Source: Rhodothermales bacterium
Lineage (GTDB): Bacteria; Bacteroidota; Rhodothermia; Rhodothermales; JANQRZ01
Reading direction: 5' to 3'
Assembly: GCA_028284265.1 (NCBI GenBank)
Contig: JANQRZ010000007.1
Span: 62,001-126,000, forward strand
Length of the DNA: 64,000 nucleotides
Position 1 is the first letter of the stretch. Every line of letters begins with the position of its first letter. This document shows, in pieces, positions 1 through 64,000 of the stretch. The position numbers and the translations under genes were made by a program. Under the pieces are notes generated by a model, which saw nothing but the letters and a program-made list of their open reading frames with translations, made no database searches and was not told the origin of the DNA.

Positions 1-1
1 C

Positions 2-514
2 CGAACAGAGGCACTCCGCGAGGCATTCGCTCAGGCGGCGAGCGAGGCGGGTCTGAAGCTGCACGACCACGACCGAGGGGGAGACAAAGGCTTCGACTAC
101 GTCGATCCTGGCTTCTGGACGACCCCTGAGGGTACGGCGATGCGGGAGCACTTCCAGCGGCAGGGCGATTTCGAGACGGCGCGCAAGTTCTTCTACTCGT
201 CGATGGAGCTAGCCAAGATCACCGGCTACGACGCCGAGCGTCAGCAGCACCCACTCTGCCTCGTCACCGAGTTGCCGCTCTTCGTGATCGAGCGCGAGTA
301 CGAGCGCGAGCCGGGGCTGCCTTCCGCCTACCTTGCCTTCCTCGATCAACTTCCCGAGCTGCCACTCCGGCTACGGCAGGGCGAGTCCATCAACGATGTG
401 CTTGAGGTCTACCAACTCCGCCCGCTTGATCTCGAAACCGCCGTCCGTCTGCAACTCCGCTGTATCGAACTCGGTTTGGAGTGCGTGCAGCGTGAGGCAA
501 GGCTGGTCTCTTAG
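2..514 (+). CDS. Hypothetical protein, 5'-truncated by the window edge
   Basis: The frame is open from the left edge of the window to a TAG stop at 512-514, so only the C-terminal ~170 residues are seen. No family is recognised. The visible part is soluble-looking and mixed charged/hydrophobic, with no membrane segment, and ends in a Leu/Glu/Arg-rich helical stretch. Codon use is like that of the neighbouring genes. Its stop overlaps the stop of the convergent spmB gene by a few bases, so the two genes share no spacer. The first ATG inside the window (140) is unlikely to be the true start because coding potential continues upstream of it. Confidence 0.55.
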   Translation, partial: RTEALREAFAQAASEAGLKLHDHDRGGDKGFDYVDPGFWTTPEGTAMREHFQRQGDFETARKFFYSSMELAKITGYDAERQQHPLCLVTELPLFVIEREYEREPGLPSAYLAFLDQLPELPLRLRQGESINDVLEVYQLRPLDLETAVRLQLRCIELGLECVQREARLVS

Positions 515-1053
515 GCGAACAGCAGACGGACGACCCACACGGCGACGAGCATCGCGGCGAAGTCGGCGATCAGACCGGCGGGGACGGCGTGGCGCGTCTT
601 CTTGATGTTGACCGCGCCGAAGTAGACGGCAATCACGTAGAACGTCGTCTCGGTCGAGCCGAACATCGTCGCAGCCATCTTGACGAAGAGCGAGTCCTCG
701 CCAAACGTGTTGATCATGTCCACCACGATCCCCGCCGAGCCGGAGCCGGTGAGGGGTCGGACAATCGCCATCGGTAGCACCTCCGCCGGGAAGCCGATGA
801 GCGCGAGCACCGGGCGGAGCGCATCAGTCAGGAAGTCCATAGCCCCGCTCGCCCGGAACATCCCGATGGCGAACAGAATGGCGACGAGATAGGGAATGAT
901 ACGCACGGCGACCTCGAATCCTTCCTTCGCCCCCTCGACGAAGCTCTCGTAGACCGGCACCTTTTTGTACAGTCCGTAGAGCGGGAAGCCGACAAGGATG
1001 AGCGGCAGGACGAAGTAAGAGAGGAGGCTGATAATCTCGCGGAGCGTTTCCAT
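511..1053 (-). CDS. spmB: SpmB-like nucleoside-recognition (Gate) membrane protein
   Basis: 180-residue integral membrane protein of the spore-maturation B family. It has an N-terminal helix near residues 10-28, an amphipathic loop, and a conserved core reading PLTGSGSAGIVVDMI around residues 100-115, followed by the FGSTETTFYVIAVYFG signature. Both patterns are typical of SpmB/Gate proteins. In Bacillus SpmA and SpmB act together in spore core dehydration. In Bacteroidota-type genomes, which do not sporulate, the pair is widespread and its substrate is unknown, although transport of a nucleoside or another small molecule has been suggested from the Gate domain. It lies just downstream of spmA on the same strand. 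Confidence 0.88.
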   Translation of the reverse strand: METLREIISLLSYFVLPLILVGFPLYGLYKKVPVYESFVEGAKEGFEVAVRIIPYLVAILFAIGMFRASGAMDFLTDALRPVLALIGFPAEVLPMAIVRPLTGSGSAGIVVDMINTFGEDSLFVKMAATMFGSTETTFYVIAVYFGAVNIKKTRHAVPAGLIADFAAMLVAVWVVRLLFA

Positions 1054-1059
1054 GGTTCA

Positions 1060-1160
1060 GGGAGCAGAAGGCAGAGGGCAGTAAGCGGAAAGGGAAATGG
1101 TCAGGAAGGCAGTGCCTCCGTTCCTCCGTTCTTCCGCTCTTCCGTTCCTCCGCTCCTGTT
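1060..1160. repeat. Composition-skewed imperfect inverted repeat
   Basis: On the + strand a purine-rich arm (GGAGCAGAAGGCAGAGGGCAG and onward) is followed by a pyrimidine-rich arm (TTCCTCCGTTCTTCCGCTCT). The arms pair imperfectly. The right arm encodes the last residues of SpmA. It is one of several similar spacers in the window. Confidence 0.4.
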
Positions 1161-2114
1161 CGGGTCCGAGGCGCGGGACTTAGGGAGCCGTCCGAGCAGC
1201 TTGGCGGCGGTGATGGCGACGACGAGCGAGATGCCGGTCGTGATGATGATGGCGAAGATGAGCTGGTTGATTTGGAGGCCCATCAGCGCGAGCAGCAGCA
1301 CCGGCGGGACGAGTTGGACGCTCGCCGTGTTGATGGCGAGGAGCATCACCATCGGGTTCGTCGCCGTGTCGTCCGTCGGGTTGAGGGTTTGCAGTTCTTC
1401 CATCGCCTTGATGCCGAACGGTGTGGCGGCATTGCCAAGGCCGAACACGTTGGCCGCCATGTTGAGGGCGATCATGCCAAGCGCCGGGTGGTCGTCGGGC
1501 ACCTCGGGGAAGAGTGGCTTGAGGATGGGGCGAACGAGTTTGACGAGAGCGTAGATGATGCCTGCTTCCTCGGCGATTTTGAGGAGGCCGAGGAAGAGGG
1601 CGAGCACGCCGATCAGGCTAAGGGCGATGCTCGCCGCCGTCTCCGCGAAATCGAGCGCGGCCCCCGCCATCGCGTTCATCTTGACGAACCGCACCGGCTC
1701 GAACGCAACCGTCGCCTCGACTAGCGCAGCACCGACCGGCTCCTCAAACGCGATGCGGCCTTGGAGTTGTTCGGTTCGGGAGTTGGTCACGTCGCGGATC
1801 GTGGCGAGCGGCTCGGGGAGGCTCGCGTCGGCGTCGAAGCGAAGCTGCGTGCCCTCGTTCGTGCGGATCAGCGTCGCGTCATAGGTGACCTCGGGCCGCG
1901 CGTCGGTGGCGTAGAGATCACCGTATTTGTCTGGGTCGATGCGGACCTCAACCGGCGTGCGCCGAGCCTCGGCGTCGTAGACGTCGAGGAAGGCGACGGT
2001 GAGCGGGAGCGGCGTGTCGTTGCGGTACGTGTCGCGGGTGAGGTCGCGGACATCGTAGAACAGGGCGAAGACGAGGCTGGAGACGATCAGCCCGGCCCAG
2101 ATGTAATTCAGCAT
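1101..2114 (-). CDS. spmA: SpmA-like nucleoside-recognition membrane protein
   Basis: 337 residues from the ATG at 2114. It begins with a membrane anchor (residues ~3-18). A periplasmic insert of about 100 residues follows, which Bacillus SpmA (~200 aa) lacks. The SpmA core then contains the NMAANVFGLGNAATPFGIKAMEEL signature (given here in parts: NMAANVFGLGNA, then TPFGIKAMEEL) and several transmembrane helices. The longer reading upstream of 2114 runs through an inverted-repeat spacer and is rejected. The C-terminal tail, rich in Arg, Gly, Glu and Lys, is encoded by a purine/pyrimidine-skewed repeat and may be a late extension. It is probably co-transcribed with spmB, 47 bp downstream. Confidence 0.87.
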   Translation of the reverse strand: MLNYIWAGLIVSSLVFALFYDVRDLTRDTYRNDTPLPLTVAFLDVYDAEARRTPVEVRIDPDKYGDLYATDARPEVTYDATLIRTNEGTQLRFDADASLPEPLATIRDVTNSRTEQLQGRIAFEEPVGAALVEATVAFEPVRFVKMNAMAGAALDFAETAASIALSLIGVLALFLGLLKIAEEAGIIYALVKLVRPILKPLFPEVPDDHPALGMIALNMAANVFGLGNAATPFGIKAMEELQTLNPTDDTATNPMVMLLAINTASVQLVPPVLLLALMGLQINQLIFAIIITTGISLVVAITAAKLLGRLPKSRASDPNRSGGTEERKNGGTEALPS

Positions 2115-2133
2115 GGGGGTACGGGTGTGTGTG

Positions 2134-2250
2134 GGCGGGCGTATGAGCGTTTGAGGGTAGGAAGTCAGAGGCGGCTCCGAAGCGAGGCGTTGAATACGCT
2201 CACACACTCTTCCTCCCAAACACCCATACACGCTACTAACTACGCCCGCC
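2134..2250. repeat. Imperfect inverted repeat between spmA and the PPC-domain gene
   Basis: A 10-bp perfect outer pair (GGCGGGCGTA at 2134-2143, TACGCCCGCC at 2241-2250) encloses further imperfectly pairing arms: a GAGCGTTTGAGGGTAGGAAG arm and a CTTCCTCCCAAACACCCATA arm. It lies in the divergent spacer and could act as a bidirectional structure or be a small dispersed element. Confidence 0.5.
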
Positions 2251-2285
2251 ACTGGCAGTCCCGCAAGCCTCATCGGTTGCGTTTG

Positions 2286-2293
2286 TATCTTTG
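2286..2293 (+). promoter_or_regulatory. Candidate Bacteroidota-type -7 box (TATCTTTG)
   Basis: Perfect match to TAnnTTTG, 30 bp before the ATG of the PPC-domain gene. No convincing -33 TTG is seen at the usual distance, so confidence is limited. Confidence 0.35.
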
Positions 2294-2322
2294 GACCTTC
2301 CCTTCACCTGCTACTGCCTGCT

Positions 2323-3009
2323 ATGAAGACTCTCTCGCTCCTCGCGCTGCTGCTGGCCGTGCCCGCCGCGGCCCAGACCTATTCCGGCACCCTCGAAGAC
2401 GGCGACGCCGCCCGCGACTTCGGCGAACTCTACGACGCCTACACCTTCGAGGCCCAGCAGGGGCAGGAGGTGGTCGTCCACCTCGCAGGCGAGGGCGGGC
2501 TTGACACCTACCTCATCGTCCGCTCGCCTTCCGGGGCGGAATGGACGAACGACGATTTCGAGGGGGCGAGTATCTCGCAAGTCACCCTCGTGGCGAGTGA
2601 GGCCGGAACGTGGACCGCGTGGGCTTCCGGGTTCAACAACGCCCAGCGCGGCAACTACGAACTGACCATCACGCTCGGCGGCATCGCCGAAGTCACGACC
2701 ATCGAGGGCCGCCTCGATCCGAGCGATAACCAGACGATTAAGGGTGAGTACGTCGATACAATGACGATTGACGCGCCCTCGTCCGGTCGCTTCACGGTCG
2801 AGCTGATCTGCTTCGGCTTCGACGGGTTCCTGCGCGTCACCTCGCCGAGCGGCCAGCACTGGCGCAACGACGACGCGGGGTCGACGGATGTCTCCCGGAT
2901 TGAGAACCTCATCGGCGCGCCCGGTGAGTGGACGGTGGACGTGACGACCGTCAGTCCGGAAGAGGTCGGGGCCTATGATGTCCGCGTGCTCGTCTTCCCC
3001 GAGCGCTAG
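2323..3009 (+). CDS. Secreted protein with two PPC-like beta-sandwich domains
   Basis: 228 residues. The N-terminus (residues 1-17, ending PAAAQ) is a Sec signal peptide. The mature protein is two tandem repeats of about 100 residues. Each contains a pattern of the pre-peptidase C-terminal (PPC) domain: YDAYTFEAQQGQEV, then LDTYLIVRSPSG with NDD in the first, and DGFLRVTSPSG with NDD in the second. PPC domains are usually accessory modules of secreted proteases. Here no catalytic domain is attached, so the protein is probably a periplasmic or surface accessory protein of unknown role. It is convergent with uvrC, and the two coding regions overlap at the stops (3006-3009). Confidence 0.75.
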   Translation: MKTLSLLALLLAVPAAAQTYSGTLEDGDAARDFGELYDAYTFEAQQGQEVVVHLAGEGGLDTYLIVRSPSGAEWTNDDFEGASISQVTLVASEAGTWTAWASGFNNAQRGNYELTITLGGIAEVTTIEGRLDPSDNQTIKGEYVDTMTIDAPSSGRFTVELICFGFDGFLRVTSPSGQHWRNDDAGSTDVSRIENLIGAPGEWTVDVTTVSPEEVGAYDVRVLVFPER

Positions 3010-4877
3010 GATATCTCACTTTCGGGTGTGGCTTTGCCTTTCTGCGTGCGGAAGTAGCCGTGGACCTTGCTTGCAATACTCGGCCCTACCACTTCGGCGA
3101 GTGCTTCTTCGGGTGCGGTTCTGACGCGCTTGACGGAGCCGAAGGTCTGGAGCAGCTTGCGCGCCGTCTTCGCGCCGACACCGTCGATCTCTAGTAGCTC
3201 GGTGTGGAGGTTGGTCTTCGCACGCTGCTTGCGCTGGGCGGTGACGGCGAAGCGGTGTGCCTCGTCGCGGACGCGCTGCAACAGCCGGAGTGCCGATGAG
3301 GTGCGCGGGATCAGGATCGGCTGGCTGTCGCCGGGGACGAAGACCTCTTCGAGCCGCTTCGCGAGGCCGACGACCGGGAACTTGCCGTAGACGTCGACCG
3401 CCTTGAGCGATTCGACTGCCGACGAAAGCTGGCCCTTGCCGCCGTCGATCACGACGAGGTCGGGCCAGGGGCCGTTCTCTTCGAGCGTCCGCCGGTAGCG
3501 CCGCTGGATCACCTCGCGCATCGACTGGAAATCGTCGGGCTTACCCTGCTCGACCGTGCGAATCTTGAACGTCCGGTAGTCGCCCTTCTTCGGCTTACCG
3601 TTCTCGAAGACCACGCAGCTTGCGACCGTGCCGGTACCGCCGAGGTGGGAGACATCGAAGCACTCGATCCGGCGGGGAAGGTGCTTCAGGCGGAGATCAC
3701 GCTGGAGCGACTGGACGGAACGCGGCACCCGGTCGGCATCGGCCTTCGCTTTCTGCAAGGACCACTCGCCGAGGAGCAGGCGGGCGTTGGCCTCAACCAT
3801 CCGCAGCAGGCTTGCCTTGTCGCCGCGCTCCGGGACACGCAGTTCGACAATGCGGCCCCGGCCCTCGCGGACGACCGCTTCGAGCGGCTCGGGGTCACAT
3901 GGTGTATGACTGAGGAGCACCTCGTCGGGGAAGAACGTCGCTTCGGTGTAGTGATCTTCGAGGAGCCGCTGCATCAACTCCGACTCTTCGACGCCTTCGA
4001 TGGGCCGGAGCACCTTGTGCCGCCGCCCGATGATCTTGCCCTCGCGCATCGTGAACAGCACGCCGATAGCGACGTCTTCCTCGCGGTCGAGCGCGAGTGC
4101 GAACAGGTCGCGGTCGGCCCCGTCCTCGGCGACAATCTTCTGCTTCGACGAGTACGCTTCGATCGCTGCGATCCGGTCGCGGTAGGTGGCTGCCTCCTCG
4201 TACTGCTTCTCGGTAGCGAGGCGCTGCATCTCGTCCTTCAGGAGGGCGAGCAACTCCTTCGTCTTCCCATTGAGCAGCTTCTCGATCTGCCGGATCGTGC
4301 TGTTGTAGTGCTCCTCCGTCTCGTAGCCGACGCACGGCGCGGCGCACTGCTGAATGTGGTAGTCGAGGCACGGCTCGAACTTGCCCGCTTCGATGTTGGC
4401 CTCCGACAGATAGAGGGAGCACGACCGGAGCTTGAACAGGTCCTTGATGGTCTTGAGCATCACCTTCATGGTCTTGACGTCGGTGTACGGACCGAAGTAT
4501 TTGCTGCCGTCCTTGCGGACCTTGCGCGTCGGGAATACGCGGGGAAAACGCTCGTTCTTGATGCAGATGTAGGGGTAGGACTTGTCGTCCTTGAGGAGGA
4601 TGTTGTAGCGTGGCTGAAGCTGCTTGATGAGGTTGTTCTCTAGGATCAGCGCCTCGGCCTCGGTGTCGGTGACGATGATCTCGACATCCTCGATTTTCGA
4701 GACGAGAATCCGCAGCCGCTTGTCTTTGGGGCGACCCTCCTGGAAGTAGCTCCGCACCCGGTTGCGCAGATTCTTCGCCTTGCCGACGTAGAGCACGGTG
4801 CCCTTGGTGTCCTTGTGCTGGTAGACGCCGGGGGCGGTCGGGAGGTGGGCTAGTTTGCTGGCGAGCGCGTCGGTCAT
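3006..4877 (-). CDS. uvrC: Excinuclease ABC subunit UvrC
   Basis: 623 residues from the ATG at 4877. This start leaves the GIY-YIG domain (TAPGVYQHKD, then VLYVGKAKNLRNRV) close to the N-terminus, as is usual. An in-frame ATG at 4925 would add 16 residues. Domains in order are GIY-YIG nuclease (~10-95), Cys-rich middle, UVR domain (~205-245, EEAATYRDRI), RNase H-like endonuclease (with DVSHLGGTG and VIDGGKGQLSSA), and a C-terminal helix-hairpin-helix pair (LEIDGVGAKTARKLL). UvrC makes both incisions around bulky DNA lesions together with UvrA and UvrB, which are not in this window. Confidence 0.97.
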   Translation of the reverse strand: MTDALASKLAHLPTAPGVYQHKDTKGTVLYVGKAKNLRNRVRSYFQEGRPKDKRLRILVSKIEDVEIIVTDTEAEALILENNLIKQLQPRYNILLKDDKSYPYICIKNERFPRVFPTRKVRKDGSKYFGPYTDVKTMKVMLKTIKDLFKLRSCSLYLSEANIEAGKFEPCLDYHIQQCAAPCVGYETEEHYNSTIRQIEKLLNGKTKELLALLKDEMQRLATEKQYEEAATYRDRIAAIEAYSSKQKIVAEDGADRDLFALALDREEDVAIGVLFTMREGKIIGRRHKVLRPIEGVEESELMQRLLEDHYTEATFFPDEVLLSHTPCDPEPLEAVVREGRGRIVELRVPERGDKASLLRMVEANARLLLGEWSLQKAKADADRVPRSVQSLQRDLRLKHLPRRIECFDVSHLGGTGTVASCVVFENGKPKKGDYRTFKIRTVEQGKPDDFQSMREVIQRRYRRTLEENGPWPDLVVIDGGKGQLSSAVESLKAVDVYGKFPVVGLAKRLEEVFVPGDSQPILIPRTSSALRLLQRVRDEAHRFAVTAQRKQRAKTNLHTELLEIDGVGAKTARKLLQTFGSVKRVRTAPEEALAEVVGPSIASKVHGYFRTQKGKATPESEIS

Positions 4878-4971
4878 CGGGGAAGCAGTCGGACGGAGGT
4901 GCGGTACCCGTTTTGCTGAATCCATGATCCCGGAGAGTTAGCTCTGGGTTTGCCTCCTCAACTCTTTACAC

Positions 4972-5045
4972 GTCATCCCCGCGAAGGCGGGGACCCACCG
5001 GCCAGCAATACCTGTGGGTCCCCGCCTTCGCGGGGGTCGGGATGA
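4972..5045. repeat. REP-like palindrome (GTCATCCCCGCGAAGGCGGGG type)
   Basis: The left arm at 4972-4998 and right arm at 5014-5045 form a perfect 22-bp stem (CCCCGCGAAGGCGGGGACCC at its core) around a 15-nt loop, flanked by GTCAT and ATGAC. The motif resembles a repetitive palindrome found in many GC-rich bacteria. It sits upstream of uvrC and downstream of the GNAT gene. It has no U-tract, so it is not an obvious intrinsic terminator. Confidence 0.8.
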
Positions 5046-5069
5046 CTTTACTCCTACGGGGCGAGATTA

Positions 5070-5669
5070 TCAGCGAAAATCCACTGGGTCGCGCAGCATG
5101 GCCCAGTGGTCCGGCCCGTAGGGAAGCGGGATGGTGCCCGTCACGCGGAACCCATGCCGCTCGTAGAAGGCAACGTTGCGCTCGGTGCCCGTTTCGAGAT
5201 AGACCGGCCAGCCCTCGCGGTCGGCGCGGTTCAGCCCCGACCGAATCAGCGCACTGCCGACGCCTCGACCCTGTGCCTCGGGCGCGACGGTGAGCGTGCC
5301 GAGGTACAGCATCGGCTCATCGGGGAAGAACGCATCGAAGGCGGCATAGTCACGAAAGGCGATCCAGAACTGTCGCCAGCCGACGGCACGGAAGAGCGTC
5401 GGGATGAGCAGCTTTTCACGCCAGCCGAGCGAGTCAACGTGGTCGGGCGGTATCCAAAGCGCGACGCCCTCCAACTCGTCGGTCGTCTCCGCGATGCCGA
5501 AGGGGAGGTAGATGCGGCGGAGGTAGGCGCGGTACTCAATCCGCAGCCCGCGTCGCCGCCGGGCCTTGTCGGGGTAGAGGTGGACGAAGAGCGGGTCGTC
5601 ATGGAACGCATCAGCGATGACGCCAGCGGCGCGTTCTACATCGGATGTAGTGAGCCGACGAACCGTCAT
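5070..5669 (-). CDS. GNAT-family N-acetyltransferase
   Basis: 199 residues. The GNAT acetyl-CoA-binding motif A is clear near residues 125-140: LGTLTVAPEAQGRGVGSALI, the Q/RxxGxG/A pattern. It is followed by motif B-like YLETGTERNVAFYERHGFRV (residues ~155-175). The N-terminal ~100 residues carry the acceptor-binding half and do not identify the substrate. The ATG overlaps the TGA stop of the upstream epimerase-hydrolase gene (ATGA at 5666-5669), which suggests translational coupling. Confidence 0.88.
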   Translation of the reverse strand: MTVRRLTTSDVERAAGVIADAFHDDPLFVHLYPDKARRRRGLRIEYRAYLRRIYLPFGIAETTDELEGVALWIPPDHVDSLGWREKLLIPTLFRAVGWRQFWIAFRDYAAFDAFFPDEPMLYLGTLTVAPEAQGRGVGSALIRSGLNRADREGWPVYLETGTERNVAFYERHGFRVTGTIPLPYGPDHWAMLRDPVDFR

Positions 5670-6829
5670 TGGTCCAGCAGGAAGTCTGTGACGAGGGCGG
5701 CGAAGCGCCCTGGATCGACGCCTTGGATCGGGTGGTCGAGGCCGGGGTGGATGGCGAGGCGGGCGTCGGGGAGCGTGCGCCAGAGGTTGAGCGCGTGCTC
5801 GATGCGGAAATAGCGGTCGCGGTCACCTGCCGAGACGAGGGTGGGTGCGGTGATCTGCGCCAATTCGTCATCGGGGACGTAGTGCTCGGGAAGGGCCTCC
5901 GTGAAGATCACCATGCGCCGGACGAGGTCTTGCCAGCGCTCAGTCCCATGCGTTTCGGCGAGCCGCTTCGCCCAGCGCGGCACGTCGCGGCCAAGCGCGC
6001 CCGCCATCGCATCGGCCATCGTCTCGACCTCCCCCTCGTCCCACTGCACGTTCATCCCGTGGACCACGAGCCGGTCGATTCGATCGGGATAGTTGAGGGC
6101 AAAATGGAGCGCAGACGAACCGCCCATCGAGAAGCCGAAGACGTGGGCACGGGCGATGCCGAGGTGGTCGAGCACAGCGGGGACAGCCTCGGCGAAAAAC
6201 TCTAGCGTCAACTCTTCCTCAGCGAAGGCACTCGACCGGCCATGCGCCGCAAAGTCCACAGCGATGGTCCTAAAGTGCTGGTCGAAAGTCGGCAAGAGCC
6301 GCTGGGTCTCCAGTTCCGTCGAGCCGAGGGCCGCGTGCATGAGGACGAGCGGTGGTCCGTCTGCCTGTCCGCCGAGGTAGTAGGCAATCTGCCCGTCGCG
6401 GAACGGTGCGTATTCCGGTTCGAAGGGGAGGGGCGACCGCTGGCAAAACTCAACGAGCACGCCGCCCGTGTCTTTGGGGTGGACAAAGACGATTAGCTTC
6501 TCGTCGGCCCCGCGCCTTGGCTCATCGTTGAGGAGGCGAAAGCCTTCGTCGCGCAAGCGCTGCATGGTGGCGTCAATGTCGCGGACCTCGAAGGCGAGGT
6601 GGTGCAGGCCCTCGCCGCGTTTCTCGATGAACCCGGCAATCGGTGAGTCAGGCCGTATCGCTTCGAGCAACTCGATTTTCGCCCCACCCGCATCGAGGAA
6701 GATGGTCTCGACGCCCTGTTCCCCGACAACCTCGCGCTTGTAGGGCGTGTATCCAAAGAGCCGCTCGTAGAGAGCGATGGCCGCATCAGCATCGCGGATG
6801 GCAACGCCGAGGTGTTCGAGTCGAGGCAT
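5666..6829 (-). CDS. Fusion: methylmalonyl-CoA epimerase-like VOC domain + alpha/beta hydrolase
   Basis: 387 residues in two parts. Residues ~1-132 are a full methylmalonyl-CoA epimerase-type VOC domain, with LEHLGVAIRD at the start, GLHHLAFEV near 74-82 and VLVEFCQ near 124-130. The expected metal ligands are His6, His76/77 and Glu127. Residues ~140-387 are an alpha/beta hydrolase with a nucleophile elbow GFSMGG (Ser234), a late acid region around TLVSAGDRD, and a His in GLDHPIQG. Epimerases are normally ~135 aa and stand alone. The hydrolase could be a thioesterase acting on the epimerised acyl-CoA, but this is inference. The reading frame is continuous with no sign of frameshift. Confidence 0.85.
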   Translation of the reverse strand: MPRLEHLGVAIRDADAAIALYERLFGYTPYKREVVGEQGVETIFLDAGGAKIELLEAIRPDSPIAGFIEKRGEGLHHLAFEVRDIDATMQRLRDEGFRLLNDEPRRGADEKLIVFVHPKDTGGVLVEFCQRSPLPFEPEYAPFRDGQIAYYLGGQADGPPLVLMHAALGSTELETQRLLPTFDQHFRTIAVDFAAHGRSSAFAEEELTLEFFAEAVPAVLDHLGIARAHVFGFSMGGSSALHFALNYPDRIDRLVVHGMNVQWDEGEVETMADAMAGALGRDVPRWAKRLAETHGTERWQDLVRRMVIFTEALPEHYVPDDELAQITAPTLVSAGDRDRYFRIEHALNLWRTLPDARLAIHPGLDHPIQGVDPGRFAALVTDFLLDQ

Positions 6830-6830
6830 T

Positions 6831-6921
6831 GGGAGAGAGAGGAGAGGGAAGAAAAAGAGAAGATAGAGGGAGAGAGTGTGTCTGTCTCCTCCTTCTTTTC
6901 CCTCTTTTCTTTCTCTTCTCT
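6831..6921. repeat. Homopurine/homopyrimidine inverted-repeat spacer
   Basis: About 40 nearly pure purines (6831-6876) are followed by about 40 nearly pure pyrimidines (6881-6921), between two minus-strand genes. The arms can pair imperfectly as a hairpin, and each arm could also form triplex-type DNA. Confidence 0.5.
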
Positions 6922-7739
6922 CAAGCCTCCGGGAAGAGCGTCTCGAAGCGCACGATCATCTGCGCAGCCTCGGTGCGGATGGCAGCGGCTTCGGCCTCGT
7001 TGACGGCGAACACGCTGAGGATCTCGTCGAGATGGGCCTCGTGCTCGGGGCCGTGAAGCTGGACGAGTGTCCAGTACTCATTGGCTCGGTCCATCGCGTC
7101 GTCGAGTTCGTCGAGGTCGGTGATGCCTTCGAGCATCGGCTGGGCGAAGAGGGCACGGGCGTCCATCTCGCTCAGTCCCTTCGGGCCGTAGGTCCGCTCT
7201 GCGGGCTGCTCGATCTGCTCGTGCGCGAACGCCGGGTGGGCGAGGAGCGCGTCGAAGCCCAGCGTTTCGGCTCCCACGTCTTCAGCGAGGGCATGGTCAT
7301 CCGAGGTAAGCGCGTCCCAGTGCGTCTCAACCGTATCGAGGAGCCTATCGAAGTCGGCCTCGTCCTCCGGGTCAGTGTTGGGGCCGAGGAGGAACTCCGC
7401 GAGGTCGTTGTACCGCTTGGTGCGCTCCTTCGAGGGCAGAGAGAAATAGGCCCACAGCACGCGGGCCGTTTCCAGCACGGCGATGGTCGTCTCGTCTGCC
7501 TCGTCGGGTTGGGCCATTACCTCGAAGGCTGCCGCTGGGTCGAGGTCGTAGAGGTCGAACAGCGGCTCGGCGAAGAGGGCAAGGGAGGCGAAGCTGAGGC
7601 CCGTCTCGTCTTGGCTGAGGGCGCGCACTTTGCGCTGGTGCTGGGCGAGGAAGGCGTCGAGGTCGGTCATAGCGAGGGCGCCGTCGCCGCCTGCGGTGGC
7701 GGAGTGGGCGTCCAGCGGTTCGTGGGGCAGATCGTTCAT
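6921..7739 (-). CDS. Hypothetical acidic soluble protein
   Basis: 272 residues from the ATG at 7739. A second ATG at 7670 would give 249 residues, starting MTDLDAFLAQHQRKV. An earlier in-frame start lies inside the neighbouring VWA gene and is rejected. The protein is strongly acidic (many Asp/Glu), helical, and lacks a signal peptide or membrane segment. I recognise no family. It lies downstream of the VWA gene on the same strand with a 94-bp gap. Confidence 0.6.
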   Translation of the reverse strand: MNDLPHEPLDAHSATAGGDGALAMTDLDAFLAQHQRKVRALSQDETGLSFASLALFAEPLFDLYDLDPAAAFEVMAQPDEADETTIAVLETARVLWAYFSLPSKERTKRYNDLAEFLLGPNTDPEDEADFDRLLDTVETHWDALTSDDHALAEDVGAETLGFDALLAHPAFAHEQIEQPAERTYGPKGLSEMDARALFAQPMLEGITDLDELDDAMDRANEYWTLVQLHGPEHEAHLDEILSVFAVNEAEAAAIRTEAAQMIVRFETLFPEA

Positions 7740-7833
7740 ACGTGGCGGTGGACAGCAAGTAAAGAGCGACCGTACTCCCGGTTCCCTGGGGCGGGTTCCC
7801 TCATGCGGTCGCCCTATGTGAACTTCATGCGGG

Positions 7834-9963
7834 TCACACCATGCCTGAGCGCTTGCGGAGCACCCACTCGACAGCGAGGAGCGTGATGACGAGGCCGAGC
7901 AGCCACGCAAGGTGCCACAACTCGGTCTCGTGCTCCTCCTCGACGATTCGTGGGCCGAAGCCGTTCGCGGCAAGCCGCGCCGGAAGCTTGCTGAGTTCAG
8001 CTGGGTCGATGACGGTGCCGCCAGAGCGGCGGGCGAGGCCGCGCATCAGGGCTGCGTCGGCCTGGGTGTCGCGGAACTCTAAGGCGAGCGCGCCGACAGC
8101 GAACGCACCCCGGTCGTCGCCGAGCGCGACGCCTGACCGCTCGGCTTCGGCGCGGAAGGTGTAGTCGCCCTCGGGCAGCGTCCCGGCGTCGAGCGTGTAG
8201 CGCCCGTTGCCGATGGCGCGCATCGTGTAGGGCGAGGTCGTCCCGTCGGTTGCGGTGATGCGGACTTGAACCGAGGCATCGGGAATCGGGGCGAGGCTCT
8301 CATCATAAACTTGGCCGGTGAACTGTACCGCCTCACCCTCGCCGAAGAGTGACTGCACGGGGCGGACGCGAACGGGCCGGTCGTCCTCGCGCGTCGTCAG
8401 CCAGCGCAGCAGGTTCTCGACGAGGCCGGGGTAAAAGTCTTCGACGGCGTCGAGGTCGGCGGGGACGTTTTGCCAGCGCCACGTCCCGGCGGCGAGGAGT
8501 GCGGCACTCCGGCTTCGGCCCCGCTGACGGACTAGGAGGAGCGGATCGTCGAGTGGGATGCCGCGCACGCGGACGGTGGCGAGGACGCGGGCATCGGGCG
8601 CAGCCAGCCATCGGCTGTCGTTCATCGCAACAGGTGGAAGCCGGTCGAGGAGGCCCGGCGGGACCGTCGGAATCTGGAAGACCGGGTGGAGCGCGCCGGG
8701 CGCGGTCGGGACGAGCGTGGCCTCGGTAAACGTCGTGCGGACGACTTCAGGTATCGCTGGAAGTGCATCGCCGAACGTGCTGCGGAGTGAGGGGAAATCA
8801 GTCTGCCGCGAGAGAAGAAACAGGAGCGGGATGCCTTGCTCAGCAGCTTCGGCTACGCGCTGCGTTGTCGACCGGTCGGCAGCCCGCCCTGGCCATCCGG
8901 CGAGGACGATGGCGTCGAGATCATCGAGTGCGGGGAGGCGGCCTTCGTAGAACGTCCCCGGTGCGCGCTGCGTGCGCGAGACGACTTCCAGATTCGGGTC
9001 AGTGGCGAGGACTTGACGGAGCGCGGAGAGGTCGGGGCTGGGCGCGGCGGCGAGGACGAGCACGCGGCGCTTGTTGGAGAGCACGCGGACGGCGACCGAT
9101 TCGGTGTTGTTGCCGTGCGTCACCTCACCGTCGAAGCGGGTGACGGCGACCGTGTAGCGGTGCAACCCCTCGGTCTCGGGCGTAAATGAGAGATCGACTG
9201 TCGCCTCGACGCCGCTCTCCGGGAGCGTGACTGACTGCGAAGCGAGGCGCTGCCCGCTCTCGAAGAGTGAGACCGTCGCTCGCTCACCGCCGAAGCCATC
9301 GGTGCGGACGGCGACCTGCACCGGAAGCTCGACGCCTGCATAGGCGATCTCGTTGGTGGTCACCCGCGCCACGAGCACGTCGCGCTGCCGCGTCGTGTCG
9401 CCGACGACTGCCGTGTAAATCGGGACATCGTACCGCTCGGCGAGGTAGAGAGGGTTACGGCCTGTGTTGTAGCGCCCGTCCGAGATTAGCAGCACGCCGC
9501 TGAGGTTCTGGCCGTCGAGATCGTCCTCAACCCGGCGGAGCGCCCCGGCGATGTCGGTCCGCACGCCGTCGAACGCCACCGAGTCCCGACTTTCGAGCGG
9601 GGTAGTCTCCGCAGCGAAGGCGTAGAAGCGCATATCGCCGTCTACCTCGGGAATCTGACCGAGCGCGGCACGGGCGGCGCTGGCTCCCTCGCCGGTACCG
9701 TCTTCCCGACCGAGGCTCTGGCTACCGTCTACGAGCACCGCGAGGACGGGCGGCTCTTCGGTCGCCTCGATCTGGCGGAGCACTGGCTCGAAGAGGAGCA
9801 GGAGGACGATGAACAGCGCCGCTCCGCGCAGCGCCATCAGCACGGCCCGGCGACCCGGTGTGACGCGCGGCACGCTCCGTCCGTAGGTCCACCATGTCAG
9901 CCCCGCTGCTGCGAACAGGCAGGCGACGAGCAGCAGAGGCGAATAGCCGAGCGAGAGGTCCAT
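7834..9963 (-). CDS. VWA-domain membrane protein
   Basis: 709 residues. Two N-terminal membrane helices (about 8-28 and 41-60) are followed by a von Willebrand A domain whose MIDAS starts with D-x-S-x-S at residues 79-83 (DGSQS) and includes VLLISDGRYNTG. Next come Ig-like segments and a glutamine-amidotransferase-like Rossmann segment (KRRVLVLAAAPSPDLSALR). A last transmembrane helix lies near residues 683-702, before RKRSGMV. This architecture is common in Bacteroidota-type genomes as an uncharacterised membrane VWA protein. Export, surveillance or complex assembly are all possible. It is followed on the same strand by the hypothetical gene at 6921. Confidence 0.8.
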   Translation of the reverse strand: MDLSLGYSPLLLVACLFAAAGLTWWTYGRSVPRVTPGRRAVLMALRGAALFIVLLLLFEPVLRQIEATEEPPVLAVLVDGSQSLGREDGTGEGASAARAALGQIPEVDGDMRFYAFAAETTPLESRDSVAFDGVRTDIAGALRRVEDDLDGQNLSGVLLISDGRYNTGRNPLYLAERYDVPIYTAVVGDTTRQRDVLVARVTTNEIAYAGVELPVQVAVRTDGFGGERATVSLFESGQRLASQSVTLPESGVEATVDLSFTPETEGLHRYTVAVTRFDGEVTHGNNTESVAVRVLSNKRRVLVLAAAPSPDLSALRQVLATDPNLEVVSRTQRAPGTFYEGRLPALDDLDAIVLAGWPGRAADRSTTQRVAEAAEQGIPLLFLLSRQTDFPSLRSTFGDALPAIPEVVRTTFTEATLVPTAPGALHPVFQIPTVPPGLLDRLPPVAMNDSRWLAAPDARVLATVRVRGIPLDDPLLLVRQRGRSRSAALLAAGTWRWQNVPADLDAVEDFYPGLVENLLRWLTTREDDRPVRVRPVQSLFGEGEAVQFTGQVYDESLAPIPDASVQVRITATDGTTSPYTMRAIGNGRYTLDAGTLPEGDYTFRAEAERSGVALGDDRGAFAVGALALEFRDTQADAALMRGLARRSGGTVIDPAELSKLPARLAANGFGPRIVEEEHETELWHLAWLLGLVITLLAVEWVLRKRSGMV

Positions 9964-9985
9964 GTGGGAAGAGGCTCGGCGTCAG

Positions 9986-9997
9986 CCGTTATTGCAA
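9986..9997 (-). repeat. 12-bp repeat TTGCAATAACGG (copy 1)
   Basis: Read on the minus strand, it supplies the final Leu-Gln-stop codons (TTG CAA TAA) of the subtilisin gene and then CGG. It is identical to the copies at 28552, 34805, 35807 and 52705. Confidence 0.7.
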
Positions 9998-11620
9998 GAT
10001 GAATTGAGCACCGGCAGCGAAGCCCTCACCGGTGAGACGGTAGAAATAGAGGCCGCTACTGAGGGCTGGCAGTGCGAGTCGAACCTGTGTGCGGCCGTCG
10101 CGGACCGAGTGGCCGAGCGGGGCGAGGGTAGCAACGCGGTGGCCGAGAACATCATAGATCGTGATACGGTCCGGTGCAGGCGCGCCCGTGAGTTCGACGG
10201 TGAGCGTTCGGGTACCTCGGCGCAGGACGTAGTTTGGGACGGATACAGGGCCTTCGTCGAAGACCGCTGGGCCGTCTTCTTCGCTGGCGAGGGCGAGCGC
10301 TTCCTGCACGGCGGCTGCGGCATTAACGACGCCCCAGCCGCGTTCATTGTCCGGCGCGTTCGGCTGGCTGGCCGTCCGGCGCAGCAGGTCGCGCACGTCG
10401 ATGGGGTTTAGCGATGGGTTCGCTTGGAGGATCTGCGCGACGACGCCCGTCACCGCCGGGGCCGAGAACGAGGTGCCGCCGCTCATCCCGTAGGCAGCGC
10501 CCGGTCGGGCCACCATAACCTGCGAGCCGAGCGCCATCACGTCGGGCTTGATGCGCCCATCAGCAGTCGGGCCGATGGAGGAGAAGCTGGTCTTCGTCGA
10601 GTCCGACCGCATCGCCCCGACGACGATCACCGAGTCGGCATCGGCGGGAGCCGTGATGTACAGCCAGTCCGAATTGCCCGCATTGCCTGCGCTCGTCACG
10701 ACCGTCACGCCGAGCGAGGCGGCGATATCGACGGCCAGCGTCACGAGCGTCGTATTGCCGTCGAGGTCGTTGTAGGTGAAGTCGCCTTCGCCCGGATCGA
10801 AGGTCGAGTAGCCGAGCGACACATTGACCACATCGGCCCCGTTGGCCTCCAGCCATTCCAGCCCGGCCACGAAGAAGTCCTCCTCTTGGTGTGTCTCGGT
10901 CGGGGCGTACTCGGTCGTCGCCGCGAGGACCTGCGCGCCATAGCCCGGCCCGACGAGGTTGCCCTCATCGAACCCGACTGCGACCGAGGCAACGCTTAGG
11001 CCGTGCGTGCTGCTCTGCTCCTGCCCGGTGAAGTCTTGCACACCAAGCAACCGACCTGACGCCGCGATGGGAGCGAGTGCCGGGTGGTCGAAGTCGAACG
11101 TCGTGTCGAGGAACCCGATAATGACGCCGGTGCCAATGAACCCGTCTTCGATAGGCGTCCGGGCATTGATGAGGTCGAGCTGAAGCGCCGACGGGCCGTA
11201 GTCGATCAGTCGAACCGGGGAGACTGGTTCCGGCGGTGTTCGTTCGGTCACGACGCGCCCGACGGGTTGAAGGCCGCGCACGAAAGGGAGCCCCCGGACA
11301 GCCTCGGCCTGCTCGGGCGCGAGGACGGCGCTGACGGCGTTAAACCACCGGCTCGTCACCAGCGGCTCGATGCCGAGTGTCTGAAGCTGATCGAGGTGCG
11401 CCGCTGCCACTGGCATATCGGTGCGAGCGGGTGTCGTCGTGCCACGCTGGTGCCGTCGTTCCGTCGTCCGGGGAGCTACGGTGATGGGTGCGGGTGTCGT
11501 GCCGCGTGCTGCGTCACCCGGTTCGTCGGCGAGAAAGATCCAGACTTTGAGGGGAGGCGACTGCGCTTCGGCGCTCGGTGCGAGCGTCGCTACAAGGAGA
11601 GCAAGGAGGAAGAAGCGCAT
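9989..11620 (-). CDS. Secreted subtilisin-like (S8) serine protease with T9SS-type C-terminal domain
   Basis: 543 residues from the ATG at 11620. A Sec signal peptide (1-19, ending AEAQ) is followed by an inhibitor/propeptide-like region and an S8 domain. Catalytic Asp is in GFLDTTFDFDHP (about residue 172), His in STHGLSVASV (about 205) and Ser in GMSGGTSFSAP (about 383). The last ~75 residues form a beta-rich sorting-type domain with TIYDVLGHRVATL and SGLYFYRL, typical of type IX secretion cargo. The product is probably secreted across the outer membrane as a surface or extracellular protease. Its last codons and stop come from the TTGCAATAACGG repeat. A longer frame extending to 12157 is the antisense of the antiporter gene. 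Confidence 0.92.
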   Translation of the reverse strand: MRFFLLALLVATLAPSAEAQSPPLKVWIFLADEPGDAARGTTPAPITVAPRTTERRHQRGTTTPARTDMPVAAAHLDQLQTLGIEPLVTSRWFNAVSAVLAPEQAEAVRGLPFVRGLQPVGRVVTERTPPEPVSPVRLIDYGPSALQLDLINARTPIEDGFIGTGVIIGFLDTTFDFDHPALAPIAASGRLLGVQDFTGQEQSSTHGLSVASVAVGFDEGNLVGPGYGAQVLAATTEYAPTETHQEEDFFVAGLEWLEANGADVVNVSLGYSTFDPGEGDFTYNDLDGNTTLVTLAVDIAASLGVTVVTSAGNAGNSDWLYITAPADADSVIVVGAMRSDSTKTSFSSIGPTADGRIKPDVMALGSQVMVARPGAAYGMSGGTSFSAPAVTGVVAQILQANPSLNPIDVRDLLRRTASQPNAPDNERGWGVVNAAAAVQEALALASEEDGPAVFDEGPVSVPNYVLRRGTRTLTVELTGAPAPDRITIYDVLGHRVATLAPLGHSVRDGRTQVRLALPALSSGLYFYRLTGEGFAAGAQFILQ

Positions 11621-11703
11621 AGCGATTCGGGGTGTCGTCTGTCCGAAAGTATACGCTTGACCGAAGCCAGTCGGAAGGCAGAAAACGGAGCGCTTCCTGC
11701 TCT

Positions 11704-12657
11704 CTACAGACGGCCCATCGCCGAGAGAACGAGATAGGCCATGTACCCAACGAACGAGGCTAGGAGTAGCACGCCGTGCCACCGGGCCAGTTGGTGTCTG
11801 AACCACGCCAGCAGAATTAGTGCGCCGAAGCCGATCATCACGGGGAAGTGAATCTGGATGGATTCTGCGTCGACGCCGAGTGGTTGGACGAACGCCACCG
11901 TCCCCACGACGAACAAAACGTTGAGCAGATTCGAGCCGATCACGTTGCCGACAGCGAGATCGGTTTCGTTGCGGAAGACGCCGACGAGCGAGGCCGCGAG
12001 TTCTGGCAGGCTCGTCCCGACGGCTACAATCGTCAGGCCGACGATGATCGGGTCGATCCCGAACAGCTTGGCGATCTCTACCGCCGAGTTCACCATCAGA
12101 TGTGCCCCGAGCGCGAGGCCAATGATGCCGGCGATGAGGAGTAGGACTTTCTTCCACCCCGGCATCGTCAGTTCGGGCGAGGCCATCACCTCGCCTGCCC
12201 CGACGCCCCGGCGGCGCACGTCGTGCACGAGATATCCCAGAAACGCGACGAGGCCTGCAATCAGGATAGCCCCATCATATCGACCAATCGTGCCGTTCAG
12301 CGCGAGCAGGTAGAACATGACTAGAACGCCGAGCATGATCGGGTACTCCCGCTTGAGCGTCGAGGGGGCCACGGCGAGCGGGACGAGGACCGCACTCGTC
12401 CCGAGGATCAGCCCGACGTTGGCGATGTTCGAACCGATGATATTGCCGAGGGCGAGGCCGTCGTTGCCACCGAGGGCTGCGATGAAGTTCGTCATGAACT
12501 CCGGCAAACTCGTCCCCAGCGCCACCACTGTTAGCCCGACTACCAGCGGCGGAATCCCGAACCCGACAGCAAGGCTCGACGCGCCCTTGATGAGCCACTC
12601 CGCCCCGAAGTAGAGAATGACCAGCCCCAACAGTAGCACGCCGACGTGAACGAGCAT
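11704..12657 (-). CDS. Calcium/sodium antiporter (YrbG/CaxA family)
   Basis: 317 residues, almost entirely transmembrane. It shows the internal duplication of the CaCA family. The two alpha repeats are visible as VALGTSLPEFMTNFIAA with GNIIGSNIANVGLILG in the first half, and VAVGTSLPELAASLVG with GNVIGSNLLNVLFVVG in the second. The conserved Glu in each GTSLPE is the ion ligand. It exchanges Na+ or H+ for Ca2+ across the inner membrane. It is a single gene. Upstream on the same strand is the deaminase gene, separated by a G-rich spacer. Confidence 0.93.
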   Translation of the reverse strand: MLVHVGVLLLGLVILYFGAEWLIKGASSLAVGFGIPPLVVGLTVVALGTSLPEFMTNFIAALGGNDGLALGNIIGSNIANVGLILGTSAVLVPLAVAPSTLKREYPIMLGVLVMFYLLALNGTIGRYDGAILIAGLVAFLGYLVHDVRRRGVGAGEVMASPELTMPGWKKVLLLIAGIIGLALGAHLMVNSAVEIAKLFGIDPIIVGLTIVAVGTSLPELAASLVGVFRNETDLAVGNVIGSNLLNVLFVVGTVAFVQPLGVDAESIQIHFPVMIGFGALILLAWFRHQLARWHGVLLLASFVGYMAYLVLSAMGRL

Positions 12658-12727
12658 GGGGAGAGAGAGCGAAGGTGGGGTGAGTGGGGAGAGGGCGGGC
12701 GCTCATACGGGCAGCGCCCGTGCCTGT

Positions 12728-13525
12728 TCACAGCCGGAGGGTATCGCCGGTGAAAAAGTTTGGGAGAAGCGCCTCGGGCGTGGTGGTCTCCGGCGGTGCA
12801 TCGCCCCGGTCCATGACGAGCGGAACGCCGGGGAGGTACTCGACGAGCAGTTGACGACAGGCCCCGCAGGGGGTACCCGTTGGGTCGGCAGGGCAGGAGA
12901 GGTAGGCCCGGCGGATCGGGCCTACGGCGTAGGCGGCGGCGGTGGCGATGGCCGTACGCTCGGCGCACAGGCCCCGCGTCCAGTCGGCGTGCTCTACGTT
13001 GCAGCCTGGCACGAGGATGCCACCCTCGGTCTTCAGAACGCACCCGACCCGGAACCCCGACTCCGGGACGAACGCTCGCACCGCCACCTGCCGGGCGAGA
13101 GCGATGCCTGCTGTGTCATCTTCGGGCATCGGGACATCGAGAAACGGTACCCAGCGCTCGTCGACCTTTGGAAGTGACTCCGACCCGAATACGATCACAT
13201 CAACTGCTTCAGTAGTGGCCTCAAGACCGAGCGCAGCCGTGAGCCACGCAGCGGCTCCTGCATCGAATAGATGACTGAGTGCCGCCGCCCGCACGTCGCG
13301 CCGACCACCTGCCGTCGCCGTCACATAGGCCCCGAGGAGTGCCGGAACGGTCAGCGGATACGACGCGCTCTCGACCCGGACGCCCGGCACCCACGTACCG
13401 TCCGACAGCAGGAGAGCCGCTCCAACATGGCGACCTGAGTAGCGGGCGCGGGCCGATGCTGCCGCGTCGCGAGCACAGGCGCGAAGCGCGTCGAGTGAGG
13501 AGGCGGAATCGTCGGGGGCATTCAT
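12728..13525 (-). CDS. cdd: Two-domain cytidine deaminase with the catalytic site in the C-terminal domain
   Basis: 265 residues from the ATG at 13525. The C-terminal domain has the full deaminase zinc site: C-A-E at 187-189 (Cys187 ligand, Glu189 proton shuttle) and P-C-G-A-C-R at 219-224 (Cys220, Cys223). It also has the substrate motif CNVEHADW. The N-terminal domain (about 10-115) resembles a CDA fold but has no Cys or Glu at the matching positions (VESASYPLTVPALLGAY). In the well-known dimeric E. coli-type enzyme the order is the opposite: active N-terminal and degenerate C-terminal domain. Pyrimidine salvage, cytidine to uridine, is the likely role. Confidence 0.82.
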   Translation of the reverse strand: MNAPDDSASSLDALRACARDAAASARARYSGRHVGAALLLSDGTWVPGVRVESASYPLTVPALLGAYVTATAGGRRDVRAAALSHLFDAGAAAWLTAALGLEATTEAVDVIVFGSESLPKVDERWVPFLDVPMPEDDTAGIALARQVAVRAFVPESGFRVGCVLKTEGGILVPGCNVEHADWTRGLCAERTAIATAAAYAVGPIRRAYLSCPADPTGTPCGACRQLLVEYLPGVPLVMDRGDAPPETTTPEALLPNFFTGDTLRL

Positions 13526-13611
13526 GCCCGGCGAAGATACCATCCGCCGTGCTCACGCAAGGTCAGCGAGTTGCGCGGGTAAGCCGGGAAGGAGTAGGTT
13601 GCAGCCGCCCT

Positions 13612-13696
13612 GCCGGGGTGGTGAAATGGTAAACACAGCAGACTTAAAATCTGCCGGTCCGTACGGGCCTTGCGGGTTCAAGTCCCGCCCTCGGCA
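13612..13696 (+). tRNA. tRNA-Leu (anticodon UAA)
   Basis: Cloverleaf read by eye. The acceptor stem is GCCGGGG (13612-13618) with CCTCGGC (13689-13695) and discriminator A. The anticodon stem is GCAGA/TCTGC around the loop CTTAAAA (13643-13649), giving anticodon TAA. A long class II variable arm follows (CGGTCCGTACGGGCC), and the T arm contains GGGTTCAAGTCCC. Class II shape and UAA anticodon both indicate leucine. The 3' CCA is not encoded (ACTCA follows). Confidence 0.95.
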
Positions 13697-13715
13697 CTCA
13701 TTCGGGAAATCTTGC

Positions 13716-13886
13716 CTAGTTCAACTGCCCATCGAGCAGATCGGTGTAGAGGTCGTCGTTGGCAACGCTCAGATCGAGCGGGCGATCGGGAGCGCCAGGT
13801 TTGGCGAGGTAGAGAAGCGCGAGGGGCGAAGCGATGGCAGCGACGGCGACCCAGAGAACGCGCTGCGGGAGGGAAAGTCGAGGCAT
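13716..13886 (-). CDS. Small membrane protein, 56 aa
   Basis: Starts at the ATG at 13886. One hydrophobic segment (LWVAVAAIASPLALLYLA) after a short basic head (MPRLSLPQR) gives a single-pass protein. The tail is acidic. No family is recognised. The longer in-frame reading from 14009 lacks a hydrophobic or conserved-looking extension. It is convergent with tRNA-Leu. It could be a chance frame, hence the modest confidence. Confidence 0.4.
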   Translation of the reverse strand: MPRLSLPQRVLWVAVAAIASPLALLYLAKPGAPDRPLDLSVANDDLYTDLLDGQLN

Positions 13887-14070
13887 GGAATCGGAAGCAG
13901 GATGGTGGTGTGTCGGAAACCGTTTGGTCGGTGGGCCGCATGAAATGACGCGGGCGAGCGTCGGTTCGGTGAACGGTGTTAAGTATGTGTGTGCTTTTCT
14001 TTGGACCCGCATTGCATGAATCGGAGTTGCACCGCTATTCTTAGAGCCTCACTTCACCTCCGTCATCCCT

Positions 14071-14508
14071 ATGGCCGCCCCTCAATACTGGACCCCCGAA
14101 TTCGTCGAAGCCTACGTCGAAGCACTCAACGACGACGCTGCCTTTCAGAACGCCGCTGGCTCGTTCACCAACACCATCATCCTCCGCTGCCTCGACCATC
14201 CGAACGGCGAGGACATCGAGGCCTCCTACACGTTCGAGGACGGCGAGGTGACAGACGTGGAACTGTGGGTCGAAGACGCAGGCGATTCTGACTTCCGCGA
14301 CGACCCGTTCGACAAGTCGGCGGCACTCGCTCGCGCCACCGCGCCGTACCATGTCTGGGTCGCACTCGACAAAGGCGAGATGACGCCGCTTGCTGCACTC
14401 ACTTCGCCCGACTACCAGATCGAAGGCCCGAAGCTGAAGATCATGGCGAACATGGGTGTGCTCAACGGCATGGGTGAGGTCGCCTCGCGCATGGATAAGA
14501 CGTATTGA
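14071..14508 (+). CDS. SCP-2-like sterol/lipid-binding protein
   Basis: 145 residues, no signal peptide. The pattern fits the SCP2 lipid-carrier fold: an N-terminal helix (FVEAYVEALN), a beta sheet, and a C-terminal segment with GEMTPLAALTSPDYQIEGPK and KIMANMGVL, which matches the typical end of SCP2 domains. Such proteins carry acyl chains or sterol-like lipids in the cytoplasm. It precedes a phasin-like gene and the convergent WS/DGAT acyltransferase, so a role in storage-lipid handling is a reasonable inference. Confidence 0.75.
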   Translation: MAAPQYWTPEFVEAYVEALNDDAAFQNAAGSFTNTIILRCLDHPNGEDIEASYTFEDGEVTDVELWVEDAGDSDFRDDPFDKSAALARATAPYHVWVALDKGEMTPLAALTSPDYQIEGPKLKIMANMGVLNGMGEVASRMDKTY

Positions 14509-14511
14509 GGG

Positions 14512-14610
14512 TACGGTGAGTGCGAGAGGGTGTGAGCGGAGTAGCACTCGCTTTCATTCCAAACCCTCTCTCATACGCTCATCCCCGCACACACTCACAC
14601 TCAATCCCCC
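14512..14610. repeat. Composition-skewed imperfect inverted repeat
   Basis: GAGAGGGT at 14525-14532 pairs perfectly with ACCCTCTC. The outer parts GGTGAGTG and CACTCAC also pair. G-rich first arm, C-rich second arm, between two + strand genes. Same style as the repeats at 2134 and 15458. Confidence 0.45.
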
Positions 14611-14617
14611 TCCCGTC

Positions 14618-15457
14618 ATGGCTAAGAAAAAAGTCACCATCGTTACCAAGAAGAAAGGCAAGGCGGCTGGTGCCGCCGATGCGTCCAGTCCGAAGGCGGG
14701 CACCAAGAAGGCCGCGCCGAAAAAGACGGCGTCGAAGAAGAGCAATCTGCTCGACAGCCTGCCGAGCATTCCGAGCCTGCCCGATCTGCTCGACTTCCCG
14801 GCAGGCGTTGCCGATACGGCCCGCGAGGTCTGGATGGCGGGCATCGGCGCGCTCTCGACTGTCGAAGAGATGGGAGCCGAGATGTTCCAGTCGCTTGTGC
14901 AGAAGGGCGAGTACTGGGAGCGGGAGAGCCGCAAGCAACTGACCGCCGCGTCTAAGACCGCCAGCGAGGCCGTCGATGGCGCGAAAGCGGCGGCGGGGAG
15001 CCTGAGCAAGAAGCCGCTCGAATGGACGAGTGCCGTCGAGTCGCAGGTGCAACGGATCGTGGAAGACTCCATCGAAGGCGTGTTGCACCGCCTCAACGTG
15101 CCGACGCACGATGAGATTCAAGAGCTAATCGGGCGCGTCGCCGCGCTCTCGCAGAAGGTGGACACGCTTACCAAGCAGCGCGCCGCCGCCGAAGCCAAGC
15201 CCAAAGCCGCCGCTCCGAAAAAGACCACCAAGAAGGCCGAGGCGAAAGCGTCCGACACGCCGGTCTACCATGTCGTCCCGCACGACGAAGGCTGGGCCGT
15301 CGAGAAGGAGGGAAGCACCCGCGCCACGAGCGTCCACGGCACCAAGTCCGAAGCCGTTAAGTCCGGGCGCGAGCGGGCGAAGTCTGGCGACACGGGCCGC
15401 CTCGTCGTCCACCGGCAGGACGGGACGATCCAAGACGTGTTCAGCTACGGCGAGTAG
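14618..15457 (+). CDS. Phasin-like granule protein with C-terminal DUF2188
   Basis: 279 residues from the ATG at 14618. Residues 1-45 are Lys/Ala-rich, like the histone-like tails of PHA granule proteins. Residues ~50-200 are a phasin-type helical region (LPDLLDFPAGVADTAREVW, then EMGAEMFQSLVQKGE). A second Lys/Ala linker (~200-215) leads to a DUF2188 domain (YHVVPHDEGWAVEKEG, then VVHRQDGTIQDVFSYGE). Phasins coat polyhydroxyalkanoate or neutral-lipid granules. The DUF2188 function is unknown. The combination next to WS/DGAT suggests a storage-granule surface protein. Confidence 0.8.
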   Translation: MAKKKVTIVTKKKGKAAGAADASSPKAGTKKAAPKKTASKKSNLLDSLPSIPSLPDLLDFPAGVADTAREVWMAGIGALSTVEEMGAEMFQSLVQKGEYWERESRKQLTAASKTASEAVDGAKAAAGSLSKKPLEWTSAVESQVQRIVEDSIEGVLHRLNVPTHDEIQELIGRVAALSQKVDTLTKQRAAAEAKPKAAAPKKTTKKAEAKASDTPVYHVVPHDEGWAVEKEGSTRATSVHGTKSEAVKSGRERAKSGDTGRLVVHRQDGTIQDVFSYGE

Positions 15458-15550
15458 GGTGAGGCGTGGAGGAGGTTGAGGGCGTGGGAGTAAGCTCGCC
15501 ACCCTGAGTCGCAGTCACACTCATACCCTCACCCTCTCAAACACTCAACT
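15458..15550. repeat. Composition-skewed imperfect inverted repeat between convergent genes
   Basis: G-rich arm GGGTGAGGCGTGGAGGAGG and C-rich arm TCATACCCTCACCCTCTC pair imperfectly between the phasin gene and the convergent WS/DGAT gene. A terminator-like role for both directions is possible, but no U-tract is present. Confidence 0.4.
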
Positions 15551-15551
15551 C

Positions 15552-16931
15552 TCAGCCGAACTCTTCCTTCAGCGCGTTGATCTCCTCATGGAAGGCCGCG
15601 ACGAGGGCGTCGGGGTCAGGGGCCATCTTGGCGTCGGTGGCGATGCCGAGCATGACCTCGCCCGCATAGCTGATCACGCTGACGCCGAGGCCGATGTCGC
15701 CCGCGCGTGGCACCCAGAACATGATGCGGCGGAGCGGATTGCTGTAGAAGTGAAGCTTCTCGCGCGGCCCCGGTACGTTGGTCACGACGGCAGAAACCTT
15801 CGACGAGAGGATATCGACGACCTGTCCGTGCAGTAGCTCTGGCCCCGCCCCGATGGCTTGCAGGATGCCGAAGGCGACGGCGGGTTCGGCGGAGCTTTTG
15901 ATGATGTCCATCCGCCGCTTGATCTCCAGCAGTCGCTCCCGCGCATCCGCGATCCCGATGGGGAGGGAGAGGAAGACGAGGCCGAAGACGTTGCCGAGGT
16001 CGAACGCCCGCTCGTAGGGCCGGAGGTTGACCGGGATCACCGAGCCGATCTCGATGTTGCGAGTCGGTTCGCGGTGTCCTCGTAGGTAGCGCCGGAGCGC
16101 GCCCGTCACGGCGGCCATCAGCACGTCGTTCAGTTTGCCGCCGACGCCGTGGGCGATGGCCTTCACGTCGTCGAGCGGGAGCGGGACGGACCACGCCACG
16201 CGCTTGACGACTGTCGCCGGAGCCTTGAAGCGGGTCTTCGAGTCCGACGACATGAGTGCGATCTTGCTCGCCGCCGCGCCGATGCTCATGCCCTGCCGCG
16301 CTAGGTCGAATGCCTTGCCCGGATGCTGGATCGCGTCGAGGCTGCCGGTGATGGCACCGGCAGCCACCTTGCCAAGTCCGTCGATGGTTTTCCCAGCGCG
16401 GCGAAGAAGACGGTCGGCGAGGCTTTCATCCGACCGCTCACGCCCGTAGCTCGGTGTGGCCCGCGCCGGGTCGAACATCTCATCGGCCATCGCGAGGAGA
16501 ACGTGGATCAGCGCAATTCCGTCGCCGATAGAATGGTGAAGTCGCCCGATGAGCGCGCTGCCGCCGTCATACTCTTCGATCAGATGGAACTGCCACGGTG
16601 GCTTCGAGAAATCGATGGGTGTGCTCATCAGCTCGCTCACCAGCTCTTCGAGCGAGGCCTTGCTGTCCGGCTCGGCGAGACCTGCGCGGTGAACGTGCGC
16701 GTCGATGTCGAAGTGGGGGTCGGTCTCCCACATCGGCGTGCTCCCCGAATAGACCACACGCTGCCGGAAGCGCTCGAAGATCAGCAGGCGCTCCTCGACG
16801 AGTCGCTTCAAGTCGTCCAGCGCCATCGGTTCGTCGAAGCCGATGATGCCGACGATGGTCATCGGGTTGACGGAGGACTCCATGCGGAGCCAGGCCACGT
16901 CGGCGGCACCGAGTTTCTGCCTGCGAGCCAT
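15552..16931 (-). CDS. Wax ester synthase / diacylglycerol acyltransferase (WS/DGAT)
   Basis: 459 residues from the ATG at 16931. The catalytic HHxxxDG motif is intact at residues 132-138 (HHSIGDG). Other family signatures are PLDDVK near the middle, GGKLNDVLMAAVTGALRRYL, and a C-terminal VVTNVPGPREKLHFYSNP. The enzyme condenses acyl-CoA with a fatty alcohol or diacylglycerol to make wax esters or triacylglycerol at the inner membrane. It faces the SCP2 and phasin genes. Its upstream side is the large gene-free region at 16.93-18.14 kb. Confidence 0.94.
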   Translation of the reverse strand: MARRQKLGAADVAWLRMESSVNPMTIVGIIGFDEPMALDDLKRLVEERLLIFERFRQRVVYSGSTPMWETDPHFDIDAHVHRAGLAEPDSKASLEELVSELMSTPIDFSKPPWQFHLIEEYDGGSALIGRLHHSIGDGIALIHVLLAMADEMFDPARATPSYGRERSDESLADRLLRRAGKTIDGLGKVAAGAITGSLDAIQHPGKAFDLARQGMSIGAAASKIALMSSDSKTRFKAPATVVKRVAWSVPLPLDDVKAIAHGVGGKLNDVLMAAVTGALRRYLRGHREPTRNIEIGSVIPVNLRPYERAFDLGNVFGLVFLSLPIGIADARERLLEIKRRMDIIKSSAEPAVAFGILQAIGAGPELLHGQVVDILSSKVSAVVTNVPGPREKLHFYSNPLRRIMFWVPRAGDIGLGVSVISYAGEVMLGIATDAKMAPDPDALVAAFHEEINALKEEFG

Positions 16932-17022
16932 GGGAGAGCGGGTGAATGGGGAAGGGCCGGGGCGCAATCTAACGCGGCGAGTGGTTTGGAAGCGCAGGTG
17001 CGCTGGGTCGGATCGTATGACT

Positions 17023-17044
17023 GTTATTGTATTGTAAAGTTTAT
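17023..17044. other. AT-rich patch before the DnaA-box cluster
   Basis: GTTATTGTATTGTAAAGTTT followed by AT is one of the most AT-rich stretches in this GC-rich spacer. It also resembles a degenerate copy of the CCGTTATTGCAA repeat. Confidence 0.35.
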
Positions 17045-17090
17045 AACCGAAAGCGCGGTGGGAGGAGGTCTCATGACGGTGGACTGTTAT

Positions 17091-17099
17091 TGTGGATAA
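17091..17099 (-). promoter_or_regulatory. DnaA box (TTATCCACA)
   Basis: Exact consensus DnaA box on the minus strand (TGTGGATAA on +). First of three same-orientation boxes within 217 bp. Confidence 0.6.
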
Positions 17100-17106
17100 C
17101 TATTCG

Positions 17107-17137
17107 TTTGAACCGAGGGGTGGCCTGTGTATCTTCA
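17107..17137 (+). promoter_or_regulatory. Candidate promoter, TTTG-N19-TATCTTCA
   Basis: TTTG at 17107 and TATCTTCA at 17130 fit the Bacteroidota TTG / TAnnTTTG arrangement with one mismatch. It would start a transcript near 17143, running through the structured region to the terminator at 18075. An alternative sigma70-like pair is TTGACT at 17324 with TTAATT 17 nt later. Confidence 0.35.
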
Positions 17138-17275
17138 GAGCACCTCATGCTGCCAGAGAAGAGGTCGTCCAATCGGACCGTACCTCACAGTCGCGTCACT
17201 GAAAAGCCTGACCCCAGTGGTTGGGCTTTTCGGCCCAGGGCGGAAATGGTCCGGCGATACCCCGTGCCGAGAGGG

Positions 17276-17284
17276 TGTGGATAA
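17276..17284 (-). promoter_or_regulatory. DnaA box (TTATCCACA)
   Basis: Second exact consensus DnaA box, same orientation as the one at 17091. Confidence 0.6.
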
Positions 17285-17298
17285 TTCTCTCGATAAGT

Positions 17299-17307
17299 TG
17301 TGCATAA
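17299..17307 (-). promoter_or_regulatory. DnaA box (TTATGCACA)
   Basis: Third box, matching TTATNCACA, 14 bp from the second and in the same orientation. Confidence 0.55.
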
Positions 17308-17355
17308 CTCGGCGGGGCGTGGTCTTGACTTCACGGTTTCTACGCAGTTAATTGG

Positions 17356-18075
17356 ACGCAGTGCTTTCGGGCACACGCCGCCAACGAGGCTTGCCTCGGA
17401 CGCAGCGGCTGCCTCCGGAGCTTGCTCCGAGCAGCGACGTTCCTTGACGCGACTGAAGTTCTCCAGGCTGCATGAGGTCGCCGGTATGGTTCCGGCGAGG
17501 ACACGACTTCTTCGATACGCCTAGTCTGACTTGTCCTTGCGACAAGCGCGCACCCTCGCGGTGAGCGAACGACCAGAAACGACGAAGGATGTCAGATAAG
17601 TCCAGCGCCCCGAGTAGGCCGGTTCAACCGGACGAAAGAACGCGATGGCAGATGCCTCGCCGACGTGATGGGCTTACGGCGTGACTCGCTCACGACGCAG
17701 GCCGTTCACATCCATCCCGGAGAAAATGTGTCTGGGCGGCAGTTGATTGAACGTGGTACTTCGGTACCGCACCAGTTGACAACAGCACAGGGCGACTACG
17801 TCGTGCTACGCTGTGTGCCGCAGCATGTGGACCACGTTTACCGAGATGCTCTGCATCTCATCAAACAGGTGGCCGCTGCAAGAGCCAGCCCGCCCTTTTG
17901 TCCGGCGTTGGTTTGGGAGGAGGTCTGACGACCAGAACCCCGAAGCGACCCGTTCCGACGTATGTCGGTTTCCGGCCATGCGTCGGAGGATGCTTTCGAG
18001 CTGACGAAAGAAGGGCTGTCGCGTCAGGAACTACTTTCAGCGGGTCGGTGCCTCGGGTACCGGCCCGCTTTTTTT
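17356..18075 (+). ncRNA. Large structured noncoding RNA candidate, family unknown
   Basis: No convincing protein frame exists here, but the + strand has a dense series of strong hairpins. Examples are GTGCT-TTCG-GGCAC (17361), CGAGG-CTTG-CCTCG (17385), CGGAG-CTTG-CTCCG (17416), TCGCCGG/CCGGCGA (17478), CTTGTC/GACAAG (17530), CCGG-TTCAA-CCGG (17619), CGTGA-CTCGC-TCACG (17680), GTGGTAC-TTCG-GTACCGC (17753), GAGATGC-TCT-GCATCTC (17843) and CTGACG/CGTCAG (18001). CUUG and UUCG tetraloops are hallmarks of selected RNA structure. The series ends at an intrinsic terminator (18039-18075). The start is uncertain: about 17143 or about 17356, giving 720-930 nt. I found no RNase P signature (GAGGAAAGUCC) and no tmRNA tag, so those identities are not supported. 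Confidence 0.6.
18039..18075 (+). terminator. Intrinsic terminator of the structured RNA
   Basis: An 11-bp stem, AGCGGGTCGGT with ACCGGCCCGCT (one G-U pair), encloses a 9-nt loop and runs into seven T. It lies 68 bp before the pssA start, so it ends an upstream transcript rather than pssA. Confidence 0.88.
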
Positions 18076-18142
18076 GGGGAGCTATGTGCGAGGTGCGTCG
18101 AGGAGCGTCCGTCACGGCAAATGCCGGTTCGTATCTTTCAGC

Positions 18143-19015
18143 ATGGACGATCCCTCCGCTCCGCAGCCGCTCGAATCCCCGCCCGGTTCGCCTTCCGGGT
18201 CGCGCCCGCGCGGGCCGATGCTCCGTCAGCGGCGGCGGGTGATCAGGGGCGTGCCCCCCGTCGCCGTGCCAAGTTTCTTCACGCTGATGAACCTGCTCAG
18301 TGGGTTCTTCTCGATCATCCAAACCTCGGCAGGCAACCTCGAAGCGGCGGCGTGGCTCGTCGTCCTCGCGGCGTTCTTCGACCTGCTCGATGGGTTTATG
18401 GCGCGCCTCGCGCACGTCTCCTCGGACTTCGGGCTGGAGCTTGACTCGCTCAGCGATGTGGTTTCGTTCGGGGTGGCCCCGTCGTTCCTGCTTTACGAAT
18501 TCGGTCTCGACCAGCTCGGACCGATGTGGGGTGGACTCTTGGCGAGCCTACCTGCGCTCTTCGGGGCCGTTCGTCTCGCCCGGTTCAACACGATGACGAC
18601 CTCGGACGAGAAGCAGGGTTATTTCACCGGTTTGCCGATCCCGGCGCAGGCGGGGACGGTCGTCGTGTTCATCCTCACCTTCGCGGATTCGTCATGGTTC
18701 GATGTGCTGGAGCGCCGCCAGATTTCGGTGCTCATCACGCTTGTGCTCGTGCTGTCGGCGCTGATGGTGTCGCCGGTCCGCTTTCAGGCACTGCCGCAGC
18801 CGACTCGGGCAAATCTTCGGGCTTATCCCTACCGGTTCTTAGCATTCGGCCTCGGTCTGTTGCTGACGCTCGTGGGCGAGGTCGTCTTCCGTGCGGGTGA
18901 GGTCGGCCTTCTCATCTCGGCGGTCGTGTATCTTGCCCTCGGAATCGGTGGGGCGATTCGCTGGGCGATTCGTGCTGCCTCTGATCCCGACAACGACCCT
19001 TCGTCTGACTTCTGA
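18143..19015 (+). CDS. pssA: CDP-diacylglycerol-serine O-phosphatidyltransferase
   Basis: 290 residues from the ATG at 18143. A Pro/Arg-rich cytoplasmic head (1-40) is followed by a CDP-alcohol phosphatidyltransferase domain. The DGxxAR-x8-G-x3-D-x3-D signature is intact: FDLLDGFMARLAHVSSDFG, then LELDSLSDVVSFG. Six or more membrane helices are present. It makes phosphatidylserine, the precursor of phosphatidylethanolamine. A TATCTTTC box 12 bp before the ATG suggests a promoter with a very short leader, independent of the upstream RNA. purS and clpS follow closely on the same strand. Confidence 0.95.
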   Translation: MDDPSAPQPLESPPGSPSGSRPRGPMLRQRRRVIRGVPPVAVPSFFTLMNLLSGFFSIIQTSAGNLEAAAWLVVLAAFFDLLDGFMARLAHVSSDFGLELDSLSDVVSFGVAPSFLLYEFGLDQLGPMWGGLLASLPALFGAVRLARFNTMTTSDEKQGYFTGLPIPAQAGTVVVFILTFADSSWFDVLERRQISVLITLVLVLSALMVSPVRFQALPQPTRANLRAYPYRFLAFGLGLLLTLVGEVVFRAGEVGLLISAVVYLALGIGGAIRWAIRAASDPDNDPSSDF

Positions 19016-19021
19016 CCTGCC

Positions 19022-19285
19022 GTGTTCAAAGCCACTGTCCGCATCACGCTCCGCCCGTCCATCCTCGACCCGCAGGGCAAAGCTGTTCGCCATGCGCTCC
19101 ACAGCCTCGGCTATGCCGGAGTCGAGAGCGTCCGCACCGGCAAGCTCATCGAATTGCAAATCGACGCCGCGAGCCGCGAGGAAGCCGAACGCATTGCCCG
19201 CGAGGCGGCGGAGAAGCTGCTCGCCAATCCGGTGATGGAAGACTTCGCCGTTGAGGTTAGCGAGGCCGAGGTGGCCTCGGCGTGA
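19022..19285 (+). CDS. purS: Phosphoribosylformylglycinamidine synthase subunit PurS
   Basis: 87 residues, starting at GTG (19022), 6 bp after the pssA stop. The sequence matches PurS throughout: VRITLRPSILDPQGKAVRHALHSLG (read as VRITLRPSILDPQGKAV and HALHSLGY), VRTGKLIELQID, and a Leu-rich C-terminal helix. PurS bridges PurL and PurQ in the fourth step of purine synthesis. Those two partners are not in this window, so purS is separated from them. The stop overlaps the clpS ATG (TGATG). Confidence 0.9.
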   Translation: MFKATVRITLRPSILDPQGKAVRHALHSLGYAGVESVRTGKLIELQIDAASREEAERIAREAAEKLLANPVMEDFAVEVSEAEVASA

Positions 19286-19611
19286 TGGCGGAGGTGCCCC
19301 GGTTCGGTCCTGCCGCGCCGCCTGCTCGTCCGGCGGCCCCCGATGTGGAGGTGGCCGTCGAGGAGGAAGTCGAGGAGCGCATCAAAGCGCCGTGGCGTGT
19401 GATCCTCTACAACGACGAGATCCACACGTTCGACGAGGTGATCCGTCAGGTCGTCAAGGCGACGGGCTGCTCGGTGGCGCAAGCCGAGCGCCATGCGTGG
19501 ACCGTCCACACCGAGGGCAAAGACCGGGTCTACGAGGGCGAGTTCGAGGAGTGCTTCCGCGTGCAGGGCGTGCTCCGCGAGATCCAACTCGTGACGGAGA
19601 TTGAGGGCTAG
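19285..19611 (+). CDS. clpS: ATP-dependent Clp protease adaptor ClpS
   Basis: 108 residues, ATG at 19285 overlapping the purS stop. The core domain has the classic WRVILYNDEIHTFDEVI segment (residues ~35-51), AERHAWTVHTEGKDRVYEG, and a C-terminal strand. The Asn-Asp pair and the HAWTVH region form the N-degron pocket in ClpS proteins. The N-terminal ~30 residues are Pro/Ala/Glu-rich and longer than in E. coli. ClpS delivers N-end-rule substrates to ClpAP. It is co-transcribed with pssA and purS, but the link is probably only positional. Confidence 0.93.
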   Translation: MAEVPRFGPAAPPARPAAPDVEVAVEEEVEERIKAPWRVILYNDEIHTFDEVIRQVVKATGCSVAQAERHAWTVHTEGKDRVYEGEFEECFRVQGVLREIQLVTEIEG

Positions 19612-22095
19612 CTACCGCATCAGCAGATAGCTCAATTTGATCAGGAAGACGTTCTCCGGGTAGATATCGAACGTGTCGCCGAGTTGGGTCGTGGTTGGTG
19701 TGTCGAACGGGGAAGCGGTCGGGTCGTCGAGGAAGCGGACGGTGTCGTCCTCGCCGAAGCGGTTGTGGCTCCACACGACGAAGATGGTCGAGCCGGGGCG
19801 GTATTCCCACCGGAGCACCGCGTTCGAGAGCAGCGACTCGAACGAAAAGGCCCGGCGCTTCGGGTAGGTGTCGAATGCCTCCAGATCGTTGGGTGAGGTG
19901 AGGAGGGTGAAGTCGCGGAAGCGGCCTCGGGCAGCAAAGAGTTGGGAGAAGAGTTGGAGCGAGAGGTTGGGGCTAAAGGTGACGCTCGTGCGCAGTTCGA
20001 CCTCGAACTCGCGCGTGTCGCGCTCGCCGAAGACGGGCAGGAAGTAGCGACCGAAGAGGCCGTCGTGTGGCACAGCTCCGCTTAGCACAGCGTCGAGCGC
20101 TTCATCGCCATCGAAGGGTGTGAAAGCGTCCGGGGCCGGGGTGCCATCATCGGTCCCGATAGCGAATCCATCCGCATCGCGGCGGAGCGCCTCGTTCGCG
20201 GCCCACGCCAGAATGCCGTCGCGCTCGGTGTACTCCACCTCCAGTCCTAGGTCGAGTCGGTCACTGGCGTCCCACGCGAGGTTAAACTCTGTATTCCACC
20301 CGAACCCACCGCCTTCTTGGAAGTCCACGCCGAACTCGGGTTCGAGGACGAGGCGTCGGCGCGAGTCGGTTTCATAGGAGGCTGTGATGCCCACCGAGCG
20401 GCGGTTGCGGATCGGGCCGAGGCCGCGCGTCTCGCGCACGTCGAATCCGCCCAGGCCGCCGAACCCACCGCCCAGGTTGAACTCGCTGAAGTTCATGAAT
20501 TCCCACTCCGAGAACCAGTTGATGCCGAACCCTCGGTTCGTGCCGTCGCTGTAGCGCCACGTCTGATCGCCGAAGAGGCCAAGGTTGATGCGGCGAAACG
20601 GGCCGACCGGCTGGCCGCCGTTGAGGAAGCTGTTTCCGCCGAGACCGACTCGGATCAGGTTGACTTCGCGGAGCCGTCCGAGGTCGTCGGGCCGGAAGTC
20701 ATCGGAGTAGACGCGCAGGCCGGAGCCCCACGTCGTCGTGCCACGAATCTTATCATAGCCCGTGTAAATAGCGAAGCCGGTCTGGGCATCCACGCTGTTT
20801 GCCGTGCGGTGGCTGACGGTGGCCGCCCCGTCCCACTGGTACGTGTCGTTGGCAACGCGAATCTCCCAGTCGCCTCCGCCGACGAGGGCCTGTTCGCGTC
20901 CGCTGCCTGTGTCGAAGGCGTCGAAGTACGTCACCCCGGCCCCGACGAAGGAGCGACCGCGAAACTCCTGTTTGAGCCGACCCGCGCCGAAGAATCGGGC
21001 CGGGGCAAAGTCGTCGCCTGTGAGCGAGGCCAAGCCGCCGACCGAGAGACCGCTGCTCGTTCGCCCGGTCAGCTTGGTGGCGGCGATGATCGGGTCGGCG
21101 GCCCCGATGCGGCGCGTGTAGAGGAGTCTGCCGTCCCGTCCGCTGTCGATGGTGTAGTCGAAGATCGAGGTGCCTTCGAGGAAGAAAGGACGGCGCTCCG
21201 AGAAGAAGATCTCGAACGTCGAGAGGTTGAGCACGGCGGGGTCGGCCTCGACCTGTCCGAAGTCCGGGTTAATGGTGGCGTCGAGGATGAGGTTGGACGC
21301 GAGGCCCAGCTTGAGATCCGCGCCTACGTCGCCGCCGAGGTTCGCGTCGGCGGTGCCGGGCTGCTCGGCGTCCTCGAAGGTGCGTGCCCGCGAGAGGGTG
21401 TAGGGGCGCACTTGGACGGTTTGGCGTGGCGTGATGCCGCGCAGCCCGGTCAACTGGCCGGCGATAAATCCGGTGGATTGGTTCTCCCGCGTGACGGGCT
21501 GCCAGTAGGCCTCTTCGCTCCGGCGTGGGATCGCCCGTTGGAACTGGATGCCCCACGTTTGCTCACTGGCCTGTGAGAAGCGCAGCATCGAGTAGGGGAT
21601 AGCGAGTTCGGCGACCCAACCTTCTGGCGTGATGCGGACCGCCGAGTTCCACACGGCATCCCACGATACATCAATGTTGTTGCCTGTCTGCACGCCGTCG
21701 AGTTGAACCCCGGCAGCGGTGACGGCAAAGAGGTACGCCGTTTTCAGGTCGCGGTAGCCGTCGATCCCGACAACGAAGAAGGCCGCGTTGCCCTCGTCAT
21801 CGCGCCGGGTGAGTGGGCGACGGATCACCTCCGGCTCGGGGTCGTGCATCACCGCGCCGACGTAGAGGGCGTCGGACCCGTAGAGCACGCGGACCTCGGT
21901 GCGAAAGGAGGCTGGTGCGCCCTCGTCCGGCTCGAACTGGACGAAGTCGGTCGCTACCTCAGCGGCATCCCACGCGGCCTCATCGAGCCGGCCATCCACA
22001 GACAGGACACCCTCGACGGAAGCCGTTGCGACCGTGCGTAGCTCGGTGTCGGTCGGCTGGAAGACCAGGAGCGAGAGAAGAAGTGCGTAGATCAT
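19612..22095 (-). CDS. Outer-membrane protein with CBM9-like domain and DUF5916 beta barrel
   Basis: 827 residues. A short signal sequence (MIYALLLSLLVFQ) is followed by a CBM9-like beta-sandwich (about 25-215: VDGRLDEAAWDAAEVATDF, WDAVWNSAVRITPEGW, ELAIPYSMLRF). Next comes a DUF5916 region (ADLKLGLASNLILDATINPDFGQVEADPAVLNL, seen as NPDFGQVEADPAVLNL, then FFSERRPFFLEG). The rest has alternating aromatic strands typical of an outer-membrane barrel. DUF5916 proteins are widespread in Bacteroidota and poorly characterised. Carbohydrate binding or import is possible. It is convergent with clpS, and their stops are adjacent. Confidence 0.85.
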   Translation of the reverse strand: MIYALLLSLLVFQPTDTELRTVATASVEGVLSVDGRLDEAAWDAAEVATDFVQFEPDEGAPASFRTEVRVLYGSDALYVGAVMHDPEPEVIRRPLTRRDDEGNAAFFVVGIDGYRDLKTAYLFAVTAAGVQLDGVQTGNNIDVSWDAVWNSAVRITPEGWVAELAIPYSMLRFSQASEQTWGIQFQRAIPRRSEEAYWQPVTRENQSTGFIAGQLTGLRGITPRQTVQVRPYTLSRARTFEDAEQPGTADANLGGDVGADLKLGLASNLILDATINPDFGQVEADPAVLNLSTFEIFFSERRPFFLEGTSIFDYTIDSGRDGRLLYTRRIGAADPIIAATKLTGRTSSGLSVGGLASLTGDDFAPARFFGAGRLKQEFRGRSFVGAGVTYFDAFDTGSGREQALVGGGDWEIRVANDTYQWDGAATVSHRTANSVDAQTGFAIYTGYDKIRGTTTWGSGLRVYSDDFRPDDLGRLREVNLIRVGLGGNSFLNGGQPVGPFRRINLGLFGDQTWRYSDGTNRGFGINWFSEWEFMNFSEFNLGGGFGGLGGFDVRETRGLGPIRNRRSVGITASYETDSRRRLVLEPEFGVDFQEGGGFGWNTEFNLAWDASDRLDLGLEVEYTERDGILAWAANEALRRDADGFAIGTDDGTPAPDAFTPFDGDEALDAVLSGAVPHDGLFGRYFLPVFGERDTREFEVELRTSVTFSPNLSLQLFSQLFAARGRFRDFTLLTSPNDLEAFDTYPKRRAFSFESLLSNAVLRWEYRPGSTIFVVWSHNRFGEDDTVRFLDDPTASPFDTPTTTQLGDTFDIYPENVFLIKLSYLLMR

Positions 22096-22177
22096 CCTCC
22101 GAAGATAGCAGTCAGAAGCAACGTTGCGGCACCGGCGCTACCTTCCGCGTCGTGAATGCGCCGTAGCATGTGTTGCC

Positions 22178-22786
22178 ATGTCCGATACCTACCGCACGAT
22201 TCTCCGCCCCGTCCTCGCCGAGCCACCCAAAACCAAAGGCTCCCGCTTCATCGGCGAGGCGTTTCCGGCTAGGACCGAAGCCGAGGCAGAGACGCATCTC
22301 GACGCCGTTCGCAAGCGCGAGTACGCGGCGACGCACTGGTGCTGGGCGTGGCGCATCGGGACTGAGGGCAAGGCCTTCCGCTACAGCGATGATGGCGAGC
22401 CGAGCGGCAGTGCGGGTGCCCCGATCCTGCGCCAGATCGACGCCCGCGACCTGACCAATACGGTCGTCGTCGTGACGCGATACTATGGCGGGACAAAGCT
22501 CGGCACGGGTGGCCTCGTTCGTGCCTACGGGGACGCTGCGTCGGTGGTGCTTGATGCGGCCCGCATCGTCGAGCATGTCATCCGCGTCCCAGTCCGGCTG
22601 CGGTTTGCCTACGACGACACCTCGCCCGCGATGCATACGGTCAGCCGGTTCGATGCCAAGATTGTAGAGCAGCACTATTCCGACGAGACCGAACTCGTCG
22701 TCCACGTCCGCCGCTCCGAGGCCGAGGCATTGCAAGCGGCGTTCGTTGAGGCACTCGGTGGTCGAGGGGCTGTTGAGCGCGTGTGA
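22178..22786 (+). CDS. YigZ/IMPACT family protein
   Basis: 202 residues from the ATG at 22178. The UPF0029 N-terminal domain is clear: KGSRFIGEAFPARTEAEAE, HWCWAWRIG, RYSDDGEPSGSAGAPIL and VVVVTRYYGGTKLGTGGLVRAYGDAA. A short C-terminal ferredoxin-like DUF1949 domain follows (residues ~140-200). Eukaryotic IMPACT regulates Gcn2. The bacterial role is unclear, though a translation-related function has been suggested. It is divergent from the DUF5916 gene. Confidence 0.9.
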   Translation: MSDTYRTILRPVLAEPPKTKGSRFIGEAFPARTEAEAETHLDAVRKREYAATHWCWAWRIGTEGKAFRYSDDGEPSGSAGAPILRQIDARDLTNTVVVVTRYYGGTKLGTGGLVRAYGDAASVVLDAARIVEHVIRVPVRLRFAYDDTSPAMHTVSRFDAKIVEQHYSDETELVVHVRRSEAEALQAAFVEALGGRGAVERV

Positions 22787-22870
22787 CAAAGAGGTGTCAC
22801 CTAGTGGTCTTACGTTGACGGTATCGGGCTGTGCGAGCTATCCTCTCGCCGGACCCAACCTACCAGAAAC

Positions 22871-23986
<1,116 letters not shown>

Positions 23987-23990
23987 CGTC

Positions 23991-24395
23991 ATGGCCCACG
24001 TCCGAGGCATCGGTGGCATCTTTATCTACTCACCTAACCCGCAGGCGCTCGCACAGTGGTACGCCGATCACCTCGGCATCGAACTGATCGCCTACGAGGA
24101 GGGAGCCAACTACGCGCACGAGTTTGCGTGGGACGCCGACGCCGAGACGTGGGACCCGCGCCGCAATACGACGTGGGCCGTGCTGAAGGCGAAGGACGAT
24201 CAGGCGGCCCTGGCGCGGGCGTTCACGGTCAACTACCACGTCGATGACCTGCGCGGCCTGCTTGACCAACTACGGTCGGCGGGGGTGGAGGTGGAGAAGT
24301 TCGACGAGTACGACTACGGCAGCTTCGCCTACGTCACCGATCCCGACGGCAACCGGATCGAACTCTACGAAGCGGCGACACCACCGGGTGCCTAG
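23991..24395 (+). CDS. VOC-family (glyoxalase-like) protein
   Basis: 134 residues. A typical VOC beta-alpha-beta-beta-beta repeat is present: GIFIYSPNPQALAQWYADHLGIEL at the start (seen as IYSPNPQALAQWYADHLG), FTVNYHVDDLRGLLDQLRSAGVEV, and FAYVTDPDGNRIELYEA at the end with the conserved GNRIELYE metal-side Glu. The first metal ligand position is Tyr/Ser rather than His, so it may not be a classic glyoxalase. It follows the TRAP binding-protein gene by 4 bp. Substrate unknown. Confidence 0.85.
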   Translation: MAHVRGIGGIFIYSPNPQALAQWYADHLGIELIAYEEGANYAHEFAWDADAETWDPRRNTTWAVLKAKDDQAALARAFTVNYHVDDLRGLLDQLRSAGVEVEKFDEYDYGSFAYVTDPDGNRIELYEAATPPGA

Positions 24396-24406
24396 CAAAA
24401 AAGGCC

Positions 24407-24494
24407 GTCATTTCGACGAGCGTAGCGAGGAAAAATCCCCTACATCCTAAAACAGCACCCAACGATGGGGATTTCTCGCTCCGCTCGAAATGAC
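24407..24494. repeat. REP-like inverted repeat (GTCATTTCGA...TCGAAATGAC)
   Basis: The left arm GTCATTTCGACGAGCGTAGC and onward (24407-24440) and right arm (24467-24494) pair with few mismatches around a ~26-nt centre. The GTCATTTCGAGC/GAGAAATCCCC type is a dispersed palindrome seen in many genomes. It differs in sequence from the repeat at 4972. Confidence 0.75.
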
Positions 24495-24592
24495 AGGGGA
24501 AGAAAGGCGGGACCATACAGTGACAGGACGGATTCGTGAGGATCAGCGGCGGCAGAGCGGGGTATGCTGAGGCAGACCAACCCGCTGCCGCC

Positions 24593-25525
24593 ATGCTCCT
24601 CCGCCTCGCCTGCTTTGCCCTCGTCGTTTCCCTCGCTGCCTGCTCCACGCCGGAGCCAGCCGAGGACACCGTGCCCGTCCGCGCCGCCACCGCGCCCGCC
24701 GGGTTCAGCGTGCCCGACGATGAGTTCGGCGACTACTGGTATCAGGGCCTCGCCGAGATCACGAGCTACGATCTCCAGCAGGTGCGCTACGGCGAGGTGC
24801 ATCCCGGCGAGGCCGTCATGATCTACGTCACCGAGCCGTTCCTCGAAGACACGCAGGTCAAGGCCGACGACCCGAACGCCGACGGGGCGGTGACGGTCCT
24901 CAAGATGAACGCGACGCGAGCGTTCAACACGGGCGTCTACCCGTACACGATGATGACCTCCGTGTTCTCACCCGTCGAGGGCGGCCCGGCGCTCAAGGTC
25001 ACGACCTCCTCGCAGGAGTGGTGCGGGCACACCTTCACGCAACTCAACCGGCGTGACGCGGGCTATCATCTTCAACTCTACTCTTACTTCGAGAGCGAGA
25101 GCGATCAGGACCGGATGCTCCCCGACGTGCTCCTCGAAGACGACCTCTGGACCCAACTCCGCCTCAACCCCGACGCGCTCACGACGGGCGACCTCACCCT
25201 CGTCCCCGGCACGATCTACCAGCGCCTCAGCCACCTCCACCTCGAACCCAAGCAGGCGACCGCCACGCTCACCGACGGCGACGACGGAACCCGTACCTAT
25301 ACGCTGACCTACCCCGACCTTGACCGGACGCTCGCCATCACCTTCGCTGCCGATTTTCCACACACCGTCGAAGGCTGGACCGAGGCCCGGCGCTCCGGCT
25401 TCGGCGCGAACTCCCAGACCCTCACGACGACGGCCACGCGGAAAGCCCGTGAGATGATGCCCTACTGGTCGCTCAACCGCCGCGCCGACACGCCGCTTCG
25501 TGAGTCGCTCAGGCTAGATGGATAA
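24593..25525 (+). CDS. Conserved lipoprotein of unknown function
   Basis: 310 residues from the ATG at 24593. This start gives a proper lipoprotein signal (LACFALVVSLAAC, lipobox LAAC). The upstream frame from 24536 is rejected. Conserved-looking segments are YWYQGLAEITSYDLQQVRYGE, VMIYVTEPFLEDTQVKAD, VLKMNATRAFNTGVYPYTMM and SSQEWCGHTFTQLNRRD. Similar proteins in Bacteroidota have been mislabelled as a septum formation (Maf) protein. Nothing here resembles Maf. It is probably periplasmic and anchored to a membrane. Function unknown. Confidence 0.75.
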   Translation: MLLRLACFALVVSLAACSTPEPAEDTVPVRAATAPAGFSVPDDEFGDYWYQGLAEITSYDLQQVRYGEVHPGEAVMIYVTEPFLEDTQVKADDPNADGAVTVLKMNATRAFNTGVYPYTMMTSVFSPVEGGPALKVTTSSQEWCGHTFTQLNRRDAGYHLQLYSYFESESDQDRMLPDVLLEDDLWTQLRLNPDALTTGDLTLVPGTIYQRLSHLHLEPKQATATLTDGDDGTRTYTLTYPDLDRTLAITFAADFPHTVEGWTEARRSGFGANSQTLTTTATRKAREMMPYWSLNRRADTPLRESLRLDG

Positions 25526-25529
25526 CGGC

Positions 25530-26378
25530 CTACGTGCCACGAATGCCAACACTACGGACCACAGGGTCAAGTTCGGTATCAGAACAACTCCCTCCGTATT
25601 GCTGCAAGATGAGTCCCCTCAACTTTTTGATACGGTCGGCCGCTACGGCATCATTCATCCGAGATGGTGTGGCACCAAACGCATTCTCGGCTGCGAGTTG
25701 AATGACTCCGGCTTGGTCAAGCTGAGTCGCTAGGTGGTCATCAAGAGTCTCGACGACGACGCGCAGCAGCAGTAGAAGGTCAACTGATTCGCGCTCTTGA
25801 AATGTTGTTACATCGGTCGAGGTGAAGTCAAGCTCCTGCACCGAGCCTGTCCAGTACGCATTGAGCGCACTGCCGTGATCGGTGATTAGATTGGAGAGTC
25901 GGGGGCTTGGGCTTGAGTCTAGATGAATGAATACGTTCCGTCGAAGCCTGATGTACTCAAGCGTTCGCTTTACCTCATCCGGGGGAGTTGTGCAGGACGA
26001 TGAGGATAAGGTGTTCCAGTAACGCGATTCGGGTGAGTCCCCGTTTGCCGCTCGAAAAGATGAATTTGCAGACCTCAGCAGGGATGTAGCATCAGCTAGA
26101 AAACTGCTAGCAAACTCATAGCTAGTCGATACGTAGGAGCCGAAGGTGAATCGGTCTCGCTCCGCCTCAAACTGCTCTATATCCCCGACCCGGATATTTA
26201 TGCGTGGCGCGTACTCGTTGTCGGCAAATATGTCTGGCAGGTAGAGCTGATGCGCAGCGTCTCCCAGACGCCCAACTCCTCGCGCTAGCTCATCACTCGC
26301 GAAGAGAAAGAAGCAGAACTGGTCGTTTAGGTCTGCCAGCCCTCTAAGGTACTTGGAGCGGAGCGGCGTCTTTACCAC
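25530..26378 (-). CDS. HEPN-like protein with R-x4-H motif
   Basis: 282 residues. It is mostly helical, with no signal peptide or membrane helix. The segment EYIRLRRNVFIHLD contains R147-N-V-F-I-H152. This is the R-x4-6-H motif of HEPN RNases, in a helix that follows a long helical region, as in HEPN domains of defence and toxin systems. Codon use is less GC-biased than in the neighbouring miaA, with many AGA/TCA/GTA-type codons and Ser runs, which suggests transfer. No adjacent nucleotidyltransferase (MNT) partner is visible. It is convergent with the lipoprotein gene, whose stop lies 5 bp away. The family assignment is inference from the motif. Confidence 0.5.
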   Translation of the reverse strand: MVKTPLRSKYLRGLADLNDQFCFFLFASDELARGVGRLGDAAHQLYLPDIFADNEYAPRINIRVGDIEQFEAERDRFTFGSYVSTSYEFASSFLADATSLLRSANSSFRAANGDSPESRYWNTLSSSSCTTPPDEVKRTLEYIRLRRNVFIHLDSSPSPRLSNLITDHGSALNAYWTGSVQELDFTSTDVTTFQERESVDLLLLLRVVVETLDDHLATQLDQAGVIQLAAENAFGATPSRMNDAVAADRIKKLRGLILQQYGGSCSDTELDPVVRSVGIRGT

Positions 26379-26465
26379 AGACGATGGAGACTAGGCATAA
26401 CCAGTAATTGAGTGTAGGGCGGACGCAATGTAACATGGCTGTCGGGCATTCGGCTCGCTTACGAG

Positions 26466-27398
26466 CTAAGAACTGCCGACGAGGCACAGCAGCTCTTCAA
26501 TGATCTCCGTGTATCGAGTGCTGCTGAGGTCAAGCCAGCGGTACGTGTCGTGGCGGCGGAACCAGGTGAGCTGGCGCTTGGCGTAGCGCCGCGTGTTCTG
26601 CTTCAGGCGGCGCACCATCTCGTCGTACTCGATCTCGCCACGTAGGTGCGCCAGCGGCTCGCGGTAGCCAATCGTGCGAAGCGGGTTCAGGCTCGGCGAG
26701 ACCCCAGCATCCAGCAGGCGGCGGTTCTCGTCCAGCAGTCCGGCCTCCAGCATCTGGTCCACGCGGCGGTTGATGCGCTCGTAGAGGTCGGCGCGGGGGC
26801 GGGTGAGCACGACGGGCGTAAACCTGAACCGGGGCGGCGTCCGGTGGGTGTGATAGTAGGACAGCGGGCGGTCCGTGTCGTGGAGCACTTCGAGCGCCCG
26901 AACGACGCGCTGCGTCTTGGTCGCATCCATCGTTGCCGCGCTCGCCGGGTCGAGGCGTTCGAGTTCGCGGTAGAGCACCTCGCTGCCCTCGTCGCGGAGC
27001 CGCGCCATGAGCCGGTCGCGGGTGGCCGCCGTCGTCTCGGGAATCTCGGCCAGCCCGTGCATCAGCGCTTCGAGGTAGAGCGTCGAGCCACCCGCGACGA
27101 GCGGGACCTTGTCTCGGTTCAGGATAGCCTCGATCCGCTCTGTCGCGGCCTCGGCAAAGCGGCCTGCCGAGAACGGTTCGTCGAGGTCCAGTTCGTCGAT
27201 GAAGTGGTGCGGGACGCGGGCCAACTCCTCGGGCGAAGGCTTCGCCGTGCCAATCGTGAGGCCCCGGTAGACCTGCCGACTGTCTGCCGACACGATTTCA
27301 CCGCCGAGCCGTTCGGTGAGGGTGAGACTGAGCGTCGTCTTGCCTACTGCCGTCGGGCCGATGAGCGCGAGAATCGGGGAGGCAGAATCGTCCGTCAC
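26466..27398 (-). CDS. miaA: tRNA dimethylallyltransferase MiaA
   Basis: 310 residues, starting at GTG (27398), 2 bp after the moeB stop. The longer in-frame reading lies within moeB and is rejected. It has a P-loop GPTAVGKTTLSL near residue 13, DSRQVYRGLTIGTAKPS, VAGGSTLYLEALMHGL, and the C-terminal GYREPLAHLRGEIEYDEM and KRQLTWFRRHDTYRWLD. MiaA adds a dimethylallyl group to A37 of tRNAs that read codons beginning with U, which includes the tRNA-Leu(UAA) in this window. It appears translationally close-coupled to moeB. Confidence 0.95.
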   Translation of the reverse strand: MTDDSASPILALIGPTAVGKTTLSLTLTERLGGEIVSADSRQVYRGLTIGTAKPSPEELARVPHHFIDELDLDEPFSAGRFAEAATERIEAILNRDKVPLVAGGSTLYLEALMHGLAEIPETTAATRDRLMARLRDEGSEVLYRELERLDPASAATMDATKTQRVVRALEVLHDTDRPLSYYHTHRTPPRFRFTPVVLTRPRADLYERINRRVDQMLEAGLLDENRRLLDAGVSPSLNPLRTIGYREPLAHLRGEIEYDEMVRRLKQNTRRYAKRQLTWFRRHDTYRWLDLSSTRYTEIIEELLCLVGSS

Positions 27399-27400
27399 AC

Positions 27401-28546
27401 TCAATACTTCGGCATCGACGGGTCGATCTCGTCGCTCCACGCGAGCACGCCACCCTTCAGGTTGACCGCACCCTTGAAGCCCGCATCGTGCAGGATCTGT
27501 ACAGCCTTGGCCGAGCGTCCCCCCGAACGGCAATGCACAACAAAGCCCTCTTCGCGGTGCTCCTCGATCTCGTCCAGCCGGTTGGGCAGTTCATCCAGCG
27601 GAATGAGGGTGCCGTCGAGGTTGGCGATGCCGAACTCGTCGGGCTTCCGCACGTCGAGAATGAACGGGCGCTCGCCGCGGTCGAGTCGGTCTTTGAGTTC
27701 GCGGACGGTGATTTCGGGGACAGCGCTCATGGGGGCGTCGGTTGGGGAGGCGCAGAACGCCTCGTAGTCGATAAGGTGGGTGATCGTGGGGTGGGTACCG
27801 CAGACCGGGCACTCGGGATTCTTCGGAACCGTCAGCGACTGAAACTGCATCCCCAGTGAATCAACCAGCAGCAGTTGGCCGATGATCGGCTCGCCGATGC
27901 CGAGCACCAGCTTCAGCACTTCGGTCGCTTGGATCGTCCCGACGAGGCCCGGCAGCACGCCGAGTACGCCACCTTCCGCGCAGTCGGGGACAGCATCAGG
28001 CGGCGGCGGACGGTCGAACAGGCAGCGGTAGCATGGCCCATCGTCGGTGCAAAATACAGCGGCCTGCCCCTCGAAGCGGAAGATGGAGCCGTAGACGTTC
28101 GGGGTGCCCGTGAGTACGCAGGCATCGTTCACGAGGTAGCGCGTGGCAAAGTTGTCGCTCCCATCGGCAATCACATCGTAGCCTCGGATGATATCGAGCG
28201 CGTTGTCGCTCGTGAGTCGGGTAGGGTGGGGGACGAGGTCAATATGCGGGTTGAGGTCGCGCAGCCGTTCCATTGCCGCTTCGAGCTTCGGGCGTCCCGC
28301 GTCACGACTCCCGTAGAGCACTTGGCGTTGGAGGTTGGTTTCATCCACCCGGTCGAACTCCACGATACCAAGCCGTCCGATGCCCGCCGCGGCAAGATAG
28401 AGGGCGAGCGGCGACCCCAGCCCGCCTGCGCCGATCAGCAGAACGGATGCGTGCTTGAGCGCTTCCTGTCCGGCCAGTCCGACCTGCGGAAGCGTGAGGT
28501 GGCGGCTGTAGCGCTGGCGTTCGTTTGGGGTAAGCAGCGTATCCAA
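27401..28546 (-). CDS. moeB: MoeB/ThiF-type adenylyltransferase with C-terminal rhodanese domain
   Basis: 381 residues. The E1-like domain (1-250) has the ATP-binding GAGGLGSPLALYLAAAG (about 38-54), DGSDNFATRYLVNDAC, and the zinc Cys pairs CYRC and CPVC. A rhodanese domain occupies ~275-381 with the active-site loop VVHCRSGGRSA (catalytic Cys). Such enzymes adenylate the C-terminal Gly-Gly of MoaD or ThiS and may pass sulfur from the rhodanese Cys. moaD and moaE lie 8 kb away in the same window, so molybdopterin synthesis is the likely pathway. The rhodanese fusion would allow sulfur transfer as well. Confidence 0.93.
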   Translation of the reverse strand: MDTLLTPNERQRYSRHLTLPQVGLAGQEALKHASVLLIGAGGLGSPLALYLAAAGIGRLGIVEFDRVDETNLQRQVLYGSRDAGRPKLEAAMERLRDLNPHIDLVPHPTRLTSDNALDIIRGYDVIADGSDNFATRYLVNDACVLTGTPNVYGSIFRFEGQAAVFCTDDGPCYRCLFDRPPPPDAVPDCAEGGVLGVLPGLVGTIQATEVLKLVLGIGEPIIGQLLLVDSLGMQFQSLTVPKNPECPVCGTHPTITHLIDYEAFCASPTDAPMSAVPEITVRELKDRLDRGERPFILDVRKPDEFGIANLDGTLIPLDELPNRLDEIEEHREEGFVVHCRSGGRSAKAVQILHDAGFKGAVNLKGGVLAWSDEIDPSMPKY

Positions 28547-28551
28547 TTTAT

Positions 28552-28563
28552 CCGTTATTGCAA
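28552..28563 (-). repeat. 12-bp repeat TTGCAATAACGG (copy 2)
   Basis: On the minus strand it provides the last Leu-Gln-stop of the lycopene cyclase gene (GAT TTG CAA TAA), then CGG. It lies 5 bp before the moeB start. Confidence 0.7.
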
Positions 28564-29277
28564 ATCAAAAACTTCGTTTTTGGGGAGAAACATCATAAGC
28601 CCTTGGACCACCATCAGATTCGTAACGAGGAAGAACACAGCTTCTTCGATGGGGAGGCCTAGCGGATCGAAGTTGAGACTGTAGGTGTCCGAGATATCCC
28701 AGATACCCAACCCGATGGCAATTCGGTCGGCGATCCACAGGTAGACGGTCGGCACAGCCACACCGAGAAACCACTGCCGTCGATACGTCCAGAAGGTCGA
28801 TGCTGACAGCCACGCCATCCCGGCGAGCACAGGGCCTGCCCACGCAAGGATAAGACCCATATATAACGTACGAGTACCGAAGAGTAGATAGACACCGACT
28901 AAGCTTACGGCAATCCAGAATGCCACCATGACGACGCGTAGATTAGATGGCTGAATCGGCTCATGATCTTTGATGCGAGACTTAATATTCATCAGCCATA
29001 GTCCAGTCAGAATAGGTTGCAATAGAAAGAATAAATACTCTTCTATGGGTACATACCCAATCGTTGCCAGCACGCGGTCCTCTCCGTAGTACCAGACACC
29101 TCGGTAAACGAGGTAGTTGTCCCATGCGGTCGTGTAGACGAACGCGATCAGGGCGAGCAGCATGATCCATCCCCACGCCCGCTTCGCACCGATGCCGCCC
29201 ATCGGCTTGGGCTGAAGGAGCGCCAGCGCCGCGATGGGCGGCAGGATAAAAACGAGGTGGAACGCTAGGTAGGTCAA
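28555..29277 (-). CDS. CrtYcd-type lycopene cyclase
   Basis: 240 residues, seven or so membrane helices. It carries two internal repeats with the cyclase motif P-x-[15 protein letters not shown] (around residue 76) and [13 protein letters not shown] (around 210). This is the fused form of the CrtYc/CrtYd cyclase. It cyclises lycopene-type ends to beta-ionone rings. The start is TTG (29277), overlapping the TGA stop of the upstream oxidoreductase gene, so the two are translationally coupled. Its last codons come from the TTGCAATAACGG repeat. Codon use is clearly less GC-rich than in the neighbours. Confidence 0.9.
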
Positions 29278-30812
29278 TAGATCTTCTTTTGGAGGTCTTG
29301 CAGGATGACGCGAGCAGCATTGCGCCCTGAGGCTCCCATGATGCCGCCGCCCGGATGGGTGCTAGCTCCCGTGAGGTAAAGACCATCGACATGACTGCGA
29401 TACCCGCTCATCGTCAGGGACGGGCGCATCATAAACATCTGGTCTAGGCTCATCTCTAGGTGCATCACATTGCCTCGAAATAGCCCTAATTCGCGCTCTA
29501 GCCACAACGGATGCTGAAAAAGCTGACCGACGATCTTATCTCGTGTTCCCGGAGCATACTGCTCGAAGGTGTCCAGAATCCGGTCGGCTACCTCGTCTTC
29601 AATGTCATCCCACGACTGTCCGTTCGCCAGCTCGTAGGGATAGTACTGCGCCCAGAGCCAGAGGACTTCGCCACCGGGAGGAGCTAGCGAATCATCCACC
29701 GCACTGAAGGTCATCGCAACGATCGGTGGGTCTTGAGCAGGTTCGCCTCGCAGGTAGTCGGCGTAGGCACTCATAATCTGCTGACGATCCCGACAGATGA
29801 GTTGCAGAGCAATCCGTGCGTCGTTGCCCGGGTGGGCTTTGTAACGTACCGGTTCGGAGAGAGCCAGCCTGAGTATGGCTCCAAACCCGTTACCTACGCG
29901 GGGATTTGCAGATAGAGGTCGTTGATCTTCCGGTAGAAGATGGTGGAGTGTCTCCAGTATGTGGGTTCCTGACAGGACACAGCGTGACATGTATATATCA
30001 CCATCAACTCGAACACCAACAGCTCTTTTGTTTTCGACGAGGATATCTTCTACTGGTGCTGATGTGAATACGGCTCCGCCATGTGCCTCTATATGCGCCC
30101 TGAGTGCCTGCGTGAGCATACCCGATCCGCCTTTAGGCCGGGCAATTCCGCCTTCATGATAGAGCGGGTGCCACAGTAAGAAAGGAGCAGATATCGGCTC
30201 AGTCGGTGGTGGCCCTGACTGGGCGGCCATCCATACGAGAGGGGCCTTGATCTTCTCTTCAGTGAAGTACTGGTCGACAACCTCACCGTAAGGTTGTAAG
30301 ATCGTGCCTAGGGCTTGCTGCCAATCCATCTTGGCTGACGGACCAAACATCATCTTCTTTCCTAGCTGGAGCGGCCCCGGCGTAGAGAGGAAAATGTCCC
30401 GCACCGTTTGAGAAAACGGGAGCCAGTCTTGGATGAATTGATGATAAGCTTCGCCCTGTCCCGGAAACTTGGATTCGATGTGATCGGCTGTGCGAGTTAC
30501 GCTTCGGTAGAAAAACATGCTGTCGTCATCAGGAGAAGGGGAGAAGAACAGCGGGTCTAGCTCAATATAGTCGAGTCCATATCTCTCAATTTTTAGCTCC
30601 TCAATGATCGGTGTCAGCCTGATTAAGATGTGAGCACTTCCTCCAAGATCAAACTGATATCCAGACACGATCTCTTTGGTAGATACAGCACCACCGACTA
30701 TGTCTCGTCTCTCAAAAACACCTACTCGATATCCAGCTTGCGCAAGGTAGGCCGCCGATACAAGCGCATTGTGCCCGGCACCGATCACAATTACGTCATA
30801 GTCATAATGCAT
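29274..30812 (-). CDS. CrtI/CrtO-family FAD-dependent carotenoid oxidoreductase
   Basis: 512 residues. The N-terminal Rossmann FAD motif is [21 protein letters not shown] (residues ~8-28), followed by [10 protein letters not shown]. The C-terminus has the family signature [23 protein letters not shown]. Length and motifs fit the CrtI/CrtO/PYROXD2 superfamily. A C-4 beta-carotene ketolase (CrtO) is more likely than a desaturase because it is paired with a cyclase, but this is inference. It is co-transcribed with the cyclase and probably contributes to a keto-carotenoid or xanthorhodopsin-antenna type pigment. Lower-GC codon use than the flanking genes. Confidence 0.85.
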
Positions 30813-30824
30813 AGATAGTAAAAT

Positions 30825-30836
30825 CTGTTATTGCAA
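30825..30836 (-). repeat. 12-bp repeat, variant TTGCAATAACAG (copy 3)
   Basis: Lies in the 35-bp spacer between the recombinase stop and the carotenoid oxidoreductase start. One base differs from TTGCAATAACGG. Confidence 0.6.
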
Positions 30837-30847
30837 GGTGGAATGCC

Positions 30848-31816
30848 TTACAGCTTGATGTAGTCTGCTGCGCTGTCTTTGAGCTTGTCGCGCTGGTGGA
30901 TATAGGTCATGGTAGTCTCGATTCGCTTATGCCGGGCGTGCGTTTGGACCTGTTGGAGGGAGGCCCCGGACTCAATGGCGAGGGTGCATCCGGTGTGGCG
31001 AAGCGTATGGGCACCGATGGTTGTGTCGAGACCAGCCCGCCGTGCTGTTCGTCTCACCACCTCATAGATAGCTGCTGGCGACATCCGGTTTCCGCGACTG
31101 CTATTCTTGCTTAAAGATCGCCAGAAAGGCCCTTTCTCGATACCGTAGTGTTCCTGCATGGTGTTCAGCGACTCGACGAGGTGGGCCGGAATCTTTACGT
31201 ACTCACCTGTACCACCCTTGGTGCGCGGTAAGTCGAGCACCCAGTAGGGGCCTGCGGAGCGAATGTGTCTCACATCCATGCCCGCAGCTTCGGAGCGCCG
31301 CAGGGTGCAGTGCAACAGAACGCTGAGAAGCGTTCTGTCGCGCAGCGCAGCTTCTCCATTGTGGCCTGTTGCTTCGATTAGGAGACGTGCTTGCTCCTTC
31401 GTAAGAACTGTTATTGCATTGTCTGATCTTCTATTTCGATCAACCCGGCGAATAACATGACGGTCTGCCGGATTTGTGTCAACAAGGCCGAGTGCAATAA
31501 GCCAACTGTAAAACCCGCGGATAGCTGATATCTTACGCTGTAGAGTACTAGGCCGGAGACCAGCTTCTTGAAGCTTCTTTATAAAGGCATTCACATGAAC
31601 GAACGACAGCATGCGCGCCATGCGTAGAGTCACAAAATCTGCATCGAATAAGTGAACCAAATCGCTCCGATAGGCGCGGCGCGTCTGGTCTCGGTCAAAT
31701 CGGAGCAAGTAGACCGGAAGCAAGTCTGTATCGAGCGCCCGACCATCAGGAACGGTTATATTCTCGCCTGAGGCCGAAATGACGGATGGAAGTACGCTTT
31801 GTCTGGGTGAATCCAC
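30848..31816 (-). CDS. Tyrosine recombinase (XerC/D-like integrase)
   Basis: 322 residues. An N-terminal SAM-like core-binding domain (~30-125) is followed by a complete catalytic domain: Arg173 in TLRRSEAAGM, Lys200 in RTKGGTGEY, His270 and Arg273 in HTLRHTG, His296 in ARHKRIETT, and the nucleophile Tyr305 in MTYIH. All catalytic residues are present, so it should be active. It is not next to a phage or transposon module. It is flanked by carotenoid genes and a ThiD-like gene and lies in the centre of a cluster of 12-bp repeats, one of them inside its own coding region. It could be a stand-alone Xer or an integrase of a small mobile unit. Confidence 0.9.
   Translation of the reverse strand: MDSPRQSVLPSVISASGENITVPDGRALDTDLLPVYLLRFDRDQTRRAYRSDLVHLFDADFVTLRMARMLSFVHVNAFIKKLQEAGLRPSTLQRKISAIRGFYSWLIALGLVDTNPADRHVIRRVDRNRRSDNAITVLTKEQARLLIEATGHNGEAALRDRTLLSVLLHCTLRRSEAAGMDVRHIRSAGPYWVLDLPRTKGGTGEYVKIPAHLVESLNTMQEHYGIEKGPFWRSLSKNSSRGNRMSPAAIYEVVRRTARRAGLDTTIGAHTLRHTGCTLAIESGASLQQVQTHARHKRIETTMTYIHQRDKLKDSAADYIKL
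31407..31418 (-). repeat. 12-bp repeat, partial TGCAATAACAGT (copy 4), inside the recombinase gene
   Basis: Encodes Asn-Ala-Ile-Thr-Val in the recombinase. It matches the first ten-odd bases of the repeat family (TGCAATAAC). Confidence 0.5.
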
Positions 31817-31906
31817 GGTTCTTGGGGCCTCTCGTGACCGATGTAGATGTTAACCCTGATAATAAGGCTTATCACAGGTATAAGTCAATCCACGACCCTC
31901 GAAACC

Positions 31907-32749
31907 ATGTCGAGTGCAGTCTTCAATTTCTGCCCCATCGTCGCCGGCGCATTGTACCCCGCCGTAGAACGCGGGCTAGCTGCTGACCTCGCTGCTGTGC
32001 GAGCGCTGGGCGGTTTGGGTTATCCGGTTTGCACATCGCTCGTGATGGCTGGACATGGCGTTGTCACTGACGCGACCGACGTACCAGAAGACACCATTCG
32101 TGCCCAGTTGGAGCATATCGCACTGACCGTCAAGCCAACAGCGCTCAAGGTTGGCGTACTCTCGTCTCATGCGGCCGCTGATACCGTGCTTCGCTTTGCT
32201 GACAAATTCGCGGGGCCGGTGTTGCTTGACATTCAGCTCACTGGTCCCCACGGCGAGACGGTACTGACTCCCCGTGGTATTGATGTCGTGCTGGAGCATT
32301 TGGGCGTTCCCGACCTAGTGGTGATAGATCATTCTGACGCTGAGCCGCTCAGTGGTGGCGAGATCCACTCACTTGATGATGCCCAGGTGGCTGCCCAGCG
32401 TATTATCCGCCGTGGTGCACGCGCCGTAGTGATAAAGTGTGCTACGCTGCCCGCGCGTCACTTTGAGCAGAACGGAGTGCCTCCCGACGACACGGTGTTC
32501 AATGCCGACCTGTACTTCGATGGTCAAGAGTTCGCTCTTTTCGAGGCCCCTCACCTCCCTAGAGGGCACCGGGATGGCATCTCCAGTACCTTTGCCGTCG
32601 TCGCGCTCAAAGGCCTCGCCGACGGCTTGCCCGCTGAGAAGGCACTACAGCAGGCAAAGCGTTTCGTAACAGAGGGCCTTCGTGCAACCGAGCAACAAGG
32701 TAAGACGGTGCCATTCCGTTTCACCGAGAGCATGACCTCGTTACAATAA
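31907..32749 (+). CDS. Divergent ThiD-like HMP(-P) kinase
   Basis: 280 residues from the ATG at 31907. The overall pattern is that of ThiD in the ribokinase superfamily: LAADLAAVRALGGLGYPVCTSLVMAGHGVV, seen as ADLAAVRALGG and VCTSLVMAGHGV, then IRAQLEHIALTVKPTALKVGVLSS. The C-terminal helix is LADGLPAEKALQQAKRFVTEGL. However, the N-terminal SDSGGGAGIQ-type substrate loop is replaced by CPIVAGALYPAV. The C-terminal catalytic GTGC loop reads DGISSTF, without Cys. The true substrate may therefore differ from HMP-phosphate. It ends in Leu-Gln-stop, supplied by the repeat, and is followed by a LacI-type regulator. Confidence 0.7.
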   Translation: MSSAVFNFCPIVAGALYPAVERGLAADLAAVRALGGLGYPVCTSLVMAGHGVVTDATDVPEDTIRAQLEHIALTVKPTALKVGVLSSHAAADTVLRFADKFAGPVLLDIQLTGPHGETVLTPRGIDVVLEHLGVPDLVVIDHSDAEPLSGGEIHSLDDAQVAAQRIIRRGARAVVIKCATLPARHFEQNGVPPDDTVFNADLYFDGQEFALFEAPHLPRGHRDGISSTFAVVALKGLADGLPAEKALQQAKRFVTEGLRATEQQGKTVPFRFTESMTSLQ

Positions 32750-32752
32750 CGG
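32741..32752 (+). repeat. 12-bp repeat, variant TTACAATAACGG (copy 5)
   Basis: Supplies Leu-Gln-stop (TTA CAA TAA) of the ThiD-like gene, in the + orientation. One base differs from the consensus. Confidence 0.65.
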
Positions 32753-32788
32753 CTCTGCTGTTCCACTCATCCTGTCCCTACAAAGGTG

Positions 32789-33790
32789 ATGAAGCACACG
32801 ATCTATGAGGTAGCTGCTGAGGCTGGCGTCGCAATCTCCACCGTATCGCGCGTTCTCAACGGCTCCAGCGAGGTGTCCGATGCGACTCGGGAGCGAGTGC
32901 AGGCCGCCATCGACAAGCTTCAGTTCCGCCCGCAACGCACGGCCCGGACCCTTGCACAGCAGCAGACACATTCACTCGCTGTCGCTATGCCGTCCTTCAC
33001 CTCCCTGTTCTTCGTAGAACTCCTGAAGGGTGTGAAAGACGAACTCCGCGAGCACGACATCGACCTGTTGATGTGCAACCTAGGGTCCGTCGCCCCTTAT
33101 CAGACGCTGGAGCGGTTCTTGGACCAAGGAGCCGTAGACGCCCTAATGCTCACCTCCCTACCGGTGGATCATGATCTTCAGAGGGAGCTAGAAAGGCTCC
33201 GTGCACCTGTTGTTTTGGTTGGCACCCAAGCCGATTCCTTCGATTCGTTTTATTGGGATGAAGCAGCAGGCATCGAGCGCGCCGTGCGACACCTAACGGA
33301 TCAAGGACATAAGCGCATCGGCCTCATCGCCGCCCATCCCGGAAGCCACAACGCCGATCAGCGCCTCGCTGGATACCGTAGTGGAATAGAGGCGGCGGGC
33401 TTGCCTTTCGATCCAGCGTTGGTGGTGATGGGTGAAACGACGAAGCACGCCGGTTTTAGCGAAGAGGCAGGCGTAGAAGCCATGCAGAAGTTGCTCGCGT
33501 TGGACGAACCCATCACGGCGGTTTGTGCGTCGTCCGATGTCCAGGCGTATGGCGCTTGGTCGGCACTTCGAGACGCCGGGCGCCGCGTGCCAGAAGACAT
33601 CGCGCTTGTCGGATACAATAACCTGAAGCTTAGTCACTACCTCGGTCTCACCTCCGTAGACCTGAGGATGCACGATGTGGGGTGCCGAGCCACTCGGCTC
33701 TTGCTGGACCGGATGAAAGGACCTGCCAGCAAGCCGTTCGTGGATGCCATGACCCCCGACCTCATTGTCCGAGGCAGCAGCACAGCCTGA
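32789..33790 (+). CDS. LacI-family transcriptional regulator
   Basis: 333 residues from the ATG at 32789. The N-terminal HTH is textbook LacI: TIYEVAAEAGVAISTVSRVLNGSSEVSDATRERV, visible in parts IYEVAAEAGVAISTVSRVLN and SDATRERV. A hinge and periplasmic-binding-like effector domain follow, with HLTDQGHKRIGLIAAHPGSHNADQRLAGYRSG and a C-terminal IALVGYNNLKLS. No sugar-use operon is adjacent. It lies between the ThiD-like gene and purC, so it may control one of them. The effector is unknown. LacI regulators of purine type (PurR) are a possibility because purC follows, but no PurR box was identified. Confidence 0.92.
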   Translation: MKHTIYEVAAEAGVAISTVSRVLNGSSEVSDATRERVQAAIDKLQFRPQRTARTLAQQQTHSLAVAMPSFTSLFFVELLKGVKDELREHDIDLLMCNLGSVAPYQTLERFLDQGAVDALMLTSLPVDHDLQRELERLRAPVVLVGTQADSFDSFYWDEAAGIERAVRHLTDQGHKRIGLIAAHPGSHNADQRLAGYRSGIEAAGLPFDPALVVMGETTKHAGFSEEAGVEAMQKLLALDEPITAVCASSDVQAYGAWSALRDAGRRVPEDIALVGYNNLKLSHYLGLTSVDLRMHDVGCRATRLLLDRMKGPASKPFVDAMTPDLIVRGSSTA

Positions 33791-33823
33791 GCAATTCCAC
33801 CGCCCTAAATCTTGCACCCTATC

Positions 33824-34798
33824 ATGCCTTCCGGCCTACTTGACGATCGGTTGTATCGTCAACTCGACCACTGCCTCGTCGATACGCACTTCGACGATCT
33901 CGGCGAGCGCTATCGAGGCAAGGTGCGTGACACCTATCGCACCGCCGACGGTCGCCTGATTCTCGTCACGACCGACCGCATCTCGGCCTTCGATCACATT
34001 CTATCCCATCCTATCCCGTTCAAAGGGCAGGTACTGAATCAACTCGCCGCGCACTTCTTCAACAAGACGCGAGACATCGTCCCGAACCACGTCCTCTCGG
34101 TTCCCGACCCCAACGTGACCGTCGCCCTAGCGTGCGAGTCAATCCCGGTTGAGTTTGTGGTGCGAGGCTACCTCGCGGGCCATGCTTGGCGTGTCTACCA
34201 CGACGGCGGGCGCGAGCTGTGCGGCGTGCCGCTCCCCGATGGGCTTCGCCAGAACAGCAGCCTCCCGGCTCCCATTCTAACCCCCGCCACGAAAGCTGCC
34301 GAAGGGCACGACGAGGACATCTCGCGTGACGAGATCATCAAGCGCGGTTTACTAGATGCCGACCTCTTCGACCGAATCGCGGATTTCGCCCAGCGCCTGT
34401 TTGTGCGCGGCACCGAACTAGCCGCCGAGCGCGGGCTGATCCTCGTCGACACCAAGTACGAGTTTGGCTTAGACCACGAAGGCGAGGTGGTACTGATCGA
34501 CGAGGTGCATACCCCCGACTCCTCGCGGTATTTCTATGCCGAGGGCTACGAACAGCGTCTCGAACGCAACGAGCCTCAGCGCCAGCTTTCCAAGGAGTTC
34601 GTGCGCGAATGGCTGATGGACCAAGGGTTTCAGGGCAAAGACGGCCAGTCGATGCCCCACCTCCCCGACGACTTCCGCGTTCTTGCCGCGAAGCGCTACA
34701 TCGAACTGTTCGAGACCGTCACCGGCAAAGCCTTTGAGCCAGACTCGCACTTGGAACCAGAAACTAGGATTCGTGAGGCCTTATCAGCTGTTGCGTAA
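33824..34798 (+). CDS. purC: Phosphoribosylaminoimidazole-succinocarboxamide synthase
   Basis: 324 residues from the ATG at 33824. A TTG 12 bp upstream is also in frame but gives no better start. SAICAR synthetase signatures are present: RGKVRDTYRTADGRLILVTTDRISAFD (parts RGKVRDTY, TDRISAFDHIL), FVVRGYLAGHAWRVY, PILTPATKAAEGHDEDIS, LILVDTKYEFGLDHEGEVVLIDEVHTPDSSRY (parts DTKYEFGL, LIDEVHTPDSSRY). It catalyses step 7 of de novo purine synthesis. The gene stands alone, downstream of the LacI regulator by 33 bp. Confidence 0.96.
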   Translation: MPSGLLDDRLYRQLDHCLVDTHFDDLGERYRGKVRDTYRTADGRLILVTTDRISAFDHILSHPIPFKGQVLNQLAAHFFNKTRDIVPNHVLSVPDPNVTVALACESIPVEFVVRGYLAGHAWRVYHDGGRELCGVPLPDGLRQNSSLPAPILTPATKAAEGHDEDISRDEIIKRGLLDADLFDRIADFAQRLFVRGTELAAERGLILVDTKYEFGLDHEGEVVLIDEVHTPDSSRYFYAEGYEQRLERNEPQRQLSKEFVREWLMDQGFQGKDGQSMPHLPDDFRVLAAKRYIELFETVTGKAFEPDSHLEPETRIREALSAVA

Positions 34799-34804
34799 AT
34801 ATTC

Positions 34805-34816
34805 TTGCAATAACGG
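34805..34816 (+). repeat. 12-bp repeat TTGCAATAACGG (copy 6)
   Basis: Lies in the 22-bp gap between the convergent purC and pta stops. Exact consensus. Confidence 0.7.
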
Positions 34817-34820
34817 TTCA

Positions 34821-35807
34821 TTAGGGGTCAGTCTCCTCTCCCGCGAGGATGGCAGTGATGGCCGCGACGTTGACGATGTCCTCGGCGTCGGAGCCGCGCG
34901 ATAAGTCGTTGGCGGGCTGCTTCAATCCTTGGAGAATCGGGCCGAAGGCTTCGGCTCCGCCGATCCGCTGGGCGATCTTGTAGCCGATGTTACCCGCGTC
35001 AAGGTTCGGAAACACGAAAACGTTGGCGTTCCCGGCAACCGCCGATCCGGGAGCTTTGCGCTCGGCCACGGATGGAACGAACGCCGCGTCGAACTGAAAC
35101 TCACCGTCGATGACAAGCTCGGGGCGCATCGCTTGAGCCTTTGCAGTGGCATTGCGGACGAGATCTACTGCCGGGTCGTCGGCGCTCCCCTTCGTCGAAA
35201 AGGACAGGAACGCAACCTGGGGCTCCTCGCCCGTGAGCAGCCGGTGCGACCGCGCTGCATCAACCCCAATCGAGGCGAGTTGGTCGGCGTCGGGCGTAGG
35301 GACGACCGCACAGTCGGCGAAGGTGACAGGTCGCCCATCAGGCAAGATCATCAGAAAGAAACTCGACACGAGCGCCGAGCCCTCGTCCACGCCGATGCAG
35401 TGGATGGCTGCCCGGAGCACATCGGGCGTCGGGTGCGCGGCGCCTGCGACGCTGCCATCGACATTGCCCCGGCGCACCATCAGCGCGCCGAAATAGAGTA
35501 CGTCTTGGACGGTTTCACGCGCCTGCTCGTAGGTCATACCGCGATGCTTGCGAAGCTGAAATAGCTCTTGGGCAAACTCCGTCACCCGCTCAGATCGTGC
35601 GGGGTCGATGATCGGGATGGTATACGGAAGCGTAATCCCCTGCTCAGCCGCAACGGCGCGCACGGTCTCCTCATTGCCGAGGAGCACAGGCCGGGCGATG
35701 TTCTGCTCGACAAGCGTGTGGGCGGCCCGCACCGTGCGGGGGTCTACCCCTTCGGGGAGGACGATCCGCTTATGTAGTGGCTTGGCTCGTGACAGTAGAT
35801 TGATCAT
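34821..35807 (-). CDS. pta: Phosphate acetyltransferase (PTA/PTB domain)
   Basis: 328 residues, the short PTA/PTB-domain form without the N-terminal DRTGG part. Motifs are RIVLPEGVDPRTVRAA at the N-terminus, TYEQARETVQDVLYFGALMVRRG, DGSVAGAAHPT and VFVFPNLDAGNIGYKIAQRIGGAEAFGPILQG, which is the classic C-terminal signature. It interconverts acetyl-CoA and acetyl-phosphate. An acetate kinase gene is not nearby. The ATG overlaps the end of a TTGCAATAACGG repeat lying between moaE and pta. Confidence 0.94.
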   Translation of the reverse strand: MINLLSRAKPLHKRIVLPEGVDPRTVRAAHTLVEQNIARPVLLGNEETVRAVAAEQGITLPYTIPIIDPARSERVTEFAQELFQLRKHRGMTYEQARETVQDVLYFGALMVRRGNVDGSVAGAAHPTPDVLRAAIHCIGVDEGSALVSSFFLMILPDGRPVTFADCAVVPTPDADQLASIGVDAARSHRLLTGEEPQVAFLSFSTKGSADDPAVDLVRNATAKAQAMRPELVIDGEFQFDAAFVPSVAERKAPGSAVAGNANVFVFPNLDAGNIGYKIAQRIGGAEAFGPILQGLKQPANDLSRGSDAEDIVNVAAITAILAGEETDP

Positions 35808-35818
35808 TGCAATAACGG
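35807..35818 (+). repeat. 12-bp repeat TTGCAATAACGG (copy 7)
   Basis: Fills the gap between the moaE stop and the pta start. On the minus strand, CCGTTATTGCA runs directly into the pta ATG. Confidence 0.7.
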
Positions 35819-35819
35819 T

Positions 35820-36320
35820 TTATTTAGCTTGATTTCCTTTTGGTTCGACCCATGCTTCGGTTTCGTCGGCGAACACCTCGCGCTTCCAGATCGGCACCTG
35901 CTCTTTGAGCGTGTCAATCAACCACCGCGAAGCCTCGAACGCTGCAGCCCGGTGCGCGGTACCGACACCGACCACCACACTCGCCTCGGCAGCAGGCACG
36001 TCGCCGAGGCGATGAAGGAGACAGCATCGCTCCACAGGCCACCGCTTCGCGGCCCGCTCTGCCAACCGCTCCAACTCATCGAGCGCCATCGGTTCGTAGG
36101 CTTCGTACCACAGTCGTGCGGTCTGCTTGATTTCCGGCTCGGCGCTCGGTCGCACACTAGGCGGCGGCCTCGTCCACCGGCGCGTGGTCCCGACGAAGAA
36201 GCTGATCCCTCCCACTGCGGGTGTGCTCAGAAACGCAGCGACCTCGGCGACGGGGAGCGGATCGTGGTACAGGCCGCACCACGTTCGCTCGTCCCGGCGC
36301 TCGGTCGTCGCGTTAGCCAC
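35820..36320 (-). CDS. moaE: Molybdopterin synthase catalytic subunit MoaE
   Basis: 166 residues. MoaE motifs are GGISFFVGTTRR near the N-terminus, LWYEAYEPMALDELERLAERA, HRLGDVPAAEASVVVGVGTAHRAAAFEASRWLIDTLKEQVPIWKRE (parts HRLGDVPAAEASVVVGV, HRAAAFEASRWLID, VPIWKRE). The Lys in PIWKRE is the expected catalytic/binding residue. It makes molybdopterin from precursor Z together with MoaD. Its start overlaps the end of moaD by 8 bp, so they are one translational unit. Confidence 0.95.
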   Translation of the reverse strand: MANATTERRDERTWCGLYHDPLPVAEVAAFLSTPAVGGISFFVGTTRRWTRPPPSVRPSAEPEIKQTARLWYEAYEPMALDELERLAERAAKRWPVERCCLLHRLGDVPAAEASVVVGVGTAHRAAAFEASRWLIDTLKEQVPIWKREVFADETEAWVEPKGNQAK

Positions 36321-36633
36321 CGCTCACCGGGGTGATGAGTGCCACTTCGTCGCCGTCACCCAACTCCGTGAACGGCGGCACATAAACTCGGTTGACGGCG
36401 AACCGGATCACCGCCCCATAGGACCGAATCGAAGGGTGTTCGATGGCGAGCCAGTCGAGCACGTCCTCGACACGCACGGGCGGCGGGAGGCGCAAGCCAA
36501 CTTCTCCTGTGCCGACAATGTCGCGAAGCACGCTGAATAGCATCACCCGTAGTTGGATGTCCTCAACCGAGTTCGTCGGTTGCTCGTCATGGTCGAAGGG
36601 AAGGGACACGATGCCTGCGGGGAGTTCGGTCAT
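36313..36633 (-). CDS. moaD: Molybdopterin synthase sulfur carrier subunit MoaD
   Basis: 106 residues, ending in VALITPVSGG. The C-terminal Gly-Gly is the site of adenylation by MoeB and thiocarboxylation. The ubiquitin-like fold starts at LRVMLFSVLRDIVGTGEV. The N-terminal ~27 residues are an extension, and an internal ATG at MLFSVLRD gives the usual MoaD size (~76 aa), so the true start is uncertain. The ATG at 36633 overlaps the peroxiredoxin stop, and the gene overlaps moaE at its end. Confidence 0.9.
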   Translation of the reverse strand: MTELPAGIVSLPFDHDEQPTNSVEDIQLRVMLFSVLRDIVGTGEVGLRLPPPVRVEDVLDWLAIEHPSIRSYGAVIRFAVNRVYVPPFTELGDGDEVALITPVSGG

Positions 36634-37115
36634 CAGCCCTGGATATCCGCGAGGGCTTGCTTGATGGCGTCGAAGTTCGGCTGCTTCCCAGCGTGCTCCG
36701 TCTCCTCGGCATAGCGCACCACGCCGTCCGGGTCGATCACGAACGCCGAGCGCTTGGCGATCCGGTCAAGCTTCATGTCGGTGAAGTCGTTGTCGTACTT
36801 CACGCCGTACTGTCCGCAAACTTGCGCATTATGGTCGCTCAGAAGCGGAAAGTCGAGGCCGTTGGCTTTCTTAAACTCAGCGAGCACGAAGGGTGAATCG
36901 GTCGAGATACCGAGGACGTGCGCGTCGAGGTCGCGGTAGCGGTTGAGGTTGTCGTTGACCGAACACATCTCGGCGGTGCAGACGCTCGTGAACGCACCGG
37001 GAAAGAACAAGAGCACGGTGCTCTTGCCGCCGTTGTCGTCGGAGAGCGTGTACGCTTGGCTCTGGTCGGTGTAGAGGGTGAAGTCGGGGGCGGGCTGCCC
37101 AGTCTGGACGGTCAT
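36633..37115 (-). CDS. Peroxiredoxin (AhpC/TSA family)
   Basis: 160 residues. The peroxidatic site is PGAFTSVCTAEMC, with Cys46 as the expected nucleophile and Cys51 nearby. It is followed by VLGISTDSPFVLAEFKKANGLDFPLLSDH, seen as GISTDSPFV and LDFPLLSDHN. It reduces hydroperoxides in the cytoplasm using an unidentified thiol reductant. It is the first gene of a unit with moaD-moaE, with overlapping stop/start codons. The functional link to molybdopterin synthesis is not obvious. Confidence 0.93.
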   Translation of the reverse strand: MTVQTGQPAPDFTLYTDQSQAYTLSDDNGGKSTVLLFFPGAFTSVCTAEMCSVNDNLNRYRDLDAHVLGISTDSPFVLAEFKKANGLDFPLLSDHNAQVCGQYGVKYDNDFTDMKLDRIAKRSAFVIDPDGVVRYAEETEHAGKQPNFDAIKQALADIQG

Positions 37116-37142
37116 GTGAGGCGGGTGATGATGAGGGGGTGA

Positions 37143-38387
37143 TTACTGCGCGAAGCGGATCGAGCGGATGGGGTCGATTCGTGCGGCGACGCGGGCCGGA
37201 ATGTACGCCGAGAGCGTGCAGAGCACGAGCGCCACCACGGTTACGAGTACGAAGTCGAACGCGCTGAGTTCGATGGGGGCGGTGTCGATGTAGTACGCCT
37301 CCTGAGGCAGCGGGATGATCCCGAACCGGAGTTGCAAGAGCGCAAGGCCGAGCGCGAGACCGCTCCCGATGGCCGTTCCCACAACGCCGATCATAAACCC
37401 GAGCCATACGAACAGCCGCTTCACGCCGTCCGCCGGACAGCCCATTGACAGGATGATCCCGATCTCTCGCGTCTTCTCCAGCGTCACCATCAAGAGCGTC
37501 CCAATGATGTTAAATGCCGCGACGAGTACGATTACCCCGATCACGAGCGGGACGATGCTCTGCTGGAGGTTGATCCACGCGAAGAGGTTCTGCTGGACTT
37601 GGTAGATAGAGCGAGCGAAGACGGGCAGCCCGAATGACTCGGTGATGGCTTCCGCCGTCGCGTCAGACTGATCGATGGTGTCGAGCGTCAACTCGAAGCG
37701 CGTGACTTCATCGGGGTCATAATCGAAGAGGTGGCGGGCCGCGTCAACGTCCGTGTAGGCGAAGACCTCGTCGAAGTCGGCAAGGCCAGTTTCGTAGATG
37801 CCCGCGATGTGGAAAGCACGAACGCGGGGTCGGTTGAAACCTCCTGCCCCAACATCTCGCATCGAGAACGCTGTGAGTTGGCTCCCGACATCAACCGCGA
37901 GTAAGTCAGCCAGCCCGCGCCCGACTACCACACCGGGTCGCCCCGCCGAGTCTGGCGCGAAGGAGAACACGCCTGCGTCGATCTGTTCGGCGAGAAACGT
38001 GTGGCTGCCTTCGGGCGATCCAGAAATGACGGCTCCGTCGATCCCGGCTTTCGAGCGAAGCAGAGCGAAATCATCCACCACTGGCGTCACTATCTCGACA
38101 CCGGGTAGCGCCTCCAACCGAGCCGACAGCGAATCGGCCTGAGCGAGTGGTCCGTCGATGTAGCTCTCGACGCGGACGTGCGACCCGAACCCGACGATCT
38201 TCTCCTCGATCTCGCGGCTGAACCCACGCACGATCATTAGCGACAGCAGCAGCGCCGCTACGCCAATCGCCACGCCGCCGACCGCGACGTAGGTCACGAA
38301 GCGTAGAAACTTCTGCCCCTCGTCCCGACCCTGTGCGCCCCGCAGATAGCGGAGCGCTACGAAGCGCTGGAACGAGGAGGAGGACAT
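37143..38387 (-). CDS. LolC/LolE-type ABC transporter permease (FtsX domain)
   Basis: 414 residues. There are four membrane helices: one near residues 33-55, then a large periplasmic MacB-like domain (60-270), then three more in the FtsX domain (~275-405), with EKTREIGIILSMGCPADGVKRLFVWLG and the end IPARVAARIDPIRSIRF, both typical. The N-terminal FVALRYLRG matches LolC/E. It releases lipoproteins from the inner membrane to LolA, with LolD as ATPase. No lolD is adjacent. Confidence 0.9.
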   Translation of the reverse strand: MSSSSFQRFVALRYLRGAQGRDEGQKFLRFVTYVAVGGVAIGVAALLLSLMIVRGFSREIEEKIVGFGSHVRVESYIDGPLAQADSLSARLEALPGVEIVTPVVDDFALLRSKAGIDGAVISGSPEGSHTFLAEQIDAGVFSFAPDSAGRPGVVVGRGLADLLAVDVGSQLTAFSMRDVGAGGFNRPRVRAFHIAGIYETGLADFDEVFAYTDVDAARHLFDYDPDEVTRFELTLDTIDQSDATAEAITESFGLPVFARSIYQVQQNLFAWINLQQSIVPLVIGVIVLVAAFNIIGTLLMVTLEKTREIGIILSMGCPADGVKRLFVWLGFMIGVVGTAIGSGLALGLALLQLRFGIIPLPQEAYYIDTAPIELSAFDFVLVTVVALVLCTLSAYIPARVAARIDPIRSIRFAQ

Positions 38388-38438
38388 AGAATTGGCGGAG
38401 ACGGGAGCGGTTGGGAAGGTACCACACCCCGGCTTCGT

Positions 38439-38930
38439 CTAGCCGGTCAACCGCTCGTCCACATCGAGAACTTCCGGTGCGCCGATCTCCAGATCAACAA
38501 AGCCCGGGTGGCGCGGGTTGACGATGTAGTTCCACTCGGCAGGCACGACGACGCTCGGCACCTGCAACACCGGCGAGCGCGCCTCCCGTATCCACACATC
38601 TCCATACTTCTGCGTAGAGCGTGGGGCTGGATAGGCCCGCCAGTCGTCTGGCAGTTCGTCTACTGTTTCAACAGCTTCAACGTCGAACGCGACAGGGATC
38701 AAGAGATACTGCTTCAGCAGGCGCGGCTCGCCGAGGTTGACCAGCACTTCGAGCAGCGCCAGCGAGCACGACCCTGCCGCGTAGGCGACGGGCAGCCCCG
38801 GACGGTTCCAACGTCCGCCGTAGAGTCGCGCTCCCTCGCCGCTGAACGCGCCACGCCCAGCCTCCTCATCCGCACCGTCCACGTACCGGGACTGAACGAT
38901 CCGCCATGCCGTAATGTGCTCGTCTGGCAT
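38439..38930 (-). CDS. RES-domain toxin
   Basis: 163 residues. RES family pattern: WRIVQSRYV, then GARLYGGRWNRPGLPVAYAAGSCSLALLEVLVNL with the conserved Arg, Tyr and Glu of the active site, and PSVVVPAEWNYIVNPRHPGF near the C-terminus. RES toxins characterised so far degrade NAD+. It lies 3 bp downstream of its Xre-type antitoxin gene, the usual order, and is translated as one unit with it. Confidence 0.92.
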   Translation of the reverse strand: MPDEHITAWRIVQSRYVDGADEEAGRGAFSGEGARLYGGRWNRPGLPVAYAAGSCSLALLEVLVNLGEPRLLKQYLLIPVAFDVEAVETVDELPDDWRAYPAPRSTQKYGDVWIREARSPVLQVPSVVVPAEWNYIVNPRHPGFVDLEIGAPEVLDVDERLTG

Positions 38931-38933
38931 CGG

Positions 38934-39338
38934 CTAGACGAACACGCCGTAGGCGAGCCGCCCGAGCAAGTTCTCAACCTCGCGGGCACCGAGCTCGGTG
39001 TCGGCATAGTCGAGCGGCGTATGTCCACCGAGCGCAGTTTTGGGCGTCTTGAGCCAGTGCCGCGCCTCCTCCTCGCCGCCGAGGGTGTCCGTAGCGATCT
39101 CGTAGAGGCGAGCAAAGCGCACAAGCCGCTCGCTCGTGTCCGGGGCGAGACGCTGCGCCTTCTTCTTCCGCCGGGCAAGCGTGCGTGTGGAGACCCCGGC
39201 GAGGTCGGCGAGGGTTTCGGCGGCGAGACCTAATTCAACGCGGAGCTGGTCGAACACGCTCGGTGGAAGGCCGCGCTTGACTTGTTCGATGAGATCGTCC
39301 GTCGAGTGGAGATCGAGTCCGATGGCGAGCGTGTTCAT
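38934..39338 (-). CDS. Xre/MbcA/ParS-type antitoxin (DUF2384)
   Basis: 134 residues. The N-terminal HTH-like Xre part has LRVELGLAAETLADLAGVSTRTLARRKK. The C-terminal toxin-binding DUF2384 part has ARHWLKTPKTALGGHTPLDYADTELGAREVENLLGRLAYGVF (parts WLKTPKTALGGHTPLDYA and EVENLLGRLAYGVF). It neutralises the RES toxin and probably represses the operon from the palindrome 5 bp upstream of its start. Confidence 0.94.
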   Translation of the reverse strand: MNTLAIGLDLHSTDDLIEQVKRGLPPSVFDQLRVELGLAAETLADLAGVSTRTLARRKKKAQRLAPDTSERLVRFARLYEIATDTLGGEEEARHWLKTPKTALGGHTPLDYADTELGAREVENLLGRLAYGVFV

Positions 39339-39343
39339 ACGTC

Positions 39344-39393
39344 ACGAGGTAGGACAGGTGTCATGTTGATTATCGACACCTGTCCTACCTCGT
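39344..39393. promoter_or_regulatory. 19-bp perfect palindromic operator of the RES-Xre operon
   Basis: ACGAGGTAGGACAGGTGTC (39344-39362) and GACACCTGTCCTACCTCGT (39375-39393) are exact reverse complements around a 12-bp AT-rich centre. The position just before the antitoxin ATG and the absence of a T-tract favour a repressor-binding operator over a terminator. Confidence 0.75.
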
Positions 39394-39524
39394 CTTTAGC
39401 CTTTCGGTTTCACTTCGCCGTAAAATGCAGCGCTCGGCCTCTTCGCGAACCCAACCCCCGCCCTGCGCGTGTCCTTGCCCGAACCGACACCCTCCTCCCC
39501 TCCTCTTCATCCTTCGACGCTGCC

Positions 39525-41195
39525 ATGACCAATGCTGTCCTCCACCCGCCTGCCCCGATCAATGAGCCCGTACGTTCGTATGCGCCCGGCACACCAGAGC
39601 GTCGTTCCTTGCAAAAACGGCTCTCCGAGATGCGCGAGGAAACCGTCAACATCCCGGCGGTAATCGGCGGCGAGCGCGTCGAGACCGGACGCACGGCGGA
39701 AGTCGTCGCGCCGCACGAGCACAGCCGCGTGCTCGCCATTGAGCACAAGTGCGCCGAGGCCGAAGTCAACCGCGCCATTGATGCCGCCGTGGAGGCACGG
39801 CACGACTGGATGCGGATGCCGTGGAATGACCGCGCCGCGATCTTCCTCCGCGCCGCCGACCTCCTCGCCGGACCATGGCGCGACACGATCAACGCGGCCA
39901 CCATGCTCGGCCAGAGCAAGAATGCCTACCAAGCCGAGATCGACAGCGCCGCCGAGTTGGTCGACTTCTTCAAGTACAATGTCCACTTCATGCGGCAGAT
40001 CTACGAGGAGCAGCCGTTCTCGCCGCCGGGTCAGTGGAACCAGGTCGAGTACCGCCCGCTCGAGGGGTTTGTCTTCGCCGTCACGCCGTTCAACTTCACG
40101 AGCATCGCGGGCAACCTCCCGACAGCCCCCGCGCTGATGGGCAACATGGTCGTCTGGAAGCCCGCCACGACGGCGCTTCTGTCGGCACACTACATCATGG
40201 CGCTCCTCGAAGCAGCGGGCCTCCCCCCCGGCGTCATCAACATGGTCCCCGGCAGCGGGGCCGCTGTGGGCGACCCGGCGATTGCAAGTGAGCACTTCAC
40301 CGGCCTCCACTTCACCGGCTCGACCGGCACGTTCAATCACCTGTGGCGCGAGATCGGCAACAACCTCGAGCGTTACCGGACCTACCCCCGGATCGTCGGC
40401 GAGACCGGCGGCAAGGACTTTATCGTCGCTCACGAATCGGCAGACCCGGAGGCGGTGGCGACGGCGATTGTACGGGGCGCGTTCGAGTACCAAGGCCAGA
40501 AGTGCTCCGCCGCGAGCCGGATCTACATTCCCGAAGCACTCTGGGGCGAAGTCGAGGCTTCGATGATGAGCCAGCTTGACGAGCTAAAAATGGGGCCGGT
40601 CGAGGACTTCACCAACTTCGTCAACGCAGTCATCGACCGGAAATCGTTCAACAACATCACGAGCTACATCGACCGGGCAAAAGAGACTGAAGGCGTCCGC
40701 ATCGCACACGGCGGCGGCTACGACGACTCGGAAGGCTTCTTCATCGAGCCGACGGTCCTTGTGACCGATGAACCGGACTACGAGACGATGTGCGACGAAC
40801 TCTTCGGCCCCGTCGCCTCGCTTTACGTCGCCCCGAAATCCACGAGCTTCAGCGACCTCCTCAAGCTGGTCGATCAGACCTCGCCCTACGCTCTCACGGG
40901 GGCTGTCTTCGCCCGCGACCGAAGCGCGGTGATCGAGGCCCGCGACACGCTCTCGGAGGCCGCAGGCAACTTCTACATCAACGACAAGCCAACCGGGGCT
41001 GTCGTCGGGCAGCAGCCCTTTGGCGGGGCACGCGGATCGGGGACCAACGACAAGGCCGGATCGCACGTCAACCTGCTCCGGTGGACGAGCCTCCGCGCCA
41101 TCAAGGAGACGTTCGTTCCGGCAACGCACTTCGCCTATCCGTTCCACGCACCGGACGTGGCAACAAACGGTCAGCAGGAGAAGCAAGAGAGCTAG
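39525..41195 (+). CDS. pruA: 1-pyrroline-5-carboxylate dehydrogenase (L-glutamate gamma-semialdehyde dehydrogenase)
   Basis: 556 residues from the ATG at 39525. Aldehyde dehydrogenase fold, with Glu293 in VGETGGKDF and catalytic Cys327 in YQGQKCSAASR. Segments VTPFNFTSIAGNLPTAPALMGN, FTGSTGTFNHLW and GAVVGQQPFGGARGSGTNDKAGS are typical of the eukaryote-type PruA group. It oxidises glutamate semialdehyde to glutamate in proline degradation. The proline dehydrogenase partner (putA-like) is not in view. It is divergent from the toxin-antitoxin operon, sharing the spacer with the 19-bp palindrome. Confidence 0.96.
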   Translation: MTNAVLHPPAPINEPVRSYAPGTPERRSLQKRLSEMREETVNIPAVIGGERVETGRTAEVVAPHEHSRVLAIEHKCAEAEVNRAIDAAVEARHDWMRMPWNDRAAIFLRAADLLAGPWRDTINAATMLGQSKNAYQAEIDSAAELVDFFKYNVHFMRQIYEEQPFSPPGQWNQVEYRPLEGFVFAVTPFNFTSIAGNLPTAPALMGNMVVWKPATTALLSAHYIMALLEAAGLPPGVINMVPGSGAAVGDPAIASEHFTGLHFTGSTGTFNHLWREIGNNLERYRTYPRIVGETGGKDFIVAHESADPEAVATAIVRGAFEYQGQKCSAASRIYIPEALWGEVEASMMSQLDELKMGPVEDFTNFVNAVIDRKSFNNITSYIDRAKETEGVRIAHGGGYDDSEGFFIEPTVLVTDEPDYETMCDELFGPVASLYVAPKSTSFSDLLKLVDQTSPYALTGAVFARDRSAVIEARDTLSEAAGNFYINDKPTGAVVGQQPFGGARGSGTNDKAGSHVNLLRWTSLRAIKETFVPATHFAYPFHAPDVATNGQQEKQES

Positions 41196-41198
41196 CCT

Positions 41199-41675
41199 AT
41201 GATTGTTTTTAGAAGCCGAGAGCATCCGGGCGATGCGCCGATGGCACTCGTCTACGCCCGCGCTCTCACCGGGCCGCTGGCGTGGAGCATGACCGGCGTG
41301 ATGATCGCGGCGAGCGTGGCGATGCTTGAAGGGCAGGACCCGCTGCCGTGGGTGATCTGGGTCGTGCCGCTCGTCTATGCCCTCAGTACGTCATGGACGA
41401 TCTACGACCTCCGCCGGACGCCTGCCGAACTCGTACTCGATGGCCCACGCGGCGGGGTTCGGTCGGCGTGGGACGCGGCGGGCAGGAAGAACCCGCTGGT
41501 CCTCCGCCCTGTGTTCTCGCCCCGGCGTACGGCCTATGGGCTGGACGTGCCCATAGGCCGTACCCTCCACGCTTTCTCGCCGGACGACTGGCCCCACTTC
41601 GACCGGCTCGAAGCCGCCGCCTTTGCTGCTGCGGAAGAAGCCGAGACCGAACGTCGTGCCCGTGCAGCCGTTTAG
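41199..41675 (+). CDS. Hypothetical two-helix membrane protein
   Basis: 158 residues, starting 3 bp after the pruA stop. Two hydrophobic helices (about 28-45 and 50-65, WVIWVVPLVYALS) are followed by a cytoplasmic Arg/Ala-rich C-terminal half. The pattern of two helices and a PH-like tail with YGLDVPIGRTLHAFSPDDWPHF might be a small bPH-type domain, but this is not secure. It appears co-transcribed with pruA. Confidence 0.6.
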   Translation: MIVFRSREHPGDAPMALVYARALTGPLAWSMTGVMIAASVAMLEGQDPLPWVIWVVPLVYALSTSWTIYDLRRTPAELVLDGPRGGVRSAWDAAGRKNPLVLRPVFSPRRTAYGLDVPIGRTLHAFSPDDWPHFDRLEAAAFAAAEEAETERRARAAV

Positions 41676-41738
41676 AGACGAATCGCACCATGCCGCCCGT
41701 TGACTCCCAGCGCTTCGCTTCCACCGAACTCGGCTCCG

Positions 41739-42305
41739 ATGCCCTACCTCCTGCTTACTCTCGCGCTGTTTCTCGCCGCACCGTCTCACTCGACGCCCCC
41801 CGATCCCCCGGTGCAGGCTCGCTGGGTTGGCGTCAGCGGCGACGAGCTTCTGACCGTCGCGGGTTATACCGTCGTCGAGTACCGCAATGCGGGGCAAGGT
41901 GGACTAGAATGGCTCGTAGACGGCACAGGCCACACCAACGGCAACGGCACCAGTCAGCTGTGGCTGCTCACATCTCCCAAGCAGGCCTCCACGATCTTCA
42001 CTGCTCCGAGCGAAGCGGTCGCGTTCATGACAGCGGGTGACTATAACGACGGCTTCGCGACGTTTCTAGTCGATGGCGTCGAGGTCGGCACGTTCGATAT
42101 GTACCGGCGCGGCGAGCAGACCCTCGTCGTCGAGGGGCTTGAGCGCGTTCCTCATCGGCTCGAAGTCCGCGCGACCGGGCTGAAAGCGCTGAGGAGCAAA
42201 GCCGCGCACGTTGCGCTCTACGGCGGGGCCGCGCTGTCGAACCAGATCGTAGAACACCGACGCCCGGTACCGTCTGTATTCGTCGCTGCGGCACAGCCTC
42301 AGTAG
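41739..42305 (+). CDS. Secreted hypothetical protein
   Basis: 188 residues from the ATG at 41739. The signal peptide is MPYLLLTLALFLAAPSHS. The mature part is beta-rich and polar (many Val/Thr/Gly), with no recognised family. Features such as VAFMTAGDYNDGFATFLVDGVEVGTFDM suggest a small beta-sandwich. Its stop overlaps that of the convergent Gp157-like gene by 7 bp. Confidence 0.65.
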   Translation: MPYLLLTLALFLAAPSHSTPPDPPVQARWVGVSGDELLTVAGYTVVEYRNAGQGGLEWLVDGTGHTNGNGTSQLWLLTSPKQASTIFTAPSEAVAFMTAGDYNDGFATFLVDGVEVGTFDMYRRGEQTLVVEGLERVPHRLEVRATGLKALRSKAAHVALYGGAALSNQIVEHRRPVPSVFVAAAQPQ

Positions 42306-42829
42306 ATGCGGACGTAGTATTTGGCCTCCCCGATCCGGGCGAGGCGCTCGGCTTCGGCACGGAGGTCGGCATCTTCTGATTGCAAGGCTTCGCGGAGCGC
42401 CGTCAGATCGGCGGAGCGTTTGACGCGGACGAAGCCTTCGGGCAGGTCGTCTACCTCGACGGCCAACTCGACGGGCGGGCTGCCGCTCTGCTGGAGCTTG
42501 ACGCGCCCGAGCGAGGTCAGGTACTCGGTCTCGCCCCGCTGCTGCATCGATAGGACGAGCCGGTCTTTGAGCGACTGGGCGGCATTCGATAAGCGGCGCT
42601 CCGACTCTTGCAGGCGCTGCCGTTCGGTCTTGACCGCCTCAGCAGTGGCTTCGAGCCGCCGCATCACACGGAGATAGCCCTCGACTTTGCCCTCACGCAG
42701 ATCGAGCAGCCGGTCGTGCTGGGCTTCGATCTCGTCTGTGATCTCGCCGCCGGATTCGATGAGCGCGTCTTCGAGCGCCTGAAGCTCGGCGTCGATGGCG
42801 TAGAGCGTGAGCGATTGGATGGCAGCCAT
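42299..42829 (-). CDS. Siphovirus Gp157-like coiled-coil protein
   Basis: 176 residues from the ATG at 42829. The layout matches the Gp157 family: an N-terminal YAIDAELQALEDALIESGGEITDEIEAQHDRL (seen as ALEDALIESGGEITDEIE), then a long helix with EAVKTERQRLQESERRLSNAAQSLKDRL, then LGRVKLQQSGSPP and VKRSADLTALREAL. In phages this protein lies near recombination genes, and one member has been linked to phage resistance. No phage genes surround it, so it is a stand-alone domesticated or remnant gene. Confidence 0.75.
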   Translation of the reverse strand: MAAIQSLTLYAIDAELQALEDALIESGGEITDEIEAQHDRLLDLREGKVEGYLRVMRRLEATAEAVKTERQRLQESERRLSNAAQSLKDRLVLSMQQRGETEYLTSLGRVKLQQSGSPPVELAVEVDDLPEGFVRVKRSADLTALREALQSEDADLRAEAERLARIGEAKYYVRIY

Positions 42830-42834
42830 CGGCG

Positions 42835-43185
42835 CTAGGCAGCAGGAGCGACCCACGAGGTGCAATATCCCGCGGGCGCAATCGGGCCTTTGATGAGTTG
42901 GCACCCGCCGCACGCAGCCCCACCTTCCGCCGGTGCCCAGAACTTGCAGTTGTCACAACGCTTCTCTGGGATTGGCGTCTCCTCGACGTAGTTGAGCGCT
43001 TGGGCCATCGTCTGGCGCTGCTGCGCATCGGCAGACGTAAGCGCGCTCACGTCGGAGCACGCGCCTCCCCCTTCACTGGCAGCGGTACGACTGTCGCCTC
43101 CACAAGCGCTCAGGAACGAACCGGCGGCTCCAAGAGCGGCACAGCGAAGAAGGAAGTCGCGACGGGAAGAGGTCGAGTCAGACAT
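42835..43185 (-). CDS. hip: High-potential iron-sulfur protein (HiPIP)
   Basis: 116 residues from the ATG at 43185. The Tat signal peptide is SSRRDFLLRCAALGAAGSFLSAC. The mature HiPIP fold has Cys77 and Cys80 (CDNCKFW), a third Cys at 92 or 95 (ACGGCQL), and Cys108 in GYCTSW, which bind the [4Fe-4S] cluster. It is a small periplasmic electron carrier. The Cys before the mature region might also be lipidated. It sits 5 bp after the Gp157-like gene on the same strand, upstream in transcription order. A longer in-frame reading (to 43884) overlaps fxsA and is rejected. Confidence 0.9.
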   Translation of the reverse strand: MSDSTSSRRDFLLRCAALGAAGSFLSACGGDSRTAASEGGGACSDVSALTSADAQQRQTMAQALNYVEETPIPEKRCDNCKFWAPAEGGAACGGCQLIKGPIAPAGYCTSWVAPAA

Positions 43186-43330
43186 AGCGGGGTGAAGTCT
43201 AGCGAGAGGTTTCCAAAGGCTACGAACGCGGCGCGGTGTTCCGCCACTCTTTTTTTGCCGACGTGAAGCCCCGGCTGTTATCAAGCGTATGCAAGCCCAT
43301 TCGTCTTTTCTCTGTTTGGCTTTACGCTCT

Positions 43331-43843
43331 ATGTCCGCCCCTAGGAAACCCTCGCTCTTCGGTCGCCTGCTGCTGCTGTTCACGATTGTCCCGGTCATCG
43401 AACTGACGCTCCTCGTCTGGCTCGGCGAGCAAATTGGTCTCTGGCCGACGGTGGGGTTGATCGCGGCCACGGCCGTCATCGGCTCCGCGCTCGCGCACCG
43501 CGAGGGGCTGTCGGCGCTGGCCCGGTTCCGCGCCCGGGTGGCCTCGGGCGACGTGCCGGGTGACGAACTGATCGATGGTATCCTCATTCTGATCTCGGGC
43601 GCGTTCCTCCTTACGCCCGGCGTGCTAACCGACGTGGTCGGCTTCCTCGGCTTGCTGCCACCGACGCGGGCAATCATCAAGCGCATCGTCTCGAAGCGCA
43701 TCAAGCAGAGCCTTCTCAGCGGCTCGGTTAGCGTCAGCACTTGGCCGCCAACACCTCCACCAGAGACTCGCGCAGAGGCCCGCGTTGCGAACGACGACAA
43801 CGTGGTGGACGTGGAGGTGGTAGATATAAAACACGAGGCGTGA
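43331..43843 (+). CDS. FxsA-family membrane protein
   Basis: 170 residues. Two or three membrane helices begin at LLLLFTIVPVIELTLLVWLG. The FxsA signature is seen as PGDELIDGILILISGAFLLTPGVLTDVVGFLGLLPPTRAII (parts DGILILISGAFLLTPG and GFLGLLPPTRA). In E. coli FxsA overproduction prevents F-plasmid exclusion of phage T7; its normal role is unknown. The C-terminal tail is acidic. It is divergent from the HiPIP gene. Confidence 0.9.
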   Translation: MSAPRKPSLFGRLLLLFTIVPVIELTLLVWLGEQIGLWPTVGLIAATAVIGSALAHREGLSALARFRARVASGDVPGDELIDGILILISGAFLLTPGVLTDVVGFLGLLPPTRAIIKRIVSKRIKQSLLSGSVSVSTWPPTPPPETRAEARVANDDNVVDVEVVDIKHEA

Positions 43844-43869
43844 GATCGGCAGCTCGACCTCACGCCTCG
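43833..43869. terminator. Hairpin between convergent fxsA and M14 protease genes
   Basis: CGAGGCGTGAG (43834-43844, overlapping the fxsA stop) pairs exactly with CTCACGCCTCG (43859-43869). No strong T-tract on either side, so a terminator role is inferred from position only. Confidence 0.5.
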
Positions 43870-43896
43870 CGTCATACTTATCAACCTACTCGGTGC

Positions 43897-46347
43897 CTAT
43901 CGCACCACGAGGAGCTTGCGCGTCGTGACCGTCCCGGCAGCACGGAGTGTGACCACGTAGACCCCACTCGCCGCGGGCTGCCCCGCTCCATCGTGTCCGT
44001 CCCACGTCGCGGTATGCGAACCCGCCGCGTGGACGCCATCGGCGAGAACGCGGATGCGGTGACCGAGCAGGTCGTACACGGCGAGCGAGACTTCGCTGGC
44101 CTCAGGCAGCTCGAATGGAATGAGCGTCCGCTCGACGAACGGGTTCGGGTAGTTCTCGAAGAGCATCGCCTGACCGGGCTGTGTGCCATCGTTTTCGTTC
44201 GACACCGCGTTGCCGTTGGTGAAGCTCTCGACTGCGAGGTCGTCGAGGTAGAACCCGTCGCCGGTCACGCCGCCATCGGAGCGAAGCACGAACTGAATCC
44301 AGACTTCCGCTTCGCCCTCGAAGGCGCGGAGGTCCATCGACTCCTCGACCCATGACGTTTGTGTTCCATCATAGCCCGGTTCGCCCGAGACTTGCTCGCC
44401 GTTGCCGGAGCCGAGCGAGGTGTAGCGACCTGTGAGCGGCGTCCAGGCCGAGCCATCGATCGAGGCCCGCACTTGGACCACGTCGTAGCCTGCCTCAATG
44501 TCCCAGCGTGCCATAAACCGAAGCTGCGGGCTGATCTCGTCGCGCAGGTCGAGCGGTGCAGCGAGCGTGATCGCATTGTTCGCGTTGTTGCGGTAGCTGC
44601 CGGATGGACTGTCAGCGAAAGAAGTCGGGGAAGAGGTGCTCTGGATCGTAGACAGGCCCCAGTCTGCCGTCGTCCATTCGTCGGCCGAGGCCGCCTCGTC
44701 CTCAAAGAGCGCGACCGGCGTGCCCACGGCGAGGCCCTCAACCGGCTCAGCAATCATGAGGTCGTCGAACGAGAACTCGACCGTGAGGCCGTCTTGCAAG
44801 CCGAGCGGCGCATCGGCGCTGAGGGTGAAGGCGAGACCCTCGATCTCGATGCTCTCGCCCGATGCTAGGTCGAACGGCGCGCTGTACTCGCTCGTTTCAG
44901 TCAGCATGGCTGGGTCATCGCTGGCGATGCGGACGCGCACGTTCGTCATCCCCTCCAGCCCGACGTTGTACACCGTCACGGATGCCGCCGCCGACTCGCC
45001 GGGGTCGAGGTGCCCGTTCGGGCTGGCGTGCGTCTCGACGGCCTCGAAGGCCGCAACCGTCGGATAGAACCCGGCGAGCTGCGCGAGGCGAAGGTTCATC
45101 ACCCGGTTCGCTTCGGCGAGCGGGATGATGTCGCTCTGGTTCGGCCAGAAGCCCTGGAAGAACGAACCGACCTCGGGCGTCCACGCGAAGATTTTGTCCT
45201 TCTCGGTCTGCTCGCCGTAGTGCCAATCGTCGGAGTCGCCGTTGGCGGGATAGAGCACATCAGCGGCTTGGCCGTACTCGTAGCCGTTGACGCGCGTCAG
45301 ATAGGCCGAGGCGCGCGTGAAGAGTTCTTGGTCTGGCGTGTAGACACCTTCCTCATAACCCCACGGGTGAAGGAGCACGTTGCTATACGAATGGTAGTTG
45401 AACGCCCCGCGGATCTCGCGTCCGATCAGGAAATCGCGGATCGCCGAGGTCTCCGGCTCAGAGAACGGGGCCGGTCCCCGGTAGACATCGCTGCCCGCGT
45501 TGCCGCTGGAGCCGTTGTTGTCGCGGCCCCACTCGTAGGCGTAGTTCCGGTTGAGATCCACGCCGAAGCTGCTGCCGGGGTTGTTGCGCCGGTTCTTGCG
45601 CCAGAAGCCGCCGCCGTTGGGGTTGGTCGATTGGTTGTAGACGTAGCCATCGGGGTTGAGGACGGGGACGAAGTACATCTCCCGGTTGTTGACGAGGTTC
45701 GTCGCCTGGTTGCTCACCCCGTAGTTCTCGAGGAGGTAGAACATGTAGTAGATCACCGTCGCCATGCTCTGCGGCTCGCGGGCGTGGTGGAGCGCCGTGT
45801 AGAGTACCTCCGGCTCGTTCTCGTCCACGTCCGGATTGTCGGAGATTTTGACCATCCAGATGTCCCGCCCCTCGTGGCTCTGCCCGATGGACACCTTGTC
45901 GGTGATGAGATTGGGATAGTTCGCCGCCATCTCGTCGAGCTTCGCCACGACCTCGTCGAAGGTGTAGTAGCCGCCCATCGAGCCGAAATCGAAACCATCG
46001 GCGCGACTGGCGGCGAGGGACTGCTGCCGCTCGGCTTCGGTGAACGGCGTGCGTGCGTCGTAGGCTGCCGCCATGTCAGGCACGGAAACCTCGTAGGCGA
46101 AACCGCTCGTAGCGAGATCGGCGAGGTCGGCCTCGCTCATCACGGTCACGACCACCCACCCGGCGTCCGCCTTGTCCAGCCCGACGTGGCCGATGCCGGG
46201 TACGCGACTGGCAAGGTCATGCAGATCGCTACGGTCGTTGAGGGTAATGCGGACCTCGCTGTAGCGCGGGGGCGCGTCGGCGGCGCGCTGCGCGAGGGCG
46301 GTCGGCGCGGCGAGGAGGAAGGCAAGCAAGAGGGTGGCGAAGCGCAT
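43897..46347 (-). CDS. Secreted M14 zinc carboxypeptidase with T9SS-type C-terminal domain
   Basis: 816 residues from the ATG at 46347. The signal peptide is 1-19 (LAQ end). An ~110-residue propeptide region is followed by the M14 domain (about 120-430). The zinc motif is HHAREP (His and Glu ligands), substrate and catalytic residues include DLNRNYAYEW and the Glu of FAWTPEVGSFF. Beta-sandwich modules follow (~450-720), and then a T9SS sorting domain: YPNPFVERTLIPFELPEASEVSLAVYDLLGHRIRVL (parts ENYPNPF and AVYDLLGHRI) with SGVYVVTLRA. It is exported to the surface or medium. The frame upstream of 46347 is rejected for lack of a signal peptide. Confidence 0.94.
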   Translation of the reverse strand: MRFATLLLAFLLAAPTALAQRAADAPPRYSEVRITLNDRSDLHDLASRVPGIGHVGLDKADAGWVVVTVMSEADLADLATSGFAYEVSVPDMAAAYDARTPFTEAERQQSLAASRADGFDFGSMGGYYTFDEVVAKLDEMAANYPNLITDKVSIGQSHEGRDIWMVKISDNPDVDENEPEVLYTALHHAREPQSMATVIYYMFYLLENYGVSNQATNLVNNREMYFVPVLNPDGYVYNQSTNPNGGGFWRKNRRNNPGSSFGVDLNRNYAYEWGRDNNGSSGNAGSDVYRGPAPFSEPETSAIRDFLIGREIRGAFNYHSYSNVLLHPWGYEEGVYTPDQELFTRASAYLTRVNGYEYGQAADVLYPANGDSDDWHYGEQTEKDKIFAWTPEVGSFFQGFWPNQSDIIPLAEANRVMNLRLAQLAGFYPTVAAFEAVETHASPNGHLDPGESAAASVTVYNVGLEGMTNVRVRIASDDPAMLTETSEYSAPFDLASGESIEIEGLAFTLSADAPLGLQDGLTVEFSFDDLMIAEPVEGLAVGTPVALFEDEAASADEWTTADWGLSTIQSTSSPTSFADSPSGSYRNNANNAITLAAPLDLRDEISPQLRFMARWDIEAGYDVVQVRASIDGSAWTPLTGRYTSLGSGNGEQVSGEPGYDGTQTSWVEESMDLRAFEGEAEVWIQFVLRSDGGVTGDGFYLDDLAVESFTNGNAVSNENDGTQPGQAMLFENYPNPFVERTLIPFELPEASEVSLAVYDLLGHRIRVLADGVHAAGSHTATWDGHDGAGQPAASGVYVVTLRAAGTVTTRKLLVVR

Positions 46348-46515
46348 GGTCGGAAAAAGGCTACGTGACGGAAAATGCGACGCGGCATAATACGGTATGC
46401 GCGTGCCGTCACCAACCGGCAAGCGGGGAACGCGCCTCAGGCGACAGGCAAATGCGCGAGAAGTGACCCCAGCGTGATCTCCCCTCTCACCTCTGCGGTA
46501 TGAAGAGGCCCGGAA

Positions 46516-47466
46516 ATGCACGTCTCGGACGAACCCAACCTCGGTGCCGGGGTTCGCTCTGCTCACCCAATCCGCCGTTCTGTGCCCGCCGCCACGACAC
46601 CCCAAGGGATTCAGCGCATCCCGCTCGGGCTTCGCTACATGGCTGGCTCCGCGCTGTTCTTCAGCCTGATGACGGTCTTCGTCAAGCTGGCCGGGCGGAC
46701 CATCCCGACGATGGAGATCGTCTTCGCCCGCTCGGTCTTCATGGTGGGCGCAACCTACCTCCTGCTGCGACGAGCCGGTGTGTCGCCGCTCGGCAACAAC
46801 CGGGGCCTGCTCCTCGCGCGCGGCGTGATCGGCGTGACGGCCCTGAGCCTGTTCTACTGGGCGATCCCCCGCATCCCCCTCGGCGACGCAACCGCGCTGT
46901 TCTACATCACCCCGATCTGGACAGCCGTGGCGGCGGCGTTCATCCTCCGCGAGCGGACGGCGGGGCGCGTCATCGCCGGAATGGTCGTCAGTCTCGTCGG
47001 CGTCGCCCTCATCGCCAAGCCCTCACTGTTGTTCGGGGATGGCCTCGTCGGCCTCGATCCGCTTGCGGTGGCGGCAACGGTGGCCGCGTCGATCTGCTCG
47101 GGCCTCGTCTACACCATCGTCCGCAAGCTGCGCGAGACGGACGCACCGAACGTCATCATCTTCTATCTCTCCGTGGTGGGTGTCGTTGGGGCACTGCCGT
47201 TTCTCGGCAACTGGGTGATGCCGCACGACCTCGAGTGGGGGTGGCTCCTCGGCGCGGGCGTGACGACGTTGTTCGGGCAACTCTTCCTGACGCATGGCCT
47301 CCACCACGAGCAGGCCGGACGGGCGTTGTCGGTAGGCTACCTGCAGGTCGTCTTCGCATTCGTGTGGGGACTGCTCGTCTTCGGGAACGTGCCCGACGGG
47401 TGGAGCCTCGGCGGGGCGGTGCTCATCGTCGGCAGCGTACTGCTGATCGCTCGGCAGCGGCGATAG
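46516..47466 (+). CDS. EamA-family (DMT superfamily) transporter
   Basis: 316 residues, ten membrane helices in two EamA repeats of five. The first repeat starts at YMAGSALFFSLMTVFVKLAG and the second at AATVAASICSGLVYTIVRKL. EamA proteins export or import small metabolites, and the substrate here is unknown. A 36-residue polar head precedes the first helix. An internal ATG at MAGSALFF would give a more usual start, so the N-terminus is uncertain. Confidence 0.92.
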   Translation: MHVSDEPNLGAGVRSAHPIRRSVPAATTPQGIQRIPLGLRYMAGSALFFSLMTVFVKLAGRTIPTMEIVFARSVFMVGATYLLLRRAGVSPLGNNRGLLLARGVIGVTALSLFYWAIPRIPLGDATALFYITPIWTAVAAAFILRERTAGRVIAGMVVSLVGVALIAKPSLLFGDGLVGLDPLAVAATVAASICSGLVYTIVRKLRETDAPNVIIFYLSVVGVVGALPFLGNWVMPHDLEWGWLLGAGVTTLFGQLFLTHGLHHEQAGRALSVGYLQVVFAFVWGLLVFGNVPDGWSLGGAVLIVGSVLLIARQRR

Positions 47467-47543
47467 GGCGAAAGCCCGTGCCCTTGCCACTTTATCGTTG
47501 ATGCACGTAGAATGGCCATGTCCTCCTGACACATCTCGGTCTC

Positions 47544-48770
47544 ATGCACACGGTACGACACCTCGTTCTTGCTGCCACCCTCTGCCTCATGGCCCCCGTG
47601 GTTGCGCAGGACGAACCACAGGCCTACCTCTTCGAGCAGGCGTCTGAACACGTTGCCGCGCATGAGCAGAAGCTGATCGCCATCCGGCATGACATCCACC
47701 GGCACCCCGAACTTTCCGGGGCTGAGGAGCGCACCGCCAAGCTCATCACCCGCACGCTAATCCCGCTCGGCTTCGACGTGCGATCCGGTGTGGGCGGGCA
47801 CGGCGTCATTGGGATTCTCGAAGGCAGCCAGCCGGGGCCGATGGTCGCGTTCCGGGCCGACATGGATGCCGTCCGCTCTAACGCTCCCGACCCAGTCGAC
47901 TACCGCTCGCTCACACCCGGCGTGCGCCACATCTGCGGGCACGACGTCCACACGACTATCGGCCTCGCCCTGGCTGAAGGCTTTGCTGCCATTCAGGACG
48001 ACCTACCCGGCTCGGTGATGCTGATCTTTCAGCCCGCCGAGGAGCGCGGCACCGGCGCGAACGCGATGCTGGCCGACGGAGCCTTCGACGCCGTGCAGCC
48101 CGACGCCATCTTTGCGCTCCACACGGCCCCCTACAACGTCGGCGACGTGGCGACCGTAGCCGGGGGCCTGATGGCGGGCCGCGCCCGCTTCTCCGTGACG
48201 CTGCGCGGCGACGGCGACCTAGCCGCCGCGACCGCACAGGTCCGGGCCGCGATAGAAGACGTCGGTACGCTCTCGCCCGACGAGGCGATGGGGCCTGCGC
48301 CAGAGGGGTTCATCCTCGTCCAGCCTTTTCCTAGCGAGACAGGGCGCGTCCAAGGTCAGATCATGACCGCAGGCTACGAGGACCGTGCCCGCGCCAAAGC
48401 CGCCGTGCTCGACGCCCTCGACAACCTCGACCTGCCCGGCATCACGCTGGAAACGGCCTACGACGAGCGGTTCATGGAGGGCGTGAACAACGACGCCGAC
48501 CTCGTGGCCCTCGCTAATGCGGGGATGCAGGCGATGACGCCCGACATCACCATTCGGACTCCCTCTGGTCCTGTGCCCGTCTTTAGCGAAGACTTCGGCT
48601 CGTTCCAAGTGCAGGTGCCGGGGGTGATGTACTTCCTCGGCGTCAGCAACCCCGAGACCGGAACCGTCGGGATGCCGCACAGCCCTGACTACGTCGCCGA
48701 CGACGCGGCGATTCTGGTGGGCACCCGCGCCATGCTGGCCGCGATGCTGGAGCGGATGACAAGGGAGTAA
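47544..48770 (+). CDS. Secreted M20-family amidohydrolase
   Basis: 408 residues. The signal peptide is MHTVRHLVLAATLCLMAPVVAQ. The M20 (amidohydrolase/carboxypeptidase Ss1-like) catalytic core has RHDIHRHPELSGAEERTA, VAFRADMDAVRS, ICGHDVHTTIGLALAEG and FQPAEERGTGANAML with the catalytic Glu-Glu. The GHDVH Asp/His and the Glu residues bind two zinc ions. The lid domain (~190-300) is present. It probably removes an N-acyl group from amino acids or similar compounds in the periplasm. Single gene. Confidence 0.93.
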   Translation: MHTVRHLVLAATLCLMAPVVAQDEPQAYLFEQASEHVAAHEQKLIAIRHDIHRHPELSGAEERTAKLITRTLIPLGFDVRSGVGGHGVIGILEGSQPGPMVAFRADMDAVRSNAPDPVDYRSLTPGVRHICGHDVHTTIGLALAEGFAAIQDDLPGSVMLIFQPAEERGTGANAMLADGAFDAVQPDAIFALHTAPYNVGDVATVAGGLMAGRARFSVTLRGDGDLAAATAQVRAAIEDVGTLSPDEAMGPAPEGFILVQPFPSETGRVQGQIMTAGYEDRARAKAAVLDALDNLDLPGITLETAYDERFMEGVNNDADLVALANAGMQAMTPDITIRTPSGPVPVFSEDFGSFQVQVPGVMYFLGVSNPETGTVGMPHSPDYVADDAAILVGTRAMLAAMLERMTRE

Positions 48771-48828
48771 GTTGGGCGTGCCCTGAATCACCATCCGCGA
48801 ACCACGCTCTGTACTTTTGAACGAACGC

Positions 48829-48956
48829 CCCTCCCCCTAGCAGAGCCTGTCCCCGCGAAGGCGGGGAGGGAGGACAGGAGGGGGTCGAGGACAAACACGC
48901 CCCGTCCATTCTCGACCCCCCGCTCGCGTGGCTCGCTGCCCCCTCTGCTAGGGAGG
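48829..48956. repeat. MITE-like nested inverted repeat (~128 bp)
   Basis: The outer arms CTCCCCCTAGCAGAG and CTCTGCTAGGGAGG enclose GGGGGTCGAG...CTCGACCCCC and a CCCCGCGAAGGCGGGG block. The last block shares its core with the palindrome at 4972. It lies in the 366-bp gap between the amidohydrolase and mscS genes. It has the form of a small non-autonomous repeat. Confidence 0.65.
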
Positions 48957-49084
48957 CTAGTTGTTTTCGTAACCTCTCCCTACGCTCCCTTCGTTTCCGG
49001 GCGGGTCGATGCGCGGGCGGTTAATTCTTCGCGGACGTGCGCCGCTTCTGGCCGATTCGCGTGCGCCGGACCCTACCGCTCCGC

Positions 49085-49092
49085 TAGTTTTG
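49085..49092 (+). promoter_or_regulatory. Candidate -7 box of mscS (TAGTTTTG)
   Basis: Perfect match to TAnnTTTG, 45 bp before the mscS ATG. The rest of the 48771-49136 gap holds the repeat at 48829 and nothing else recognisable. Confidence 0.4.
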
Positions 49093-49136
49093 GCGCTCGC
49101 CAATCAACGCTGCTCCCGATCCCGATCCTCGTCTCT

Positions 49137-49955
49137 ATGGACAACGCTGAGTTCTACTTCGAGTACTTCATCGAGAACGTCGTCCCGGTCCTCGCCAATC
49201 TGGCGGGGGCCGTCGCGCTGCTCGTCATCGGATTCTGGCTCATCAAGCGGGTACGCCGGGTCGTGGACGTGGCGCTGAACCGCGCCGGGTTCGAGAAGGC
49301 CATCGTCACGTTCCTGTCGTCGTTCCTCAACATCGCGCTCAAAGTCTTTTTGCTAATTATCGTCGCGGGCGTGGTGGGGGTGGACACGGCGGCGCTGGTG
49401 GGCGTGCTGGCGGCGGCAGGCTTTGCGGTCGGCCTCGCGCTTCAGGGCAGCCTGTCCAACTTCGCGGCGGGCATCCTCATCCTCGTCTTCAAGCCCTACC
49501 AAGTGGACGACTGGATCGCCCTCGAAGACCAGTTCGGGCGCGTCAAGACGATCCAGATTTTTTCGACGATCATCGTCACGCCCGGCCTGAAGACCCTCGT
49601 GGTGCCCAACGGGATGATCATCGACGGCATCCTAATCAACTACTCGAAGAAGGGGCAGGTGCGCCTCGAACTGAACGTGACGATGCCGTACAGCGAGAGC
49701 TACCCGAAGGTCGAGGGCCTCATCCAAACCGTGCTTGCTGACACGCCGGGCGTGCTCGCCGACCCGGCCCCGGAGATCGGCATCGAGGCGTTCGACAGCC
49801 ACAGCCTCGTACTGGCCGTGCGCCCGTATGTCCGGCCGGACGACTACTGGCCCGTGACGTTCGAGGTCTACCGCCGCATCAAGCACGCCTTCAGCGAGGC
49901 AGGCGTCGAGGTCGCCTACTCCGAAGGCGTCGAACTGGGGCGGATCGGAAACTGA
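49137..49955 (+). CDS. mscS: Small-conductance mechanosensitive channel (MscS)
   Basis: 272 residues, close to E. coli MscS (286). Three membrane helices are followed by the MscS beta domain. The pore helix has VGVLAAAGFAVGLALQGSLSNFAAGILILVFKPY, seen as GFAVGLALQGSLSNFAAG, and the beta domain VVPNGMIIDGILINYS. It opens under membrane tension and releases solutes on hypo-osmotic shock. Single gene. Confidence 0.96.
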   Translation: MDNAEFYFEYFIENVVPVLANLAGAVALLVIGFWLIKRVRRVVDVALNRAGFEKAIVTFLSSFLNIALKVFLLIIVAGVVGVDTAALVGVLAAAGFAVGLALQGSLSNFAAGILILVFKPYQVDDWIALEDQFGRVKTIQIFSTIIVTPGLKTLVVPNGMIIDGILINYSKKGQVRLELNVTMPYSESYPKVEGLIQTVLADTPGVLADPAPEIGIEAFDSHSLVLAVRPYVRPDDYWPVTFEVYRRIKHAFSEAGVEVAYSEGVELGRIGN

Positions 49956-50017
49956 GTGCGTCTTAGATTGCGTCCCTTCTGCAGTCAATTACTGGCTCTA
50001 CATCTCTTCCAACCCTC

Positions 50018-50326
50018 ATGAGCAATGCGCGACTGGACTATGACCGAGACGCGGTGCTCGCCGTGCTCCGCGACCTCGAGCAGATCGTCGTCTCGCTAGA
50101 CCGGATAGGATCGGCCACGCAAGAGCAGTCTGAGACGGATCAAGACGCAGCGCTAGCGGCGTTTGTCCGTGAGTGGGAGGTATTCAGAAAGCTAGCCTCC
50201 GCTCGCCGGATTCTCTCGGAGCCGTTCTCAGACGAGTTGGGGCCGGACGACATGGACGAGTTGGAGTATGAGCTAGCCGACGTGACATATTGGTCGAGTA
50301 CGGGCCGCGCCCCCAGAGAGACGTAG
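50018..50326 (+). CDS. Small acidic hypothetical protein
   Basis: 102 residues, ATG at 50018. Strongly acidic, helical, with no signal or membrane helix. The pattern YDRDAVLAVLRDLEQIVVSLDRIG and the Asp/Glu-rich tail suggest a small interaction or immunity-type protein, but no family is recognised. It is convergent with sbcC. Confidence 0.55.
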   Translation: MSNARLDYDRDAVLAVLRDLEQIVVSLDRIGSATQEQSETDQDAALAAFVREWEVFRKLASARRILSEPFSDELGPDDMDELEYELADVTYWSSTGRAPRET

Positions 50327-50335
50327 AACTCACCG

Positions 50336-53300
50336 CTACACGCCGATCACATCGTAGCCGGAGCCTTGCACCGGGTCTTTCTTGACCTCGATACGGACGG
50401 GGAACGCCTCCTTTAGCTCGTTGAGGTGCGTGATGACGAGAATCTTGTCGAAGTCCTCGCGGATCGTCTGGATGGCCTCGACGAGGCGCTCGATGCCCTG
50501 CTTGTCCTGCGTCCCGAAGCCCTCGTCCACGACGAGCGTGCGAATGCGGACGCCGCTGCGCTCGGCGAGGAGTTGGGCGAGGGCGATGCGAAGGGCGAAG
50601 TTGACCCGGAAGGCCTCGCCGCCGGAGAACGTCTCGTAGGGGCGCGGCACCCCGCCCGCGTCGGTGATCTTGATGTCGAGCGTCTCCTTCGTCCCGCCGG
50701 TCTTCTTGTCTTTGAGCGTCTCCAGCGTGACGCGCGTCCGCCCCTTCGACAGTCGCTCCAGCAGCCCGTTCGCCCGGTCCTCGATCTCGGGGAGCGTCTC
50801 TTCGATGATGAGCGCCGGGATGCCGTTCTTGCCGAAGGCGTCGCGGAGGTGGCGGTAGAGCGTGCGCTCCTTCTTCGCCTCCCTGGCCTCAGCACGTACC
50901 GACTTGAGCGCTTCGCGGTCACGGGCGGCGCGCTCCAGCCGTTCGTGGATCCCACCGAGCGTGGCCTGCGCTTCGCTCAGTCGGGCAGCGAGACCGGCGC
51001 GGCGCTCGGCGTGGGTGCGCTGCTGCTCAGCGAGGTCGGCGCGGGCGGCGAGGCCTTCCTGCGCGGCTTCGATGGCGGTGCGGAGTGCCCCGGCGTCTTC
51101 CTCGTTCCGGGCGACCTCCTCGGCGATCTGCGTGCGGCGGGCGGTCCAGTCGGTGAGGCGGTCGCGGGCGTTGAGGAGCGCGGAGCGACGGTCGGGCACC
51201 TCGGCGAGGGCGTCGAGGTCGCGACGCACGGCGTCGTGCCGGGCCGCGTCGTAGCCGAGCGTGGTGAGTTGCTGCTGGAGCGCGTCGATCTGCTGACGGA
51301 TCGGGGCGAACGCACTGCCCGAGGCGAGTTGCTCGCGGAGCGCCGCTACTTCGCGTTCTCCGGCCTCGATTTTCTGGGCGAGCGTGTCGCGCCGCCCCTG
51401 CACCTCGTCGAGGTCACGGAGCGTGGCCTCGTGGCGAGCACGTTGCGCGGCCTCAGCCTGCACTTGCTCGAAGCGCTCGGCGTCGAACGGAAGCTCACGG
51501 AGTTTTTCTTCGAGGTCCGTCTTCTCGGCGCGGAGGTCCGGGCGAAAGGCATCGTCCCGAAGCTGCCGGTCGAGGTCGTCGGCACGGGTGCGACGCTCGG
51601 CGAGGTCGGCGACAGCTTCCTCGGCGGTGGCGATTCGGCCCTGCACCGTCGTGAGCGTGTCGGCCACGCCGTTCTGCTGATCGATGCGCGCCTTGAGGTC
51701 GGCAAAGCGTCGGAGCAGTTCGCTGCGTGTTTCCTGCCGCTGCTGCATCTCGCCCTCGACGCGGGCGATCTCAGCGGTGAGCGCAGCGCGTTCGTCGGCG
51801 TAGGTCTGCTCCACGGTGCGACGGTGCTCGGGCGTGAGCGCCGTGCCGCACGTCGGGCACGCCTCGGTTTCGAGGCCGCGCAGCCGCTCGGCCTTCTCGT
51901 CGACGGCCCGCACTTCGCGGCGGAGCCGCTCGATCTCGCGCTCCAGCCCTTCGATCTCGGCCTTGACGCCGCTCCCCTGCTCGCGCACCTCCGCCTGCTC
52001 CGTCTCCACCGCCTTGACCGCCGCGACGCGCTCGCGCAGATCGGCCTCCTGCTGCTTCAGACCGGGCAGCGCCTCGGCGTGGACACTGGCCGACTTGATC
52101 TGCTCCTGCAAACTTCGGATGCTGGCTTGGAGCGACCCGCGCTCGCTCGCCAGTTGCTTGTCGAGCGCCGTGATGCGCTCCTCGAAGGTCTGCCGCTCGG
52201 CCCGGCGGGCGCGCAGCGCTTCTAACTCGCGCTCGGCGGCACGGGCGGCACCGAGTCCGCGCTCGGCGATAGGCCGTTCGAGGAGACGCCGCTCGGCCTC
52301 AGCGTGGGCCTTGCGGTCGGCCTGCAACTCCACGTCGAGCCGACCGAGGCGCTTCTCACTATCCAGCCGCTGCCGCTCTAGGTCCAGCTTCTTCTCGTTG
52401 AGCTGCTTTTCGACGCCGCGCCACAGGTCGGCCTTCTGGCTGAGGTCGCGGTACTCCTTATCGAGCGCGTTCCACCGCTCGTAGTCGCGCTCGATGGATT
52501 CGCGCTGCGCGATGAGCGTTCCGGCCTGCTCGATCCGTCTCGCGAGTTCGGTGCGCTCGCGGTCGAGTTCCTGCTTGCGCTCGGCGAGGCGGGCGAGGCG
52601 AGCCTGCTGGCCGTCGACCGTCTGCGCGAGGCTGTCGAGTTCGGCAAGGCGCTCGGTGAGGCGCTTGCCCTCCGCGTCGGCGTCGGCCTGTTTCTTTTTT
52701 TGATTTGCAATAACGGCTTCGAGCGTCGTACGTTCTTCCTTCCACCGCCCCTCGTCTTCGAGCGCGCCGGTCAGCCGCTCGATCTCCACATCGGCGCGCT
52801 TGCCACGCTCGGTAGCTTCGGACAGCCGACTGCGCGCGACGGCGGCGTACTTCTCGAAGCGGTTCAGCCCGAGAATCCGCCCGAGGATTTCTTTGCGCTC
52901 GCCGGACTTCTTCTTGGTGAACTCGTCGCTCCTCCCCTGCAGCAGGAACGCTGAGTTGATGAACGTCTCGTAGTCCAGACCGAGCGTGTCGGTGATGACG
53001 ACCTGCGTGTCCTTGACCGAACCTGCGGTGAGCGGCTGGAAGTCGGTGCCGTCCCACGCCTGAAACTCCAGCCCCGGCTTCGAGGTCTTGCCGGACGCCG
53101 AGCGCTGAAACGAGCGGACGACCCGGTACCGCCCCCCTTCGAGGTCGAAGACCAGTTCGACCTTCATATCGCGCGTACCGATGCGGAGGAGATCTTCGTC
53201 TGGCTTGCGGGCGTCGGTCGACTTCCGCGCTTCGCCCCAGATCGCCCAGGTGATCGCGTCGAGGAGCGCCGACTTGCCCTGCCCGTTCCCCCCCGAGAGA

Positions 53301-53389
53301 CAGGCGACGTGAAACTGCTCGAAGTCGAGCGGCTCGGTGTGCGTGCCGTAGGACAGGAAGTTGTGGAGCTTGAGGGAAACGGGAATCAT
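50336..53389 (-). CDS. sbcC: SbcC-like SMC-family DNA repair ATPase
   Basis: 1017 residues. The N-terminal ABC half has P-loop GGNGQGKSALLDAI (residues ~33-46). Long antiparallel coiled coils (~190-780) are interrupted by a zinc hook Cys-Pro-Thr-Cys near residue 511. The C-terminal ABC half has the signature TFSGGEAFRVNFALRIALAQLL and Walker B TLVVDEGFGTQD. SbcC partners with the SbcD nuclease to cut hairpins and DNA ends. No sbcD gene is adjacent in the window. The coding region contains an exact TTGCAATAACGG repeat near codon 226, next to an A-rich run. Confidence 0.94.
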   Translation of the reverse strand: MIPVSLKLHNFLSYGTHTEPLDFEQFHVACLSGGNGQGKSALLDAITWAIWGEARKSTDARKPDEDLLRIGTRDMKVELVFDLEGGRYRVVRSFQRSASGKTSKPGLEFQAWDGTDFQPLTAGSVKDTQVVITDTLGLDYETFINSAFLLQGRSDEFTKKKSGERKEILGRILGLNRFEKYAAVARSRLSEATERGKRADVEIERLTGALEDEGRWKEERTTLEAVIANQKKKQADADAEGKRLTERLAELDSLAQTVDGQQARLARLAERKQELDRERTELARRIEQAGTLIAQRESIERDYERWNALDKEYRDLSQKADLWRGVEKQLNEKKLDLERQRLDSEKRLGRLDVELQADRKAHAEAERRLLERPIAERGLGAARAAERELEALRARRAERQTFEERITALDKQLASERGSLQASIRSLQEQIKSASVHAEALPGLKQQEADLRERVAAVKAVETEQAEVREQGSGVKAEIEGLEREIERLRREVRAVDEKAERLRGLETEACPTCGTALTPEHRRTVEQTYADERAALTAEIARVEGEMQQRQETRSELLRRFADLKARIDQQNGVADTLTTVQGRIATAEEAVADLAERRTRADDLDRQLRDDAFRPDLRAEKTDLEEKLRELPFDAERFEQVQAEAAQRARHEATLRDLDEVQGRRDTLAQKIEAGEREVAALREQLASGSAFAPIRQQIDALQQQLTTLGYDAARHDAVRRDLDALAEVPDRRSALLNARDRLTDWTARRTQIAEEVARNEEDAGALRTAIEAAQEGLAARADLAEQQRTHAERRAGLAARLSEAQATLGGIHERLERAARDREALKSVRAEAREAKKERTLYRHLRDAFGKNGIPALIIEETLPEIEDRANGLLERLSKGRTRVTLETLKDKKTGGTKETLDIKITDAGGVPRPYETFSGGEAFRVNFALRIALAQLLAERSGVRIRTLVVDEGFGTQDKQGIERLVEAIQTIREDFDKILVITHLNELKEAFPVRIEVKKDPVQGSGYDVIGV
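52705..52716 (+). repeat. 12-bp repeat TTGCAATAACGG (copy 8), inside sbcC
   Basis: On the coding strand it reads CCG TTA TTG CAA in the gene's frame as ..C-CGT-TAT.., encoding Ala-Val-Ile-Ala-Asn in the coiled coil. Exact consensus, so it is not confined to gene ends. Confidence 0.65.
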
Positions 53390-53392
53390 CGG

Positions 53393-53944
53393 CTAGTCGG
53401 AATCATCGTCGCTAAATCGGTCGAGCAGTTGATCCTGAAAACCGGGTGCGAGGCTGCGAAACAGCTCCCACGCGCCGGGGGCTAGCGTCTGCACTGGCTC
53501 GTAGAGCACCGATGCCTCGCGCGTGTCCTCGCCGATTAGGAGCGGTTCGCCGCCGGGCAGCGCGACGGCACTTGTGACGAGGAGTCCCACGCTCAGGACC
53601 AGCGCCGCCCGGAGCGCCCCGAAGCCTCCGCCCACCACCTTATCGATCCCCCCGAGCTTGAGTGCCGCGAGTGTCTTGCGAACCAAGTGCGCGGCAAACA
53701 TCAGCACGCTCAGGACCGCCGCGAAGGTAACGACGAAGCCGAGGATCGGTGCGAGCCGTTCGGACAGGCCGAGGCTAGACACGACGAGGTCGCCCACGGG
53801 TTGCATCGAACCTGCCGCCACCCAGAGCGCCACGACGAGGCCTACGGTGCCGACGAGTTGGCTGAGTGCCCCGGCCCGCACCCCGCGCCAGATGCCTAGC
53901 CCGATGAGTCCGGCCAAGGCCAGATCGAGTGTACTCGCGGACAT
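53393..53944 (-). CDS. cvpA: CvpA-family membrane protein
   Basis: 183 residues. Four membrane helices: LDLALAGLIGLGIWRGVRAGALSQL at the N-terminus, the CvpA signature GLGIWRGVRAG, and GIDKVVGGGFGALRAALVLS in the third helix. In E. coli CvpA is needed for colicin V production; in other bacteria it affects envelope and biofilm traits. Its stop lies 3 bp before sbcC, so the two may be co-transcribed. Confidence 0.9.
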   Translation of the reverse strand: MSASTLDLALAGLIGLGIWRGVRAGALSQLVGTVGLVVALWVAAGSMQPVGDLVVSSLGLSERLAPILGFVVTFAAVLSVLMFAAHLVRKTLAALKLGGIDKVVGGGFGALRAALVLSVGLLVTSAVALPGGEPLLIGEDTREASVLYEPVQTLAPGAWELFRSLAPGFQDQLLDRFSDDDSD

Positions 53945-53951
53945 CAGCGTG

Positions 53952-54392
53952 CTACCCCTTCAATAAGTTCTGCACGACAACGCGGACGCGGTTACCGTCG
54001 GCCTTGCCTTTGAGCGCACTCATCGCCTCGCCCATCACGCGGCCCATGTCCTTCATCGAGGTCGCGCCGGTGCGGGTGACGATCTCGTGGATGGTGCGGT
54101 GGATGTCCTCGTCGGAGAGTTGGGCAGGCAGGTACTCGGCGATGATGACCAGTTCGTCACGCTCGCGCTGGGCGAGATCGTCGCGGCCCGCGTCCTCGTA
54201 CTGCTGAAGGGCATCGCGGCGCTGCTTGGCCTGCTTCTGGATAATCGCGAGCAGATCGTCATCGGAAACAGGGCCGGTGCCCTCTTTGTGTTTCTCGATG
54301 ATGGCGGCGCGGAGTGCGCGAATGGCGAGGAGGCGGGTCTTGTCCTTCGCCCGCATGGCGTCTTTGAGGTCGTGGTCGAGGCGGTCGAGCAT
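53952..54392 (-). CDS. GatB/YqeY domain protein
   Basis: 146 residues. YqeY pattern: LDHDLKDAMRAKDKTRLLAIRALRAAIIEKHKEG (seen as DAMRAKDKTRLLAIRALRAA), AKQRRDALQQYEDAGRDDLA, EEL-like EYLPAQLSDEDI, and the final TGATSMKDMGRVMGEAM with GKADGNRVRVVVQNLL. The domain resembles the tRNA-binding tail of GatB amidotransferase. Its function in stand-alone form is not settled. Confidence 0.93.
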   Translation of the reverse strand: MLDRLDHDLKDAMRAKDKTRLLAIRALRAAIIEKHKEGTGPVSDDDLLAIIQKQAKQRRDALQQYEDAGRDDLAQRERDELVIIAEYLPAQLSDEDIHRTIHEIVTRTGATSMKDMGRVMGEAMSALKGKADGNRVRVVVQNLLKG

Positions 54393-54468
54393 GGATCGGC
54401 GGGAGTGCGATGGAGATCGAAAACGGGCTGCAAGCTACGCCCGTCGCGCCCCGACGTTTCCCGCTTCC

Positions 54469-55278
54469 CTACCGCAACACCAACCGGAGGGCGAAGACGC
54501 CAATGCCGACCTGCATCGCCCCGAGGGCCACCGCCGAGTACGTGTCGTAGCGGTCGATCTCGTGCCGGAGCGACGGGTCGCCGGAGCGCTCGTAGACCTC
54601 GAACGCATCGTCGCCCTTGAACTTGTAGTGGATGGCGACGGCCCCGGCCCCAAGCGCGAGGCCGACCGCAGCAATGTCAATCCAGTAGTTGGGGCGCTTC
54701 GCCTCGTGCAGCGCGACCTCACCGACGCCCGCCTCGGCGAGGGTGATCGGGCGGAGCACGACGCTGTAGGCGTTGTCGAGGTCAGCACCCGGCACCTGCC
54801 GCGCTTCGGTGTAGCCCGTCTTGCGAACGACGAGCGTACCGTCGAGCGGCTCGTCAGTCATCACGTCGAGTGGCGTCTCGCCAAGGCGTTCAGTGGCGCC
54901 ATCGGCTTTTTCCAGCGATACCGTCGCGCCGAAGGGGAAGCTCTCGATTCGGTAGCGCAGCGGCACGTCGAGACGCACGGTCGTCGTCTCCCCCGTTCGT
55001 ACCTCGACTTCTGTTTCAGAATGGCGCGGCTGCCACGCCGCTACGTCCGGCTCGCGGAGCACGAGGCGGTGCGTACCCGGCGCGAGATCGAATCCCGCCG
55101 CGGCGACCGGCCCGAGCAGCGTCTCACCGTCGTAGAGCATCCCATCCGGCAGGTTCGTCTCGACGACGACCGTGCCGGTGCCGACAAGGACGGCAGCCAC
55201 CGAGTCTGGAAACGACGGCTGCGCGGCGACGGGGAGCGCCGACAGTAGCAGGACTAGTGTAGCGAGAGATCGGATCAT
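54469..55278 (-). CDS. Secreted PEGA-domain protein
   Basis: 269 residues from the ATG at 55278. The signal peptide is MIRSLATLVLLLSALPVAAQ. One or two PEGA-like beta modules follow: VVVETNLPDGMLYDGETLLGPVAAAGFDLAPGTHRLVLREP, seen as LPDGMLYDGETLLG and LAPGTHRLVLR, then FPFGATVSLEKADG with GETPLDVM. The C-terminal part has two hydrophobic segments (about 195-215, 250-268). It is the last gene of the operon with the propeller lipoprotein (ATGA overlap at 55275-55278). It probably helps an outer-membrane assembly; role unknown. Confidence 0.75.
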   Translation of the reverse strand: MIRSLATLVLLLSALPVAAQPSFPDSVAAVLVGTGTVVVETNLPDGMLYDGETLLGPVAAAGFDLAPGTHRLVLREPDVAAWQPRHSETEVEVRTGETTTVRLDVPLRYRIESFPFGATVSLEKADGATERLGETPLDVMTDEPLDGTLVVRKTGYTEARQVPGADLDNAYSVVLRPITLAEAGVGEVALHEAKRPNYWIDIAAVGLALGAGAVAIHYKFKGDDAFEVYERSGDPSLRHEIDRYDTYSAVALGAMQVGIGVFALRLVLR

Positions 55279-56498
55279 GAGTCGTCCCGGCTTGCAGTGA
55301 CCGGCGCGGCGGGCCGGAAGGCATAAATGTGGCGCGGCTCGGCGAGGACGAGGAGCGTGCCCTCGTGCAGCACCGGAGCCGTCTTGACGCGACCGCCTAG
55401 CTCCTGCTCCCACAGCAACTCGCCTGTTGCTCGGTCGAGGGCGTAGAAATGTTGGTCGAGCGCTCCGGCATAGACCACGTCGGCAGTAATCAGAGGGGCC
55501 GAAGCGAAGTTGCCGTCGGCGCGGAAGCGCCAGCGCTCCTCGCCCGACGCTGCATCGAGTGCCCGGAGCACGCCATCGCTCGCACCCACGACTACGAGTC
55601 GGTTATCGACGGCAGGCGCGCTGACTTTGACCGCATCGCCCGTCTCTACCTCCCACACGAGGTCTCCGCTCACATCGAGCGCCACGAAGCGTCCCCGAGT
55701 CGTCGGTACAAAAAGGAGGCCTCCACTACAGGCCGGTGTCTCGTAGACCGGCACGCCGAGCATCCGCGTCCAGCGAACCGCCCCCGTGACGAGGTCGAGC
55801 GCGGTCACCCGGCCCCGGTCGTCGGCGACGGCCACGAGGTTCGGCGCGAGCAGCGTGGGTGTAGCGAAGAACCCAGCGGTGGAGTCGGGCACGGCTTCCC
55901 AGCGCACCGTGCCGATGGTAGGATCGATGGCGCGGACGGTCCCATCCGTCCCGGCAGCGACAAGGGTCTCGCCCGCGAGCAACAGCCCGGCCTCGTGCGC
56001 TCCAGCGCGAATCGACCACACCCGCTCGCCCTTGACGAAGTCGTACCCGAGGATCGTCCGCTTCCCGGCAGCGATGGTGGCGTAGAACATCCGCTCCGTC
56101 AGCACAGGCGCGCCTTCTAGCGGCTCGCGGAAATCTACCGAGGCCCGCTTGCGCCCTGTCTCCACGTCAATGCCCCGCACCTCGCCCTTCCGCGTCACCA
56201 CGATTAGTACGCCGTCCGCGACGAGCGCGGCCGCCGGACCGAATGCCCCATCGGCATCGTAGCGCCATGCCTCTTCGAGTGGAGGTTGAAGCAAACCCTC
56301 GGTGGCGTTGCTCCGTGATACCGTGCCGCCCTCTGTTGTCCAGTCGCTGGCATCCAGTCGCAGCGGATCGCCGAGTTGAAAAACGGTGCAGCCGCTGAGG
56401 CCAGAGAGGAGCAAGAGGAGAGAGAAAAGAAGGAAAAGAAAGCGAGGCCTGTCTGCCCGCCTTCTGCTCGCTGCCCGCTGCCTTCTGCTCGCTGTCAT
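55275..56498 (-). CDS. PQQ-type beta-propeller lipoprotein (BamB-like)
   Basis: 407 residues from the ATG at 56498, the only plausible start before the lipobox. A basic, repeat-derived N-terminal stretch is followed by a lipoprotein signal RFLFLLFSLLLLLSGLSGC. Eight or so PQQ-like blades follow, with repeated GxIxxLDxxTGxxxW patterns: IDVETGRKRA, IDPTIGTVRWE, LDLVTGAVRWT, LDAASGEERWRF, LDRATGELLWE. It resembles BamB, the scaffold lipoprotein of the outer-membrane assembly machine. It overlaps the upstream beta-barrel gene by ATGA. Confidence 0.82.
   Translation of the reverse strand: MTASRRQRAASRRRADRPRFLFLLFSLLLLLSGLSGCTVFQLGDPLRLDASDWTTEGGTVSRSNATEGLLQPPLEEAWRYDADGAFGPAAALVADGVLIVVTRKGEVRGIDVETGRKRASVDFREPLEGAPVLTERMFYATIAAGKRTILGYDFVKGERVWSIRAGAHEAGLLLAGETLVAAGTDGTVRAIDPTIGTVRWEAVPDSTAGFFATPTLLAPNLVAVADDRGRVTALDLVTGAVRWTRMLGVPVYETPACSGGLLFVPTTRGRFVALDVSGDLVWEVETGDAVKVSAPAVDNRLVVVGASDGVLRALDAASGEERWRFRADGNFASAPLITADVVYAGALDQHFYALDRATGELLWEQELGGRVKTAPVLHEGTLLVLAEPRHIYAFRPAAPVTASRDDS
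56400..56498. repeat. Purine/pyrimidine-skewed repeat overlapping the lipoprotein start
   Basis: CTTCTGCTCGCTGCCCGCTG occurs twice in near-copy and is followed by a purine run (GAGAGAAAAGAAGGAAAAGA) on the + strand. The same words, AGCAGAAGGCAG, occur at 1062. It encodes the unusual basic head and hydrophobic segment of the lipoprotein. Confidence 0.4.
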
Positions 56499-59464
56499 CA
56501 GAAGTTGTACCCGAAGAAGAACGACGTGAATGGATCGCGCTCGGACCATTGAAGCCCGTCCCGGAAGCGCCAGCCGACATCATAGCGAAGGACGAACCCG
56601 CCGAAGATGTTCAGCCGAAGGCCGAGGCCGAGTGAGCCGAGGTCGGTCCCGGCGAAGAGTTGGGGCTGCCGCTCGTTGTAGTCGCCGTTCCAGACGTGGG
56701 CCGCGTCGGCGAAGGCCGCGCCGCGCAGGTTGACGATCCCGAATGGCGCGAGGAATGGGATATAGGCGCTGGGGCGCTCTAGGATCGGGAAGCGGAGTTC
56801 GTGCGAGGTGAACCACATGCTCTGGCCGCGGACGCGGAAGAGCGGGAAGCCACGCAGGTCCCAGCTTCCGCCGAGAAGAAACAGCCGTGCCTCACGCCCG
56901 ACGTTGGTCTGCGCCAGTCCCCACGAGGCGAACGTCACGCCGGGAACAATGCGGAGGTAGTGGCGGAGGTCGGCGCGGAGCGTGTAGTAGCTCACATTCG
57001 AGAAGCGCACGTCGGTGGTGTAGGCTGCCGTCGCGGTTCCCTTCCAGCCATCGACCGGGCCATTGAACCCGTAGAGCGCGTTGTCGTGCGTGAACGAGAT
57101 CGCGTTCGAGAGGAGAAACGCCTCGCGGTCGATCTGCCGGACGAAGACTTCCTTGCGGTTGTAGTTGAACGAGGTCGAGATATCGACGCGCTGGAACTTG
57201 GAGAGCGGATAGCTCACCAGCCCGACGGCCCCGATCAGTTCCTCAAAGAAGACCGGAAATTCCTCGGCGGCGTCGGGGTCGGTGAGGTCGAAGCGCTGGC
57301 CGCTGAAGCGGTAGAGGCCGTAGCCGTAGTTGGCCCGACGCCCGAGGTGGATGCGCGTCACCGAGGCATTCAGCCCGTCCACGAACGAGCGCCCCGGCAC
57401 GCGGGTCGAGTAGGCCGAGACATAAATCTGGTCGTTGCCCAGCAGGTCGGAGAAGGCGAGAACAGCTCCACCGTTGGTACCCCAGACGGGGTTGGTCGAG
57501 AGCGCGCCTTGCGCGGCGTCAAGGGAGTATTTCTTCCGGTACGGGCGGCGGCGCTCCGTGTCTTCGATCTCCAGCCGACCGTAGCTCCACGGCCCATCGC
57601 CCCCGCTCACCTCATCGCGGTAGACCAGCCCCACGCGGGCCGTTTGACGCGGCGCGGTCAGGAGCGAGTCCGCCGAGCTCTGGCGGATCGTGAAGCGCGA
57701 GTCTTCGAGCGTCGAGAACAGCAGCCGGTTGTCGGCGGTCCAGACCGGGTCGAAGGCAGCCCCGGTGAAGTCGGTGAGTTGGGCAACGGTACGACCCGAC
57801 GGCTCGGGTGCGACGGTCGGGCCAGCCGCAGCGAGAGCGATCTCTGCCGGGGCGTCGGCGGTCATGTCGGCGACCCAGAGGTTCTGACCGCTGAACTTGC
57901 CGTCGGCCTCGCGGCGCGACGAGATGAAGACGAGGCGCTCGCCATCAGGACTCCAGTCCGGGGCAAGGTCGATCTGCGGGCCGTAGGTCACGTAGTCGAT
58001 CCCGCCGCTGTCCAGGTCGAGCGTGAACAGGTTATAGTGCCCATCCTCGCCAAACTCCGTCCGGTCCGACGAGAAGGCGAGCGTGGTGCCGTCGGGGCTC
58101 CACGCGGGGTCGCGGTCGTCGTAGGCGTCGTTCGTCAGCTTGCGGAGCGTGCCGTCGGCGAGGTCGTAGGTGTAGAGGTCGGCGAAGCCGCTTCGCTCGA
58201 TGCCGGTGAACGCGAGCCGCGTCCCGGTCGGGTCCCACGACGGCGAGTAGACGGCGACCAAACCGGGGAAGCGGTACGTCTCCCCGATGCGATCATTTGC
58301 CAGGTCGTAGACGTGAATCACATCGGCGTCGCCGCTCTTAGTGACGAAGGCGAGTTGGCCGTCCGCGCTCACGTCGAGTTGGCTCTCGAAGAAGTGGAAC
58401 GCCTCGAACCGCGCCGAGCGCTCACCCTTGACGAGCACACGCGGGTCAGCGGTCGGCGATCCTTCGGCATCGACCTCGACAGCGTAGAGGTTGGTGTACC
58501 CATCGCGGTTGGCGACGAAGGCGATCTCGCGCCGACCGTCAGCGTGGCGGTAGTGGGTGGGTTTGCCGCTGAAGCCTCGGGCGGCGACCGCGTCCGACAT
58601 AAACGTCGGCGGCATAGCCTCGTCGAGTTTCGGGAGATACTGCTCGTGGACCCACGCGGTCCACTCATCGGATATCGTGCGGTAGTCCTCGCGGAGGACG
58701 TGCTCCATCACCTTGCGGAAGTCGGGGTCGCGCCAGAACTCATCGAACAGGCGAAGCAACTTGTCCTCGCCGTAGCGCTCGGCGATGAACCGGCATAGGG
58801 CCTCGCCCTGCTTGTACATCAGGTACGTCCCGTAAATCCGGTCGAGGTTTTCGAGCGGGACGAAGTAGTTACTCGCCACCGCGTCGCGGAGCACCATCTC
58901 GTGCTGGAAGTCCGGCTCGCCGCTCCAGTACTCGGCGATGCCCTCGGTGAACCACAAGGGCGGTGGGACGGTGAATGGGCGGCGGTGGTCGCGCATCACC
59001 CGCGTCAGCTTGGAGTAGGTGAAGACGTGGACCAGCTCGTGCCGGATCACGCGGCGGAAGCGGTGGAGGTTGCCGTTTGCCGGGATCACGACGCGCCCTT
59101 TGAGGAACTCGAAGAACCCGCCGACGCCGTCCGGGATGAACCCCGGCGTAACGTTGGTCTGCTTGAAGTGGAGGTTGGACGAGTAGAAGATCAGCGGGAC
59201 GCGGTGCCCAAGCGAGAAGTTGAACGTGTTCTCCAGTTCCTCGTAGGCCTCCTCGGCGAAGTGCGCGCCGTGCTCGGCCAGCGTCTGCATCTCCGGGTAG
59301 TAGTAGATGTCGAAGTGGTCCGTGTGCAGGACGTGCCAGTCGAAAGCGTCGTACTGGATCTTGTTGCGCCCGAAGTAGAAGTGGTACTGCGCCTGCGCCG
59401 GGAGGGCGGGCAGCAGGATACCGAGCACAAGAAGCGCGGACGCGAAGCGGAGGAATCGGGGCAT
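56498..59464 (-). CDS. Peptidase-MA / TolB-propeller / outer-membrane barrel fusion
   Basis: 988 residues from the ATG at 59464. The signal peptide is LRFASALLVLGILLPALPAQAQ. Residues ~25-300 are a peptidase-MA-like domain with the zinc motif HELVH (in RRVIRHELVHVFTYSK) and the third ligand region WFTEGIAEYWSG. A TolB-like propeller follows (~320-610) with repeats such as YSPSWDPTGTRLAFTG, DPAWSPDGTTLAFSSDR and APDWSPDGERLVFISSR. The last ~330 residues form a beta barrel of surface-antigen (BamA/TamA) type, ending SFFFGYNF with the terminal Phe. It is probably an outer-membrane protein with a periplasmic or surface protease and propeller. It heads the operon with the PQQ lipoprotein and PEGA gene. 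Confidence 0.88.
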   Translation of the reverse strand: MPRFLRFASALLVLGILLPALPAQAQYHFYFGRNKIQYDAFDWHVLHTDHFDIYYYPEMQTLAEHGAHFAEEAYEELENTFNFSLGHRVPLIFYSSNLHFKQTNVTPGFIPDGVGGFFEFLKGRVVIPANGNLHRFRRVIRHELVHVFTYSKLTRVMRDHRRPFTVPPPLWFTEGIAEYWSGEPDFQHEMVLRDAVASNYFVPLENLDRIYGTYLMYKQGEALCRFIAERYGEDKLLRLFDEFWRDPDFRKVMEHVLREDYRTISDEWTAWVHEQYLPKLDEAMPPTFMSDAVAARGFSGKPTHYRHADGRREIAFVANRDGYTNLYAVEVDAEGSPTADPRVLVKGERSARFEAFHFFESQLDVSADGQLAFVTKSGDADVIHVYDLANDRIGETYRFPGLVAVYSPSWDPTGTRLAFTGIERSGFADLYTYDLADGTLRKLTNDAYDDRDPAWSPDGTTLAFSSDRTEFGEDGHYNLFTLDLDSGGIDYVTYGPQIDLAPDWSPDGERLVFISSRREADGKFSGQNLWVADMTADAPAEIALAAAGPTVAPEPSGRTVAQLTDFTGAAFDPVWTADNRLLFSTLEDSRFTIRQSSADSLLTAPRQTARVGLVYRDEVSGGDGPWSYGRLEIEDTERRRPYRKKYSLDAAQGALSTNPVWGTNGGAVLAFSDLLGNDQIYVSAYSTRVPGRSFVDGLNASVTRIHLGRRANYGYGLYRFSGQRFDLTDPDAAEEFPVFFEELIGAVGLVSYPLSKFQRVDISTSFNYNRKEVFVRQIDREAFLLSNAISFTHDNALYGFNGPVDGWKGTATAAYTTDVRFSNVSYYTLRADLRHYLRIVPGVTFASWGLAQTNVGREARLFLLGGSWDLRGFPLFRVRGQSMWFTSHELRFPILERPSAYIPFLAPFGIVNLRGAAFADAAHVWNGDYNERQPQLFAGTDLGSLGLGLRLNIFGGFVLRYDVGWRFRDGLQWSERDPFTSFFFGYNF

Positions 59465-59598
59465 GAGACCGAGCGAGGCGAGACAGGGCACGATAGGACT
59501 ATCGGCGGGTCGCGTCAAGGGCTTTCGCCGCCCCCTTTGGGATTGCTCACACCTCCTGCGTATGTTGAAGCCCATTCCTTTAGTCTGGCTCCGATACC

Positions 59599-60327
59599 AT
59601 GATCCGATTGCTACCCTTTGCCCTCGTCTTCTTCGGCCTTTCCAACGTTGTTGCACAACCCTCTCTTTCCGTCTCAACGGATATGATTCAGTATCCCGTC
59701 GAGACTACGTTCGCTGCCGCCAATATCGGTGTTGACTCTCTCATTTTATCGTTTCCCACGACGAATAATGGCCTGTACGGTACAACTGTCGGATACGGAT
59801 GGTCCTTTGAAGTAGAGACACCCGACTCACTCTACGAATACATCTACCTCCCCTTCGTCATTGACGAGCTTCCAATGATTCCCTTAGGGCCGGGCGACCA
59901 AGCATCATTCCGCATCACTGAATTCGATCCCTGCCCCGCCTGTGTGACTGGAGGTGACTTCACAGCCGACACGCTCTACCTCCAAGCGATTGCCAATACT
60001 GAAACCGATGACGCCCAAGTCATTCTTGACCTTTCCAAGTTTGTCTCCGCTGAACCTGCTGCCCCGTTAGCGTCTCTGCAACTGAGCACCTACCCTAACC
60101 CCGCTCGTCACGCACTCACAGTTGACCTAACAACAGAGCCAACAGCAGCCCTGAACCTCATCATCACCGACATGCTGGGGCGTGTGGTATGGGAATCGAC
60201 AATGCCTGCCTCTGCTCAAACCCTCCTTCTACACCTCAACGACTTTTCCGCAGGGGTGTATCTACTGCAGGTGCAGACTGAGTCGGCAGATCGAATCATG
60301 GCAAAGCAGTTTGTCGTCATCCGGTAA
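59599..60327 (+). CDS. Secreted protein with T9SS-type sorting domain
   Basis: 242 residues. The signal peptide is RLLPFALVFFGLSNVVAQ. A beta-rich domain of about 140 residues with no recognised family follows, containing a pair of Cys (CPAC). Then comes a sorting domain: LSTYPNPARHALTVDL, LIITDMLGRVVWEST and FSAGVYLLQVQT, ending KQFVVIR. Codons are noticeably less GC-rich than in the neighbouring genes, which suggests recent arrival or weak selection. It is divergent from the beta-barrel operon. Confidence 0.85.
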   Translation: MIRLLPFALVFFGLSNVVAQPSLSVSTDMIQYPVETTFAAANIGVDSLILSFPTTNNGLYGTTVGYGWSFEVETPDSLYEYIYLPFVIDELPMIPLGPGDQASFRITEFDPCPACVTGGDFTADTLYLQAIANTETDDAQVILDLSKFVSAEPAAPLASLQLSTYPNPARHALTVDLTTEPTAALNLIITDMLGRVVWESTMPASAQTLLLHLNDFSAGVYLLQVQTESADRIMAKQFVVIR

Positions 60328-60373
60328 GTCCTGCTCTTTGACTGGAGCGCCGGATCTGCCGATATCCTAAAGA

Positions 60374-61825
60374 CTGCCCACCTACCCCGCGCTCGCTCTG
60401 CTCTGGACGCTGATCCGTCTCCAAGCCCTCGCCTTCCGGCGGGCACCGTACCTCGGCGGGCGGCTCGTGCTCGCCGTGCTCAAGGGGTTTGGGCTGGGCT
60501 ATGCCGTCGTGACGGCGGCGGCGCTGGGGTTTCTGCTGCCGGACACGCTCTCGGTGTGGGCACCGGAGGTCTCGGCACTCGACCTCGTCGTGCAGACCCT
60601 GCTTCCTGCACTCGGAGCGCTCACCGTCGGGCGCGTGCTGTTTCAGGATGTGCCGACACGGGGGGCTGAGGCGTTCCTGCTCCTGCCGGTCTCGCGGCAG
60701 CGCGTAGCCCACGCCGTAACATTCCGGGCGAGTCTGTCGGTGTTTAACCTTGCCCCGCTCGCCTTTGCCGTGCCGTTCGCCGTGCGGACGGTGCGCGGGG
60801 CATCGGGTGACGCGGCGGCGGTCGGGTTTGTCGTCGGGGTGATGGCGCTGGTGGCGGTGTCGCACTTCGCGGTCGTGGTGTGGAAGACACGGCTCGGGAC
60901 GGCTCCGGGCGAGACCGTGGCGGTCGTCGGCGCGGCACTCGCGGGCACGATGGCGGTCGTACTCGCCCTCGGCGGACTCCTCGGGCCGCAGGCGGTGCTC
61001 ACCATCCTCATCGTCGCCGCCATCGCGGTGACCCTCGGAGCCTACGCCCACCGGAGCGTCGTCGAATCACTCTATCTCGACCCACCCACCCGGACGGCGG
61101 CCCCGACCGAGCGCCGGGCTACGACCGGGTTCGAGCGCCCCGGCGTGCGGGCGTTCATCGACCTAGAGTGGCGGCTCATCAGACGCACCCGCTTCCCGCG
61201 TGGCATCGCCCTGAACGCCCTTGCCCTGACGCTGGCTATCTCCGTCTACGTCTTCGGCTGGAACGACGCCGCGCCAACGGCCCTCCTCCTGCTGGCCTCG
61301 ACGGGCACGTTTGCCATCTCCGCCGGACAGTTCGCGCTTCCGTTTGCGAGCGGGCACTACGACCGGCTGCTGAGTCTGCCCGGCGCGCTCCGCGCCTTCG
61401 TCGTGGCGAAGCTGGCGATGGGGGTCGGCTCGACGCTCGTGCTGGGTGCGGTTCAGCTTGCTATCGCGCTCGTGCTCGCGCCCGATGCACTGGCCGACCT
61501 CGGCGGCGCGGTGCTGTTCTGCGCAGGCGTGCTCGCGCCAGTCGCTGTGCTCGGCTCGACGCTCGGGCCGAAGCCGCTCGACGTGCAGGACAAGTTCATG
61601 GGTAGCCCCCGGATTCAGTCGCTCCCGCCGCAGATTCTCCTCGCCGTGGCCGGTACGGTCGCGGTCGCCCTGTTCCTCTTCCTCGGTTCAGCGGGTGGCC
61701 TCGCTGCGACGGCGGCGGTCGGTGCCTTCGGCGTAGTCGCGCTGCCGCTGTGGGCGCACGTCATCGAGACCCGACTGCTCCGACAGCGCCATGCCTTCGC
61801 CCTTCGCTTCCGCTCCGTGCTGTGA
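60374..61825 (+). CDS. DUF5687-family ABC transporter permease, non-canonical start
   Basis: About 483 residues. Family-like sequence is already seen before the first GTG at 60467: LLWTLIRLQALAFRRAPYLGG, which fits the N-terminal Lxxx(F)RRxPxLGG pattern of DUF5687. The frame is closed by TAA at 60368, so the start must lie between 60371 and 60467, where no ATG/GTG/TTG exists. A CTG at 60374 is the simplest choice. The remaining sequence has about ten membrane helices. Its stop overlaps the ATP-binding gene (TGATG). The pair probably forms an exporter of unknown substrate. Confidence 0.7.
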   Translation: MPTYPALALLWTLIRLQALAFRRAPYLGGRLVLAVLKGFGLGYAVVTAAALGFLLPDTLSVWAPEVSALDLVVQTLLPALGALTVGRVLFQDVPTRGAEAFLLLPVSRQRVAHAVTFRASLSVFNLAPLAFAVPFAVRTVRGASGDAAAVGFVVGVMALVAVSHFAVVVWKTRLGTAPGETVAVVGAALAGTMAVVLALGGLLGPQAVLTILIVAAIAVTLGAYAHRSVVESLYLDPPTRTAAPTERRATTGFERPGVRAFIDLEWRLIRRTRFPRGIALNALALTLAISVYVFGWNDAAPTALLLLASTGTFAISAGQFALPFASGHYDRLLSLPGALRAFVVAKLAMGVGSTLVLGAVQLAIALVLAPDALADLGGAVLFCAGVLAPVAVLGSTLGPKPLDVQDKFMGSPRIQSLPPQILLAVAGTVAVALFLFLGSAGGLAATAAVGAFGVVALPLWAHVIETRLLRQRHAFALRFRSVL

Positions 61826-62550
61826 TGATGCCACCTAGCTCTTTCGATATCGGTGCCACCGTCACCGCAACCGACCTCGTCAAGCGCTACGGCGCAACGG
61901 AGGCGTTGTCCATTGACCACCTCGCTGTACTTCCGGGCGAGGCGGTCGCGCTCGTCGGCAACAACGGCGCAGGCAAGACGACGCTGCTCCGCCTCGCGCT
62001 CGACCTGATCCGCGCCACCAGCGGTCAGGTCCACATCAACGACATCGCAGTGGCTGAGAGTGACGCATGGAAGCCATCGGTCGGAGCCTTCCTCGATGCC
62101 GGGTTTCTGATCGACTACCTCCGGCCCAGCGAGTACTTCCGGCTTGTCGGCGGAGCCTACGGTCTGAGCGCTGCAGAGTCGGACGAGCGAGCGGCCCACT
62201 ATGCCGACTTCTTCGGCCCGACGGTCGAGGCCGATCCGCTGATCCGCGATCTCTCGCTCGGCAATGCCGGGAAGGTCGGCATCGTCGGCGCGCTGCTGCC
62301 GGAGCCGAGCCTCGTGGTGCTCGACGAGCCGTTCGCCAACCTCGATCCGCGTGCACGTCTCCAGCTCGAGTCGATCCTCCGCTGCGAACGTGAGCGCGGC
62401 GCGACGCTCCTCGTCTCCAGCCACGACCTTGACCACGTCGTGGACGTGTGCTCCCGCGTGCTCGTCCTCGCCGACGGGCGCGTGGTGCGCGACACCCCCT
62501 CGACCGGCGATACGCTCGGCGAACTCCGGTCCTTCTTCGCTCCGGCTTAG
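61825..62550 (+). CDS. ABC transporter ATP-binding protein
   Basis: 241 residues, ATG at 61825 overlapping the permease stop. Walker A GNNGAGKTTLLRLAL (about 46-60), a Q-loop region around FLDAGFLIDYLRPSEYF, a degenerate signature LSLGNAGKVGIVGAL instead of LSGGQ, Walker B LVVLDEPFANLDP, and a switch His in SSHDLDHV. The missing Gly/Gln of the signature suggests a variant typical of this permease family. It pairs with the DUF5687 permease. Confidence 0.92.
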   Translation: MMPPSSFDIGATVTATDLVKRYGATEALSIDHLAVLPGEAVALVGNNGAGKTTLLRLALDLIRATSGQVHINDIAVAESDAWKPSVGAFLDAGFLIDYLRPSEYFRLVGGAYGLSAAESDERAAHYADFFGPTVEADPLIRDLSLGNAGKVGIVGALLPEPSLVVLDEPFANLDPRARLQLESILRCERERGATLLVSSHDLDHVVDVCSRVLVLADGRVVRDTPSTGDTLGELRSFFAPA

Positions 62551-62662
62551 GGCACCTCTCAGTTTGAGACAGCCCGGTTCGGGCAGTGCATCACCGCTCT
62601 CATCTGTCGGGGTAGCACACCGCTGAGGCCAAGCCGTATCGTCCCGGCATAGTTGTTCTTCA

Positions 62663-62692
62663 AGGCGCGTGCATCACACAACGCACGCGCCT
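62663..62692. promoter_or_regulatory. 10-bp perfect hairpin just before a microprotein start
   Basis: AGGCGCGTGC (62663-62672) pairs exactly with GCACGCGCCT (62683-62692) around a 10-nt loop, ending one base before the ATG at 62694. No T-tract follows. It may terminate the ABC operon or hide the start of the small gene. Confidence 0.55.
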
Positions 62693-62693
62693 C

Positions 62694-62819
62694 ATGGCTC
62701 ACCTCTACTACCTCCCTCCCAAAGAAAAACCGCCTCGCTGGCCGCGCGCCGCAGGCATCCTCGCCGGGTTTGTGGTACTCTACGCGCTCGGCTCGATGGT
62801 GGGCCTGATTCAGCCGTAG
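62694..62819 (+). CDS. 41-residue single-pass membrane microprotein
   Basis: MAHLYYLPPKEKPPRWPR head with basic residues and prolines, then a single helix AAGILAGFVVLYALGSMVGL, ending IQP. The arrangement (short cytoplasmic head, one helix, no tail) and a complete ATG-TAG frame right after a strong hairpin support a real small gene. No family is recognised. It is convergent with mutS. Confidence 0.55.
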   Translation: MAHLYYLPPKEKPPRWPRAAGILAGFVVLYALGSMVGLIQP

Positions 62820-62829
62820 AACTAACCCA

Positions 62830-63999
62830 TCATCGCCGGGCGAGACCCTTGAGTTCGGCGAGCGCCATGAGCGCCTCGATGGGCGTCATCCGGTCGGGGT
62901 CGAAGTCTTCTAGCCTGTCCATGATCTCGATGAGTACGGGGTCGGCGTGAGCCGCAGCAGGCAGCGCAGGTTCGGGTGGAGCCACAGACGCGGCAGAGGC
63001 CGGGCGCGTCTCGGGCAACGCGCCATCGCCTGATGGCGACGCCGTGCCTTCGGACGAAATCTCCTCGGCGACGTTGTGCGCTTCGAGGTGATGGAGCACT
63101 TCCTTCGCTCGGCGTATCACTACTTCTGGTAGCCCCGCCATGCGGGCGACCTCGATGCCGTAGGAATGGTCGGCCCCGCCGGGGACGAGCGTGCGGAGGA
63201 AGATCACCTTGCCGTCGTGCTCCTGCACCTGCACGCGGGCGTTGCGGACACGCGGCAGCCGCTCGGCGAGGGCGTTGAGCTCGTGGTAGTGCGTCGCGAA
63301 GAGGGTCCGCGCCGCGACCTCCGGCGTCTCGTGCAGATGCTCGACAATCGCCCATGCAATCGAGAGACCGTCGAACGTGGAGGTGCCACGACCGACCTCG
63401 TCGAGCAGGATGAGCGACTTCGGCGTGGCGTTGTTGAGGATGCTCGCCGTCTCGTTCATCTCGACGAGGAACGTGCTCTCCCCCGCCGCGAGGTTGTCAC
63501 TCGCCCCGACGCGGGTAAAGATTTTGTCGACCACCCCGACGCGCGCCTTCGCCGCAGGGACAAACGCCCCGACCTGCGCCAGTAGCACGATCAGCCCAAC
63601 CTGCCGGAGCACAACGCTCTTGCCCGCCATGTTCGGCCCGGTGATGATGAGCACTTGCTCGTCCGCGTCGAGACGGATGGAGTTGGGAATGAACGCCTCG
63701 CCTGCCGGAAGCGCCTGCTCCACGACCGGGTGCCGACCGTCGGTGATGTCCAGCACATCGCTATCGTCCACATCGGGCCGGACGTAGCCGTGCTGCTCGG
63801 CGACCTCGGCGAGGGCGCAGAACACGTCGAGGAGGGCGAGGAACCGGGCGTTGCGCTGCACCGGCTCGACGGCCTCGGCAACGGCCATCCGCAACTCGGC
63901 GAAAAGCTGACTCTCTAGTTCGACCATTCGTTCTTCGGCAGTCAGGATTTTCTCCTCGTATTGTTTCAACGCAGGCGTGATGTAGCGCTCGGCGTTGAC
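62830..63999 (-). CDS. mutS: DNA mismatch repair protein MutS, C-terminal part (5' end beyond the window)
   Basis: About 390 C-terminal residues. The frame is still open at the right edge, coding ...VNAERYITPALKQYEEKI upstream of the first internal Met. The ATPase domain has Walker A GPNMAGKSVVLRQVG, FTRVGASDNLAAGESTFLVEM, Walker B LILLDEVGRGTSTFDG and AWAIVEHLHETPEVAARTLFATHYHEL (parts AIVEHLHET and LFATHYHEL). The C-terminal tail with LKGLARR is present. MutS recognises mismatches and small loops and recruits MutL. Confidence 0.97.
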   Translation of the reverse strand, partial: VNAERYITPALKQYEEKILTAEERMVELESQLFAELRMAVAEAVEPVQRNARFLALLDVFCALAEVAEQHGYVRPDVDDSDVLDITDGRHPVVEQALPAGEAFIPNSIRLDADEQVLIITGPNMAGKSVVLRQVGLIVLLAQVGAFVPAAKARVGVVDKIFTRVGASDNLAAGESTFLVEMNETASILNNATPKSLILLDEVGRGTSTFDGLSIAWAIVEHLHETPEVAARTLFATHYHELNALAERLPRVRNARVQVQEHDGKVIFLRTLVPGGADHSYGIEVARMAGLPEVVIRRAKEVLHHLEAHNVAEEISSEGTASPSGDGALPETRPASAASVAPPEPALPAAAHADPVLIEIMDRLEDFDPDRMTPIEALMALAELKGLARR

Positions 64000-64000
64000 G

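Follow-up and report, generated by a model that had tools for sequence, protein, structure and literature searches.

The locus described here lies in the window (the whole 64,000-nucleotide stretch of Rhodothermales DNA that was analysed) and carries two predicted non-coding RNAs on the plus strand, each behind its own predicted promoter. The smaller one, RNA1 (~92 nt, 17142-17233), was predicted from its fold and its homologues, and consists of a segment called site B (17142-17154), a hairpin (17161-17186), a second segment called site A (17188-17203), and a terminator that begins at 17199. The larger one, RNA2 (~717 nt, 17360-18076), was predicted from its fold, its homologues and its indels to be a large structured non-coding RNA. 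Its conserved core (17439-17480) contains the 5' strand of a stem, P1, together with the stretches to which sites A and B of RNA1 are complementary; the 3' strand of P1 (18018-18031) was assigned by fold and homologues, and the intrinsic terminator (18038-18076) by sequence and fold. The predicted RNA2 promoter (17325-17353) was recognized by its sequence and by homologues, with TTGACT at 17325-17330 and TTAATT at 17348-17353 separated by a 17-bp spacer. Upstream of this promoter are three DnaA boxes on the minus strand: TTATCCACA at 17276-17284, a degenerate box at 17288-17296 that reads TCTCGATAA on the plus strand with two mismatches to TGTGGATAA, and TTATGCACA at 17299-17307. They occupy array positions -49, -37 and -26, respectively, with all array offsets counted from the first base of the -35 hexamer. 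The gene to the right, named pssA in the initial annotation, was confirmed by a CDP-OH_P_transf profile match (18143-19015) and was the sole right-hand gene tested.

The exact DnaA boxes, TTATCCACA at 17091 and 17276 and TTATGCACA at 17299, all on the minus strand, were the only TTATNCACA matches in the 64-kb window, where 0.22 were expected, and none of 100 dinucleotide shuffles of the window reached three. The three same-orientation boxes first reported from this DNA were therefore exact and beyond chance. In the 3.69-Mb draft genome, exact TTATNCACA occurred 23 times, and the window cluster was the sole place with at least two of them inside 1 kb; the spacing of the two exact boxes at 17276 and 17299 was also unique in the genome. 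The AT-rich patch reported beside the boxes was present but modest, the 100 bp from 17013 being 59% AT and only the fifth highest in the window. The degenerate third member of the array, TCTCGATAA at 17288-17296, had been overlooked, as had the presence of two mutually complementary RNAs and the position of box 17091 outside the conserved array.

The cluster had been proposed as a possible replication origin, to be recognized by a minimum of cumulative GC skew and a genome-wide peak of DnaA boxes, and to be refuted by an equally dense cluster elsewhere. Such a chromosomal origin, at which DnaA would be loaded on boxes beside an AT-rich unwinding element, would suit the shared orientation of the boxes, the modestly AT-rich patch adjoining them and the singular pairing of exact TTATNCACA within 1 kb. 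However, the cumulative GC skew of the contig itself rose to a maximum at ~80-100 kb and then dropped, so that the boxes (79.1-79.3 kb) were located near a maximum, and the minus-to-plus switch (minimum) of an oriC was not found at the site. The count of boxes gave a divided answer, since the cluster was the densest of the genome for exact boxes but not once one mismatch was allowed. Upstream of dnaA, which is outside the window as first stated and was found on another contig (C23:319.6 kb), five boxes carrying no more than one mismatch were found in one orientation within ~244 bp (C23:317913-318156), compared with three in the window cluster; this comparison of densities covered the window and 15 sampled stretches. 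Because a denser cluster lies upstream of dnaA, the origin is refuted in the terms first set for it. The positions of homologous loci also argued against an origin in the three relatives with readable skew (the skew of a fourth, G013, was too noisy and was left out). In G009 the locus was at 0.193 Mb and the skew switched between the samples at 1.25 and 1.50 Mb, ~1.1 Mb apart; in G012 the locus at 2.779 Mb was 0.2-0.4 Mb from a switch in the 2.40-2.60 Mb interval; and in G025 the locus at 1.121 Mb was 0.58 Mb from the switch at ~0.54 Mb, which fell between two dnaA genes. The array, moreover, holds a constant distance to the -35 hexamer. An origin was rejected on the basis of the skew, the cluster upstream of dnaA and the location of the homologues: the window cluster is probably not one, and we consider that reading highly improbable. 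Clusters of this kind may misdirect origin finders in draft genomes. As a separate observation, the DnaA C-terminal domain was matched twice in 14 of 20 Rhodothermales genomes, and two of the second matches were fragments at contig edges.

The RNA2 region is predicted to specify a structured non-coding RNA. Its predicted fold had an energy of -329.2 kcal/mol (z -6.6), with the 5' core pairing with the 3' end to form stem P1. When the region was compared with the congener, all 16 indels (16/16) were not multiples of three, which shows the absence of coding constraint expected for a non-coding RNA, and a coding gene was rejected for this reason. Compensatory changes in P1 were found in L153 and L154, and no convincing P1 partner was found in L006, L109, L117, L122, L145, L147, L148 and L151; L128, which meets a contig end, and L137 were left out of this comparison. 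Outside the core, RNA2 was variable, from ~400 to >1000 nt, and the core complementary to RNA1 was the best-conserved stretch seen. In genus g32 (L006 and L145), ~350 nt of repeated CTTCGG hairpins were found between the RNA2 promoter and the core. The covariance models of Rfam gave no match in the window stretch or in 20 homologous loci. Among known RNAs, tmRNA or tRNA was rejected since the window holds just one tRNA-Leu, RNase P sits elsewhere in the genome, and 6S RNA (RF00013) was not found in the genome. The downstream genes differed between loci and were glycosyltransferase-, HAD-, psd- or pssA-like (named by eye, except the profile-tested pssA of the window), so that cis-regulation of a single neighbour was rejected as the main role of RNA2.

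The locus recurs within the order. When the boxes and the gene-free DNA downstream of them were used as a query, 25 of 60 genomes matched, the source genome included, mostly through a 40-nt core (17439-17480). The matching loci share one order of parts: a pair of CYGTTATTG elements, a promoter, the small RNA and its terminator, a TGTGNAT array, TTGAC-N17-TATAAT, and a long RNA that starts close to the core and finishes with a terminator. With a sequence model, the RNA2 core was detected in 56 of 114 Rhodothermales genomes, always as a single copy, and in 21 of the 394 genomes of a phylum sample, where every match was within Rhodothermales. Among named genomes, a pattern search gave 29 matches, including Roseithermus sacchariphilus, a Rubricoccaceae bacterium and metagenome-assembled genomes of Rhodothermales or Rhodothermia, with the remaining matches labelled Bacteroidetes, Bacteroidota, or uncultured or unnamed bacteria. 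Viral contigs gave no match (0), and a phage element was rejected for this reason. Public RNA-seq data exist for Roseithermus sacchariphilus RA (SRX6798561-66; PMC7409140).

The array was regular both within itself and relative to the RNA2 promoter. On the promoter strand of the window it reads TGTGGATAA at -49, TCTCGATAA at -37 and TGTGCATAA at -26, that is, two good boxes and one poor box, separated by 3 and 2 bp and repeating with a period of 11/12 bp, and its end is 17 bp from the -35 hexamer. The 12- and 11-bp steps place the boxes 3 and 2 bp apart and thus match the spacing preferred by E. coli DnaA, which favours boxes paired at a gap of 2 or 3 bp (PMC11317965). Array statistics were obtained for 52 of the 56 loci, the other four being three f13 loci missed by the first pattern and one with a short upstream region; the promoter windows of L002, L003, L006, L011 and L145 were placed by hand. 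Most homologues had a TTGAC-N17-TATAAT-like RNA2 promoter. TGTG was present at -26/-27 in 36/52 loci, at -37/-38 in 30/52 and at -49/-50 in 16/52, with mononucleotide-shuffle means of 0.64, 0.68 and 0.72, respectively. Exact TTATNCACA occurred 24 times upstream of RNA2, in 20 of the 52 loci, versus 0.15 in mononucleotide-shuffled sequences, and boxes with at most one mismatch were found 91 times in total and in 51 of the 52 upstream regions, versus 3.5. Pairs of boxes with 2-3-bp gaps at a fixed promoter offset, the arrangement expected of a DnaA-controlled promoter, were therefore found, with some loci lacking one box or another. The weakest arrays were those of L007 and L009, with one strict TGTG box, and of the g15 loci, with mainly one TGTG near -25. 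The proposal of the initial annotation that the boxes form a DnaA-controlled site and regulate the adjacent RNA thus gained strong comparative support, at the level of sequence, from an array held at fixed offsets from the -35 hexamer across the order.

Conserved tandem boxes in non-coding DNA away from the origin also recall datA, DARS1 and DARS2 of E. coli (PMC12371093), and the array could likewise be a DNA element that titrates, inactivates or reactivates DnaA, with the RNA genes being secondary. Action through DNA only, however, would need no phasing, whereas the array was locked at -26/-37/-49 to the promoter and the RNA in most of the 52 loci; unlike datA and the DARS sites, it has a fixed promoter geometry and an RNA gene downstream. 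This explanation is therefore quite unlikely. Compared with the DnaA-bound promoters of E. coli, where boxes are also paired at 2 or 3 bp (PMC11317965), the loci here have up to three or four boxes in fixed phase, and these precede a non-coding RNA.

The TGTGNAT array may also be bound by a protein other than DnaA, as many of its members are degenerate beyond TGTGNA. The 24 exact TTATNCACA in 20 of the 52 loci and a spacing that suits DnaA speak against this, as does a control search of 60 genomes for the strict triple array. This search gave 13 matches spread over 11 genomes. Ten were at the RNA2 promoter, two belonged to a single tandem repeat of G043, and the last, in G054, immediately precedes a dnaA gene and has a TTGAC hexamer behind it. 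The same triple array before dnaA in G054 supports DnaA as the protein that would bind the array, although it is no proof, and binding by another protein appears unlikely. The tandem repeat of G043 (TGTGGATCACAC; C321:52244-52285, L205) is directly upstream of a miaA-like gene, named by eye.

RNA1 has a predicted promoter of its own (17108-17135, plus strand), recognized by sequence and by homologous positions, with TTG at 17108-17110 and TATCTT at 17130-17135; it resembles the Bacteroidota-type consensus TTG...TAnnTTTG. Upstream of it, a conserved pair of CTGTTATTG elements on the plus strand was found at 17021-17029 (copy 1) and 17084-17092 (copy 2). When the CYGTTATTG pair was compared at 23 loci in the range L002-L026, its spacing fell into classes of 54-55 bp (8 loci), 62-65 bp (11) and 73-76 bp (4), which are one helical turn apart. 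Among the 60 genomes, 23 of 26 matches to the pair were at the RNA1/RNA2 locus, and the reversed control pattern gave 4 matches. The pair upstream of RNA1 is accordingly described as a candidate two-site operator. Of the three remaining pairs, two precede genes that by eye are gyrA/parC-like and DUF393-like, and the third is close to a pyrG-like gene, also named by eye. The third exact box of the window, TTATCCACA at 17091-17099 on the minus strand, overlaps copy 2 of the element and is outside the conserved array. It was common to the congener (L003) and absent from the next genus of the family (L004), and it was rejected as an array member because of the overlap and because it was otherwise present only in the congener. 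This genus-only addition may let DnaA act on the RNA1 promoter there, or it may be due to chance.

The predicted fold of RNA1 (z -3.0) contains the hairpin and the terminator, and leaves the two conserved segments mostly unpaired. RNA1 was present in all 56 genomes with RNA2: a pattern search detected it at 51 of the 56 loci, two more were found by reading and confirmed with an RNA1 model, and the same model located it on a different contig from RNA2 in G102 and ~2.2 kb from RNA2 in G015 and G055. In the 8 tested genomes without RNA2, the model gave no match (8/8). In G015 and in genus g15 (L154, 1041-2881), the two RNAs are separated by an ATPase-like gene and another ORF, an insert that by eye recalls a two-gene defence module.

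The conserved segments of the two RNAs were complementary to each other. Site A of RNA1 (17188-17203) is complementary to RNA2 17440-17455, and site B (17142-17154) to RNA2 17466-17478. Across the distinct RNA1/RNA2 combinations of 51 loci, 192 of 210 possible pairs were formed at site A, compared with a mean of 183.2 when partners were shuffled, and 224 of 252 were formed at site B, compared with 216.2; these values were reached by 1/5000 and 16/5000 shuffles, respectively, in a procedure that permutes related sequences and ignores their relatedness. Paired changes were found in L022 (GCGATGGAG with CTCCGTCGC), in L005 (GCGACTGAAG with CTTCAGTCGC), and in L140 and L141 (GCATGAAGC with GCTTCATGC). 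A third contact, site C, was found in most of the order, where ATGGGCA of RNA1 matches a TGCCCAT hairpin loop of RNA2. Both partners had changed together to ATGAGC/GCTCAT in L025 and L153, to CGTGGA/TCCACG in L140 and L141, and to CATGGACA/TGTCCATG in L146. The motif was missing from both RNAs in the family of the window and in L006, L009 and L145; in L011 the loop was present in RNA2 but RNA1 showed no clear motif, L025 has an additional TGCCCAT elsewhere in RNA2, and the site C pattern misplaced the motif in L010 and L132. An untargeted test of site C gave a moderate excess, with a mean longest RNA1-tail match of 7.12 nt versus 5.63 nt for shuffled tails, and 30 of 50 loci reached 7 nt. Since this result is modest and some of the best matches land elsewhere, single short matches of the RNA1 tail prove little. 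When the window pieces were cofolded, the predicted energy was -59.1 kcal/mol, compared with -14.0 and -10.1 kcal/mol when each piece was taken by itself. The two marks of a dedicated RNA pair, co-occurrence (56/56 genomes with RNA2, 0/8 without) and covarying complementarity between separate RNAs, were both found.

Complementarity of this kind could also mean that RNA2 is mainly a sponge or decoy, with RNA1 as the working regulator of other targets; that the RNA1-complementary core is the best-conserved part of RNA2, while the remainder varies from ~400 to >1000 nt, fits such a role. A sponge, however, has no need for hundreds of structured nucleotides, a closing stem and a conserved loop, which makes it a rather unlikely main function.

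With a probability of roughly two in three, we regard the locus as the region that controls a pair of non-coding RNAs specific to Rhodothermales, of which the large member is controlled by DnaA and the small member is its dedicated partner. We infer transcription, DnaA binding, activation and pairing in the cell from the sequence, conservation, geometry and complementarity observed. DnaA would bind the three boxes of the array (-49, -37 and -26) and most likely activate the transcription of RNA2. Its role as an activator is a guess from position, as the array is upstream of the promoter and not over it; the region upstream of -35 is the usual place for activation. The RNA2 product, ~717 nt, would be closed by the 5'-3' stem P1. 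RNA1, made from its own promoter with a separate conserved two-site element, would pair with the 5' core of RNA2 through sites A and B; in most of the order, though outside the family of the window, it would also pair with the loop of an RNA2 hairpin (site C). Since site A and P1 share the same RNA2 strand, binding of RNA1 and closure of P1 should be mutually exclusive; RNA1 would open P1 and form a junction with the core, as favoured by the predicted cofold energy. In the likeliest mode of action, DnaA would set the supply of RNA2, and RNA1 would decide between a closed RNA2 and an open complex of two RNAs. A switch coupled to replication, in which active DnaA turns on the large RNA and the small RNA sets its closed or open state, is a tentative extension that we hold to be possible, with the odds somewhat against it. 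If true, the initiator would have an RNA-based output in these bacteria, distinct from both the origin and protein regulators.

The predicted RNA2 resembles OLE, ROOL and GOLLD in being hundreds of nucleotides long, strongly folded and free-standing. Unlike them, it has no Rfam match and a dedicated second RNA instead of self-assembly, and it is chromosomal, order-wide and single-copy, with none in viral contigs and with a DnaA-box promoter. ColE1 RNA I and RNA II form a plasmid copy-control pair. The antisense RNAII of pMV158 is also a plasmid copy-control RNA (PMC4485353). As in such pairs, the small RNA of the present locus is complementary to the 5' portion of the longer one, in a setting related to replication. 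The locus differs in that RNA1 is upstream on the same strand rather than antisense from the same DNA, lies as far as 2.2 kb from RNA2 in two genomes, and is not at the chromosomal origin. ArrA of B. subtilis is antisense to the dnaA leader, and its production is reported to be inhibited by DnaA (PMC12112137). RNA2 would likewise be a non-coding RNA with DnaA-dependent production, but it is large and distant from dnaA, and the array is upstream of its promoter. In the large ornate RNAs, the strands of a complex are joined by kissing loops (PMC12286853); the layout of the RNA1/RNA2 locus resembles neither these nor ArrA. No description of the RNA1/RNA2 pair was found in the open-licence literature, and a study of small RNAs from a halite community (PMC7002113) gave no help on it; the pair is apparently undescribed. 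Large structured bacterial RNAs are few, and most are without known control. RNA2 offers two rare handles: DnaA is its likely upstream regulator, and it has a likely partner RNA for which contact sites can be named. These make its role directly testable in cultured Rhodothermales. Elsewhere in the window, positions 28001-34000 had a GC content of 0.53-0.59, compared with 0.64 in the rest, and are perhaps an acquired island.

Follow-up and report, generated by a model that had tools for sequence, protein, structure and literature searches.

In the window, that is, the whole 64,000-nt stretch of Rhodothermales contig JANQRZ010000007.1 that was analyzed, the interval 17143–18075 was flanked by a WS/DGAT gene on the minus strand (15552–16967) and by pssA, which starts with an ATG at 18143, encodes a product with the Pfam domain CDP-OH_P_transf, and is followed by purS. 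A protein product of the interval was rejected: the preliminary description had seen no credible protein frame there, and none of its open reading frames was broadly conserved among relatives. The three hairpins named in that description were located at their claimed places (CGAGGCTTGCCTCG at 17385–17398, CGGAGCTTGCTCCG at 17416–17429, and GTGGTACTTCGGTACCGC at 17753–17770), as was the terminator with seven T at 18039–18075. The proposal of one RNA of approximately 720–930 nt was borne out in part. A length of about 720 nt was the right size for a large RNA, because this RNA starts near 17360, whereas a single 930-nt RNA was wrong, because 17143 lies where a separate small RNA starts, which has a terminator of its own at 17202–17230. 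The interval therefore holds two RNAs rather than one.

The small RNA gene (approximately 90 nt; 17141–17230, plus strand) was delimited using a covariance model, and its start was placed from the −10 element. It consists of one strand of the predicted intermolecular helix H2 (CCTCATGCTGCCAGAGAA, 17143–17160, with 17143 as the first paired base), a hairpin at 17161–17186, one strand of the predicted intermolecular helix H1 (CAGTCGCGTCA, 17188–17198), and an intrinsic terminator (AAAAGCCTGACCCC..TTGGGCTTTT, 17202–17230). The terminator was a stem with a T-rich tail in the aligned members, and its T-run was only four in the window. The covariance model comprised 26 members, the small RNA of the window included, and the latter matched it at 54.8 bits (E 1.8e-13); matches to the terminator alone were common and were left out of all counts. 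Upstream of the small RNA, the motif CTGTTATTG was found at 17021–17029 and again at 17084–17092, adjoining the promoter, and a putative −10 element (TATCTT), whose position is conserved in relatives, was found at 17130–17135. Nearly all relatives had two copies of this motif, as CCGTTATTG or CTGTTATTG, ahead of the small RNA, and many of them showed CCGTTATTG, a few bases, TTGC, approximately 17 bases, and TATCTT. The order of elements in relatives was two CCGTTATTG, TTGC-N17-TATCTT, CACCTCATGCCGCCTGGA, hairpin, ACTCAGTCGCG, (TATGGGCAC), and terminator. The conserved placement suggests that both copies are candidate regulator sites of the small RNA, and the motif is probably bound by a transcription factor. 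DnaA-box-like TGTGGATAA boxes were also observed upstream of the RNAs, at 17091–17099 and 17276–17284.

The large RNA gene (approximately 715 nt; 17360–18075, plus strand) had an invariant 5′ core in relatives. A putative promoter (TTGACT, 17 nt, TTAATT) was located at 17325–17353 on the plus strand, and near-consensus elements (TTGAC/TATAAT) occupied the same place in relatives; a simple consensus scan of the window made no call there. The second TGTGGATAA box (17276–17284) lies upstream of this promoter, where most relatives carry TTGTGGA(T/A) just 5′ of the −35 element. The RNA begins with a hairpin (GTGCTTTCGGGCAC, 17361–17374) that was found in most relatives, often as GTGCCTGACGGCAC. It is followed by the 5′ strand of a predicted closing helix, P1 (GTTCCTTGACGCGA, 17439–17452), by the large RNA strand of H1 (TGACGCGACTG, 17445–17455), which overlaps P1, and by the large RNA strand of H2 (TTCTCCAGGCTGCATGAGG, 17459–17477). 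The 3′ strand of P1 (TCGCGTCAGGAAC, 18019–18031) precedes the intrinsic terminator, and was identified from the minimum-energy fold and from relatives. Folding of 17358–18075 on the plus strand gave a minimum free energy of −329.2 kcal/mol, with a z-score of −9.13 against dinucleotide shuffles; the minus strand of the same segment gave −5.18, and two equally long coding controls, one from each flank, gave +0.49 and −0.78.

The preliminary description of a large, structured, and unassigned RNA ending in a terminator was thus supported by the fold and by the comparison with Rfam 15, in which none of 4227 families matched the RNA interval at its gathering score; relaxed thresholds yielded chance-level matches to the terminator only. 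A tRNA gene at 13612–13696 was the sole Rfam match of the whole window. RNase P and tmRNA, for which the preliminary description had also found no match, were both located elsewhere in the genome (G000). The RNase P RNA lies on contig C19 (233 bits) and the tmRNA on contig C16 (163 bits), and the window contained neither RNase P RNA nor tmRNA in one or two pieces. The comparison made there with OLE, GOLLD, and ROOL RNAs held for size only; their Rfam covariance models gave no gathering-score match and none at E values up to 5. A phage or mobile origin was rejected, as no match was found in the phage records or viral contigs searched. A replication origin, hinted at by the TGTGGATAA boxes and, in family f5, by a neighboring parB, was likewise set aside as less likely: the RNA lies at 193 kb of the Roseithermus record, and the gene neighbors differ in the family of the window. 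The literature searched did not describe any comparable RNAs from Rhodothermales, an absence that is weak evidence.

To describe the distribution of the two RNAs, we compared the locus with related genomes. A blastn search of the spacer against 60 relatives recovered a 40-base core (17439–17482 of the window) in many families of the order, with a near-consensus promoter (TTGAC ... TATAAT) and the 5′ hairpin upstream and, in many loci, a terminator several hundred bases downstream. Scanning 84,980 GTDB species for TTGACGCGACTGA-N2-14-CATGAGG yielded 31 loci. One belonged to Roseithermus sacchariphilus, of which the cultured strain MEBiC09517 (CP030158) is a carrier, and two came from unrelated genomes, an Actinomyces MAG and an Altererythrobacter, which are probably chance matches. 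The remaining loci were in MAGs titled Rhodothermales, Rhodothermia, Rubricoccaceae, Bacteroidetes, or "bacterium", most of them genomes of the order that had already been searched. Because nearly all scan loci fell in MAGs so titled, the RNA family appears to be confined to Rhodothermales. Covariance matches in other orders of the class were weak or restricted to the terminator and were rejected, as were those in Rhodothermus and Salinibacter, which looked false on inspection.

Both RNAs occurred together, each in a single copy, in 54 genomes of 11 Rhodothermales families, a count that omits two genomes of family f14, which were searched for the small RNA only and gave a match to it. No genome with only one of the two was seen in fuzzy searches for the core combined with the covariance search for the small RNA. 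In most families, the pair was located downstream of a rhomboid gene, many with a convergent HAD hydrolase gene opposite, and in f5 parB lay a few genes beyond it. In the family of the window (f1) and in f12, the pair was instead located before pssA. The HAD gene directly followed the rhomboid gene in G000, G032, and Salinibacter; this arrangement, seen at loci L171, L172, L174, and L175, represents the site without the cassette. The pssA site in f1 and f12 and these empty rhomboid–HAD sites indicate that both genes were relocated or lost jointly. The cassette was absent from several lineages (R. marinus, Salinibacter, f15, f4, and f10) and is therefore not universally needed. In one locus of f12 (L093 in G059, g32), the stretch from the small RNA to the core of the large RNA contained numerous AGCTTCGGCT-like hairpins in tandem.

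Comparison of the two RNAs showed that their conserved segments were reverse complements of each other. In H2, CCUCAUGC.GCCUGGA of the small RNA was complementary to UCUAGGC.GCAUGAGG of the large RNA, with one fixed mismatch position in most loci, and in H1, ACUCAGUCGCG of the small RNA was complementary to CGCGACUGAGU of the large RNA. We evaluated H1 and H2 jointly in 49 distinct pairs, using gapless anchoring in which complementarity played no part. True partners had 1250 of 1519 cells paired, compared with a mean of 1227.6 (sd 4.4, maximum 1245) over 5000 permutations of partners, none of which (0/5000) was as high as the true value. This permutation ignores relatedness, and individual compensatory changes therefore weigh more. 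For H2, three genomes of f13 showed such a change from C-G to U-A, and two genera of f2 showed one at a different position; changes from A-U to C-G were observed in H1 in G012 and at the end of H1 in f2 (g29). Both the conservation and the compensatory changes that the preliminary description had proposed to look for in relatives were thus found, and the most informative changes were between the small and the large RNA and not within the large RNA. To judge from this complementarity, the two RNAs probably join into one complex. RNAcofold, which ignores kinetics and proteins, formed H1, the small-RNA hairpin, and H2 in the minimum-energy complex of 13 of 13 representatives, the window included, in which 17143–17160 paired with 17459–17477 and 17188–17198 with 17445–17455. 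In this predicted complex, H1 and H2 flank the hairpin of the small RNA, which becomes the third arm of a U4/U6-like three-way junction.

A third contact, H3, was suggested in most families, in which the small RNA carried AUGGGCA(C), complementary to the loop of a hairpin (CGUGU-GCCC-AUGCG) in the 3′ half of the large RNA. Compensated changes were observed at three loci: L151 (UGUCCAUG/CAUGGACA), L112 (GCUCAUG/CAUGAGC), and L043 (AUGCCCAU/AUGGGCAU). Permutation of partners among loci with the common motif was not significant (246 of 5000 permutations reached the observed value), because nearly all of these loci are alike. Apparent H3 matches at L016 and L020 were inside terminators and were dropped. 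In f1 and f12, the small RNA was without the H3 motif (matching GGGC), and the hairpin at 17810–17824 of the window, which is degenerate, presumably corresponds to the kissing hairpin of relatives.

Within the large RNA, the invariant 5′ segment was also complementary to UCG(C/U)GUC(A/G)(A/G)GGAA immediately 5′ of the terminator, giving the closing helix P1. This helix formed when the large RNA of the window was folded to minimum energy, and it also appeared in the consensus of f5. By an automatic criterion, 35 of 48 loci had the best partner of the 5′ 15-mer immediately ahead of the terminator; several others showed the P1 motif, but no terminator was found there within the limits set. P1 itself displayed little covariation, because its 5′ strand is nearly invariant. 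The bases UGACGCGA were common to H1 and P1, and in the window GUCGCGUCA was common to the H1 strand of the small RNA and the 3′ strand of P1. Since the same 5′ segment takes part in both helices, binding of the small RNA should open the closed form; in the cofold predictions, none of the 13 representatives retained P1. Such dual pairing would explain the near-invariance of the 5′ segment of the large RNA.

These data suggest a small-RNA-gated conformational switch in a heteromeric two-RNA complex, in which pairing of the small RNA and formation of P1 would be mutually exclusive. The large RNA would fold into a closed form, with its 5′ segment (GUUCCUUGACGCGA) paired to its own 3′ end before the terminator. 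The small RNA, expressed from its own promoter, would pair with the same 5′ region, by H1 over CGCGACUG and by H2 over GGC.GCAUGAGG, and its hairpin would separate the two helices to give the three-way junction; in most families, it would also touch the apical loop of the downstream hairpin through H3. As H1 and P1 would use the same bases, with the H1 strand of the small RNA mimicking the 3′ strand of P1, binding would open P1 and free a purine-rich 3′ arm of the large RNA. Speculatively, the switch might expose or hide the purine-rich GGGGAGG that precedes the P1 strand. We give the switch roughly an even chance of being correct, which makes it the most likely of the readings considered, followed by a permanent two-piece RNA and then by a sponge or antisense pair.

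In the second of these readings, the small RNA would be a permanent subunit of one ribonucleoprotein, as in a split RNA, with no alternation between P1 and H1 in vivo. Three contact sites spread across the large RNA, the co-occurrence of both RNAs, and the fact that the two genes moved together to the pssA site in f1 and f12 would all be expected under such an arrangement. We nevertheless consider it unlikely, as P1 is conserved and competes with H1 and as the promoters look differently regulated, with the CCGTTATTG pair found only at the small RNA. More doubtful still is a relationship in which the small RNA acts as a regulator of mRNAs and is titrated by the large RNA, or in which its sole role is to repress or destabilize the large RNA. 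The small RNA has the size and the terminator of a regulatory RNA, and bacteria are known to have sponge RNAs that base-pair with sRNAs (PMC12559287), but a folded body of 700 nt with a conserved closing helix exceeds what a sponge needs. Moreover, when 114 genomes were searched for further exact 12-base copies of the pairing segments, such copies occurred at about the control level and thus gave no support for a seed common to many mRNAs; this test is weak and covers exact matches only.

Because the complementary segments are ordered as an inverted repeat on one strand, approximately 250 bases apart, the small RNA could also be the 5′ leader of a single transcript of about 930 nt, with H1 and H2 formed in cis, or the repeat could act in DNA through recombination or as a cruciform. 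Both versions appear very improbable. The small and the large RNA are each equipped with a promoter-like element and a terminator, from which we infer separate transcription, and in relatives a terminator and a promoter lie between the segments, with widely varying spacing. In the f14 genome G015, the two RNA genes are approximately 2.3 kb apart (L111, about 2770–5140), which speaks against an obligatory common transcript. Pairing at the DNA level is disfavored by the core positions of H1 and H2, at which G-U cells exceeded A-C cells by 37 to 8, as expected for RNA pairing and not for an inverted repeat in DNA.

A dedicated pair of a small and a large bacterial RNA joined in this manner was not found in Rfam or in the literature searched, and there may be work on it that is unpublished or not openly accessible. 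Among large bacterial RNAs whose function is unknown, those best known have been described as single species or homo-oligomers. OLE, GOLLD, and ROOL are large structured bacterial RNAs that form homo-oligomers through intermolecular RNA contacts (PMC12286853). The Rhodothermales large RNA resembles them in its size, in its structured nature, and in its intermolecular contacts, which are predicted here; unlike in these homo-oligomers, its partner would be a second dedicated RNA, and the pair is chromosomal, was not found in the phage and viral collections searched, and has no Rfam match. With pairs of sRNAs and sponges, it shares conserved base-pairing in trans between two non-coding RNAs, and differs from them in its large folded partner with a closing helix, its up to three contacts, its adjoining genes, and its co-inheritance. 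Two RNAs must also pair in order to act in two-piece tmRNA and in tracrRNA–crRNA. In contrast to the former, a normal tmRNA is encoded elsewhere in the genome, and in contrast to the latter, no repeats match the pairing segments, for which the large RNA is the only recurrent site.

The arrangement predicted for the complex, in which a hairpin of the small RNA sits between the two helices that connect it to the large RNA, is reminiscent, by analogy only, of the U4/U6 snRNAs, in which two helices flank a hairpin of one partner and one partner later exchanges its pairing. The system described here differs from U4/U6 in being bacterial, in having a partner of approximately 715 nt, and in that the alternative partner would be the 3′ end of the large RNA itself, and there is no evidence of a common origin or of splicing. 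Because evolution indicates the partner, the contact bases, and the competing fold, the function of this RNA is directly approachable with a few mutants. If the proposed switch is true, the pair would represent a bacterial counterpart, in principle, of the exchange of RNA partners in the spliceosome.
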